A DNA stretch of 39,599 bases from Caryophanales bacterium. Its GTDB lineage: Bacteria; Bacillota_I; Bacilli_A; RF39; UBA660. The stretch's first letter is position 1; each line of letters opens with the position of its first letter. Below the pieces are notes generated by a model that saw nothing but the letters and a program-made list of their open reading frames with translations, had not been told where the DNA came from and searched no databases. Of the stretch, positions 1 through 39,599 are shown in pieces. The position numbers were made by a program, and so were the translations under genes. The DNA is taken from the NCBI GenBank assembly GCA_016288635.1, contig JAEEKZ010000029.1, positions 1-39,599 on the forward strand, in the 5' to 3' direction.

Positions 1-480
1 TAATACAGCCTCAGCATAGTTATACATGCTGTTTCCCTCAATATATACCATATATAGTTCAGGAAACTTTTCGTGTAATTCGTCAAGCGTATTTATTTGT
101 GATAGTTTCTCTACTTTGTCTTCTAATAATTTTGTAAATTCCGGAGAATTAATATCAACAATTTGATCAATTCCTAATAATCGCTGGATTTTAATTGCAA
201 ATTCTCTATAGTCAAAAGTTATATCGCCAACAAAATATTCCGCGTTACCCCAGATTGTAATACGATCAACATATCTTTCTCCAAATTGGTTGAACTCTAT
301 TGTTGTCTTCCTTTTTTTCTCATAAAGTTTTGATAATGTTTGAACTACACCTTTAGCTTCTTCCTTATTAGTTGCACATTCATTTAAAAAGTTTTCCACA
401 TTAAGAACAACTGTGGGAATTAATGATATTTTTTGATATACCCCTTTAATCTTGACATTTTTTTCTTTTATTTCGGCCAT
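1..480 (-). CDS. Hypothetical protein, N-terminal 160 residues (runs off the left edge)
   Basis: An open frame starts with ATG at 480 and stays open to base 1, so the C-terminus is outside the window. The start is supported by GAGG about eight bases upstream. The visible part begins MAEIKEKNVKIKGVYQKISL, is hydrophilic and mixed charged, and shows no signal peptide or membrane segment. It contains a region rich in aromatic and beta-prone residues around 75-105 (IEFNQFGERYVDRITIWGNA). I do not recognise the family. The next gene downstream starts about 480 bases further along in the same direction, with a 29-bp gap, so the two may not be coupled. Confidence 0.8.
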   Translation of the reverse strand, partial: MAEIKEKNVKIKGVYQKISLIPTVVLNVENFLNECATNKEEAKGVVQTLSKLYEKKRKTTIEFNQFGERYVDRITIWGNAEYFVGDITFDYREFAIKIQRLLGIDQIVDINSPEFTKLLEDKVEKLSQINTLDELHEKFPELYMVYIEGNSMYNYAEAVL

Positions 481-509
481 ATAAATACCTCTTCAATAAT
501 TATTATATA

Positions 510-959
510 CTATTTTTTTCTTTTTCTAACATAATAATTTTCATCTTTATTATCAAGGTCAACATCTTTAGTGTGGCTTCTTTCTACTCTAATAGAATAT
601 AAAAAATTATGAAATGCCCATTCCCTTACCATTGATATTACAGATCTTTCCCATTCTGATGGATTATCTTTCTCATACTGATCAAGAAATTCAATTATTT
701 CAAGTCTTTGTGATGAATCATCTATCTTATATGAATCAAGTATCTTCACACTGGGATTTTTCTTAAAATCTCTTTCGTCAACTATAAGAACATCAAAAGG
801 GCCAACCTTTTCTTCTATATTTTCAATATACTCTTCTGAGCCAAAATATATATTTCCATTGGAATAATGTCCTTGAGGAGTAAGCGGCTCTTCAGATAAC
901 GCTTTAGGATTATTTAGCATCATTATTAATGCTAATGTTGCAAGTATTCTCTTTTTCAT
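510..959 (-). CDS. Small exported hypothetical protein (149 aa)
   Basis: The N-terminus (MKKRILATLALIMMLNNPKA) is a short basic region followed by a hydrophobic stretch, typical of a Sec signal peptide. There is no lipobox Cys, so the product is probably secreted. The rest is hydrophilic and ends in a Lys/Arg cluster (YYVRKRKK). A very strong Shine-Dalgarno (AAAAGGAGGAAG) sits just before the ATG. It follows the LRR protein gene by about 54 bp and may be co-transcribed with it. No family is recognised; function unknown. Confidence 0.75.
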   Translation of the reverse strand: MKKRILATLALIMMLNNPKALSEEPLTPQGHYSNGNIYFGSEEYIENIEEKVGPFDVLIVDERDFKKNPSVKILDSYKIDDSSQRLEIIEFLDQYEKDNPSEWERSVISMVREWAFHNFLYSIRVERSHTKDVDLDNKDENYYVRKRKK

Positions 960-1013
960 CGCTTCCTCCTTTTAGGAAGAAAGTATATCAATAAATACAA
1001 TATATTTCAAGCA

Positions 1014-2318
1014 TTAATCATATTTTGCAAATTCATTGCCATAATAGTTTTTATTGAACATATCTCTCATTTCATAATATCTGGCATGAGTTCTCCATCC
1101 GCAGCAAACTGATTCTGTTCCTTCTGTAACTAACTTAACGTTTGGATAAGCTGTTCTTAATTTATTAAAGCTTTCCTCAGATATTTTTGTGCCTGGCGCC
1201 CATAGTCTTTCTAATTTGGGATATTTTAAAATAGTATCAATGTTTGTTAATTGACGATTATAGCCTATATTTAAATCTATTAATTGATCCAAGTCTTCAA
1301 TCGGAGATAAATCCGTTATTTTATTAAAAAACAATTCTAAATAATGTAAATTTTTAAGTTTTTTTAAAGGAGTTATATCAGTTAGACCATTATCAACTAG
1401 AATTAAAACTCTTAATTCCGTTAAATCACCAATTACAGATAAATCATGTATTTGTTGGTGGCCTAAGTCTAATGCTTTAAGTTTAGTACAATATTTTAAT
1501 ACTTGAATATCTTCTGAGGTTAGTTGTGTAAAAGGAGACATTGTTACAGCAGTTGAAAAAGCAATTGCATCTGTTTTAACATACCATACTTTGGTTCCCC
1601 CAAAATGAACAGTCCAAACTATCTCAGCGTTCTCTATTTTTTTATTTAACTTATCACACTGCTCATTTGTTAAATTACTAAAACTTAAATCTACATATTT
1701 TAGTTTTGGCAATATCATTAATTTTTTTTCTAATTCGTTATAATCTAAATTTGTTTTGTTAGTAAAGTCAATTTTATCAACATTGGAATTAAATTTTTCT
1801 CCATTTATGGTTAAATCAAATTCTATTTCTGTATTGGAGTACGTTTTTACTATCGTTAACAAATCATCATAACCTATTTTATTGTAATCTATTTTTATCT
1901 TCTTTAAATTAGTAAACTCCTTTAAATAGTCTACTAGATTATCATCTAATTCTTTATTTCTTAAATCTATTTCTTCTTCACTGCTATTTAACTTTTCTCC
2001 ATAGAAATCTATGTAAGTATTTGCAATAAAAGTAATTTGTGGATGTTTTTCTTGAAGATCTTTTAATTCTAGATTTGATATCTTATTATCCCCAATGATT
2101 ACCTCTTTAAGAAGTGGATATTTATTGATGTCGTTCTCATAATCTTCTAATTTATAACTATTTTTATCGCTTAAATCTAGTTTAGTTACGTTAATGTATT
2201 GGAGTACTTCCTTGAAGTTTTTTTCATTCTTTTTAAAGTATAAAAAAGAGTAACAACCTAATGCAATAATGATAATAAGCAATTCAACAATTATACAAGT
2301 TTTTGTCACCTTATTCAT
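1014..2318 (-). CDS. Membrane-anchored leucine-rich-repeat surface protein
   Basis: Protein of 434 aa. Residues 7-29 form one hydrophobic segment after a short basic N-terminus, consistent with an N-terminal anchor and an extracytoplasmic body. Residues about 45-235 contain degenerate repeats with alternating Leu/Ile. Residues about 265-395 are clear internalin-like LRRs (for example LKALDLGHQQIHDLSVIGDL and LHYLELFFNKITDLSPIEDL). The C-terminus carries VCCGWRTHARYYEMRDMF, a compact Cys/aromatic cap. The start is set by AGGAG about eight bases upstream. Internalin-type LRRs normally bind proteins or glycans, so a cell-surface interaction role is inferred; the ligand is unknown. Confidence 0.82.
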   Translation of the reverse strand: MNKVTKTCIIVELLIIIIALGCYSFLYFKKNEKNFKEVLQYINVTKLDLSDKNSYKLEDYENDINKYPLLKEVIIGDNKISNLELKDLQEKHPQITFIANTYIDFYGEKLNSSEEEIDLRNKELDDNLVDYLKEFTNLKKIKIDYNKIGYDDLLTIVKTYSNTEIEFDLTINGEKFNSNVDKIDFTNKTNLDYNELEKKLMILPKLKYVDLSFSNLTNEQCDKLNKKIENAEIVWTVHFGGTKVWYVKTDAIAFSTAVTMSPFTQLTSEDIQVLKYCTKLKALDLGHQQIHDLSVIGDLTELRVLILVDNGLTDITPLKKLKNLHYLELFFNKITDLSPIEDLDQLIDLNIGYNRQLTNIDTILKYPKLERLWAPGTKISEESFNKLRTAYPNVKLVTEGTESVCCGWRTHARYYEMRDMFNKNYYGNEFAKYD

Positions 2319-2374
2319 ATATATACTCCTACTTTAATAGAATAACATAATTTGTATTTTCTTAAAAGTTATAA

Positions 2375-2401
2375 TAAAAAAAATTCTATATATTATAGAA
2401 T
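2375..2401 (-). terminator. Intrinsic terminator after the Cys-rich mini-gene
   Basis: Perfect 8-bp A/T-rich stem (ATTCTATA/TATAGAAT, 3-nt loop) at 2383-2401, followed on the minus strand by eight U residues. The stem begins at the stop codon of the 57-codon gene. Confidence 0.7.
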
Positions 2402-2575
2402 TTATTTTTCTTCGCAGCCACATTCACATTCGCATGTGCATTCTTTTCCCTCTTGGCAGCCACATTCGCATTCAGGGCCACATCCACACTTGCATTCTCC
2501 ATCACAAGTGCATTCTTTGCCTTCTTGACAACCACATGTGCAGTCAGGGCCACAATTACATTTCTTTTCTTCCAT
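2402..2575 (-). CDS. Metallothionein-like Cys-rich mini-protein (57 aa)
   Basis: ATG at 2575, stop TAA at 2402-2404, with AAGGAG about eight bases before the start. The product has 18 Cys in 57 residues, all in CxC or CxxxC spacing, with no aromatic residues, His or signal peptide. It starts MEEKKCNCGPDCTCGCQEGK and has two tandem copies of the unit CGPxCxCGCQEGKECTC. This composition is what bacterial and eukaryotic metallothioneins use to wrap Zn, Cu or Cd in thiolate clusters, so metal binding is a strong inference, but I cannot assign it to a named family. It has its own promoter and terminator and lies just downstream of a membrane-anchored XRE gene. It could instead be a zinc-ribbon-like or thiol-redox peptide. 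Confidence 0.82.
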   Translation of the reverse strand: MEEKKCNCGPDCTCGCQEGKECTCDGECKCGCGPECECGCQEGKECTCECECGCEEK

Positions 2576-2593
2576 TTTATTTTCTCCTTTTTA

Positions 2594-2611
2594 TTAATCT
2601 TGCATGATTAA
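2594..2611 (-). promoter_or_regulatory. Inverted repeat in the leader of the Cys-rich gene (candidate operator)
   Basis: TTAATC and GATTAA arms separated by 6 bp lie between the -10 box and the ribosome-binding site of the Cys-rich gene. The position would suit a repressor. The sequence matches no operator that I can name. Confidence 0.3.
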
Positions 2612-2628
2612 CAGTCCTTTCATAGTAT

Positions 2629-2643
2629 ATTATACACCTTTTT
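2629..2643 (-). promoter_or_regulatory. Promoter of the Cys-rich gene (shared 15-bp element)
   Basis: The minus strand reads AAAAAGGTGTATAAT, ending in a perfect -10 hexamer (2629-2634). The exact 15-mer recurs before the zinc-type lipoprotein gene at 34591-34605. A candidate -35 (GTGACT, 16-bp spacer) would lie in the last codons of the upstream XRE gene. Confidence 0.6.
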
Positions 2644-2648
2644 CTAAA

Positions 2649-3350
2649 TTAGTCACTACATGGTTTGTTTAATGTTAGTGGTATATCATGTGTGATTGTA
2701 TTATCTTTTTTATCTGTTGCGTTTATTCTTAAAAACAAATTGTCATCGCTTATTTTTTTACATGATCTTGCATAATCATCAATTGAAAACTCTACTTCTT
2801 TCAGGAAAGCTTCAAGCGTGATTGGGTTTTTGTCATGAACGTATGAACTTATTTTTATATAGCTATCATCCTTTTTCTCAAATAATGAACATTCTATTTT
2901 TTTATATTGATTTTCATCATTTCCGCCACAGTAATTTATTTTATTAATAAATATTGAGGTTTTATTTTTATCATATGCTACAGTCCCTGAAATAGTAAAT
3001 TTACTGCAGGTTGTTGATAATGTTTTAAATTCATATGAGTTTTTATTGTTTATTATAATTACAATCGTTGCAATAACAATTACTATAGCAAGTAAGCTAA
3101 TTCCTATTATGGTGATACGATTATTCTTTTTGATTGTTGAATTCTTCTCACCATCTAATAAATCGTCAATACTTACTGAATAGTCTTTGCTTATTTCTTT
3201 AAGCAGTGATATGTCCGGGATGTTCTTACCTTTTTCCCAGTTACTTACTGCTTGATATGTAACATTGTATTTTTGTGCAAATTCGGCTTGAGTCATATTA
3301 TTGCCTTTTCGTAAATCTTTAATAAATTTTCCGATTTTCTCTGGGTCCAT
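2649..3350 (-). CDS. Membrane-anchored XRE-family transcriptional regulator (233 aa)
   Basis: Residues 1-65 form an XRE/Cro helix-turn-helix (MTQAEFAQKYNVTYQAVSNW followed by EKGKNIPDISLL). Residues about 77-100 are one long hydrophobic segment. The remaining ~130 residues are predicted extracytoplasmic, with five Cys (TTCSK, NYCGG, ECSLF, SCKK, PCSD). A one-pass HTH protein with an outer domain is a plausible membrane-bound sensor-regulator; the signal is unknown. An extended -10 promoter precedes it, and AAGG lies upstream of the ATG. The next gene downstream encodes the Cys-rich mini-protein, which makes that gene a natural candidate target. A longer paralogue lies at 34647-35867. Confidence 0.85.
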   Translation of the reverse strand: MDPEKIGKFIKDLRKGNNMTQAEFAQKYNVTYQAVSNWEKGKNIPDISLLKEISKDYSVSIDDLLDGEKNSTIKKNNRITIIGISLLAIVIVIATIVIIINNKNSYEFKTLSTTCSKFTISGTVAYDKNKTSIFINKINYCGGNDENQYKKIECSLFEKKDDSYIKISSYVHDKNPITLEAFLKEVEFSIDDYARSCKKISDDNLFLRINATDKKDNTITHDIPLTLNKPCSD

Positions 3351-3368
3351 GTAATCACCTTCCTTTAC

Positions 3369-3377
3369 ATTATACCA
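3369..3377 (-). promoter_or_regulatory. Extended -10 promoter of the XRE gene
   Basis: The minus strand reads TGGTATAAT (TGn plus a perfect -10 hexamer) about 19 bp before the start codon of the 233-aa XRE regulator. No good -35 box is visible, as expected for an extended -10 promoter. Confidence 0.55.
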
Positions 3378-3409
3378 AATTTAACTGTTTTTTATCATTC
3401 ATTTTATGT

Positions 3410-4331
3410 TTATTTATACATCAAAATAATTAGACCTATTATTCCAAGAATAATACATGTAATTTTTTGAATGACTATTCCTTTTCTTAAATCCTCTTTT
3501 ATGTATTTAGGAAAGAATATTGTGCCTAATATTCCAAGTATAAATACGAATGCCCCTTGAAATCCATTTAATACGTTTACAAGTGCTATTGGTAATACTA
3601 TGTTTGCGTAATTTACTAACAAGTTTGCAATTAAATTAAGGAATTCATTTGTAGTATTTAGAAATAAGTATCTTTTACCATTCTTCTTTACCGCTTTAAT
3701 AAATGGAGTTCTAAATTGCTTTAAACATAATAATACTAATCCCATGATTAAGAATCCTATTTGATACCAGAATGCACAAGAGTAATATGAACTGTTCCTT
3801 ATTCCTATGTCAAACAATATAAAGTATATTGAATAGAATAAAGATGATAATGTCATTAAATAATAGTGCTTTAAATTTTTTCTTATTATTTTTTTCATTA
3901 AAATCAAATGAAATAATAATTGATGATAGAATTATGATTAATGAACCTAATATTTGACGTGCTGTTAGGTTTTCTTTAAATAAGATTAGAGCAATAACAT
4001 AGCTAAATACAGGAATCATTTGAAACATTACCACTACAAGTGAGGCATCATTTTCTTCGATTGCTTTAAAGTATAATAAAGTTGCAATTATATATATTAT
4101 TGATGCAATTAATACACTTATTAATGATATAAAACTTATGCTTACCGAAAACTGGCTTAGCACTAGCCATAGTGGGGTTAATACTATACCAGCTACAAAT
4201 GTTGAAAAAATTAATAATACTTTTATAGCATCTTTATTTTCATCAATACCGGAAATCATAAATTTATCTATGTGGTTAGTTATACCCCACAATAAAGATG
4301 CTAATATTGCTAAGAAAACCGCTATAGTCAT
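3410..4331 (-). pseudogene. EamA/DMT-family membrane transporter, split by a +1 frameshift
   Basis: The first half reads from ATG 4331 (MTIAVFLAILASLLWGITNH) through about five membrane segments and stops at 3810. The second half is in another frame (MTLSSLFYSIYFILFDIGIR onward) and ends at 3410. Together they form a normal ~306-residue, ten-helix EamA drug/metabolite transporter. The span is 922 nt, one more than a multiple of three, so a single extra base near 3850-3870 explains the break. The alternative is two overlapping half-transporters, with a second start at ATG 3898. The frame is also open from 4454, but that extension would translate the small RNA region. GGTGAT precedes ATG 4331, and a -10 hexamer lies at 4348-4353. 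An intact relative lies at 22019-22918. Confidence 0.75.
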
Positions 4332-4365
4332 GTCATCACCAATAATTATTATACTATATTTTTTG

Positions 4366-4470
4366 AGTAAAAAAAATGGCTGGACAATGTCCAGCCTCAG
4401 GGGGTTTTGGTTGATCTTGAACGCACTTTTTGACCGTACGCTCAGATCTAGCAAGACTTTTATCTTGCTA
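4366..4470 (-). ncRNA. Free-standing structured small RNA of ~102 nt (unknown family)
   Basis: Three consecutive hairpins read on the minus strand. H1 (4449-4470) has an 8-bp perfect stem TAGCAAGA/TCTTGCTA. H2 (4413-4448) has a ~13-bp stem with one bulged A (GATCTGAGCGTAC with GTGCGTTCAAGATC) and a loop GGTCAAAAA. A single-stranded linker AACCAAAACCCCCTGA follows. H3 (4378-4396) has an 8-bp stem GGCTGGAC/GTCCAGCC followed by eight U residues. A sigma-A-type promoter ends about six bases before H1, so the RNA would begin at the base of H1 and end in its own terminator. The GC-rich stems stand out from the AT-rich surroundings. It matches no riboswitch, 6S, SRP, RNase P, tmRNA or T-box pattern that I can recall. 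Confidence 0.7.
4369..4396 (-). terminator. Terminator hairpin of the small RNA
   Basis: Perfect 8-bp GC-rich stem (GGCTGGAC/GTCCAGCC, loop ATT) followed by an A and eight U residues on the minus strand. It would also stop read-through from the MBOAT operon before the EamA gene. Confidence 0.88.
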
Positions 4471-4475
4471 CAATA

Positions 4476-4504
4476 ATATTATCGTAATTTTATATATTTG
4501 TCAA
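4476..4504 (-). promoter_or_regulatory. Promoter of the small RNA
   Basis: A perfect -35 hexamer TTGACA (4499-4504) is followed by a 17-bp spacer and TAATAT (4476-4481, 4/6). An overlapping GATAAT (5/6) would give a 15-bp spacer. The predicted start falls at the base of hairpin 1. Confidence 0.7.
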
Positions 4505-4520
4505 TTTAATTTTTTAAACT

Positions 4521-5894
4521 TTAAAATCTAAAATAGATAAATGGATTGTATGATCCCACTAAAATAGTGATAATTGATAATACAAATAAAATTCCAACTA
4601 TTACATCTGTTTTAGTATCGTCTTTTAGTATTTTTTTAGATATATCTGTTGAGAATATAATACCTAGTATAAAGGCAATTATATATCTTATTGAGAAGAT
4701 ACCTATTGTAGATAACTTAGTTATATTTCCTAATCCATTTATGCCTATTAAGGATTCTAATGTATCTAGTATAGTTTCAAGGTTTTCTCCTCTAAAAATA
4801 ACCCATCCTACTAATACAATTATTAATGTATATAAATGATTTACAAATTTTGGCGTTTTTTCCAATATATCTTTAAGTATAAACTTTTCTATTAGTAAGA
4901 ATATTGCATAATATAGTCCCCATAGAACGAAATTCCATGATGCTCCATGCCAAAGACCGGTTAATAACCATACAATTAATATATTTCTTACTTGCTTTGC
5001 TAAGCCTTTTCTATTTCCTCCAAGAGGAATGTATACATAGTCTTTAAAGAATGACGATAAAGATATATGCCATCTTCTCCAGAAGTCCGTAATAGATGTT
5101 GCCATATATGGATAATTAAAGTTTTCATTATAATTGAAACCTAACATTTTACCCATACCAATTGCCATGTCAGAATATCCTGAAAAATCAAAATATATTT
5201 GCAATGTATAGGCAATTGAACCTATTAAGGCGCCTATAAAACCATATGTTGTTGATGATTGATTAAATATTTGATCCGCTACAAAAGCTACTGAATTTGC
5301 TATTAATGCTTTCTTTGCTAAACCTATTATGAATCTTTTTGTTCCTTGATAGAAATCATCAAATGTTGTTTTTCTTTTAACTAATTCTTTTTCAATCGTT
5401 TCATATCTTACAATTGGGCCTGCAATTAGTTGAGGGAATGCTACTATATAACATGCTAGATAGAATAAATCATTTTGTACTTTTACTTTTCCTCTATAAA
5501 CATCAATAACATATGATAAAGCTTGGAATGTATAGAAACTTATTCCAATTGGTAAACTAAGTTTTAGAAGTGGAATATTTGTGTTTAATAATGAATTTAT
5601 ATTATTTATAAAGAAATCTACATATTTAAAACTAAATAAGAATAATATATTTATAAACACTATTAAGAATAATAATCCTTTAGATTTATTCTTATCCATT
5701 TTCTTTGTTAAATAATAGTTAATTAATATGGATAGTATAATTAAGAAAATGTAGAAAGGTTCTCCCCATGCATAGAAAGCAAGCGAGAATAATAGTAATA
5801 CTAAGTTTCTTTTCTTAACGTCTTTAATTATAAAGTAACAAAATAGAAATATTGGTAAGAATATAAATATAAATGTAATTGATGAAAATACCAT
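4521..5894 (-). CDS. MBOAT-family membrane O-acyltransferase (AlgI/DltB type)
   Basis: Polytopic protein of 457 aa with about ten hydrophobic helices. Hallmarks of the MBOAT family are present in order: a Pro/Gly-rich segment (LPIGISFYTFQALSYVIDVY, about 114-133), YFDFSGYSDMAIG (about 234-246), DFWRRWHISLS (about 270-280) and WHGASWNFVLWG with the catalytic His at 316. AlgI-type enzymes move acetyl groups across the membrane onto exopolysaccharide or wall polymers together with a DHHW-type partner. The gene upstream is such a partner, and its TAA stop abuts this ATG, so translation is probably coupled. The polymer acylated is unknown, since no glycan synthesis genes are visible nearby. Confidence 0.9.
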   Translation of the reverse strand: MVFSSITFIFIFLPIFLFCYFIIKDVKKRNLVLLLFSLAFYAWGEPFYIFLIILSILINYYLTKKMDKNKSKGLLFLIVFINILFLFSFKYVDFFINNINSLLNTNIPLLKLSLPIGISFYTFQALSYVIDVYRGKVKVQNDLFYLACYIVAFPQLIAGPIVRYETIEKELVKRKTTFDDFYQGTKRFIIGLAKKALIANSVAFVADQIFNQSSTTYGFIGALIGSIAYTLQIYFDFSGYSDMAIGMGKMLGFNYNENFNYPYMATSITDFWRRWHISLSSFFKDYVYIPLGGNRKGLAKQVRNILIVWLLTGLWHGASWNFVLWGLYYAIFLLIEKFILKDILEKTPKFVNHLYTLIIVLVGWVIFRGENLETILDTLESLIGINGLGNITKLSTIGIFSIRYIIAFILGIIFSTDISKKILKDDTKTDVIVGILFVLSIITILVGSYNPFIYFRF

Positions 5895-7076
5895 TTATCT
5901 CACCACTCTTTCTTTTAAATTATGATTATACACATCAAATATTTGTGATTCTGCTTCTTCTAAGAATAATAAATCAGTTATATTGTTTTCTTGTATATAT
6001 TCACTTAAGTTTAGATTGTTGTTTTTCCATTTGCCAAAACGCATATTAATAACATGTGTTTCATCAAATTTACTTGCTATTAGGTAATCTATTTGCCATG
6101 AAATAGAGTCTCCAATAATAAGTAAGTTTCTTCCTGTATAATCATTATATTTATATGTTACCTCATCGAATTGACCATTAAAGTAACCTATATAGTAATC
6201 ATAGAATTTATTCTTAGTATTCTTGATTGTCATTGGTTTAAATCCATCAATAGATTCTTTTAAACTAACTTCAACATCTGTTTCGATTGCTTGTAGTTCA
6301 TCACTTACTGAATCATTTAATGAACTTTTTGCCATTGAACCATAGTATGGTGTTTTAATTGTTTTTATTTCATATTCATTTGTCGGATCCATTTCCATCA
6401 TGGTCATAATATCTTCATATGCTTTTAACGCACCATTAGCGTTGTAGTGGTGATCTGTTCTATAGAAATAATTTAAATATTCATCATTTGATAGAGTTTC
6501 TAGTTTTGATACTTTTATTTCATCATTCAATTCAAATTCAAAAGCATCTACATAACCATTGATAGAATTAGAACACATTTGTGTTAATTCGTATCTTAAT
6601 GGCAAATATACATACATATTTAAATCAGGATATTTTGTTTTTATATCATTGTAAAACTCTGCCTGAGACTTAACTCTCTTATCCATTTCCTGTTTTGATA
6701 GATTATTAATTAAATAATAAAAGTCTTCTTTTTCGTTATAAATAATATATTCATTATCAGTATTATTTTTAACATATATTTCATCTGATAATAATGAATC
6801 TAATTTCATATTTAATTTATAATATGCACTGTTTATATTAGTAAAAAATGGAAAGTAATTAGTAGCACGATTATCAATGCTCGTTTCTAAACTCATTATT
6901 TTATCTTTTACTTTGCCGAATATATTAGTTCCTGTTGGTGTGTAATATTTCCAGTTATCGGAAGTATTAAAGTTTATTGCACCAAATTTAATAAGAACTA
7001 TTTTAATAGGATATATAAGTAGTACTCCATATATTATTAATAAAAAAATAGTTACTAATCCTTTTCGCTTTTTCAT
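5895..7076 (-). CDS. DHHW/AlgX-AlgJ-like extracytoplasmic acyltransferase partner
   Basis: Protein of 393 aa with a basic N-terminus and one hydrophobic anchor (residues 7-29), so the body is extracytoplasmic. It contains the family's TDHHYN motif (about 207-212; catalytic Asp-His) and a GDS motif (NLLIIGDSISWQ, Ser about 324), as in SGNH-hydrolase-like AlgX/AlgJ/PatB proteins, which take acyl groups delivered by an MBOAT protein and place them on polysaccharide. The MBOAT gene starts immediately after this stop codon. GGTGAT precedes the ATG, and a good promoter lies 16 bp upstream of it. Confidence 0.85.
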   Translation of the reverse strand: MKKRKGLVTIFLLIIYGVLLIYPIKIVLIKFGAINFNTSDNWKYYTPTGTNIFGKVKDKIMSLETSIDNRATNYFPFFTNINSAYYKLNMKLDSLLSDEIYVKNNTDNEYIIYNEKEDFYYLINNLSKQEMDKRVKSQAEFYNDIKTKYPDLNMYVYLPLRYELTQMCSNSINGYVDAFEFELNDEIKVSKLETLSNDEYLNYFYRTDHHYNANGALKAYEDIMTMMEMDPTNEYEIKTIKTPYYGSMAKSSLNDSVSDELQAIETDVEVSLKESIDGFKPMTIKNTKNKFYDYYIGYFNGQFDEVTYKYNDYTGRNLLIIGDSISWQIDYLIASKFDETHVINMRFGKWKNNNLNLSEYIQENNITDLLFLEEAESQIFDVYNHNLKERVVR

Positions 7077-7091
7077 ATTATCACCAGTTTA

Positions 7092-7120
7092 ATTGTACTA
7101 AAATTTATAATTTATGTCCA
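7092..7120 (-). promoter_or_regulatory. Promoter of the MBOAT/DHHW operon
   Basis: TGGACA (7115-7120, 5/6), 17-bp spacer, TACAAT (7092-7097, 5/6) on the minus strand, just downstream of the preceding operon's terminator. Confidence 0.7.
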
Positions 7121-7142
7121 TATTTGGATATTTTTAAATATT

Positions 7143-7165
7143 AAAAAAGCCTATTAAATAGGCTT
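7143..7165 (-). terminator. Terminator of the DUF218-to-TIM-barrel operon
   Basis: AGCCTAT/ATAGGCT stem with a 3-nt loop and six U residues on the minus strand. The stem overlaps the TAA stop of the TIM-barrel gene. Confidence 0.85.
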
Positions 7166-7952
7166 ATTCTTTTTCAAACATATCTTTAATTTTTAAAGCA
7201 ATTTCGTATCCTTTTTTATAAAAATCTTTTACTGGCATATTAACATAATCCCTATGATGATGTATCTCTAATGTAACTGGACCTTCATAATTGCTTTCTT
7301 TTAATTTTCTTATTGTATCTTCCCAATTTAGAGTTCCATCAAAAGGCAATAGATGTAAATCATCACTTTGATCATTATCGTGTAGATGAATTGCAAATAT
7401 TCTATTTTTGAATTTATTAAAATCTAGTTCATCATTAAAGTGTGCATGATAATGCCCTGAATCGAAACAGATTCCAACATTATCATTTTTAATGTTATCT
7501 ATTACATAATCTAAATAGCCTTTTATTTTAGTGTTTTCAAAAGCTACTACAACGTTTAACGATTTAGCATAGTCACATATTTCTCTTATTCTTTTTAGAC
7601 CCATTTCTCCATAAATTGGGGCTTCAGTCTTACTTGTTAAATGCATAACAACCATTGGTATATTATTTTCATGACATATTCTAATATCATTTTTGTATCT
7701 ATCAACAATACCAGTTTCTTCTTCAATCCACATATCATTTATATTTTGATAACCTAAATGAGCAAAAATAATATTTAATCCTTTTTCATTAACATATTTT
7801 AATTGTTCTTCTTGAGGTATTTCCCAATCTCTGTTATACCATTCTATAAATACATTTTTAAATCCAGCATCGCAAATTGCATCAATGGTTTCATATACAT
7901 TACACTCTTTATTATAATTACTTACAACAACAGCTGGTTCATATTTATTCAT
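7164..7952 (-). CDS. Sugar phosphate isomerase/epimerase-like TIM-barrel protein (AP2Ec family)
   Basis: Protein of 262 aa, the full length of the xylose-isomerase-like TIM-barrel family. Metal-ligand motifs occur at strand ends in the expected order: VVAFENT (Glu), GICFDSGHYHAHF (Asp and His), FAIHLHDND (His) and VTLEIHHH (Glu). Members isomerise or epimerise sugars or inosose, or cleave abasic DNA; this sequence looks like the sugar-metabolism branch. GGGG precedes the ATG. It is the last gene of a six-gene operon, 1 bp after the Nudix gene. The substrate cannot be inferred. Confidence 0.85.
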   Translation of the reverse strand: MNKYEPAVVVSNYNKECNVYETIDAICDAGFKNVFIEWYNRDWEIPQEEQLKYVNEKGLNIIFAHLGYQNINDMWIEEETGIVDRYKNDIRICHENNIPMVVMHLTSKTEAPIYGEMGLKRIREICDYAKSLNVVVAFENTKIKGYLDYVIDNIKNDNVGICFDSGHYHAHFNDELDFNKFKNRIFAIHLHDNDQSDDLHLLPFDGTLNWEDTIRKLKESNYEGPVTLEIHHHRDYVNMPVKDFYKKGYEIALKIKDMFEKE

Positions 7953-7953
7953 A

Positions 7954-8535
7954 TTATTCCCCTTTTTTATTTAAATATTTTAGATACGATTTAATTAAAT
8001 CTCCATCCATAAGATTTTTTGGAACCTCATCTGGATTAAAGAATTTTAATTTCTTTGTTTCAGAATCGCCTTTTAAATTAGCGGCATCTTCCATTGAAAC
8101 ATTTGCAAGATATAAAGATGTATTGTTATAAACAATATCTCCGTTTGGATAACTATTCTTTCTTGATTCTCCAGATAATGTATCAATTAACTCAATTGCA
8201 TTTGGATCAAGTTTAATTCCTGTTTCTTCATACGCTTCCCTAGCAGCGGTAACTCTTAAATCCTCTCCAAGATCTTGGCAGCCTCCAGGTAATCCCCATT
8301 TATTTCTATCTGTTCTTTCTTGCAAAAGAATTTGACCGTTTTGATTTCTAATTATTATAGCGGCACCTGTTTGAATAAAAGGAATATGGCATATTCTCTC
8401 ATCAAGCGCCATTCTAAATAATACTGGATATCCTCCATAGTTGGCACTTAATTCTAATAATTGTTCTTCAGTTAAGCTTTGAACTAACTCTACAAATTCC
8501 TCGTGTGTGTATTCTCTCATTCTTTTAAATTCCAT
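7954..8535 (-). CDS. Nudix hydrolase (193 aa)
   Basis: A complete Nudix box occurs in the middle of the protein (GCQDLGEDLRVTAAREAYEE followed by TGI), matching GX5EX7REUXEEXGU with all catalytic Glu residues. About 50 residues precede the Nudix fold (MEFKRMREYTHEEFVELVQS), an N-terminal helical extension seen in some Nudix proteins that act on nucleotide sugars or nucleotide derivatives. AAGGAG before the ATG fixes the start. It lies in an operon with a dCMP-deaminase-like gene and a CYTH phosphohydrolase, which fits a nucleotide or phosphate-ester clean-up role; the substrate is unknown. Confidence 0.9.
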   Translation of the reverse strand: MEFKRMREYTHEEFVELVQSLTEEQLLELSANYGGYPVLFRMALDERICHIPFIQTGAAIIIRNQNGQILLQERTDRNKWGLPGGCQDLGEDLRVTAAREAYEETGIKLDPNAIELIDTLSGESRKNSYPNGDIVYNNTSLYLANVSMEDAANLKGDSETKKLKFFNPDEVPKNLMDGDLIKSYLKYLNKKGE

Positions 8536-8555
8536 TTTTATCTCTCCTTACATCT

Positions 8556-9356
8556 TTATTGAAAATTTTCAAATTTTATTTCTCTGCAGTCAAACATTGA
8601 TAATCCATACTTTTCATATATTTCATCTGCAGTACATGATACTGTATCTTTCATAGAATATCCCAGTTTATTTAGTATGTTATTTAAATCTTCTTCAGAT
8701 TTACCCTCAACTTCAAAATATGTTGGTATTCCTGGCCATGTATCTATATCTATTTCATAACCATCTAATATATATGATATTCTTTCTTTTTCTTGATAAC
8801 TCTTATGAGAATATCCTAATGCTTCAAGCAGATTATTTGCTTCCTTTATACTTGGGACTTCAATTTCGGTTTCTAACATTTGCTGGATATTTGTACCATT
8901 GTCCGCAAGTATGTGTTTAACCGCAATGGTAGTTTCATCGTTGGTTTGTCTTACTCTTATCCATTTTTTAGAATTATTATGATATCTATTTATAAATTCA
9001 ATAAATTTATCATTATCTAAAATATCTAATAAATTCTCTTTTTCACATAGACAAGATGTATTATCAAAACCAATTATAACGTTTAATTCTTTTTTAGTAT
9101 CATCATTTAGTAGGTTATCTAATTCAAAAAATAATAACTTTAACTTTTCTATTGCTGTTTCGTATTTTGTTTTACTTTCGTTGTCTTTTAATTGAGTTTT
9201 AATATCAATAAATCTTCCATATATTGTTGGTAAATCATATGTATATAAGAATTGCTTTGTTTCTTTCTTTAATGTTGCGCCCATTGATTTTATTTTTTCA
9301 ACAAATTCATCTTTGTTAATATCTAAAACTTTAACTTCTAATTCCATTTGTTTCAT
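8556..9356 (-). CDS. CYTH-domain protein (adenylate cyclase IV / triphosphatase fold)
   Basis: Protein of 266 aa. The signature ExExK appears at the start (MELEVKV). Later basic and acidic strands fit the triphosphate tunnel (WIRVRQTND, TIAVKH, TEIEVPS, YEIDIDTWPGIPTYFEVEG). CYTH proteins bind triphosphates and act as adenylate cyclases, thiamine triphosphatases or inorganic triphosphatases. An insert of about 60 residues (about 60-125) between the first strand pair and the RVR motif makes it longer than the usual ~180 aa. The start at 9356 is favoured by AAGGAG nine bases upstream. The frame overlaps the deaminase gene by 26 bp, implying coupled translation. Confidence 0.85.
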   Translation of the reverse strand: MKQMELEVKVLDINKDEFVEKIKSMGATLKKETKQFLYTYDLPTIYGRFIDIKTQLKDNESKTKYETAIEKLKLLFFELDNLLNDDTKKELNVIIGFDNTSCLCEKENLLDILDNDKFIEFINRYHNNSKKWIRVRQTNDETTIAVKHILADNGTNIQQMLETEIEVPSIKEANNLLEALGYSHKSYQEKERISYILDGYEIDIDTWPGIPTYFEVEGKSEEDLNNILNKLGYSMKDTVSCTADEIYEKYGLSMFDCREIKFENFQ

Positions 9357-9807
9357 TAGCTAATTCTCCTTCATACTTTTCTATTTCTACTCCAGCTTCT
9401 TTTAATAATCCTTCTGAATATTTATCTGGGTAGGCTTTTAAATATACAATTCTTTTTATACCTGCATTAATTAACATCTTAGCACATATTATACAGGGCT
9501 GTTTTGTTACATATAATGTACTTCCTTTTACATTCACTTTATTATTTAGGGCATCTATTAGAGCATTTTGTTCTGCATGAACAACAAAACATAATTCCTG
9601 ATTTTCACCGCTTTTTAAGTTCAGTTTTTTTCTAATACAAGTTTCTTCTGTACATGGTTTTATTCCGTTTGGAACACTGTTAACACCTTCAGCGATAATC
9701 TTATTTTCTTTTACTAGTATAGCGCCAACTTTGCCTTTAATACAATTGGCTTGGGGCGATATTTCTAAAGCATAATTCATATAATAATTGTCTTTTTTAT
9801 TCACCAT
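9331..9807 (-). CDS. Cytidine/deoxycytidylate deaminase-family protein (ComEB/dCMP deaminase-like)
   Basis: Protein of 158 aa with the zinc deaminase motifs HAEQNAL (His ligand and catalytic Glu) and PCIICAK (two Cys ligands), spaced as in dCMP deaminases. The N-terminus (YYMNYALEISPQANCIKGKV) and an inserted GIKPCTEETCIRKK segment also resemble that group. dCMP deaminase makes dUMP for thymidylate synthesis; related enzymes act on other cytosine compounds or late competence proteins. The ATG directly abuts the TAA of the GNAT gene, within AGGAGTAAATG, so translation is coupled. Confidence 0.88.
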   Translation of the reverse strand: MVNKKDNYYMNYALEISPQANCIKGKVGAILVKENKIIAEGVNSVPNGIKPCTEETCIRKKLNLKSGENQELCFVVHAEQNALIDALNNKVNVKGSTLYVTKQPCIICAKMLINAGIKRIVYLKAYPDKYSEGLLKEAGVEIEKYEGELANETNGIRS

Positions 9808-10407
9808 TTACTCCTGTTTCAATAATTCATCATATATTTTTAATATTTCATTTATTTTTTCATTATTCATATGATCCAATTCTGATTGATGACCTAGATT
9901 AAGATCTTTATTGTTCCACAAATCTACGGTATCCGAAACCAAACTTTTGGAATAAATTCTACAATCATATGAAAGCTTTTCGGCAGTATATTTTTCTCCA
10001 ATAAAGCCCTCTTTTTCATACATTTTTATTGCATCTTGATTGTCTAGAAAACTTGTATATAGTCTCATACTTTTGAAATTCATAGACGCGGCTATTTCTA
10101 AAGTTTTTCTTAATAATTTTTTACCTAATCCCTTATTTCTATATTCATCTATTATTCCAAACCAGGCAAGCCAAGCATTATCTAAATCATAATAATAAAT
10201 ACCTGTTATTCCGACATATTCATTATTTACTTTGGCTAAATAATATTTAACATGATCATCTACATAATATATTCCCGTCTTTTCCATAAACATTTCTCTA
10301 TCTAAAGAGGCCAGAATATTTAAAGTACCATTTTCATTTGGGAATATTTTTCTTTGTACTGCTATTGCGTCTTTATAATTATTTTTATCAACAAATATTA
10401 ATTCCAT
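9808..10407 (-). CDS. GNAT-family N-acetyltransferase
   Basis: Protein of 199 aa. The acetyl-CoA-binding motif A is clear (WFGIIDEYRNKGLGKKLLRK, about residues 91-110), preceded by the usual beta strands (YYLAKVNNEYVGITGIYYYD) and followed by YTSFLDNQDAIKMYEKEGFI, the family's C-terminal signature. It therefore transfers an acetyl group from acetyl-CoA to an amine. The C-terminal ~40 residues extend beyond the GNAT core. AAGGAG precedes the ATG. It is the second gene of the operon; the substrate is unknown. Confidence 0.88.
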   Translation of the reverse strand: MELIFVDKNNYKDAIAVQRKIFPNENGTLNILASLDREMFMEKTGIYYVDDHVKYYLAKVNNEYVGITGIYYYDLDNAWLAWFGIIDEYRNKGLGKKLLRKTLEIAASMNFKSMRLYTSFLDNQDAIKMYEKEGFIGEKYTAEKLSYDCRIYSKSLVSDTVDLWNNKDLNLGHQSELDHMNNEKINEILKIYDELLKQE

Positions 10408-10434
10408 ATTATTTATCTCCTTGAAAGTATAGTT

Positions 10435-11025
10435 TTATTTTATATCTAAGTCTCCTTTAACTAGATATTTACCTATTCTTTCTATTTCTTGGAATACTCT
10501 TATTCTAGCTTCATCATTAATCCACCATTTGTCTTTTTCACAGCCTCTTTCTTCGAAATCGCCCATTCCAACAAATTGAACTTTTTCTAATGGATAATCT
10601 AATTTACTAGAACACATTTTTATCCTTCTTAAAGCAAATGATGCACCCATGACTAGTATATTATTATATTTGTTTAAATCACCAACCATATTTTTACCAT
10701 ACAATAGATTTTCACGTGTATTAGTTGCATTTCCTTCTAAAACAAACATTTTGGGATTATAACCGCGTTCATTTACTAATATATTAAAAACTGCATCACA
10801 TTCTTTTCCTTCAAAATCATCTAATGGTCCACGATTTCCACTTACAACAACTGTTGTATTATCATCTATTTTTCCATTTTTATATAGTTCTTCAAATTTG
10901 TTTGTTATTCCTTTTAAATTGTTATTACATAATATTATTAATAAATCTGATTTTTTTAAATTATCAATATCTTCTTCAATAAATAAAAATTTTGTTATGG
11001 CTTCAAGATTTTCGGTTAAATTCAT
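10435..11025 (-). CDS. DUF218/YdcF-family protein
   Basis: Protein of 196 aa with DUF218 family features: an early hydrophobic strand (SDLLIILCNN), VVVSGNRGPLDDF, EGNATNTRENLLYGK (the conserved acidic plus NTxEN signature) and ILVMGASFALRRIKMC. YdcF-type proteins have a Rossmann-like fold and are suspected to bind nucleotide cofactors. There is no membrane anchor, unlike SanA. It is the first gene of the operon running down to 7164, with an extended -10 promoter and AGGTGAT before the ATG. Confidence 0.82.
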   Translation of the reverse strand: MNLTENLEAITKFLFIEEDIDNLKKSDLLIILCNNNLKGITNKFEELYKNGKIDDNTTVVVSGNRGPLDDFEGKECDAVFNILVNERGYNPKMFVLEGNATNTRENLLYGKNMVGDLNKYNNILVMGASFALRRIKMCSSKLDYPLEKVQFVGMGDFEERGCEKDKWWINDEARIRVFQEIERIGKYLVKGDLDIK

Positions 11026-11044
11026 ATTTAATCACCTGTTTTTT

Positions 11045-11053
11045 ATTATAACA
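11045..11053 (-). promoter_or_regulatory. Extended -10 promoter of the DUF218-to-TIM-barrel operon
   Basis: The minus strand reads TGTTATAAT about 19 bp before the start codon and only a few bases after the U-tract of the upstream terminator. Confidence 0.6.
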
Positions 11054-11056
11054 TAT

Positions 11057-11080
11057 AAAAAGTAGATTCTTTCATCTACC
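11057..11080 (-). terminator. Terminator after the radical SAM gene
   Basis: GTAGAT/ATCTAC stem with a 6-nt loop, followed by a U-rich run on the minus strand. Confidence 0.75.
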
Positions 11081-11095
11081 TTTTAATTTTATTAT

Positions 11096-11983
11096 TTAAA
11101 ATAATGAGATTTGCTCACTTTCTTTTATTTCTTTTTTATATGCTTTAATAATATCTTTCATATTATATAGTATTCCATATTTATCACATTCATTAGTTAA
11201 TACTTTATATAGTCTTTTAAAATTGGGAACTGGACAATTATATCTCTCACCATAATATTTGATATATTTATCCTTTAAACCTTTAAAATGTTTATCTAAT
11301 TGTTCATAATAATAGTCTCTTTGATTTTCTCTTAGAGTCACACCCATATAAGAATGAATGAATTTAGCTCCACTTTCATGTGCTAATTTAACCAATTTTT
11401 TTATATCGTCTTCACTATCGGTAATAAATGGTAATACCGGATTCATCATAATTCCTGTAAATATACCATTATCTGTTAAAGTTTTAATTGCGGCAAATCT
11501 TTTTGATGAAACACACACTCTAGGTTCTATTATTTTTGATAATTCATCATTTGGAGTGGTTATTGTAAATTTGATTATTACATTATTTTTTGAGTTTATT
11601 TCTTTAAGTATGTCTAAATCTCTTAATATCAAATCACTTTTTGTATCAATTGATACTCCAAAGCCATATTTTGCCAATAGTTTTAGTGCCCCTCTTGTTT
11701 GTTCATATTCTTTTTCTAATGGGTTATATGTATCTGACATCGATCCAATACCAACAACGCCTTTTTCTCGTTTCTTTGATAGCTCATTTTCTAATATTGC
11801 TAGAGCATTTTCTTTTCCTTTTGGCACATCAAAATTATCTATATGATAGCAGTTGCTTCTACTGTCACAATAGATACATCCATGTGAGCACCCTCTATAT
11901 AAATTCATTTTATAGTCAATGCCGTACCAATCTACACCGTATTTTTCTTTTGATAAAATACTTTTGGTTTTAAGAAATTCCAT
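11096..11983 (-). CDS. Radical SAM protein, SPL/Rv2578c-like
   Basis: Protein of 295 aa with a canonical CX3CX2C iron-sulphur motif (CSHGCIYCD, Cys 32, 36, 39), followed by GIGSMSDTYNPLEKEYEQTR and IKFTITTPNDELSKIIEPR, which are typical of the spore-photoproduct-lyase-like subgroup (SPL family / Rv2578c type). These enzymes use S-adenosylmethionine to generate a radical; most outside spore formers have no defined substrate. Length is normal. AGGA precedes the ATG, nine bases after the stop of the small membrane protein gene, so the two form one transcript. Confidence 0.85.
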   Translation of the reverse strand: MEFLKTKSILSKEKYGVDWYGIDYKMNLYRGCSHGCIYCDSRSNCYHIDNFDVPKGKENALAILENELSKKREKGVVGIGSMSDTYNPLEKEYEQTRGALKLLAKYGFGVSIDTKSDLILRDLDILKEINSKNNVIIKFTITTPNDELSKIIEPRVCVSSKRFAAIKTLTDNGIFTGIMMNPVLPFITDSEDDIKKLVKLAHESGAKFIHSYMGVTLRENQRDYYYEQLDKHFKGLKDKYIKYYGERYNCPVPNFKRLYKVLTNECDKYGILYNMKDIIKAYKKEIKESEQISLF

Positions 11984-11992
11984 TTTCTTTTC

Positions 11993-12229
11993 CTATTTTT
12001 TCTTACATTTAATTTTAATAATAGCTACAATGGCAACAATTGCCCAAATTACTTGTAATGTAAAAGAAAACCAGGCATTTTTAGGATATAATCCTATTGC
12101 CATGCATACTCCTGCGATTAAATTTAACAATTGGTATAGCATACCATTTTTAATTTTATTTGTTGAAAGAAGTGCATATGCTAATAATACTAGAACCATA
12201 CCAATCCAACCTATTACATCAAAAAACAT
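11993..12229 (-). CDS. Small membrane protein, CBU_0592-like (78 aa)
   Basis: Three hydrophobic helices (MFFDVIGWIGMVLVLLAYAL, a middle NLIAGVCMAIG segment and FTLQVIWAIVAIVAI) with a Lys-rich C-terminus. The pattern GWIGxxLxLLAYxLL...QVIWA matches the small CBU_0592-type membrane proteins; function is unknown. ATG 12229 is preferred over ATG 12235, because AGGAG would sit only two bases from the latter but eight from the former. It lies upstream of the radical SAM gene in the same transcript, behind an extended -10 promoter. Confidence 0.72.
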   Translation of the reverse strand: MFFDVIGWIGMVLVLLAYALLSTNKIKNGMLYQLLNLIAGVCMAIGLYPKNAWFSFTLQVIWAIVAIVAIIKIKCKKK

Positions 12230-12255
12230 AATCATCTCTCCTATCTTACATAAAT

Positions 12256-12264
12256 ATTATAACA
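12256..12264 (-). promoter_or_regulatory. Extended -10 promoter of the small membrane protein/radical SAM transcript
   Basis: The minus strand reads TGTTATAAT immediately after the U-tract of the rpsI terminator, 26 bp before the chosen start codon. Confidence 0.6.
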
Positions 12265-12290
12265 TAAAAAAGCCCATATAAATGGGCTTT
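12265..12290 (-). terminator. Terminator of the rplM-rpsI operon
   Basis: Nine-bp stem (AAAGCCCAT/ATGGGCTTT, 4-nt loop) followed by U residues on the minus strand. Confidence 0.9.
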
Positions 12291-12303
12291 GATTGTTGAA
12301 ATA

Positions 12304-12729
12304 TTATCTCTTACTAAATTGTGGAGCTCTACGTGCTTTCTTAAGACCATATTTCTTACGTTCTTTGATTCTATCATCACGAGTGATAAGTTTAGAACTC
12401 TTAAGAACTTTTCTATATGAATCTTCTCTAGTTTGATCAGTATTAGAATCAAATTCTAATAAAGCTCTTGCAATACCTAAACGGATAGCACCAGTTTGTC
12501 CAGAAAAACCTCCACCTCTAACTACAACATTAATATCGAATCTATTTTCATTGTTTGTAGCTACTAGTGGTTGTTTTAAATCCATTACTAGTGTTTGATA
12601 TGGCATATAATCGTTTACGTCTACACCATTAACAACAATATTTCCTGTTCCACCTACTAATGTAACTTGTGCAACAGCTTGTTTTCTTCTTCCAGTTGCT
12701 TTCCAACATTGTTTCTTTGCCTTTGCCAT
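12304..12729 (-). CDS. rpsI: 30S ribosomal protein S9
   Basis: Protein of 141 aa matching S9 throughout: N-terminal [14 protein letters not shown], a central [20 protein letters not shown] segment and the diagnostic C-terminus [17 protein letters not shown], whose last Lys-Arg contacts P-site tRNA. The first ~10 residues ([10 protein letters not shown]) are a slight extension. AGGAGG precedes the ATG. It lies 8 bp after rplM, the conserved bacterial order, and is followed by a strong terminator. Confidence 0.98.
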
Positions 12730-12737
12730 AATTCCTC

Positions 12738-13169
12738 CTAGTCTAATTCGATTTTCTCTGGTTTTTGAGCACTATGATTGTGTTCAGGGCCAGCAAATAC
12801 GTTTAATTTTCTGTACATTTGAGCACCAAGTCTATTATGAGGAAGCATACCTTTGATAGCAACTTCCATCATTTCTTCTGGATAGTTAGCTAACATTTCT
12901 TTAGCATTTCTTTCTCTTAATCCACCTGGATATCCACTATGGTTATAGTATTTCTTGTCAGTTAACTTCTTACCAGTCAAATTAACTTTAGCAGCGTTAA
13001 CTACAATTACATAGTCACCACAATCAATGTGTGGTGTGTATGTTACTTTGTGTTTACCCATTAATAATTTAGCAACTTCTGATGCAACTCTACCAAGGTT
13101 CTTTCCTTCTGCATCAATAACATACCATTTTCTTTCAACAGTTTCTTTTTTTTGCATAAATGTTTTCAT
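12738..13169 (-). CDS. rplM: 50S ribosomal protein L13
   Basis: Protein of 143 aa when started at ATG 13169 ([20 protein letters not shown]), which matches the family N-terminus and has GGAAGGAT upstream. The frame is open to an ATG at 13226, but the 19 extra residues ([10 protein letters not shown]...) do not belong to L13 and would be coded by the 5' leader. L13 signatures present include [36 protein letters not shown] and VKGMLPHN-like [19 protein letters not shown]. It initiates assembly of the 50S subunit and in some bacteria represses its own leader. Confidence 0.97.
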
Positions 13170-13242
13170 TATAAAATCCTTCCATTGTGTTTTGCTTTCG
13201 AATTTCCCAGGTTCTTGGCAATTCACAAATAAAATGTACCGA
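13170..13242 (-). promoter_or_regulatory. 5' leader of rplM with a hairpin (candidate L13 autoregulatory leader)
   Basis: About 70 nt of untranslated leader separate the promoter from the rplM start. It contains a hairpin at 13200-13224, in which GAATT pairs with AATTC and an inner CC/GG pair lies beyond a G-A mismatch, with a 9-nt loop. L13 leader elements are known in Firmicutes, but I cannot confirm a match to that consensus by eye. Confidence 0.35.
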
Positions 13243-13247
13243 TTAAA

Positions 13248-13275
13248 ATTATAACAAATAATACTTATTTGTCAA
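13248..13275 (-). promoter_or_regulatory. Consensus promoter of rplM-rpsI
   Basis: Perfect TTGACA (13270-13275) and perfect TATAAT (13248-13253) with a 16-bp spacer, the best promoter in the window. It lies inside a 9-bp inverted repeat (GTACCGATT at 13280-13288, AATCGGTAC at 13236-13244, both read on the minus strand). Confidence 0.88.
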
Positions 13276-13314
13276 ACAAAATCGGTACTTTTTTAACATT
13301 TTTACGTATACTTT

Positions 13315-14022
13315 TTAGTAATAAACTTTTATTAGATATAAACCTTCCGGTAATGCTGTTGCTAATTGACGTCTTTTTGTTGGATTTTCAATCATTTCTT
13401 TTATATCTTTTTCTTCGATTTTATGTCTTCCAACTTGAATTAAAGCACCAACAATATTTCTTACCATATATCTAAAAAAACCTACTCCATAGAATTCAAT
13501 AGACAGATTGTTACCTCGTCTATAAAATTTTATACTATGAATAATCGTTTCATAATCATCTCTTTCACCGGCAACAAAGTTTCGAAAATCATGCCTTCCA
13601 ATGAATAACTTAGAGGCTTCTTTCATTTTATTTAAATCTATATTTTGGACATATAGGTGGTAATCATCTTTACCTTTTTCATCTATAATTATTTTATAAA
13701 CATATTTTTTCCCTATTGCACTAAATCTTGCATGAAAGTCATCAGGAACTTCTTTTAAATCTTTTATCTTTATATCTTTTAATCTTTTATTTAATTCCTT
13801 TTTTAAATTATCTACTTTATAAGGAATATCAAAAGTTGCGGTTTGGCCTAAAGCATGAACTTTTGCATCCGTTCTTCCTGCTCCCTTAATCTCTATTTTG
13901 GTTTTAAAGATTACCTCCAATATTTCTTCGATTTCCTTTTGAACACTTCTTAAGTTGTTTTGTCTTTGAAATCCATGAAATTTTGAACCATCATAACTGA
14001 ATTCTATAAAAATCCTACTCAT
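13315..14022 (-). CDS. truA: tRNA pseudouridine(38-40) synthase TruA
   Basis: Protein of 235 aa, usual length. The catalytic motif GAGRTDAKVHALGQ carries the nucleophilic Asp. Other landmarks are SYDGSKFHGFQRQNNLRSVQ at the start, DFHARFSAIGKKYVYKI, and FRYMVRNIVGALIQVGRHKI near the end. It modifies U38-40 in the anticodon arm of tRNAs. It overlaps the nrdG stop by 8 bp and has no clear Shine-Dalgarno, so it probably relies on translational coupling. It ends the yvcK-whiA-nrdG-truA chain. Confidence 0.96.
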   Translation of the reverse strand: MSRIFIEFSYDGSKFHGFQRQNNLRSVQKEIEEILEVIFKTKIEIKGAGRTDAKVHALGQTATFDIPYKVDNLKKELNKRLKDIKIKDLKEVPDDFHARFSAIGKKYVYKIIIDEKGKDDYHLYVQNIDLNKMKEASKLFIGRHDFRNFVAGERDDYETIIHSIKFYRRGNNLSIEFYGVGFFRYMVRNIVGALIQVGRHKIEEKDIKEMIENPTKRRQLATALPEGLYLIKVYY

Positions 14023-14512
14023 AGCGAATTATAACTTTTCCCTGTTTTATACTTTCACTAGCATTAATTACTCTTTGATTCGAACTTCCACGGAATTTTG
14101 CACTCATTGTTTTCTTTTCAATTTCAAATCGTCCATCAATTAATACGTCAGTATTTTCTAGTATTTCCTTATATATTGGTTTTAGTTTTAGTATTTCTTC
14201 ATATGTGAATCCTGTATATACCCAGACATTCATTCCTTTTTCATGTGTATGTTTAATTAATTCTAATAAAGCCTCTGGTTGGAACATAGGATCTCCACCT
14301 GAGAATGTTATTCCATCTTGATCTTCAAGATTATCTATCATTTTTTTCACATCCTCAACATCATATTCCATACCTTTATCAAAAGGCCAAGTTTCAGGAT
14401 TTTGACATTCTTTACAGTGATGTGAACATCCTTGAAACCATATTACGGATCTTATTCCTTCTCCGTCTACTATTGAATCCTCCGTGAATGGAGCAGCTAG
14501 TCTAACCTTCAT
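14015..14512 (-). CDS. nrdG: Anaerobic ribonucleotide reductase activating protein (radical SAM)
   Basis: Protein of 165 aa with the CX3CX2C cluster motif (GCSHHCKECQNPETW) and the SAM-binding SGGDPMFQP, both typical of NrdG, which installs the glycyl radical on the class III reductase NrdD. The start is ATG 14512, with AAGGAG seven bases upstream; the frame also allows a TTG six bases earlier. Both ends overlap neighbours (whiA by 11 bp, truA by 8 bp). No nrdD is present in the window, so the partner must be elsewhere. Its presence suggests anaerobic growth. Confidence 0.9.
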   Translation of the reverse strand: MKVRLAAPFTEDSIVDGEGIRSVIWFQGCSHHCKECQNPETWPFDKGMEYDVEDVKKMIDNLEDQDGITFSGGDPMFQPEALLELIKHTHEKGMNVWVYTGFTYEEILKLKPIYKEILENTDVLIDGRFEIEKKTMSAKFRGSSNQRVINASESIKQGKVIIRYE

Positions 14513-15422
14513 TTTCAATCTCCTTATGTTTCTTTATTAAATTGTTGATTTTAATAAAATGATGATTAATTCCAGATTTTCCAATTTTGTAGTCTGTTTC
14601 CATAGATATAATATCTGCAAGTTCTTGAAGAGATGCTTCTGGATACTTTAAACGATATTCCACTATGACTTTTAAATTATCATCTAATAAATCTATTAAA
14701 TCATTTTCTTGTAAATAATGTATGTTTTCTATTTGTTTCATTCCTGTTTTAATTGTTTTCTCTTGGTTTGCAATTTCACAGTTATTTAATCTATTGACCA
14801 TATTTTTGTGATCTCTATATATTCTTATGTCCTCAAATTCAAATAATGAATTATATGCCCTAAACATTTTAATAATATCAGAAATATTTTCACTAGCTTT
14901 AATATATACTACATGTTTATTATTCCTTACAGTTTGGTTAACCGACATTTTATAAAATGATAATAGTTTTTCCATATTTTGAGCTAGTTTTTTATCACTA
15001 TATGTAAACTCTAAATGATAGCCCTTACTTTTGGGATCAGATATAGATCCTACGCCCATAAATGAACCCATAATGAAGGCTTGTTTCTCTTCATCGGTAA
15101 CTAATGTTTCCACGATATTTCCTTGGTAAATTGCTATATCATTCTTGATAATATCTACTTTTTCTTTAATTATTAATATGTATATTTGTTTAACTCTAAA
15201 TCTTTTTTGAATTCGTATATTTACTATTGGATTAATACCATAATTTTGTTTTAAACAACGATATATTAATCTCGTAATGGATGCATTCTCAGACGTTAGT
15301 TCTATTTTATCTTTTGAAAACTTTCCACATGTTAAAATATATGCCGAAATTATAGAACTAATTTCAATTGGGTTAAATTCATTTTTGGACATTTCATCTT
15401 TTACTCTAGTAGTGAATGTCAT
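14502..15422 (-). CDS. whiA: DNA-binding protein WhiA
   Basis: Protein of 306 aa with an N-terminal LAGLIDADG-like region (about 1-210, including QAFIMGSFMGVGSISDPKSK and YHLEFTYSDKKLAQNM) and a C-terminal helix-turn-helix domain (about 215-300: LKYPEASLQELADIISMETD then YKIGKSGINHHFIKINNLI). WhiA is a conserved Gram-positive regulator linked to cell division and chromosome segregation. The start overlaps the yvcK stop as ATGA. The usual rapZ-yvcK-whiA order is retained except that rapZ is missing here. Confidence 0.95.
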   Translation of the reverse strand: MTFTTRVKDEMSKNEFNPIEISSIISAYILTCGKFSKDKIELTSENASITRLIYRCLKQNYGINPIVNIRIQKRFRVKQIYILIIKEKVDIIKNDIAIYQGNIVETLVTDEEKQAFIMGSFMGVGSISDPKSKGYHLEFTYSDKKLAQNMEKLLSFYKMSVNQTVRNNKHVVYIKASENISDIIKMFRAYNSLFEFEDIRIYRDHKNMVNRLNNCEIANQEKTIKTGMKQIENIHYLQENDLIDLLDDNLKVIVEYRLKYPEASLQELADIISMETDYKIGKSGINHHFIKINNLIKKHKEIENEG

Positions 15423-16372
15423 TTTTTACCATCCATTAAGTAAGAGAATATTAGATATGCCGTTTTAAGTGAATCATGTCTATAATATCCGCCTTCAACA
15501 ATAGCCAAATCATCATGAATTAGTTCCACACCAAGATTTTTAATCTCTTTAGGATCCAATTTAACTTGGTCTTTTTGTTCTAAAGCTTTATATTTATCTA
15601 TTAATTCAGAGTTTTTATGCACTGAATTTGCAATTACAATATCAATACCTTTTTCTCCAAGATATTTATTTAAGATTTTTATGTGATCACTTACTTTGTA
15701 ATTATCTGTTTCTCCTGGTTGAGTAAATAAATTACATATATATAGTTTCTTAGCTCTTGCTTTATATATATAGTTAGCTAATTTTTCATCTATTAAATGA
15801 GGTAAAATACTTGTTAACAAGCTTCCAGCTGCAAATATGATTAAATCAGCTTCATCTATAGCCTTAAATATCTTTGGATTAACTGCATAGTCTTTATCAT
15901 ACTTTAATTGAACTATTTCTGATGCTCTTTGTGATACTTGTACTTGCCCTACTATTTCTTTTCCATCTTTTGTTACACCTACTAAATTTATAGAACTATC
16001 TGAAAATGGTAAAACTGTGCCCTTAACATCCATAATTTTGCTTAGCACTTCAATAGATGATTCAAAGTTTCCTTTTAAATCTAGTAATGCAGTAAATAAC
16101 AAGTTTTTAACAGAGTGATTTCCTAATGATTTAGACTTTACAAATCGATAATTCATTAAATTTTGTATGTCTTCATCCGTATCTGACATTGCTAATAATA
16201 CTTTTGAAATGTCACCAACTGCAGGGATGTTTAATTCTTCTCTTAGTCTTCCGGTTGACTTTCCATTGTCCGCAACGGAAACAACTGCAGTTATATCTAT
16301 AGGAAATAATTTTAATCCTTTTAGTAATTGTGATAGGCCTGTTCCACCGCCGAAAATCACTATTTTCTTCAT
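15419..16372 (-). CDS. yvcK: YvcK/CofD-family gluconeogenesis factor, UDP-sugar binding
   Basis: Protein of 317 aa from ATG 16372 (MKKIVIFGGGTGLSQLLKGL). A GTG three codons earlier is also open, but it lies within the G-rich ribosome-binding site. The glycine-rich start, AVVSVADNGKSTGRLREELN and the ending LAIVEGGYYRHDSLK are diagnostic of the YvcK (GluM) branch of the CofD fold. YvcK binds UDP-GlcNAc and is needed for wall synthesis and growth on gluconeogenic carbon. A -10-like TATAAT lies close upstream, giving a very short leader. The TGA stop overlaps whiA. Confidence 0.94.
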   Translation of the reverse strand: MKKIVIFGGGTGLSQLLKGLKLFPIDITAVVSVADNGKSTGRLREELNIPAVGDISKVLLAMSDTDEDIQNLMNYRFVKSKSLGNHSVKNLLFTALLDLKGNFESSIEVLSKIMDVKGTVLPFSDSSINLVGVTKDGKEIVGQVQVSQRASEIVQLKYDKDYAVNPKIFKAIDEADLIIFAAGSLLTSILPHLIDEKLANYIYKARAKKLYICNLFTQPGETDNYKVSDHIKILNKYLGEKGIDIVIANSVHKNSELIDKYKALEQKDQVKLDPKEIKNLGVELIHDDLAIVEGGYYRHDSLKTAYLIFSYLMDGKK

Positions 16373-16407
16373 AATCCCCACCCACTTTCATTATACTATA
16401 TATAATG

Positions 16408-16435
16408 AAAAAAGTAAGAGTATTTCGTCTTACTT
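16408..16435 (-). terminator. Terminator after the TraG-like gene
   Basis: Eight-bp stem AAGTAAGA/TCTTACTT with an 8-nt loop and U residues on the minus strand; it overlaps the stop codon. Confidence 0.8.
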
Positions 16436-18104
16436 ATCCATTGATTTTATTTATATCTATTTTTTCCATAATAATTGTTGGTTCGTTTGTTTCAACATTA
16501 TTACTTTCCATTTTTTGCTCTAAAATTTTCGTTCCTTCTTCTAATTCTTTGGAACTATCTAGAGTCTTAATTTCCTGTTGATTTTCTGTAGGCTCTTGAG
16601 GTGCCACTTCTGGAGCAACTGGTGCTGCTTCAGCCGGTTCCGGCATTTCTTCAGGAACTGGTGGAACTGGCATTTCAGGGATAGCTACAGGATTCGTCAC
16701 TGCTGGAGGTTCCACATGAGTTTCTGTTACTTCTGGGACTTCTATTGCAGGAGCAATATCTACAACCGGTTTATCGCCTTCTACAGGTACTTCTGGAGCA
16801 ACTGGTGCTTCTAATGCTTTTTGTTCCTCTTTTGCTGCATTTTCTTGAGATTTCTTATTTATCTCTTCCATTTGCTTATCAAATTCTTTTAATTGCTTTT
16901 CTAATTCTTCAAGCATTCTATCTAATTCTTCGTCTGAAACATTCTTTAAATCACCATTAGCTATTATCTCGTCAATTGATAATGGTTTTGGAGGTTCAAC
17001 TTCTTCTTTTGTTGCTTGATCTTTTTCTATTTTTAATCCTTCAGTATCTCTCGCTATTCTATTGCGTGCTTCTTCTAAAACAATGTTAATATCTTCAAGT
17101 TTTTTTTCTTCCTCAGTTTGAGGCTCAGGATTTTTTTCAAAGTATTCTATTTTTTTAGGTTTTTCAAATTTTTCTATTTTCTTATATTTAAAACTTGATG
17201 TATCAATTGAAACCTCTTTTAGATTAAATGGATATTCTTTTACTATAGAATCTATGCATACTTTTAAGTAACATGATTTAATTGCTATATGATTAAACTC
17301 ATATCCAATTCTTTGATCATTTGCGAAGTTCATAGGATTTAATTTTCTAACTGAACCAATTATTTTTACGTTATCTGCGTATAAATTATATACTGCCCTT
17401 AAATAGTCGTAATATCTATTATATACATCACAGTTTTCTGCAATAATATTCATTTTGTTTTGAACTTTTTCGTAATTGAATAAACATAATAATTGATTAA
17501 TAAATGCGTTCATTAATATTGTTGCAATTGAATCAAAAGTATTGTTTACCAAGAAGATTGCAGTTGGCTTAGTTAAAATATCATCGTAGTTGAATGTTGT
17601 TCTTCTCAACATGTTCGCTCTATTTTCATCGCTGAATATCTCTTCTAAGATTGGTGGGCATACTCTTTGAGAATTCTTCATTATTTCTAGTGAATAAGTA
17701 TCTCTATCACTATCTGTAAGATGTTCTTTTATATCTTCTTTTTGTGCTGCTTTAAATACAATTGGAATATCTCTGCACAATATGTCCAATGCTCTGTTAG
17801 CCTTTGATGAGTTTTTCTCTTTTTTGCTAAAGTAATCAGCAACAGAAAGAGGCTCCCAGCCATCAGTTTCTTCCGCTAAATCAAAATCAAGAACAACTAT
17901 GTTATAATTTTCTTCTTTTAACTTATTGTAGTAGGTTGCTACAAATTCCTTTTTATAGTCTAGTACCAGTAAACTTTCTTTTTTGCTAATTAGCTTATCT
18001 ACGATAGGAAATAGAATATTTGTAGTTTTTCCACTTCCTTTTGGTCCTGATACTAAAATATGTTTATTACCATTAATAATTCTTTCTAATATCTCTTCGT
18101 TCAT
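16434..18104 (-). CDS. VirD4/TraG-like P-loop ATPase with acidic Pro-rich tail (556 aa)
   Basis: Residues 1-300 resemble a coupling-protein ATPase: Walker A GPKGSGKTTN (20-29), then LLVLDYKKEF (45-54), NYNIVVLDFD and GWEPLS, which mirror the DxKGE and wNPL signatures of VirD4/TraG. The Walker B equivalent is MNIIAENCDV, with AEN in place of DEF, so catalysis may be weakened. Residues about 380-430 are a Glu/Lys coiled coil, and about 435-530 a Pro/Glu/Val/Ala-rich disordered tail. No membrane helix precedes the ATPase, unlike conjugative VirD4. No relaxase or type IV secretion genes are nearby; instead it follows ftsEX and the M23 hydrolase. AAAGGGAGG precedes the ATG. Function unknown; a DNA- or envelope-linked role is inferred. 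Confidence 0.7.
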   Translation of the reverse strand: MNEEILERIINGNKHILVSGPKGSGKTTNILFPIVDKLISKKESLLVLDYKKEFVATYYNKLKEENYNIVVLDFDLAEETDGWEPLSVADYFSKKEKNSSKANRALDILCRDIPIVFKAAQKEDIKEHLTDSDRDTYSLEIMKNSQRVCPPILEEIFSDENRANMLRRTTFNYDDILTKPTAIFLVNNTFDSIATILMNAFINQLLCLFNYEKVQNKMNIIAENCDVYNRYYDYLRAVYNLYADNVKIIGSVRKLNPMNFANDQRIGYEFNHIAIKSCYLKVCIDSIVKEYPFNLKEVSIDTSSFKYKKIEKFEKPKKIEYFEKNPEPQTEEEKKLEDINIVLEEARNRIARDTEGLKIEKDQATKEEVEPPKPLSIDEIIANGDLKNVSDEELDRMLEELEKQLKEFDKQMEEINKKSQENAAKEEQKALEAPVAPEVPVEGDKPVVDIAPAIEVPEVTETHVEPPAVTNPVAIPEMPVPPVPEEMPEPAEAAPVAPEVAPQEPTENQQEIKTLDSSKELEEGTKILEQKMESNNVETNEPTIIMEKIDINKING

Positions 18105-18125
18105 TTTGTTTCCTCCCTTTTATTT

Positions 18126-19382
18126 CTAATTATTAAACCATTGTGTTCTTGAATAGAACTTGCCATATTTCTTTGGAAATCCTGGTGGTCTTATTTGTCC
18201 TGACATGAAACTATTATATCCAACATAATATCCTTTACTTACACCATAATGTAAATGAGACCCAGTTGAACATGATTCCCATGCCTTTGTCTTAGATCCT
18301 CCACCTTGATATCCTATTATTGATTGGCCATCTACTTTAGCCCCAACTTTTATTCCAGGGCCAAGACTTAATAGATGGGCATATAGAATAGTATATTTTT
18401 GACCATCTATTGTTATATTTATGTATACTTGGTTTCCTCCACACGTCTTCTTTCCTGAAGAATGATACTTCTGAGTTGCATTAACAACCGCTGCAACTAC
18501 ACCTTTTCCGGTTCCGTATACTGGAGTTCCTTCTGAATTACCAGCAATATCGAGACCGCTATGGAATGATGATTTTTTAGTAATCGGGCTTATTCTCCAA
18601 CCCCAGTCACTAGATATAGTTCCTTGTTTTAACGGCTTTAACCAAGTTGAATTATTACTTTGGTTAACACACTCATCAAGATTTTGTTCTTCCTTACAGC
18701 CTAATTGCTCATAATATTTTATCAAGTCTTTTTGAGTTGATATTTGATCATCTATATCCATAGAAACATCTTTTAAATTTATTAAATCCATTTGATAATC
18801 AGATATTGCATCTTCATACTTGGTTATGTTTTTTTCAAGTTGAATTTCTTTTGCATGTAAATCTTCTTGTAACTTTGTATTCTGTTCAATTAAACTATCA
18901 AACTCGTCAAGCATCTTATTATTTTGTTTAATGACTAAATCCATAGCATCTTTTCTCATAATAAGTTCTGTTATACTACTTGCTTCAATTATATATTCCA
19001 TATAATTATCACTTGTATTTAGTTCCTGGTTGAATCTTAATAGTTTTTGTGATCTATCGGATACTTCTTCTATTTTCTTTTTATTTTCCTCAACCTTGTT
19101 CTTTGCAATTACAATATCTATTTCAGCTTGTTCAATTGCTTTAGATGCTGTTGCAATTTGATAATTTTTATAATTTATATTATCCTGTGTCTGCTTTACA
19201 TCTGACTGATTCTTTTTCTTTTGTGCTTGTAAAGTGGATAATTCCGCTCTTAAACCCTTTAATGTTGTTGCTTTTGACTTATTTTTAGTCGCCGCATAGA
19301 CTTCCATTGGCTCTAAGATGTATGTTGATAGAATAAGTACTATCAATAATATTCTTACAATATTTCCTAATTTCTTTTTCAT
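18126..19382 (-). CDS. M23 peptidoglycan endopeptidase with N-terminal coiled coil (FtsEX partner, EnvC/PcsB-like)
   Basis: Protein of 418 aa: signal peptide (1-31), a long coiled coil (about 38-230) and a LytM/M23 domain (about 250-400) with zinc-site motifs FHSGLDIAGN (His, Asp) and GSHLHYGVSK (HxH). This architecture is that of EnvC-like proteins, whose coiled coil docks on the FtsX outer loop so that FtsE ATP hydrolysis gates wall cleavage at division; here all zinc ligands are present, so it should be an active enzyme. The ATG overlaps the ftsX stop (TAATG), linking synthesis of the three proteins. The C-terminal tail (FPKKYGKFYSRTQWFNN) is a short extension. Confidence 0.92.
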   Translation of the reverse strand: MKKKLGNIVRILLIVLILSTYILEPMEVYAATKNKSKATTLKGLRAELSTLQAQKKKNQSDVKQTQDNINYKNYQIATASKAIEQAEIDIVIAKNKVEENKKKIEEVSDRSQKLLRFNQELNTSDNYMEYIIEASSITELIMRKDAMDLVIKQNNKMLDEFDSLIEQNTKLQEDLHAKEIQLEKNITKYEDAISDYQMDLINLKDVSMDIDDQISTQKDLIKYYEQLGCKEEQNLDECVNQSNNSTWLKPLKQGTISSDWGWRISPITKKSSFHSGLDIAGNSEGTPVYGTGKGVVAAVVNATQKYHSSGKKTCGGNQVYINITIDGQKYTILYAHLLSLGPGIKVGAKVDGQSIIGYQGGGSKTKAWESCSTGSHLHYGVSKGYYVGYNSFMSGQIRPPGFPKKYGKFYSRTQWFNN

Positions 19383-20317
19383 TATATCTTCAAGTACTTT
19401 CTTACCGCTCTAATTGAACCAAACATTCCAACAACAGTGCCTATAATCAATAAACAAGCACTAACTGCAAAAATGAAATTGAATGGATTAATTAAGCCTA
19501 CCATCTCACTAACTATCTTTCCGTCTAATTTAAAATACAATACAATATATCCATATATTGTTACAAATATAGGAATTATTGATCCTAGGAATCCTAGAAG
19601 GAATCCTTCAAATAAGAATGGCATCTTTATTGATGCATTACTTGCACCAACAAGACGCATTATTTCGATTTCACTTCTTCGTGAGAAGATTGTTAATTTG
19701 ATTGTATTACTAATTAGGAATGCAGTAACCAATACTAATGCTACAACTATTCCGAATGATACAATTTTAATTATATCAAACGCTGATATAATTCCTTCAA
19801 CCATTCCTTCTCCATATTTTGTTTGATGAACACCATTTATGGAATTAATAAACTTTGCAACGTCAGTTAAGGATTTTGCGTCTTTAACCTTTATTGTGTA
19901 TGAATCAACTAATGGATTATCTTCGCCCAAATATTCAAACATTTCTTTATACGAATTGTTATATTTAGACATTTCTTCTTTCCACTCTTCTTTAGTTTTT
20001 AGCGTATATGAATCAATCAAATCTAGTTTTTCCAATTCACTTTCAAAGTTGGTTCTAATTTTTTCTTCCTCTTCTTCTACATTACATGACGAATTATCTT
20101 TTTTGCAAGTTACTTTTGTCATATAAACAACAATATTTAATTCACTTTCAACTTTCTCAGTAATTTGATTAACATTTGCTCCAAATATCATTGATACGGA
20201 TACAAGCATCAAAGTAATTGTTGCACATAAAATAGCTGCTAAACTTAAGCTGAAATTACGGATGATGTTTTTGAAGGAATCTCTGATACTTCTAATTATT
20301 ATTCTAACGGGTTTCAT
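19382..20317 (-). CDS. ftsX: Cell division ABC transporter permease FtsX
   Basis: Protein of 311 aa with four membrane segments: one near the N-terminus (LSLAAILCATITLMLVSVSM), a large extracytoplasmic loop (about 60-205), then three helices at about 195, 245 and 285. The start MKPVRIIIRSIRDSFKNIIR is favoured over an ATG 12 codons upstream because of family N-termini and the nearby AAGG sites. The SRRSEIEIMRLVGASNASIK segment is the conserved FtsX coupling region. It overlaps ftsE by 14 bp. The outer loop carries two Cys in a KKDNSSCN-type stretch. Confidence 0.93.
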   Translation of the reverse strand: MKPVRIIIRSIRDSFKNIIRNFSLSLAAILCATITLMLVSVSMIFGANVNQITEKVESELNIVVYMTKVTCKKDNSSCNVEEEEEKIRTNFESELEKLDLIDSYTLKTKEEWKEEMSKYNNSYKEMFEYLGEDNPLVDSYTIKVKDAKSLTDVAKFINSINGVHQTKYGEGMVEGIISAFDIIKIVSFGIVVALVLVTAFLISNTIKLTIFSRRSEIEIMRLVGASNASIKMPFLFEGFLLGFLGSIIPIFVTIYGYIVLYFKLDGKIVSEMVGLINPFNFIFAVSACLLIIGTVVGMFGSIRAVRKYLKI

Positions 20318-21005
20318 GTACCTTATAGCTTCCTTTCTCAACATCGCTAACAATTGTATTATTATCGATTGTTATTACACGTTTTTTCATTCTATTAACA
20401 ATTTCTTTGTCATGTGTTGCCATAACAATTGTTGTATCCATGTCTTTATTAATAGATTCTAATACTTTCATTATTTCTTTTGATGTATCTGGATCAAGGT
20501 CTCCTGTAGGTTCGTCGCAAATAAGTATTTTTGGTTCATTTACAATTGCTCTTGCAATTGATACTCTTTGCTGTTCTCCTCCAGATAATTCTCTTGGGAA
20601 TGACCTGGCCTTATCTTTTAATCCAACCTGTTCAAGTGCTTTATATACTTTCGTTCTAATATCACTTGATTTCATCCCCATATATTCTAGTGCAAAGGCT
20701 ACATTTTCATATACTGTTAGTCTTGGCAATAATTTGAAGTCTTGGAATACTACTCCAAGTTTTCTTCTTAATTTATATACTCTTCCATTTCTTAGTTTAC
20801 TAACATTTAATCCACCAACAATTACAGTTCCTCTTGTAGGTTTTTCTTCACGATACAACATTTTAATAAGTGTTGATTTTCCTGAAGCAGTTTGGCCGGT
20901 TATGAAGACAAACTCACCTTTTTCAATAACTAAATTTATGTCAGCTAATGCGGTAATACCATTACTGTAAGTTTTCGATACATTTTTATACTCGATAAAC
21001 TTCAT
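20304..21005 (-). CDS. ftsE: Cell division ATP-binding protein FtsE
   Basis: Protein of 233 aa with all ABC ATPase motifs: Walker A GQTASGKST, signature LSGGEQQRVSIARAI, Walker B ILICDEPTGDLDP and the H-loop VMATHD. VGVVFQDFKLLPRLTVYENV-like residues (here LGVVFQDFKLLPRLTVYENV) mark the FtsE subgroup. With FtsX it drives a cell-wall hydrolase, encoded two genes downstream. AAGGAGG precedes the ATG. It follows the YitT gene by 15 bp and may share its promoter. Confidence 0.96.
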   Translation of the reverse strand: MKFIEYKNVSKTYSNGITALADINLVIEKGEFVFITGQTASGKSTLIKMLYREEKPTRGTVIVGGLNVSKLRNGRVYKLRRKLGVVFQDFKLLPRLTVYENVAFALEYMGMKSSDIRTKVYKALEQVGLKDKARSFPRELSGGEQQRVSIARAIVNEPKILICDEPTGDLDPDTSKEIMKVLESINKDMDTTIVMATHDKEIVNRMKKRVITIDNNTIVSDVEKGSYKVHETR

Positions 21006-21020
21006 AATACCTCCTTACTT

Positions 21021-21902
21021 TTATAAAAATGGTAAATTCTTTTGTTTAAATCCACCTTTCGATTCGTAACAATCGTTTATTATGTAGAACGCTTCCGGAT
21101 CTACCTGCATAATTACATTTTTAAATCTATAATATGATGCATTCGGTAATACACACATAATTATTGTTCCAACTTTGTGAGTATATCCTCCTTTAGTTGG
21201 AAGAATTGTAAATCCTGTGTGAAAATCCTCTAATAATATTTTCTTTAATTCTGTTTGTTTTCTAGTAAATACATAGAATACTTTAGAATCGGATATACCA
21301 AATAGTACCTTATCAACCATATATGCATTTAATACTATGATAATGATTGAATATACTAAATTTCCAAATCCAAATACGGATACACCGAATAGAATAACAA
21401 CCAAACATGAAATTAATGTTGCTTTACCTTCTGGTATATGTAAGTATTCAGACATAATTCTAACAATTATATCGGCTCCACCAGAGTTATATCCCATTCT
21501 ATAGATTAATCCACTTCCTAATCCCATTAGGAGTCCCGCCAAGCATGCTGTTATTATAAATTCTTGAAATGTACAATATGGTAACAAGAATGCTGCGATT
21601 GGTTTAGTTAATGTAATCATTACTGGATATAATAGTGAACCAACGATTGTGTTTTTTGTTTCTTCTTTACTAAGTAATAAATAACATAGTATTAATAATA
21701 GAATATGTCCTAAATATACGAATATTTGGGCATCTATTTTGAAGATGCGTTGTAAAGGTATTGATAAACCGGTTACACCACTAACTACGATATTATTAGG
21801 TAGTAGAAATAAGTTATAACATAGTGCACAACAAAAGCATCCTATTACTAGGAAGATTCCAGTTGATATTTGTTCTTTATTATCATCTAGGAAATGTTTC
21901 AT
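21021..21902 (-). CDS. YitT-family membrane protein (DUF161 plus DUF2179)
   Basis: Protein of 293 aa. About five to six membrane helices occupy residues 15-210, containing the family motifs LPNNIVVSGVTGLSI and GSGLIYRMGYNSGGADIIV. A cytoplasmic DUF2179 domain (about 215-290) ends with YRFKNVIMQVDPEAFYIIND. YitT proteins are widespread in Firmicutes; transport of small molecules is suspected but unproven. GGTGG precedes the ATG. Its strong promoter probably serves the whole YitT-ftsE-ftsX-M23-TraG-like cluster, since no terminator is visible between these genes. Confidence 0.9.
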   Translation of the reverse strand: MKHFLDDNKEQISTGIFLVIGCFCCALCYNLFLLPNNIVVSGVTGLSIPLQRIFKIDAQIFVYLGHILLLILCYLLLSKEETKNTIVGSLLYPVMITLTKPIAAFLLPYCTFQEFIITACLAGLLMGLGSGLIYRMGYNSGGADIIVRIMSEYLHIPEGKATLISCLVVILFGVSVFGFGNLVYSIIIIVLNAYMVDKVLFGISDSKVFYVFTRKQTELKKILLEDFHTGFTILPTKGGYTHKVGTIIMCVLPNASYYRFKNVIMQVDPEAFYIINDCYESKGGFKQKNLPFL

Positions 21903-21926
21903 TCAACCACCTTATATCCTTATATA

Positions 21927-21955
21927 ATTATACTAAAATATATTGATTTTTTCAA
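21927..21955 (-). promoter_or_regulatory. Promoter of YitT-ftsEX-M23 cluster
   Basis: TTGAAA (21950-21955, 5/6), 17-bp spacer, perfect TATAAT (21927-21932) on the minus strand, 25 bp upstream of the YitT start. Confidence 0.8.
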
Positions 21956-21991
21956 CCTATTCATAAATGGGTGTGCGCTTGATAATTCATT

Positions 21992-22020
21992 AAAAAACTG
22001 ATATTTAAAAATATCAGTTT
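21992..22020 (-). terminator. Terminator of the pyrBI-EamA operon
   Basis: Ten-bp stem AACTGATATT/AATATCAGTT with a 4-nt loop and six U residues on the minus strand. Confidence 0.85.
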
Positions 22021-22918
22021 AAATGTCTAATATAGCTAGTATTATTACACCCGCTAAAACTAAAAATATTCCGGCGTATTCTTGCTTTGTTAGTTTTTCT
22101 TTTAAGAATATTCTTGATAATAACATTGATAATACACAATATGAACCTACTATTGGAGCTGCAATTGTTGCATCTTTTGCCATTGCATATACATAAAACA
22201 TTTGACCTGCCGTTTCAAATAAGGCTGCTGCTAGCATTGTTTTCTCATTCATCACGCTGAATTTTTCTTTTTTAATTTTTAAATATATAAAACTTACTAT
22301 TGCATAGAATAAGAAAGTAAACTCATATGCTATTAATGCCATATCTTCGCTAATTAATTCTAATTTATCTAAATATATTCCATCCAAGAATGTTCCTAGT
22401 CCGTCTAATATGCAATAACATATTGGAAATAGTATTATTAGTGAGAAAAACTTTTTAAATGAGTTATTCTTTTTGAAATTTTTTCTTTCGTTTTTATTAT
22501 CTTTAACTTCAAGAATAGAAATAATGATTATTCCTGAGAAGATTAAAACTAAGGCTATAAAGAATGATATTGGTAATTTTTCTTTAAAGAATAATAGTAA
22601 TAATAAAGCTGTTATTACTCCACTAGTATTCTGTACAGGGCTAGATATAGATAACTCTAGATATTTTAGCCCTCGATATCCAATTACCATACTTAAAATA
22701 TAGCATAATGATACAGGTAAATATTTTAAAGTTTCAATTAGAGAAAAATCCACTTTTTTAACAATCATGTATATGATTGCATGTATTCCCATGACCAATC
22801 CAACCATTATGCCTGTTTTTAAATGATTATATTCTCCTTCTTTATGGTTACCCATTTTATAAAATAAATCTGCAACTCCCCAGCAAATAAATGTTAGTAA
22901 TGTGAATGCCATCCACAT
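22019..22918 (-). CDS. EamA/DMT-family membrane transporter (intact, 299 aa)
   Basis: Ten hydrophobic helices in two EamA halves. The first half begins MWMAFTLLTFICWGVADLFY and includes LELSISSPVQNTSGVITALL; the second includes AKDATIAAPIVGSYCVLSML and RIFLKEKLTKQEYAGIFLVL. The start is ATG 22918, with GGAAG eight bases upstream; an in-frame GTG lies three codons earlier. Substrates of DMT exporters are diverse and cannot be read here. It follows pyrI by 12 bp and shares its transcript, which may hint at nucleobase or metabolite movement, but that is weak. It is a relative of the frameshifted gene at 3410-4331. Confidence 0.9.
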   Translation of the reverse strand: MWMAFTLLTFICWGVADLFYKMGNHKEGEYNHLKTGIMVGLVMGIHAIIYMIVKKVDFSLIETLKYLPVSLCYILSMVIGYRGLKYLELSISSPVQNTSGVITALLLLLFFKEKLPISFFIALVLIFSGIIIISILEVKDNKNERKNFKKNNSFKKFFSLIILFPICYCILDGLGTFLDGIYLDKLELISEDMALIAYEFTFLFYAIVSFIYLKIKKEKFSVMNEKTMLAAALFETAGQMFYVYAMAKDATIAAPIVGSYCVLSMLLSRIFLKEKLTKQEYAGIFLVLAGVIILAILDI

Positions 22919-22930
22919 AATTATCACTTC

Positions 22931-23347
22931 CTATTCTTGTTCAAGTATTGTTTCACAATATTTACATCTATATTTATCATTTTCTTTTAAGATAAATACT
23001 TGATCTAAACTTCTTTCAACAGATGTTATACATCTTGGATTCTTGCAAGAAACAACATTAATTAATTCTTTTGGTTTACTTAATGTTTTCTTTTCTATTA
23101 TTTTATCATTTTTAACTATGCATATTGTAGTTCTAGGATCAATATATCCAATTATATCTAAATCAATATCAATTAGTTTATCTATTTTAATCATATCTTT
23201 TCTGCCATATTTGTTGCTTCTAGCATTAGTAATTATAGCTATTTGGCATTCTAATTTATTTAACTCAAGTAGTTCATATATTTTCATTGCTTTACCAGCA
23301 GTAATATGGTCAAGTACATATCCATTTTTTATACTATCTATATTCAT
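22931..23347 (-). CDS. pyrI: Aspartate carbamoyltransferase regulatory subunit
   Basis: Protein of 138 aa, slightly short for the family (~150). The N-terminal allosteric domain begins [20 protein letters not shown], and the C-terminal zinc domain has Cys ligands in SCKNPRCITS and YRCKYCE. PyrI binds CTP/ATP and zinc and joins PyrB trimers into the allosteric holoenzyme. Its ATG overlaps the pyrB stop (TAATG), with GGAG upstream, so the two subunits are made together. Confidence 0.95.
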   Translation of the reverse strand: MNIDSIKNGYVLDHITAGKAMKIYELLELNKLECQIAIITNARSNKYGRKDMIKIDKLIDIDLDIIGYIDPRTTICIVKNDKIIEKKTLSKPKELINVVSCKNPRCITSVERSLDQVFILKENDKYRCKYCETILEQE

Positions 23348-24261
23348 TATTTAATCTCCAACATTTTCATTATTAAAGCCATTCTTATAAAGACTCCATA
23401 CTCTGCTTGTTTAAAGTAACATGCCCTTGGGTCGTCATCAACGTCTGTAGCTATTTCATTTACCCTTGGAAGAGGATGCATAATACATAAGTCTTTTTTA
23501 GCATTTACTAGTTTGTCCTTGTTTAAAATATAATAGTCTTTTAATCTTACATAATCTGCTTCATTAAAGAATCTTTCTTTTTGGACTCTAGTCATATATA
23601 GAATGTCTAGTTCATTCATGTATTCTTCGATATCTGTTGTTTCAACATAAGGAATATGGTTTTTATCTAAAACTTCTGTTTTCGTATACTCTGGAAGTTT
23701 TAATTCCTCGGGTGATATTAGAATAAATTTAATATTTTTATATCTAGACATTGCTGTAATTAATGAATGAATAGTTCTTCCAAACTTCAAATCTCCGCAT
23801 AAACCTATTGTTAAGTTATTTAGTTTTTTCTTTTCTATGCTAATTGTTAATAGATCTGTTAGTGTTTGAGTTGGATGGTTATGTCCTCCGTCTCCTGCAT
23901 TAATAATTGGCACTATAGTTTTGTTACTTGCAACAAGTGGAGCTCCTTCTTTTGGGTGCCTCATAGCTATAATGTCACAATAACCACCAACGACGCGAAT
24001 AGTGTCACTTACTGATTCTCCCTTAGAAACTGATGAAGAAGAACTCTCTGAAAAACCCAACACTTGTCCGCCTAGTCTTATCATTGCTGATTCAAATGAT
24101 AGTCTAGTTCTTGTGCTGGGTTCAAAAAATAATGTCCCTAGGATTTTGTTTTTGCATTTTTCATTATACTTATTTGGATTCTTTTTTATATCCTTCGCAA
24201 CTTTAATTAATGCGTCTATTTCTTTGATAGATAAATCACTGATATCGATTAAATTTCTCAC
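23347..24261 (-). CDS. pyrB: Aspartate carbamoyltransferase catalytic subunit
   Basis: Protein of 304 aa, the standard length. Carbamoyl-phosphate site [31 protein letters not shown] and aspartate-site [14 protein letters not shown] are all intact. It catalyses the first committed step of pyrimidine synthesis (carbamoyl phosphate plus aspartate). The start is GTG at 24261, with GAGG five bases upstream; there is no in-frame ATG nearby. No other pyr genes lie in the window, and I see no attenuator between its promoter and start. Confidence 0.97.
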
Positions 24262-24283
24262 ATATACCTCAACTTTCTTTTTT

Positions 24284-24311
24284 ATTATATCATTCTATTT
24301 ATTTATGTCTA
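24284..24311 (-). promoter_or_regulatory. Promoter of pyrBI
   Basis: TAGACA (24306-24311, 5/6), 16-bp spacer, perfect TATAAT (24284-24289) on the minus strand. It starts right after the gmk terminator and leaves a leader of about 15 nt, too short for a PyrR-type attenuator. Confidence 0.7.
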
Positions 24312-24312
24312 T

Positions 24313-24336
24313 AAAAAAACAGGTATTAAACCCGTT
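24313..24336 (-). terminator. Terminator after gmk
   Basis: Seven-bp stem (AACGGGT/ACCTGTT with one G-U pair, 5-nt loop) followed by seven U residues on the minus strand, overlapping the gmk stop. Confidence 0.75.
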
Positions 24337-25015
24337 ATAATTTTATATCCTCGTTAATATATTTTTCTTCCATTAACAATTCGTGGATAGCTTCTTCTTC
24401 ATTTCCTAAATATAATTCTTCAATTCTATCTACACGACATTTTTCTGATGTTAATATAGCTGAAACTTTTTCCGCAGCATTTTCAACAACGTCATTAGTA
24501 ACAACATAGTTGTAATTGGTAATTTGGTTAATTTCTTGATAAGCAATCTTAAATCTCCTTAATATTGCTTCTTGTGATTCAGTTTTTCTTCCAACTAATC
24601 TCTTAATTAGTTCTTCCATGCTTGTTGGAACGATAAAAATACAAATTGTTTCTGGCAATAATTCTTTTATTTTTAATGCTCCTTGAACCTCCACAACAAG
24701 ATATACATCTGTTCCATTAGCCAAACACTTTTCCACATGTTCTTTTGGCGTTCCATAGTAGTATCCATTATATTTAGCGTATTCTAAAAATTCATTATTT
24801 CTTATTTTTTCTTCAAATTCTTCATTTGTTAGAAAATAATAATCTCTTCCTTCAACATCATTAGGCCTCATTGGTCTTGTTGTGCACGATATACTTAACC
24901 AGGATTTTGGTCTTCTTTTTAATACTTCTTGAACAACAGTATCCTTTCCTGCACCAGATGGCCCACTTATAACAACAAGTGATCCACGTTCTTTCTGCTT
25001 AACAATGTTTTTCAT
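24335..25015 (-). CDS. gmk: Guanylate kinase
   Basis: Protein of 226 aa, about 20 longer than usual because of an acidic C-terminal tail. P-loop VVISGPSGAGKDTVV, the GMP-binding STRPMRPNDVEGRDYYF-like segment (here SCTTRPMRPNDVEGRDYYFL) and GTPKEHVEKCL are typical. It phosphorylates GMP to GDP and is essential in nucleotide metabolism and (p)ppGpp balance. AAAGGAGG precedes the ATG, 17 bp after the E2-like gene. Confidence 0.96.
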   Translation of the reverse strand: MKNIVKQKERGSLVVISGPSGAGKDTVVQEVLKRRPKSWLSISCTTRPMRPNDVEGRDYYFLTNEEFEEKIRNNEFLEYAKYNGYYYGTPKEHVEKCLANGTDVYLVVEVQGALKIKELLPETICIFIVPTSMEELIKRLVGRKTESQEAILRRFKIAYQEINQITNYNYVVTNDVVENAAEKVSAILTSEKCRVDRIEELYLGNEEEAIHELLMEEKYINEDIKL

Positions 25016-25032
25016 TTAGACCCTCCTTTGAC

Positions 25033-25896
25033 TTATTTATCTTTTTTGGTTACTTTTGGCTGTTCTAATACTTCATCCGCCCTATTTTCTAAACACTTTG
25101 GATTTTTGAGTATGTTTTCTAATAGTTTTAACGATTTTACAAAGTAGAATCCATCGCCAATTCTTTCATCGAAATTAGCTCCTAATTCCACTAATTTTCT
25201 TACTTGTTTTTTGCCATCAATAATTACTTCTTCATCTTTTACTTCACCAATTGTGGCGATTGCTGAACAAGAACCAAAATCGGTGTTGTTATGATAAATC
25301 GCACCAAAGTGTAATGCTCCTAGATTAGATAAAATAATACTTGAATAATATAAGTTATCTTCAACTAGAGATGCTGGCAATAATCCTCTTTTGTCTAAAA
25401 ATTTTAGTGCACCTATTAATGGCACTCTAATAATGTTAGGGAATTTTCCTAAGATGTCTATTGCACTATTTGCTCCTGCCTTTTTATCTGTCTTATTTCT
25501 AACTCCGTTAACTTTATCATTCATCTTTTTACTAATAGTATCAATATTGTCATCTGGTTCTATTGGCACTATTATCATGATTTCTTCCGCATTGTCTTCA
25601 AACTCAACTTTTGCTACAAATGATATAGATACTGTTGTATGTTCGTAAAGATGTCTGTTATCTACAAATCTATTTAGTTTAGGACGATTATAGAAAGTTT
25701 TTCCTATTGCGGTAACTAATGCTTGAAAAAATGTATAATGATTTCCTTCCTTTTTACTTTTTTCTAGATACTTCATTAATTCCGTAACATCTAGTTTATG
25801 GTTAACAAATACATCGCAATCGCATCTTCTTGGTTTAAGATCATACATTATTTGTTCCATTCCAGATATTTTCTTAATTCTTCTTCTATCTTTCAT
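25033..25896 (-). CDS. Stand-alone E2-like/CAT-fold acyltransferase lacking the catalytic His
   Basis: Protein of 287 aa resembling the catalytic domain of 2-oxoacid dehydrogenase E2 subunits and chloramphenicol acetyltransferase: YTFFQALVTAIGKTFYNRPK near the N-terminus, SIILSNLGALHFGAI and, at 243-249, DERIGDG where E2 has DHRxxDG. The catalytic His is thus a Glu. There is no lipoyl or peripheral-subunit-binding domain, and no E1/E3 genes are near. It is probably not a classic acyltransferase; it may be a binding or structural relative or act on another substrate. AAGGAG precedes the ATG, and it shares a transcript with gmk. Confidence 0.78.
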   Translation of the reverse strand: MKDRRRIKKISGMEQIMYDLKPRRCDCDVFVNHKLDVTELMKYLEKSKKEGNHYTFFQALVTAIGKTFYNRPKLNRFVDNRHLYEHTTVSISFVAKVEFEDNAEEIMIIVPIEPDDNIDTISKKMNDKVNGVRNKTDKKAGANSAIDILGKFPNIIRVPLIGALKFLDKRGLLPASLVEDNLYYSSIILSNLGALHFGAIYHNNTDFGSCSAIATIGEVKDEEVIIDGKKQVRKLVELGANFDERIGDGFYFVKSLKLLENILKNPKCLENRADEVLEQPKVTKKDK

Positions 25897-25946
25897 ATTG
25901 TCTCCTTATTATCCATCTATACTTATTTTATCATGTTTTTGTTAAC

Positions 25947-25982
25947 AAAAAAACTGATATATAGTTTTCTTTACATCAGTTT
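25947..25982 (-). terminator. Terminator after the camelysin-like gene
   Basis: Eight-bp stem AAACTGAT/ATCAGTTT with a 16-nt loop, followed by a U-run on the minus strand. Confidence 0.65.
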
Positions 25983-27028
25983 TAATTTCCTGTTTCGCTT
26001 GGAACTTTACTTAAATGAATATTATATGATATTCCACTTCCAGATACGCTATTTTCATTATCAATATCCTGGCCTTCTATCCATAGATATACTCTAATTT
26101 TAGTAATACCACGTCTTATTGTAAATATTTCTTGGTATGTTCTAAAATCTTGTGATGTTGTTAATAATTTAACTCCATTAGCACTACTTTCCATCGTGGA
26201 AATATATGTTCCAACAGTTCCGTTTGTTCCTAACATAAGTGATTTCATATCAACATCACTAAATTCTCTTGATAATCCATAGTAAGTAGTTGCCCCTCTA
26301 GCTACTCCATCTGTTGATGTTTTATCGTTAATTGTGGCTCCATATAAACTTATTTGGCTAGCCGCACTAGTATTATGAATATTACTATTTGGTTCCCATA
26401 TATAAACATTTTTATTATCAATCATATTTCTTGTGTTTTGTACTGTTACTGGAGTTGCATCTAAAGCTTCATCTCCTTGGAATACAAAGGCTATTCTTGA
26501 TGAGTTTTGTAAGCCTTTATCTATTTCATTTTCCATCACTATTACATTTGATTCTGTTGTTAGATAAATTGGTGATTCTTGTTCTATTTTTAAGAAGATA
26601 TCAAAGGCAACATAATGGCCTTCTTGTCCTCTTGTATCTGTTTGTTTTATGGAACTCACTATATAATCGCCAGTTGTCGGGTTTGAAGTTACCTCACCAT
26701 AATATACATTCATTCTTCCATTTGCATCTACAGTTCCGTTTGATGAAACCGGTTTTAAAATTGGTGGAAACTGATTTACATGATTATTATAGTTTTCTGG
26801 ATTGATAATTTCGGCGTTAGATAGAACATTTTTCCAATCAATACCATTTGATGATATTTCTAATCCCGATGTTGATGCAACTTTAATATTAATTGTATCA
26901 ATAGTTACTGTTTTATTGGCGGTAAACCAGGCATATGTTGAAGTAACTAATAAAACTATTGTCAAAAATAGTATTAACAATATTGTTGCAAAACTTAGTT
27001 TTTTCTTTTCTTTCTTTTTTGTTTTCAC
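25982..27028 (-). CDS. Exported protein with SipW-type signal (TasA/camelysin-like, 348 aa)
   Basis: A very basic N-terminus (MKTKKKEKKK), a hydrophobic helix and the sequence STYAWFTANKTVTI match the SipW-dependent signal style of TasA/camelysin-like proteins, followed by a beta-rich body with GIDWKNVLSN and many Asn/Thr. TasA relatives form matrix fibres. No SipW-type signal peptidase is in the window, so processing is uncertain. The start is GTG at 27028, with AAGGAG six bases upstream. The TAA stop of the CAP/Ig gene overlaps this Shine-Dalgarno, so the two surface proteins are co-expressed. Confidence 0.72.
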   Translation of the reverse strand: MKTKKKEKKKLSFATILLILFLTIVLLVTSTYAWFTANKTVTIDTINIKVASTSGLEISSNGIDWKNVLSNAEIINPENYNNHVNQFPPILKPVSSNGTVDANGRMNVYYGEVTSNPTTGDYIVSSIKQTDTRGQEGHYVAFDIFLKIEQESPIYLTTESNVIVMENEIDKGLQNSSRIAFVFQGDEALDATPVTVQNTRNMIDNKNVYIWEPNSNIHNTSAASQISLYGATINDKTSTDGVARGATTYYGLSREFSDVDMKSLMLGTNGTVGTYISTMESSANGVKLLTTSQDFRTYQEIFTIRRGITKIRVYLWIEGQDIDNENSVSGSGISYNIHLSKVPSETGN

Positions 27029-27031
27029 TTG

Positions 27032-29506
27032 TTACTCCTTATTATTAAATTCTTGTGCCCAGTATGGAGTATTTCCTATTTTGAAATATCCTATACCAAT
27101 TCTCGTAAATGATGGCCTTATCATATTCTCATAATGTGATGGAGAATTTTTCCATCCCTTTGATACACCATCTGCTGTTTCATATCCTCTTGCAATATTT
27201 TCGCCCAAATATCCATGTGAAGATCCACATTCTAGAATTGCTGTACTCCATTTAGTTCCATTTGGTCTTGTGTGCTCAAATACGCCCGAATAAGCCATTT
27301 CTAGCGCTCTTACTGTTGCTGCTAGAGTCAGTTTATCATCAAGAACCAACTGAGGTCTAGAACTGTTTCCATCAATATTTTTAGTATTTGCTTCAATACG
27401 ATATTCATTTGTATTATTTAATACTGCATTTATAAATTCTGTATTTTGTTTAATTACTTCTCTTGCTTCAGGAATTAAATCTTGGGTTGTTGCATTATAA
27501 CCACTTCTGTCATATTTTGATTCAATAGTAGAATAAATTACTAATTCACAATTTGAGGCGTACTTATAAACAATTTCCTTTTGATTTTTTATTATTTTAA
27601 CTCCATATTTATATGGTTCTGTAGCTATTAATGTATTTCGTTCTTCAGATGTATATGATCCTGAACATGTATTTTCTGTGACTTCAACTTCACATGTATC
27701 CCTTTTTCCATCAACGATTACCGTTATTGTTGCTGTTCCAGGAGCTAGGGCCTTTATAACACCCTTGCTTGTAACCGATGCTACAAAGCTATTGGATGTA
27801 TACCATTTTGTGTCTTGATTTGTAGCCGTTGGTGGGGTTATTGAAGTAGTTAATGCTTTTTGGCTTCCTCGTTTTAACGTTAATGATTTATGGTTTAATT
27901 CTACTGATTCAACACTTATTATTGAATCCGAAGTATTTGCTCCATAATCTACTTCTTTGTTATTTACTGTTACCGAGCAAAAAGCCATCTTTCCATCAGC
28001 AGTTGCAGTTATAGCAGCTGAACCCAAACCTTTTGCTGTTACTACTCCTGAGCTATTTACTGTTACTACATTAGTATTAGTTGATTTCCATGTAATTCCC
28101 TTGTTTGTAGCATTAGATGGGTTAATAGTTGCTGTTAATACTGTTGTATTACCTATAAACATAGATATATTGCTTCTATCTAGAGTAATAAGAGTAACTT
28201 TTATGGTTTTATCCTCAACAGGTTTATCCTCAATTACCCCAGGATCTCCAATATCTGTGCTTGGCTTTATATCAGTAGCTTTTGACACTGTTATAGCACA
28301 TGTTGCCTTTTTTCCACCCGCTGTTACAGTTATTGTTGCTGTTCCTGCTGATTTTGCTGTTACCCATCCGTAGTTATCTACAGTTACAATCTTGGTGTTA
28401 CTTGATGTCCAAGTTGTCGTCTTATCATCTGCATCTACTGGAGTTATTGTTGCAGTTAATTTTTCTTTCGAACCTTCAATTAAGTTTAATGCTTTTTTAT
28501 TCAATTGAATTGAAGATACTGCAATAGGTTGTCTTGTAACATTTACAATACACTTGGCTGTTTTACCGTCTGCTTCAGCTATAATGGCAGTTTTTCCAAT
28601 TCCAACTGGAGTAACATAGCCATTTGAATTTACTGTTGCTACAGCTTTATTATCTGACTTCCAAGTTACCATTTTGTTTGTTGCGTTATTTGGAGATACT
28701 GTTGCTTTTAATTGGTATCCTTTTGTTGTTGTATATAAATCTATTTCTTTTGTATTTAGTGCTATATTTGTTACACTTATAATTGATTTTTTTACTGTTA
28801 CATTACAAGTATCTTTAACATCATCTCCACTTGCAGTTATTATTGTTGTTCCTGCTGATATCGGTGTTACATAACCATCATTACTAACAATTGCAACATT
28901 AGTATTACTTGATGTCCAGGTTAAAGCTTTTGTTGAGACCTTATCTGGTAATATCTTTGCTGTTATTTTTGTTGTTTTAGAATTGTCATATAGTGTTAGT
29001 GTGTGATTAGATAATGTAATACTTTTAATTTTATCATCGTCGCCAAAAGTATCAAACGAGGTGTTATTTTCATAGATACTATAATCATATTCAGTTGGTT
29101 TTTTAGTGTTTTCAGAAATAATTAGCAAATTTGTATAGATTTGTATTCCAAAATCTTTAGAACTAACATTTCCCCTTTCATCTGATGCGGTTATAGTTAT
29201 GACATAAAAGCCATTTTTATTAAAGTCAACTTCGCCATCAATACTAACACTTACTTTTTGAGATATGTTATCTTTTACTCTGAATGATTTTTTCAATTCA
29301 TCATAATTTTTTATATCCAAAAACGCCGCCTTTTTCATTTCTATTGTAGGTGGCTCAGTATCATCAACATTTTTTGCTCTTAGTATAATAGGGCTTAATA
29401 ACCCTGCTCCTGTATGTTTTGGCTCATTTTGTAGTAGAAAACTAAATAACATAACACTTAAAAGCAAAATAACGCAAGCTGTAACTGTCTTTATTTTTTC
29501 TATCAT
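27032..29506 (-). CDS. Surface protein with five BIG2 Ig-like domains and C-terminal CAP domain (824 aa)
   Basis: N-terminal membrane anchor or signal (residues 7-26). A beta-sandwich-like domain follows at about 50-130, then five BIG2 domains at about 160-240, 242-325, 328-410, 434-516 and 530-612. Each has a TWxSxNxxVAxV core and an ATITATADGKxAxCxVTV-like end with one Cys. A Cys-containing linker leads to a SCP/PR1 CAP domain (about 690-824) with FEHTRPNG, GENIARG, SPSHYENM and an ending YWAQEFNN. There is no LPXTG. BIG2 arrays serve as stalks in adhesins, and bacterial CAP domains are of uncertain activity. No obvious Shine-Dalgarno precedes the only plausible ATG. Confidence 0.88.
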   Translation of the reverse strand: MIEKIKTVTACVILLLSVMLFSFLLQNEPKHTGAGLLSPIILRAKNVDDTEPPTIEMKKAAFLDIKNYDELKKSFRVKDNISQKVSVSIDGEVDFNKNGFYVITITASDERGNVSSKDFGIQIYTNLLIISENTKKPTEYDYSIYENNTSFDTFGDDDKIKSITLSNHTLTLYDNSKTTKITAKILPDKVSTKALTWTSSNTNVAIVSNDGYVTPISAGTTIITASGDDVKDTCNVTVKKSIISVTNIALNTKEIDLYTTTKGYQLKATVSPNNATNKMVTWKSDNKAVATVNSNGYVTPVGIGKTAIIAEADGKTAKCIVNVTRQPIAVSSIQLNKKALNLIEGSKEKLTATITPVDADDKTTTWTSSNTKIVTVDNYGWVTAKSAGTATITVTAGGKKATCAITVSKATDIKPSTDIGDPGVIEDKPVEDKTIKVTLITLDRSNISMFIGNTTVLTATINPSNATNKGITWKSTNTNVVTVNSSGVVTAKGLGSAAITATADGKMAFCSVTVNNKEVDYGANTSDSIISVESVELNHKSLTLKRGSQKALTTSITPPTATNQDTKWYTSNSFVASVTSKGVIKALAPGTATITVIVDGKRDTCEVEVTENTCSGSYTSEERNTLIATEPYKYGVKIIKNQKEIVYKYASNCELVIYSTIESKYDRSGYNATTQDLIPEAREVIKQNTEFINAVLNNTNEYRIEANTKNIDGNSSRPQLVLDDKLTLAATVRALEMAYSGVFEHTRPNGTKWSTAILECGSSHGYLGENIARGYETADGVSKGWKNSPSHYENMIRPSFTRIGIGYFKIGNTPYWAQEFNNKE

Positions 29507-29554
29507 ACTAATATGATACCATATTTTTCAACTGTTTAGGATGTTTTTTGTAGA

Positions 29555-30061
29555 TTAGACATATTCTTTATATATAGCAAAATTTTTCTTTTCGTTCCCT
29601 AAAGTTGTTTTAGGCCCATGCCCTGGATAAAGGATGATATTATCATCGTATTTGCTTATTAACTCAAAGCTATTCAACATGCCTTTTTTATTACCGCCTA
29701 AATCTATTCTTCCAAAGCTATTTTTAAATAAAAAATCACCGCAGAAAATTGAGTTTATGTTTTCAAAGTAAAAGCATTTAGAATCACTTGTGTGTCCTGG
29801 TGTAGAAATTTCAGTATATTTAAAACTTTTATTGTCGATTTTATTTAAAGTTAAATTGTATGTTTTTAGTACTTCTTCTAGTGCTCCTGTATGATCATCG
29901 TGTGCGTGTGTTAATAAACAACCTACAACTTTGTAGTTATTTACAAATTCTTTTATTCTATCAAATTCATCACCTGGATCAACAATTATACACTCTTTAT
30001 TATGAGTAATAATATAGCAATTTGTTTCTAGAGGCCCCACAACTAAAGTATGAACTTCCAT
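29555..30061 (-). CDS. Metallo-beta-lactamase-fold hydrolase (glyoxalase II-like)
   Basis: Protein of 168 aa, shorter than glyoxalase II proper. Zinc-site motifs occur in order: THAHDDHTGAL, STPGHTSDSKC (His), FCGDFLF (Asp) and LYPGHGPKTT (His). The start MEVHTLVVGPLETNCYIITH is the typical opening of the YcbL/GloB-like subgroup. It likely hydrolyses a thioester or related metabolite. AAGGAT precedes the ATG, 1 bp after the TtcA-like gene's stop, so the pair is coupled. Confidence 0.92.
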   Translation of the reverse strand: MEVHTLVVGPLETNCYIITHNKECIIVDPGDEFDRIKEFVNNYKVVGCLLTHAHDDHTGALEEVLKTYNLTLNKIDNKSFKYTEISTPGHTSDSKCFYFENINSIFCGDFLFKNSFGRIDLGGNKKGMLNSFELISKYDDNIILYPGHGPKTTLGNEKKNFAIYKEYV

Positions 30062-30062
30062 A

Positions 30063-30908
30063 TTAATCCTTTTTATCGTAATCTTCTAGAAAACTTTTAT
30101 ATTTGCCATCTAATTTAGTTCCTAGTACGCAATTTAAATTAATATTATCCATACTTTTAAAGATGTTAAAGTCAATGTTCGGATTTACTTTTCTCATTTC
30201 GTTTATCAGATTCTTAATCTCTTGCCTTTTTCCTGTCGTTTCATCTGAAATTGAACAATGTTCAGTAAATCTACATGCGCAATTTATAAATCTTAATTCA
30301 TTATAGTTCTTCCACGCGATTATATTTTGCTCTTTAATTAAATAAAGTGGCCTAATTAATTCAATATTTTCAAAATTCTCTGAATGTAATTTTGGTAGCA
30401 TAGTTTTTAATTCAGAACCATAAAACATAGATAATAAAGTTGTTTCAATAACATCATCAAGATGATGACCTAAAGCAATTTTGTTGCATCCCAATTCCTG
30501 GGCTTTGGCGTATAAGTGACCTCTTCTCATTCTGGCACAAAAATAACATGGGCTTTTAAAGTCCACTTTTTCAACCACATCATATATATCACTGTCAAAT
30601 ATTTGTAGAGGGATTCCTAGTAATTTTGAATTTTCCTCGATTACTTTACGGTTTTCTTTGTTGTATCCCGGATCCATCGTAACATATACTGCATCAAATT
30701 TTATTTTGCCATGCTTAACTAGTTCTTGCATACATTTAGCAAGCAAAAATGAGTCTTTTCCTCCACTGATGCAAACCATAACTTTATCATTCTCTTTTAT
30801 TAATTCATAATCTTGAACAGCTTCAATAAATTTGCTCCATATTTCTTTTCTATATGTCCTTATTATGCTTCTTTCAACTTCCTGTGCTTTATTTAATACT
30901 CTTTTCAT
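30063..30908 (-). CDS. TtcA-family PP-loop ATPase (tRNA thiolation-type)
   Basis: Protein of 281 aa from ATG 30908 (MKRVLNKAQEVERSIIRTYR), chosen because AAGGA lies about eight bases upstream; an earlier in-frame ATG at 30962 has none. PP-loop VCISGGKDSFLLAK (SGGxDS) and the Fe-S Cys pair CYFCARMRRG are TtcA hallmarks; further Cys occur in NCACRFTEHC. TtcA makes 2-thiocytidine in tRNA using an iron-sulphur cluster, but this subgroup in Firmicutes is often only called TtcA-like, so the exact modification is uncertain. The MBL gene follows directly. Confidence 0.85.
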   Translation of the reverse strand: MKRVLNKAQEVERSIIRTYRKEIWSKFIEAVQDYELIKENDKVMVCISGGKDSFLLAKCMQELVKHGKIKFDAVYVTMDPGYNKENRKVIEENSKLLGIPLQIFDSDIYDVVEKVDFKSPCYFCARMRRGHLYAKAQELGCNKIALGHHLDDVIETTLLSMFYGSELKTMLPKLHSENFENIELIRPLYLIKEQNIIAWKNYNELRFINCACRFTEHCSISDETTGKRQEIKNLINEMRKVNPNIDFNIFKSMDNINLNCVLGTKLDGKYKSFLEDYDKKD

Positions 30909-30964
30909 ATAATTTTTCCTTTTTATAGATTTATATTTTATCATTTTTATATATGATTGCAATA

Positions 30965-32059
30965 TTATCTTGTTATTGAATTAATCAATTCTAGATATTG
31001 ATTTTTTGTTATTTTTTCTCCATCTACTTCAATTGTTTCTTCATTATCTAAATGTATATTAACTGTATGGTTTAATCCCGGAATAACTAGGTTTATAGTT
31101 TTATTTACTCCATTATAATAGAAATACATAGTTGTATCTTCATCTTTAACTCTAGCAATTTTACTTGTAAAATCTATTATTAAATTATTGTTTTCTTTTG
31201 CTAATTCCATAAGATTATTAACAATGAATATTAATGTATCTATATCTTTTATATCATAGTGTTTCTTTGTTTCATCTTTTTCTTTAGGTATTAAACCTGC
31301 AAGTTCGTAATAGTGCTGTAAAGAAATTGTTTTAACTCTTAAATTAAAACGCTTCGCAAGTTTTTGTGCTTCTTTTTTCGCATATTCTTCACATGGCTCA
31401 ATTAAAAATACTCCAAGTTTCTTTGTTTTTCTAGCATTTAGTAATATGTTGCTATATACAATATGATCTCTTACTAGTATATTTCCATTTGTTCTTATAT
31501 TATCAGCCATCATTTGTGTTTCTACTGCTCTAGGGGTTTGAAGCGAGTTGACATATTTCTTAGAATATACATCATTTCCGTTTACTGTATTAAGATAAAA
31601 ATATTGTCTTTCGATATCTTCGTTTGGTTTATCCAGTAGTACAGGATGCATATCTTCCTTACAAATACCTAAAATGTTATCGGAAGAAACACTGCACACA
31701 ATTCCATATCTAATGTTTTCAAATGTGCCTAAGTGTCTATCTGTTATTAATGATGCTGAAATTGTATCATTCTCTTCGTATTGTTCTGCTGGAACTGTAG
31801 GACATGTTACTACAAATTTAAATTTTGATTTTTCATCATACGAGTCAAAATCCGATATTTCTCTTTCCCATACTTTATTAATTATTTGTTGAATTTCTAT
31901 TTCTTTTTCTTTATATTCTCTATATGTTTTATAGTTTCCTTTTCTTAACTCTAATGTGTATTTTTTTAGAGTTAACAAGTCTTCTTTAGAGAGTGTTTTT
32001 CTATATTTCATTATGAATTCATTGATACTACTTATTAATTCTTGCTGAATTTTATCCAT
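30965..32059 (-). CDS. Uncharacterised protein (364 aa) upstream of the TtcA-like gene
   Basis: The start is ATG 32059 (MDKIQQELISSINEFIMKYR), with AAGGAG eight bases upstream; a GTG three codons earlier overlaps that site. An N-terminal helical region (1-70, Lys/Glu-rich) is followed by an alpha/beta region with FVVTCPTVPAEQYEE, LGTFENIRYGIVCSVSSDN and GVFLIEPCEEYAKKEAQKLA, then a small beta-rich C-terminal domain. It has no signal peptide or membrane helix. I do not recognise the family. It heads the transcript with the TtcA-like and MBL genes (56-bp gap), but the context does not give a function. Confidence 0.75.
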   Translation of the reverse strand: MDKIQQELISSINEFIMKYRKTLSKEDLLTLKKYTLELRKGNYKTYREYKEKEIEIQQIINKVWEREISDFDSYDEKSKFKFVVTCPTVPAEQYEENDTISASLITDRHLGTFENIRYGIVCSVSSDNILGICKEDMHPVLLDKPNEDIERQYFYLNTVNGNDVYSKKYVNSLQTPRAVETQMMADNIRTNGNILVRDHIVYSNILLNARKTKKLGVFLIEPCEEYAKKEAQKLAKRFNLRVKTISLQHYYELAGLIPKEKDETKKHYDIKDIDTLIFIVNNLMELAKENNNLIIDFTSKIARVKDEDTTMYFYYNGVNKTINLVIPGLNHTVNIHLDNEETIEVDGEKITKNQYLELINSITR

Positions 32060-32143
32060 AAAAAACACTCCTTATACTATAAGTATATATATCATTACCA
32101 TCTTTTTCTAGTTAATTATTTATTATTTTACATTTTTATGCAT

Positions 32144-32169
32144 AAAAAAAGATATATTTCTATATCTTT
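32144..32169 (-). terminator. Terminator after the GlsB/YeaQ-like gene
   Basis: Nine-bp stem AAAGATATA/TATATCTTT with a GAAA loop and U-run on the minus strand. Confidence 0.85.
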
Positions 32170-32180
32170 CTTTATTTTTG

Positions 32181-32432
32181 TTATTTAAATATTAATCGTC
32201 CAATAAAGATTACTATACAAGCGCCTACAGCAGCAATAAGTACGCTGTTGATTAAAGATGAGAATGGTAGTGTAACATGAATGAAGCTAAATACAAAGCT
32301 TCCAACAAAGCTTCCAACAATTCCCATTAAAATGTTTCTTAGTAATCCGCCTTTTGATCCCATGACTAGACTTGCTAACCATCCAGCAACAGCACCACAT
32401 AAAAGGGTAACAATTAAATTAGTTATATCCAT
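32181..32432 (-). CDS. GlsB/YeaQ/YmgE-family small membrane protein
   Basis: Protein of 83 aa with three hydrophobic helices and the family's glycine pattern: LLCGAVAGWLASLVMGSKGG, LRNILMGIVGSFVGSFVF and a final VLIAAVGACIVIFIGRLIF. Such proteins (also called transglycosylase-associated) are linked to stress and envelope responses, without a known mechanism. GGAGG precedes the ATG. It has its own -10 hexamer at 32453-32458 and its own terminator, so it is a one-gene transcript. Confidence 0.88.
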   Translation of the reverse strand: MDITNLIVTLLCGAVAGWLASLVMGSKGGLLRNILMGIVGSFVGSFVFSFIHVTLPFSSLINSVLIAAVGACIVIFIGRLIFK

Positions 32433-32473
32433 TTTCTTTTTCCTCCATTCTAATTATATATTATTTTTGATAA

Positions 32474-32501
32474 TAAAAAAAGAACTATTTTTTAGTTCTT
32501 T
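32474..32501 (-). terminator. Terminator of the two-gene membrane protein transcript
   Basis: Nine-bp stem AAAGAACTA/TAGTTCTTT with a short A-rich loop and a U-run on the minus strand. The stem overlaps the last codons of the 135-aa gene. Confidence 0.8.
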
Positions 32502-32892
32502 TTGTTTTTTTATTATTTCCTTCAAAACTAAGCAATGCATAAATATTTAATAATATATAAGCGCCAAGTATTATGGTACAGAAGTATCCTAATTGCATAT
32601 TTTCATTTATTAATATTTTGTTATACATTACGCAAACAATAAATACTATCGCTTCAAATACTACGTATCCAAATGGGATTATAGAATTTCCATTTAGTGT
32701 TTTTTTCTTTGTTAATATTATTATTGTAAATACAATCACCAAGAATAAGTTAATAATACCCAAATATACCATAGGTGATGCTGGTGTATACATATCATAT
32801 TCGTTATATACATTATATGTATATATGGCTATTATCAAAGATAATAGAAACGCCACATAATATGTAATAGTAAACGTTTTAGCATTATTCAT
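32485..32892 (-). CDS. Four-helix membrane protein of unknown function (135 aa)
   Basis: Four hydrophobic segments (about 7-27, 40-60, 72-92, 100-122) and a basic tail (NNKKTKRTKK). The ATG overlaps the stop of the upstream gene (TAATG), with GGTGAG nearby, so synthesis of the two is coupled. I do not recognise the family. The pairing with a single-pass extracytoplasmic protein suggests that the two may form a membrane complex. Confidence 0.75.
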   Translation of the reverse strand: MNNAKTFTITYYVAFLLSLIIAIYTYNVYNEYDMYTPASPMVYLGIINLFLVIVFTIIILTKKKTLNGNSIIPFGYVVFEAIVFIVCVMYNKILINENMQLGYFCTIILGAYILLNIYALLSFEGNNKKTKRTKK

Positions 32893-33467
32893 TATAGCTC
32901 ACCTTTTTCTCTTTCCATCTCAATTAATTTCGAAATAATCATTAATTCATTTTTTCTTTCAATTTGGTATTCAATGCCTGCTAGGCGTGCGTCTAATACA
33001 TCTCTTGTAAAATAATCTTTTAGATGTAATTCATATTGAAAAACATATTCTTTCATTATTTCATCATCCGGTAATAGAGCAAATGTAAATAGGTAAGGGA
33101 AATTATACTTTTCATTATCTTCTTCAGATATATAACATGCTTCTTTTATTATCGGATAATAACTTAAAATAGAACCTCCTTTATGAACCGCTCCTAAATA
33201 GAAATCTTTTAAACTTATTTCTCCTTGATATGAAGTATCTTCATATTTTTGAATTAATTCTTCAATTTTTTCACGACATGCAGTATTTTTAACATTTTCT
33301 GCTTCTTTACTTAATTCATTAAGTTGAATTATATTCTCTTTAGTATCATGTAATTCAATGCTTTTTACTGCCGTATTATAGTTGAATATCATTAAACAAA
33401 CGACTCCAATCATATATGCAAATAATAGTGTTGCTACAATGGTTTTTAAGTTTATCTTTTCCTTCAT
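32892..33467 (-). CDS. Single-pass membrane protein with extracytoplasmic helical domain (191 aa)
   Basis: One hydrophobic anchor (about 10-30, TLLFAYMIGVVCLMIFNYNT) is followed by a mostly helical, charged domain containing two Cys (KNTACREKI, KEACYISEE). AGGAG lies about nine bases before the ATG. The family is unknown. It is translationally coupled to the four-helix membrane protein downstream and closed by a terminator after that gene. Confidence 0.75.
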   Translation of the reverse strand: MKEKINLKTIVATLLFAYMIGVVCLMIFNYNTAVKSIELHDTKENIIQLNELSKEAENVKNTACREKIEELIQKYEDTSYQGEISLKDFYLGAVHKGGSILSYYPIIKEACYISEEDNEKYNFPYLFTFALLPDDEIMKEYVFQYELHLKDYFTRDVLDARLAGIEYQIERKNELMIISKLIEMEREKGEL

Positions 33468-33553
33468 AAATACGCTCCTATCCTTCTATTTTATTTATAT
33501 CATATATTTCCTCATATTTAAGGGGAAAAACGCTTACTTAACGTAAACTAAAT

Positions 33554-33582
33554 TAAAAAAAATAGTAGGATTCCTCCTACCA
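33554..33582 (-). terminator. Terminator after the zinc-type lipoprotein gene
   Basis: Eight-bp stem (TGGTAGGA/TCCTACTA with one G-U, loop GGAA) followed by eight U residues on the minus strand. Confidence 0.88.
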
Positions 33583-33596
33583 TTTTATTATTCTTT

Positions 33597-33614
33597 TGGA
33601 AACACTTGTTTCCA
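33597..33614 (-). other. Second hairpin just downstream of the zinc-type lipoprotein gene
   Basis: Near-perfect palindrome (GGAAACA/TGTTTCC arms, 2-nt centre) directly after the stop codon and before the main terminator. There is no U-tract of its own, so it may stabilise the 3' end or be a protein site. Confidence 0.45.
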
Positions 33615-33615
33615 T

Positions 33616-34554
33616 TTAATTTAATGCTTCTTTTAGCACTTTTATATTATCATTCATTATATCAATATATGTTATTCCTGATTCGAAATCTTTTTGCAAA
33701 ATATTATGAGCTGATTTAAACTCTAAAACTTTGGCTCCAGTCTCAGAACTTATTGCATTCGCTATTTTACCACTGGAAAGTTCAATATGAAATACCACTG
33801 GAATATGATCTTCTTTAACTTTGTTTATTAAGAATGTTAATGTTTTAGCACTTGCTTCAGTTTGCTCTGAACATCCTGGAAATGCTGCATAATAAGATAA
33901 ATAATATTCATCCACAAAATAACGTAAAGGAAATCTATCGCCAAATATTAGTTCTTTTCTTTTGGAATTTGCTACTATTTCTCTTATTTGAGAATCAATT
34001 ACTAACAATTTATCAACATAATTATTGGCATTTTCTTCATATACTTCTTTATTATCTTTATCTAATTCAATTATTTCATCTTTTATTTTATTAATAATTG
34101 TAACTGCATTCATTGGGCTGGTCCAAATGTGCTCATCATATTCTGTTTCTTCTGATTCTTCTTCTTTTGATTCTTCTTCCATTCCCTCAACTTGTTCTTC
34201 TTCAACGATATTGACTAAATCCATTAATTTTATTATTTTAGTTTTACTTGTATCAACATCATCCAATATATCATCAATCCATTCATCTGATTCTCCGCCA
34301 ACATAAATAAAAATATCGCTATTTTTTATGTCTTTTATATCTTGCGGTGTAGGTTCAAAATCATGCATTTCTGATCCAGGCTTTAATAACATCTTTATAT
34401 TCGCTTTATCTTTAGCTATTGCCCTTGCAAAATCATATCCAGGAAAGCTTGTTGTTCGTATTATTAATTTATTCGCAACAATTTCATCATTATTGCATCC
34501 AGTTAATAATACTATTCCAATTATTATAAGTACTACTGTTAGTATTTTTTTCAT
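33616..34554 (-). CDS. Zinc/manganese-type ABC solute-binding lipoprotein (ZnuA-like), orphan
   Basis: Protein of 312 aa with a lipoprotein signal (IGIVLLTGC, lipidated Cys about 20). Cluster A-I features include GSEMHDFEPTPQDI (His 64), DEHIWTSP (His 142), GDRFPLRYFVDEYYLSYYAA and LEFKSAHNI (His 283). It is the Firmicutes subgroup with DRFPxRY where classical ZnuA has HxxF. The loop normally rich in His is instead Glu-rich (about 117-140), with EEESKEEESEETEYDEH. No ABC permease or ATPase genes accompany it. GAGGAG precedes the ATG, and a perfect palindrome lies over the predicted transcription start, suggesting repression by a metal sensor. Confidence 0.88.
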   Translation of the reverse strand: MKKILTVVLIIIGIVLLTGCNNDEIVANKLIIRTTSFPGYDFARAIAKDKANIKMLLKPGSEMHDFEPTPQDIKDIKNSDIFIYVGGESDEWIDDILDDVDTSKTKIIKLMDLVNIVEEEQVEGMEEESKEEESEETEYDEHIWTSPMNAVTIINKIKDEIIELDKDNKEVYEENANNYVDKLLVIDSQIREIVANSKRKELIFGDRFPLRYFVDEYYLSYYAAFPGCSEQTEASAKTLTFLINKVKEDHIPVVFHIELSSGKIANAISSETGAKVLEFKSAHNILQKDFESGITYIDIMNDNIKVLKEALN

Positions 34555-34565
34555 ATTTTCTCCTC

Positions 34566-34588
34566 AATTTGAAAAAGATTTTCAAATT
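34566..34588 (-). promoter_or_regulatory. Perfect palindrome at the start of the zinc-type lipoprotein transcript (candidate metal-sensor operator)
   Basis: Ten-bp arms AATTTGAAAA and TTTTCAAATT with a 3-bp centre, perfectly symmetric, starting 2 bp after the -10 hexamer and ending just before the ribosome-binding site. A repressor bound here would block initiation. It could alternatively form an mRNA hairpin that hides the Shine-Dalgarno. Confidence 0.55.
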
Positions 34589-34590
34589 CA

Positions 34591-34605
34591 ATTATACACC
34601 TTTTT
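34591..34605 (-). promoter_or_regulatory. Promoter of the zinc-type lipoprotein gene (shared 15-bp element)
   Basis: The minus strand reads AAAAAGGTGTATAAT with a perfect -10 hexamer at 34591-34596. It is identical to the element before the Cys-rich gene at 2629-2643. A weak -35 (TTGTAT, 16-bp spacer) is possible. Confidence 0.6.
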
Positions 34606-34619
34606 TCAACTAATACAAT

Positions 34620-34641
34620 AAAAAACTCGCATATTTGCGAG
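34620..34641 (-). terminator. Terminator after the 406-aa XRE regulator
   Basis: Six-bp GC-containing stem CTCGCA/TGCGAG with a 4-nt loop and six U residues on the minus strand. Confidence 0.85.
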
Positions 34642-34646
34642 ATTTC

Positions 34647-35867
34647 TTATTCTCCATAGTTTGGTTTAGCGCATTCAAATAAATCAACATTTATAGACTC
34701 TAACAGTTCTTTTAAATGCCTATTATTAGAGTCAGTAATAAATTCGTGATCTTTACCAGATCTTATTATATATTCTGGTAAATTATCGCTAGTATATGTT
34801 CTTAAATTGGCATCTATACTATGTCTTACTATTTCTATAACATCATAATCATATGTTCCTTCAACTGACTTTGTATATTGTAATATTAAAGTGCATGCTA
34901 CACCTGGTTTACAAGCTTTATATTCCGTATATAACTTATATTTATTGTTCTTAAAAATAGTTAAAACAACAGGAATATTACATTTACTTTTTTTATATTC
35001 AACTGAAAATATTACATCGTTGTATGCTAAATCTTCAATTGTAATCTTGCCCATATCTAGATTCAAATAATCATAATAAATATTCTTTTTTTCTTCAACT
35101 TCGTTATACAATTTGTTTATATTTTTATCTGTATTAAAATTCAATACTTGATATTGTATTATGCCTGGGAACATCTCTTTAATAGAAGGAATATATCTAT
35201 TTCCATCTTTAGGATATTGAATATCTTGTAATTTATTATCTTTAAAAATAGCTTTAATAGGCATAGATGCTCCAGACGATATTGCTAAAGCCCCACCATA
35301 CTCTTCCTTTTCAATGTAATAACTCTGATTAAATATCCACAGATATACATATTTATAATTATTCTTTTCTTCTATTCCAAATCCATGATAACTGTAGAAC
35401 ACATTAAAATCTTTTTCTTTAGAGTCTGGATTTTCTTTAAATTGTTTTTCTCTAATAAAATTGATTACTTCTTCATATAAATAGTCTGAATCATTTACCA
35501 AATTTACTTTTAATTTTTTATTATAATAAACTGTTCCTAGAATGATTATTACAAATATTATTGATATTATTACTAGTATTAATTTTGAAGTATGTTTTAT
35601 TTTTTCTTTTTCTTTCAAAGTTGTAATGATAGCTTTTTCTTTTGCTTCATCACTATTATCTTTCTCACCATTAATTAGTTCCTCAATGTTCATATCTAAT
35701 TCCTTACATAATTTTTTATATAATGACACATCAGGAAAACTCAATCCTCTTTCCCATTTACTTACTGCATTGATACTAACACCTAATTTTTCGGCAAGCT
35801 GCTCTTGTGTCATATTCTTTTCTTTCCTAAGCTTAGCAATAAATTTTCCGCTTTTTTCTTGATTCAT
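34647..35867 (-). CDS. Membrane-anchored XRE-family transcriptional regulator (406 aa)
   Basis: An N-terminal XRE helix-turn-helix (about 8-62, MTQEQLAEKLGVSINAVSKW then ERGLSFPDVSL) is followed by a charged linker, one membrane helix (about 96-117, LILVIISIIFVIIILGTVYY) and a ~285-residue predicted outer domain. It is a larger paralogue of the regulator at 2649-3350. GGGAG precedes the ATG. A 6-1-6 palindrome (ATGATA/TATCAT) at 35886-35898 overlaps the likely -10 region and could be an autoregulatory site. The zinc-type lipoprotein gene follows immediately downstream with its own promoter. Confidence 0.85.
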   Translation of the reverse strand: MNQEKSGKFIAKLRKEKNMTQEQLAEKLGVSINAVSKWERGLSFPDVSLYKKLCKELDMNIEELINGEKDNSDEAKEKAIITTLKEKEKIKHTSKLILVIISIIFVIIILGTVYYNKKLKVNLVNDSDYLYEEVINFIREKQFKENPDSKEKDFNVFYSYHGFGIEEKNNYKYVYLWIFNQSYYIEKEEYGGALAISSGASMPIKAIFKDNKLQDIQYPKDGNRYIPSIKEMFPGIIQYQVLNFNTDKNINKLYNEVEEKKNIYYDYLNLDMGKITIEDLAYNDVIFSVEYKKSKCNIPVVLTIFKNNKYKLYTEYKACKPGVACTLILQYTKSVEGTYDYDVIEIVRHSIDANLRTYTSDNLPEYIIRSGKDHEFITDSNNRHLKELLESINVDLFECAKPNYGE

Positions 35868-35954
35868 TTTCTCACTCCCTTTGAAATGATATTATCATCA
35901 TTGTAAGTTTAAATACACACACTGTTGGTTTAATTACATAGTTATTCTATCATG

Positions 35955-35980
35955 AAAAAAGTAGATATTTCTATCTACTT
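35955..35980 (-). terminator. Terminator after the methyltransferase-HD gene
   Basis: Nine-bp stem AAGTAGATA/TATCTACTT with a GAAA loop and six U residues on the minus strand. Confidence 0.88.
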
Positions 35981-37286
35981 ATATTTCACCTTTCTTTTTT
36001 AAATCCTCGATATATTCTTTTTGAGTTTTAATAAATTTATCTTTATCCTTTAACAATTTTCTAATATCTTTTAAAAATTGTTCATATTTCGCATCTTTAA
36101 AATAGAATTTAGCATAACCATCCTCGCCAAATTTTTTTGTTAATACATCATGAGCTCTTAAAAAGAGTTCCTCATCTGTTGCTTCCGGATTAAGTTTCTT
36201 ACCATATGTATATGTTCGTTTTAAGCATAATTCAACCTTGTTGTTTCTATCTGCAGAAGAAACAATTCTTCCGTATATACTTCTAGGATCTTCTTTTGCT
36301 GATGCTCTATGATCTTCAATAGCTTCCTTAATTATCATTCTTTCACTATCATTAAAGAATTTCTTCAATTCTTCATCTTTAAACATCATATCTGCTGAAA
36401 TGATTTCGTGGGTTTTGGAATCTATGTGATGTCCTATATCATGATAAGCCGCAATGGTATAAACCATATCTGGATTAACATCTAGATTATTTTCTTTAAC
36501 CAATTCAAAACTTCTATCAATAACGTCTTTAATATGATTTATATCATGACCTTTTTCATTTTTTTCATATTCAGGTAATACATTATTCTCAATATAATTT
36601 TTTAATTCTTTATTTATTTCCATTTTGTTCTCCTTTTTTAATACATATACTAACCATTTAATTCCATTTTCTGCGATTATATTATGTGAATCTATTATTT
36701 TAAAATTTGTCTTAGCGATTATTTTATCTAGGTCTTCCTTAGAGTAATAATTAAAATAACGATCTTTACCTAAATGATATACATCTGGAAAATCTACCCA
36801 TTCATTATCAACTTTTTTGCATTCTCTATTAATAACATTGAAAATGAATATACCGTTATTATTTAAAGAATCATAACTTCTTTTTAGTGCTTTTAATGAA
36901 TCCCTTTTTGTGAAGTGAACAAATACTCTCCAACAAAATATTATTGAATATTGTTTATCAAATTCATCATTTAAAATATTAAATTTGATTGGTTCTAATC
37001 CATTTTTTCTTATTTCTTTAAGAAAATCATCTGCGATGTCACTAGCAGTAATTTCATATCCTAGTTTTTGAATATATTTAGCTAGCTTTCCATCAGCAGA
37101 TCCCACTTCTAATACTTTACTTCCTTTAGGTATTGTTTTAAAAGTTTCTTTTATAAAATCGTGTACTACTTTTTCAGCCCTAATTGCGTTTTCTTTATAT
37201 GTTTCATTTGCAAGTTTAGTACTTGCTAAATAATTCTTAGCGACCTTTTGATATGCCGCTAATGTTTTTTTATTTTGAATACTCAT
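35979..37286 (-). CDS. Fusion of SAM-dependent methyltransferase and HD-domain phosphohydrolase (435 aa)
   Basis: Residues 1-220 are a class I methyltransferase: motif I VLEVGSADGKLAKYI (58-72), an acidic strand end TASDIADD (80-87) and a motif IV/V region SIIFCWRVFVHF. Residues 222-435 are an HD domain with GHDINHIKDV (His), AAYHDIGHHID (HD) and AIEDHRAS, then IVSSADRN (Asp), a complete metal site. Met222 at 36623 is preceded by a full Shine-Dalgarno (AAGGAG, 6-nt spacer) inside the reading frame, so the HD protein may also be made alone (214 aa). The main start has AGGAG upstream, overlapping the stop of the TfoX-N gene. Substrates unknown. Confidence 0.85.
   Translation of the reverse strand: MSIQNKKTLAAYQKVAKNYLASTKLANETYKENAIRAEKVVHDFIKETFKTIPKGSKVLEVGSADGKLAKYIQKLGYEITASDIADDFLKEIRKNGLEPIKFNILNDEFDKQYSIIFCWRVFVHFTKRDSLKALKRSYDSLNNNGIFIFNVINRECKKVDNEWVDFPDVYHLGKDRYFNYYSKEDLDKIIAKTNFKIIDSHNIIAENGIKWLVYVLKKENKMEINKELKNYIENNVLPEYEKNEKGHDINHIKDVIDRSFELVKENNLDVNPDMVYTIAAYHDIGHHIDSKTHEIISADMMFKDEELKKFFNDSERMIIKEAIEDHRASAKEDPRSIYGRIVSSADRNNKVELCLKRTYTYGKKLNPEATDEELFLRAHDVLTKKFGEDGYAKFYFKDAKYEQFLKDIRKLLKDKDKFIKTQKEYIEDLKKKGEI
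36624..36635 (-). promoter_or_regulatory. Internal ribosome-binding site before the HD domain
   Basis: AAGGAG (36630-36635) six bases upstream of in-frame ATG 36623, in the linker between the methyltransferase and HD domains. It encodes KEN of the linker when read through. Confidence 0.65.
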
Positions 37287-37288
37287 AT

Positions 37289-37591
37289 TTACTCCTGTTT
37301 CTTGTTTAGTCCATCACAGGTATCTAATACTATGTCTTTCAGTAAATCTTGGCTATCGACATCTTCTACAAAATACATGGGTTTAGCATTAGTATATGGA
37401 ATAACTTCTTGCATATCATATTTTTTATTATTATCTACAATTTTAACAAGTAATCTATCATCATATATTCCACCAAATAATAGGCCGTTGTAATATAACA
37501 AATATTCTCCCATCATAGATCTACAAGTTATATTATCCAATATATTTAATTGTTCTATAATAAAGTCTCTATATTCTTTTGTCGTTGCCAT
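37289..37591 (-). CDS. TfoX N-terminal-domain protein (100 aa)
   Basis: Short protein with the TfoX-N pattern: YRDFIIEQLNILDNITCRSM then MGEYLLYYNGLLFGGIYDDR and the end AKPMYFVEDVDSQDLLKDIV. In proteobacteria TfoX/Sxy governs competence through separate N and C domains. Stand-alone N domains in Firmicutes are common and of unknown function, so no competence role is claimed. AGGAG precedes the ATG. It lies 9 bp after the RBBP9-like gene, and its stop overlaps the next gene's ribosome-binding site. Confidence 0.88.
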   Translation of the reverse strand: MATTKEYRDFIIEQLNILDNITCRSMMGEYLLYYNGLLFGGIYDDRLLVKIVDNNKKYDMQEVIPYTNAKPMYFVEDVDSQDLLKDIVLDTCDGLNKKQE

Positions 37592-37600
37592 AATATACTC

Positions 37601-38164
37601 CTACTTATGGCTTAATAGTTCTTTAAACTCTGTATAATTTGACTCTGAGTTTAAATGACAACCATTGTGAATACAATGTTGTTCAGTAGCAATAGTATCA
37701 GCAAATTCTTTTTCAACATCGTGTCTTACATATGGATCATTATCAGAATAGTAACATACGATTTCATTACAAAATTGCTTTATGTCTTCTAGATTATCAA
37801 AGTACATACTTTCATTAACGGCATCATATTCTTCATTTATTCCTAAGTAGTTATTAAAACCACATACAAAGACTAATCTTTTTACTTTAATATTATTATC
37901 TACTAGAAATTTGCAAACAAAAATTGGTGCAATTGAATGAGCATATATAATGGTATTTTCATTTATAAGCCCCGCTTCAATATATACTTTTAATAATTTT
38001 GACCAGTTATTATAATTCTGATATCCAACTCCAGTAGGAAAATCTGGTGTATATACTTCTAAATTGTCTTTTTCTAATTCTTTTCTTAACCATGGTATCC
38101 AATTAACAAATGGACTGCCAAAACTTCCATGTACCAATAAATAATTATTTTTTATATGAATCAT
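37601..38164 (-). CDS. RBBP9/YdeN-family serine hydrolase (alpha/beta fold)
   Basis: Protein of 187 aa. It opens with NYLLVHGSFGSPFVNWIPWL (oxyanion HG motif) and carries the nucleophile elbow YAHSIAP, an acidic residue in YYSDNDPYV and the catalytic His in IHNGCHLN. These match the small RBBP9-like hydrolases, whose bacterial substrates are unknown. The ATG directly abuts AGGAG with no spacer, and a -10 hexamer (TATAAT) lies about 10 bp upstream, so the leader is unusually short. It is the first gene of a three-gene transcript. Confidence 0.87.
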   Translation of the reverse strand: MIHIKNNYLLVHGSFGSPFVNWIPWLRKELEKDNLEVYTPDFPTGVGYQNYNNWSKLLKVYIEAGLINENTIIYAHSIAPIFVCKFLVDNNIKVKRLVFVCGFNNYLGINEEYDAVNESMYFDNLEDIKQFCNEIVCYYSDNDPYVRHDVEKEFADTIATEQHCIHNGCHLNSESNYTEFKELLSHK

Positions 38165-38186
38165 CTCCTAATGTTATTATATCATG

Positions 38187-38214
38187 AAAAAAGGTATCTT
38201 CATGATACCTTTTT
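38187..38214 (-). terminator. Terminator after the CPWC lipoprotein gene
   Basis: Ten-bp stem AAAAGGTATC/GATACCTTTT with a 5-nt loop and U-run on the minus strand. Confidence 0.88.
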
Positions 38215-38215
38215 A

Positions 38216-38896
38216 TTAATTATATTTAGAGAAGAAGTCATTAAAGATTTTTTGTTCGTCTTTGATTATTTCTTCAGTTAATTCTCCATTGTATTCTGTT
38301 TGTTTTTCAGAAATACCTTCTATTAATTCTTTTGCTTGTCCGCCTTCAACTGCCACAAAATTAGGTAAGAATATTCTTTTTTCATTAGTACTGATTGAAT
38401 TTCCTTCAGAATCTTTTAATGTATATTCTCCTAAAACTTCATCAAGGTATTCAAGTAATTTCGTATATGCTTTAGATCCTTCTTTGTCTAAAACAGGTTG
38501 GTTGTTTTCATCTAATTTATATACATCTCTTATTAATTCCTCATGGAAATCTTTCCAGAAACGTACATAATAAATTTTTTTAATATTATTTTCTTTAGCA
38601 GATTTAATTGCTTGTTCAATTATACTTCTACACCATGGACATTGTGGATCTCCAAAGTATACAATGAAGTCTTCTTCATTTTCAAACATTTCCACTATAT
38701 CGCTATCAGTAGCAAATACAAATGGATTCTTTTCATCTATTGATAATGTTCTATATTCAAAATAATCATTCTTTTTTCCGTTAAAGCTTTCATATTCCTC
38801 TTTAAATTTTAATGCATCTTCATTTTGATTTTTACATCCTGTTACACCTATAACTACAAATGCTAATAATATAAATAATAATATTTTCTTTTTCAT
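38216..38896 (-). CDS. Thioredoxin-like lipoprotein with CPWC motif
   Basis: Protein of 226 aa with a lipoprotein signal (FVVIGVTGC, Cys 21) and a thioredoxin-like core FIVYFGDPQCPWCRSIIEQA (Cys 86 and 89). It should sit on the outer face of the membrane and exchange disulphides or electrons. The remainder, about 130-200, is more divergent and includes LPNFVAVEGGQAKELIEG, a thioredoxin-like strand-helix with a Pro near the cis-Pro position. GGAAGG precedes the ATG. It forms a one-gene transcript. The redox partner (CcdA- or DsbD-like) is not in the window. Confidence 0.88.
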   Translation of the reverse strand: MKKKILLFILLAFVVIGVTGCKNQNEDALKFKEEYESFNGKKNDYFEYRTLSIDEKNPFVFATDSDIVEMFENEEDFIVYFGDPQCPWCRSIIEQAIKSAKENNIKKIYYVRFWKDFHEELIRDVYKLDENNQPVLDKEGSKAYTKLLEYLDEVLGEYTLKDSEGNSISTNEKRIFLPNFVAVEGGQAKELIEGISEKQTEYNGELTEEIIKDEQKIFNDFFSKYN

Positions 38897-39008
38897 AAAA
38901 TTTCCTTCCTTTCACAATAACTATTTTACAAAAAATCAAAAAAATTGTATATATATTTTAACTTGATTTTTTTAATTATCGCTTGATTTATTATAATTTT
39001 TTGCTTTG

Positions 39009-39030
39009 AAAAAAAGGCTTTATCGCCTTT
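39009..39030 (-). terminator. Terminator after the PNPOx-like gene
   Basis: Six-bp stem AAAGGC/GCCTTT with a 6-nt loop and seven U residues on the minus strand. Confidence 0.8.
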
Positions 39031-39035
39031 ATCTT

Positions 39036-39428
39036 TTAAAATTCAATTATTCTAGGGGGTTCTGTAAATGATGAAACAACTGCCGTTGCAGATTCAAAAT
39101 ATAATACTGCCGTATTATCATCATTTTCATCGTACATTCCTCTTAAGCTAGGATTTTTGTCTAGCATATCTTTTTTAGCTTCAATTCTATCATCTAATAC
39201 CAATTTCCCAGATATTCTTATCCACTTACCATCTTTAAATGCACATATTTCGACGTTAGGATTTGTTACAATTTGTTTATATACGTCTTTGCTCTTTCCT
39301 GTTTGTATATATAGATGATTATCAAAAATCTCAGCTGTACCAAATGGTCTTACTCTTGGTTGTTCTCCATCCATTGTAGCTAAATAATATACTCCACATT
39401 CTTTTAAAAACTCTTGAACTTCTTTCAT
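39036..39428 (-). CDS. Pyridoxamine 5'-phosphate oxidase-fold flavoprotein
   Basis: Protein of 130 aa with the split-barrel flavin fold: YYLATMDGEQPRVRPFGTAE near the N-terminus, LYIQTGKSKDVYKQI, NPNVEICAFKDGKWIRISGK and a C-terminal AVVSSFTEPPRIIEF. These small PNPOx-like proteins bind FMN or F420 and are often annotated as nitroimidazole-resistance-like; the real substrate is usually unknown. GGAG lies five bases before the ATG, 14 bp after the stop of the partial gene upstream. Confidence 0.9.
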   Translation of the reverse strand: MKEVQEFLKECGVYYLATMDGEQPRVRPFGTAEIFDNHLYIQTGKSKDVYKQIVTNPNVEICAFKDGKWIRISGKLVLDDRIEAKKDMLDKNPSLRGMYDENDDNTAVLYFESATAVVSSFTEPPRIIEF

Positions 39429-39442
39429 TTTTTCTCCACTTA

Positions 39443-39599
39443 CTATTGTCTTCTTATTGCACCTGAGATGCCTATTTTATTTAATAATCTTTTGTTAAAG
39501 AATAGGAATACTAATAAAACTAATGCAACGATTTTTACAATATACCAAGTCATATCAGTTTTGTCTAATGTTGCTCCTTCTTCAAAAAATTCTTGAGGA
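39443..39599 (-). CDS. C-terminal fragment of a membrane protein (51 residues, runs off the right edge)
   Basis: The frame is open from the right edge to TAG at 39443-39445. The visible residues include a hydrophobic helix (WYIVKIVALVLLVFLFF) followed by a basic tail NKRLLNKIGISGAIRRQ, so it ends in a membrane anchor with a cytoplasmic end. The family cannot be told from this fragment. Confidence 0.7.
   Translation of the reverse strand, partial: PQEFFEEGATLDKTDMTWYIVKIVALVLLVFLFFNKRLLNKIGISGAIRRQ

Follow-up and report, generated by a model that had tools for sequence, protein, structure and literature searches.

Bacillus subtilis expresses three small RNAs with C-rich regions, RoxS (RsaE), FsrA, and CsfG, and RoxS and FsrA use these regions on their targets (PMC8216469). 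The C-rich regions of RoxS and FsrA, as well as those of the staphylococcal IsrR, bind ribosome-binding sites (PMC8216469, PMC9410917), and for staphylococci it has been argued that C-rich motifs discriminate well, G-rich stretches being infrequent outside Shine-Dalgarno sequences in an AT-rich genome (PMC9410917). Another well-described arrangement involves tRNA and tmRNA genes, the integration sites of integrative and mobilizable elements (reviewed in PMC5704250), where the 3' part of a conserved gene is the target of tyrosine integrases, the incoming element restores the gene's end, and elements stack in tandem.

The RNA gene described here shares features with both. It lies in a 39,599-nucleotide stretch of DNA from a Caryophanales bacterium (contig JAEEKZ010000029.1; “the window”), which is similarly AT-rich to the staphylococcal case. 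Like RoxS, FsrA, and CsfG of Bacillus and IsrR of Staphylococcus, the RNA falls into the class of about 100 nt, has stem-loops, an unpaired C-run, and an intrinsic terminator, and belongs to an AT-rich Bacillota host (PMC8216469, PMC9410917). It differs from these four in having no Rfam match at threshold (as far as they are in Rfam 15), in placing its one C-run next to the terminator, in a 3' linker, rather than in loops or several regions, in its invariant ACC(A)AACCCCCTGA, and in its promoter, in which we saw neither a Fur-type operator nor, by base count over 98 copies, any other shared palindrome. The resemblance to tRNA and tmRNA sites concerns the relatives of the window, except that here a new small RNA gene is the target and what the element restores is the terminator of that gene.

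A sequence-only reading of the window had proposed an independent structured RNA on the minus strand, between an MBOAT acyltransferase gene upstream (4521 to 5894, minus strand; Pfam PF03062) and a broken EamA transporter gene (3810 to 4331, minus strand; Pfam PF00892), and all of the parts that it listed were recovered. By sequence scan, a -35 box, TTGACA, occupies positions 4499 to 4504 and is separated by 17 bp from a -10 box, TAATAT, at 4476 to 4481 (both on the minus strand), which together predict a transcription start near 4470. The predicted fold, on the same strand, begins with hairpin 1 (TAGCAAGAT-AAAA-GTCTTGCTA; 4449 to 4470), of 9 bp with a 4-nt loop, and passes directly into hairpin 2 (4413 to 4448), of 13 bp with a one-base bulge and a loop in which UACG at the 5' side is conserved. 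The two stems are thus adjacent, as had been claimed. The C-rich linker that follows (AACCAAAACCCCCTGA; 4397 to 4412, minus strand) is single-stranded, with a predicted unpaired probability of 0.83 to 1.0, and leads into the intrinsic terminator (4369 to 4396, minus strand), composed of an 8-bp stem (4396 to 4378) and a run of eight T residues (4376 to 4369) corresponding to the eight terminal U residues first noticed. The lengths originally given for the three stems (8, 13, and 8 bp) stand for hairpin 2 and the terminator and need amendment for hairpin 1, which has 9 bp, not 8.

The predicted transcript of about 102 nt has a GC content of 43%, versus 28% for the window, in line with the elevated GC content first noticed. 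The minimum free energy of the 112-nt stretch is -43.1 kcal/mol, compared with -20.0 (standard deviation, 3.7) for shuffled sequences (z = -6.3), and none of 200 shuffles folded as well as the native sequence. Over the 2.7 kb scanned, we observed 2 terminator-like sites where 0.4 would be expected, a notable excess; promoter-like sites numbered 29 versus 22.4 expected, and the promoter match in the window is not significant when taken alone.

In related genomes, well over 100 copies share the promoter, hairpins, linker, and terminator with the window. A promoter-like pair of boxes lies upstream in 126 of 132 distinct copies, with spacers of 17 (92 copies), 18 (31 copies), or 16 (3 copies), and the -35 box reads TTGACA or TTGACT, 16 to 18 from the -10-like box, in 117 of the 132. 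A terminator follows the RNA in 117 of 122 related copies. Among the five exceptions, L024, L037 (plus strand), and L120 also lack a promoter, L175 has a hairpin that the scan missed, and L038 has lost its terminator. When aligned to the family model, the copies show compensatory changes at all 19 base pairs (9 of 9 in hairpin 1 and 10 of 10 in hairpin 2), with 90.6 to 91.6% of cells paired and a covariation score of 0.54 to 0.55, versus 0.21 to 0.23 for shuffled alignments and at most 0.14 for slid partners. RNAalifold recovers both stems from the fitted alignment, and an unfitted alignment still yields compensatory changes at 17 of the 19 pairs (score, 0.45). To limit circularity, we built a second covariance model from 74 copies with the window left out. 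This model scores the window at 57.4 bits (E = 5.8e-13) and gives no other hit in it; because its alignment came from the first model, which had the window among its 42 rows, the independence is near but incomplete. Both hairpins, whose loss in relatives would have spoken against the proposal, are therefore kept family-wide, and we regard the RNA gene as almost certainly real and conserved, as judged from comparative sequence analysis.

A BLASTN search with the whole element finds a full copy nowhere else, and the 17- to 19-nt linker piece has perfect matches in dozens of genera of the window's family, which is probably the RF39 group. The linker pattern, allowing at most one mismatch, turns up in 169 of the 386 family genomes, usually as a single match, and the control pattern read backward does not appear among the matches listed. 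With each species represented by one genome, a scan gives at least 117 loci, nearly all in records labeled as uncultured Bacilli, Tenericutes, Mycoplasmatota, Firmicutes, or Erysipelotrichaceae and mostly from metagenome assemblies; the carriers include “Candidatus Caccenecus avistercoris,” whose genus NCBI places in Bacilli incertae sedis. Among family genomes of at least 93% completeness, the first covariance model (R1) detects the RNA in 162 of the 193 drawn and in 79 of 88 genera, nearly always as a single copy (the window's genome also has one), and the true share may be higher because the search used stricter filters. Across 247 genomes sampled from the whole class, 24 of the 26 model matches fall within the window's family. 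Of the matches in other families, one (G457; 27.7 bits) was rejected as a chance match inside a coding gene, and the second (G494) is genuine and sits next to recG, on a 3-kb contig that may be contamination. A search of IMG/VR gave a single contig, next to an integrase.

Neither the window nor the loci of 20 relatives match any Rfam family (Rfam 15) at the gathering score; a match to a known cis-regulatory family, which had been named as grounds for abandoning the proposal, is thus absent from this set. The best subthreshold match of the region is the nqrA-II motif (RF04310; 26.1 bits, E = 0.019), far under its gathering score of 55, and nqrA-II is a cis-regulatory type of motif, which the RNA gene here is not. 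We found no description of this RNA in the main texts of the literature searched, and it may be listed without a name in a large screen such as that of PMC8040213. We consider it a new family within an established category, that of bacterial small RNA genes, and, going by the genomes searched, it is close to universal, as a single copy, in one uncultured family of gut Bacilli.

The position of the gene bears on whether it might instead be a cis-acting leader or attenuator of EamA, as the sequence-only reading had allowed. In the window, the EamA start codon lies on the same strand, about 37 bases past the end of the terminator. In most relatives, however, the RNA follows recG on the same strand (recG identity was confirmed by Pfam in L183), with the recG C terminus less than 600 bases away in 120 fetched loci (some of which overlap one another), and is itself followed by integrases or unrelated genes, not by EamA. 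The recG gene of the window's genome is on another contig and has no RNA copy beside it, from which it follows that the RNA is kept intact at different places, here between the MBOAT gene and EamA. The absence of a cis-regulatory Rfam match also stands against a leader, as do the terminator and a separate TATAAT box at 4348 to 4353 (minus strand), found where it had been reported, which could serve EamA as a -10-like box of its own. The recG-downstream context in most relatives rules out an EamA leader as the role of the family, and we hold a leader function to be extremely improbable. The independent structured RNA gene is the reading upheld by conservation, compensatory changes, promoter, terminator, and a recG context unrelated to EamA.

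Two neighboring genes merit separate mention. The EamA reading frame is indeed broken, being split into 3810 to 4331 and 3410 to 3907; the two frames meet at 3810 to 3907, beside a T run (plus strand, about 3889 to 3895), and the split could be a true frameshift or a homopolymer assembly error. Directly downstream of the RNA copy in genome G106 (L195, positions 2394 to 3329, plus strand), we observed a gene for a 311-amino-acid protein starting MQIFVKTLNGKHITLEVEP. It has a hydrophobic stretch at its N terminus and an unmistakable ubiquitin domain (PF00240, E = 5.8e-22), making it a ubiquitin-like protein, probably exported, of a gut bacterium.

Beyond the linker, the downstream DNA of the copies abruptly ceases to be alike, and near-identical downstream stretches recur across species. 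For at least 15 of the listed matches, the contig ends no more than about 80 bases farther downstream, as would be expected if assemblies break at variable insertions. The last ten bases of the linker, CCCCCTGAAG, recur at the far end of elements in many relatives: this core appears three times in tandem in L183, with a different terminator after each, and in L182 and L024 one element end bears a longer linker copy of about 20 bases. A direct repeat at both element ends combined with an integrase at one end was found in L182, L183, and L186 and not in the window. Six integrase-like genes picked downstream of the RNA all encode tyrosine integrases (PF00589). An integrase homologue lies within 2.5 kb in 12 of the 45 copies with at least 2.5 kb of downstream sequence (a minimum, as the search covered the relatives of seven integrases), on the opposite strand in all 12. 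One element carries a Mob_Pre relaxase; a complete type I restriction-modification system is among the cargo, as are a GmrSD-type gene and candidate defense genes. Core recurrence, tandem elements, terminators, and integrases together indicate that the 3' end of the linker is the attachment core and that the element supplies the terminator, such that the RNA gene stays whole after integration because each element brings its own. By sequence comparison, the gene very probably serves as an attachment site in relatives. The equivalent of the core in the window (4395 to 4404, minus strand) reads CCCCCTGAGG and is unoccupied, no second core being present there.

Two further arrangements were observed at these sites. 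In G302, one sequence upstream of the core continues into two different downstream sequences on contigs 63 and 99 of the same assembly (L187 and L188), as if the population held alternative insertions at the RNA gene. In L193, inverted copies of the linker (5341 to 5357, plus strand, and 5578 to 5594, minus strand) lie about 220 bases apart, one belonging to a full RNA and the other being a linker end only, possibly the result of an inversion or a decayed insertion.

With CCCCCTGAAG recurring at element ends, and with ends that are common to elements of different genera, one might ask whether the conserved sequence is a DNA element only, an attachment site plus terminator kept by mobile elements rather than for an RNA function. 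The promoter and two hairpins nonetheless lie beyond the core and are conserved, every base pair showing compensatory changes, and sites without a visible element, the window's included, retain the RNA. Moreover, restoration of a terminator by the elements makes sense only if the gene is transcribed. We accordingly judge a purely DNA-level role to be very unlikely.

As to what the RNA does, the minus strand from 4470 to about 4369 very probably encodes a free-standing noncoding RNA of about 100 nt, with a housekeeping-type promoter and an intrinsic terminator of its own, that probably acts in trans. The hairpins may stabilize the RNA and present the C-rich single strand, which would pair with G-rich stretches, mainly Shine-Dalgarno sequences, and block translation without Hfq. 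A search detects no Hfq in any of 21 clade genomes, and the control search finds Hfq in B. subtilis and Escherichia coli, so pairing would be Hfq independent. Summed over 16 genomes, AGGGGG occurs 393 times at start-codon distance, about twice the 195 occurrences of its reversed control, indicating that suitable target sites exist. On this analysis, we lean toward an Hfq-independent, trans-acting small RNA with a C-rich linker antisense to G-rich ribosome-binding sites as the most likely mode of action, and hold that view with modest confidence.

The tests for targets covered start sites and complements in up to 29 genomes and found no conserved mRNA target. The extended complement of the linker, AGGGGGTTTT, occurs nowhere in the window's genome except in the RNA gene; elsewhere it lies at a few start sites, with no gene repeated among them. 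Two genes, scpA and a comK-like gene, recur among AGGGGG start sites in different genera (four genomes). Wider tests supported neither as a target: of 29 genomes, GGGGG is present at scpA in 4 and at the comK-like gene in 13 (with GGAGG in 14), and no clear tie to the presence of the RNA emerged. The latter gene (L375 to L403), which by resemblance we take to encode a ComK-like competence regulator, is present in 29 of 30 family genomes, and its ribosome-binding site is usually strong, being divided between GGGGG and GGAGG.

The unpaired C-run is conserved across species, and the invariance of the linker is in part a selection effect, many loci having been fetched with the linker pattern. Copies that the model found without the exact pattern vary, reading ACCGAACCCCCTGAAG or ending in -AAA in four genomes, CCAAACCCCCTGAAG in G038, and GCCAAACCCCCTGACG in G031, and every copy found by structure retains AACCCCCTGA; variants of the linker include ACCGAACCCCC and CCAAACCCCC. 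The invariant linker, at more than 10 bases, is longer than plain Shine-Dalgarno masking needs of a seed, which leaves room for a protein partner. The linker could then be a protein site, with no antisense pairing, in a structured RNA that acts by protein binding as a scaffold, sponge, or regulator of activity. Such an RNA would also fit the conserved bases of the hairpin 2 loop, the lack of a conserved mRNA target, and a near-universal single copy with no evident regulated promoter, which resembles a housekeeping RNA. Against it, no partner protein is known, and a C-rich linker in an AT-rich genome whose ribosome-binding sites are G-rich matches what is seen in known antisense RNAs. We treat a protein partner of the linker as a serious rival to antisense pairing, one that is possible though doubtful.

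A family-wide, single-copy RNA gene that is missing from Rfam points to an RNA layer in uncultured gut Bacilli that is invisible to current annotation, in a clade without detectable Hfq; the covariance model built here can annotate the gene. A more far-reaching outcome, which we think unlikely, is that this is a housekeeping-type RNA of the whole bacterial family with a mechanism unlike that of any described small RNA (for example, an obligatory RNA-protein particle on the ACCAAAACCCCCUGA strand) and that its gene is also a main docking site of the family's defense-carrying mobile elements. Near-universality in an uncultured family and the double role as a landing site lift the RNA above the routine, and, because integrases land on its linker, the locus marks the point at which restriction-modification and other defense genes enter these genomes.
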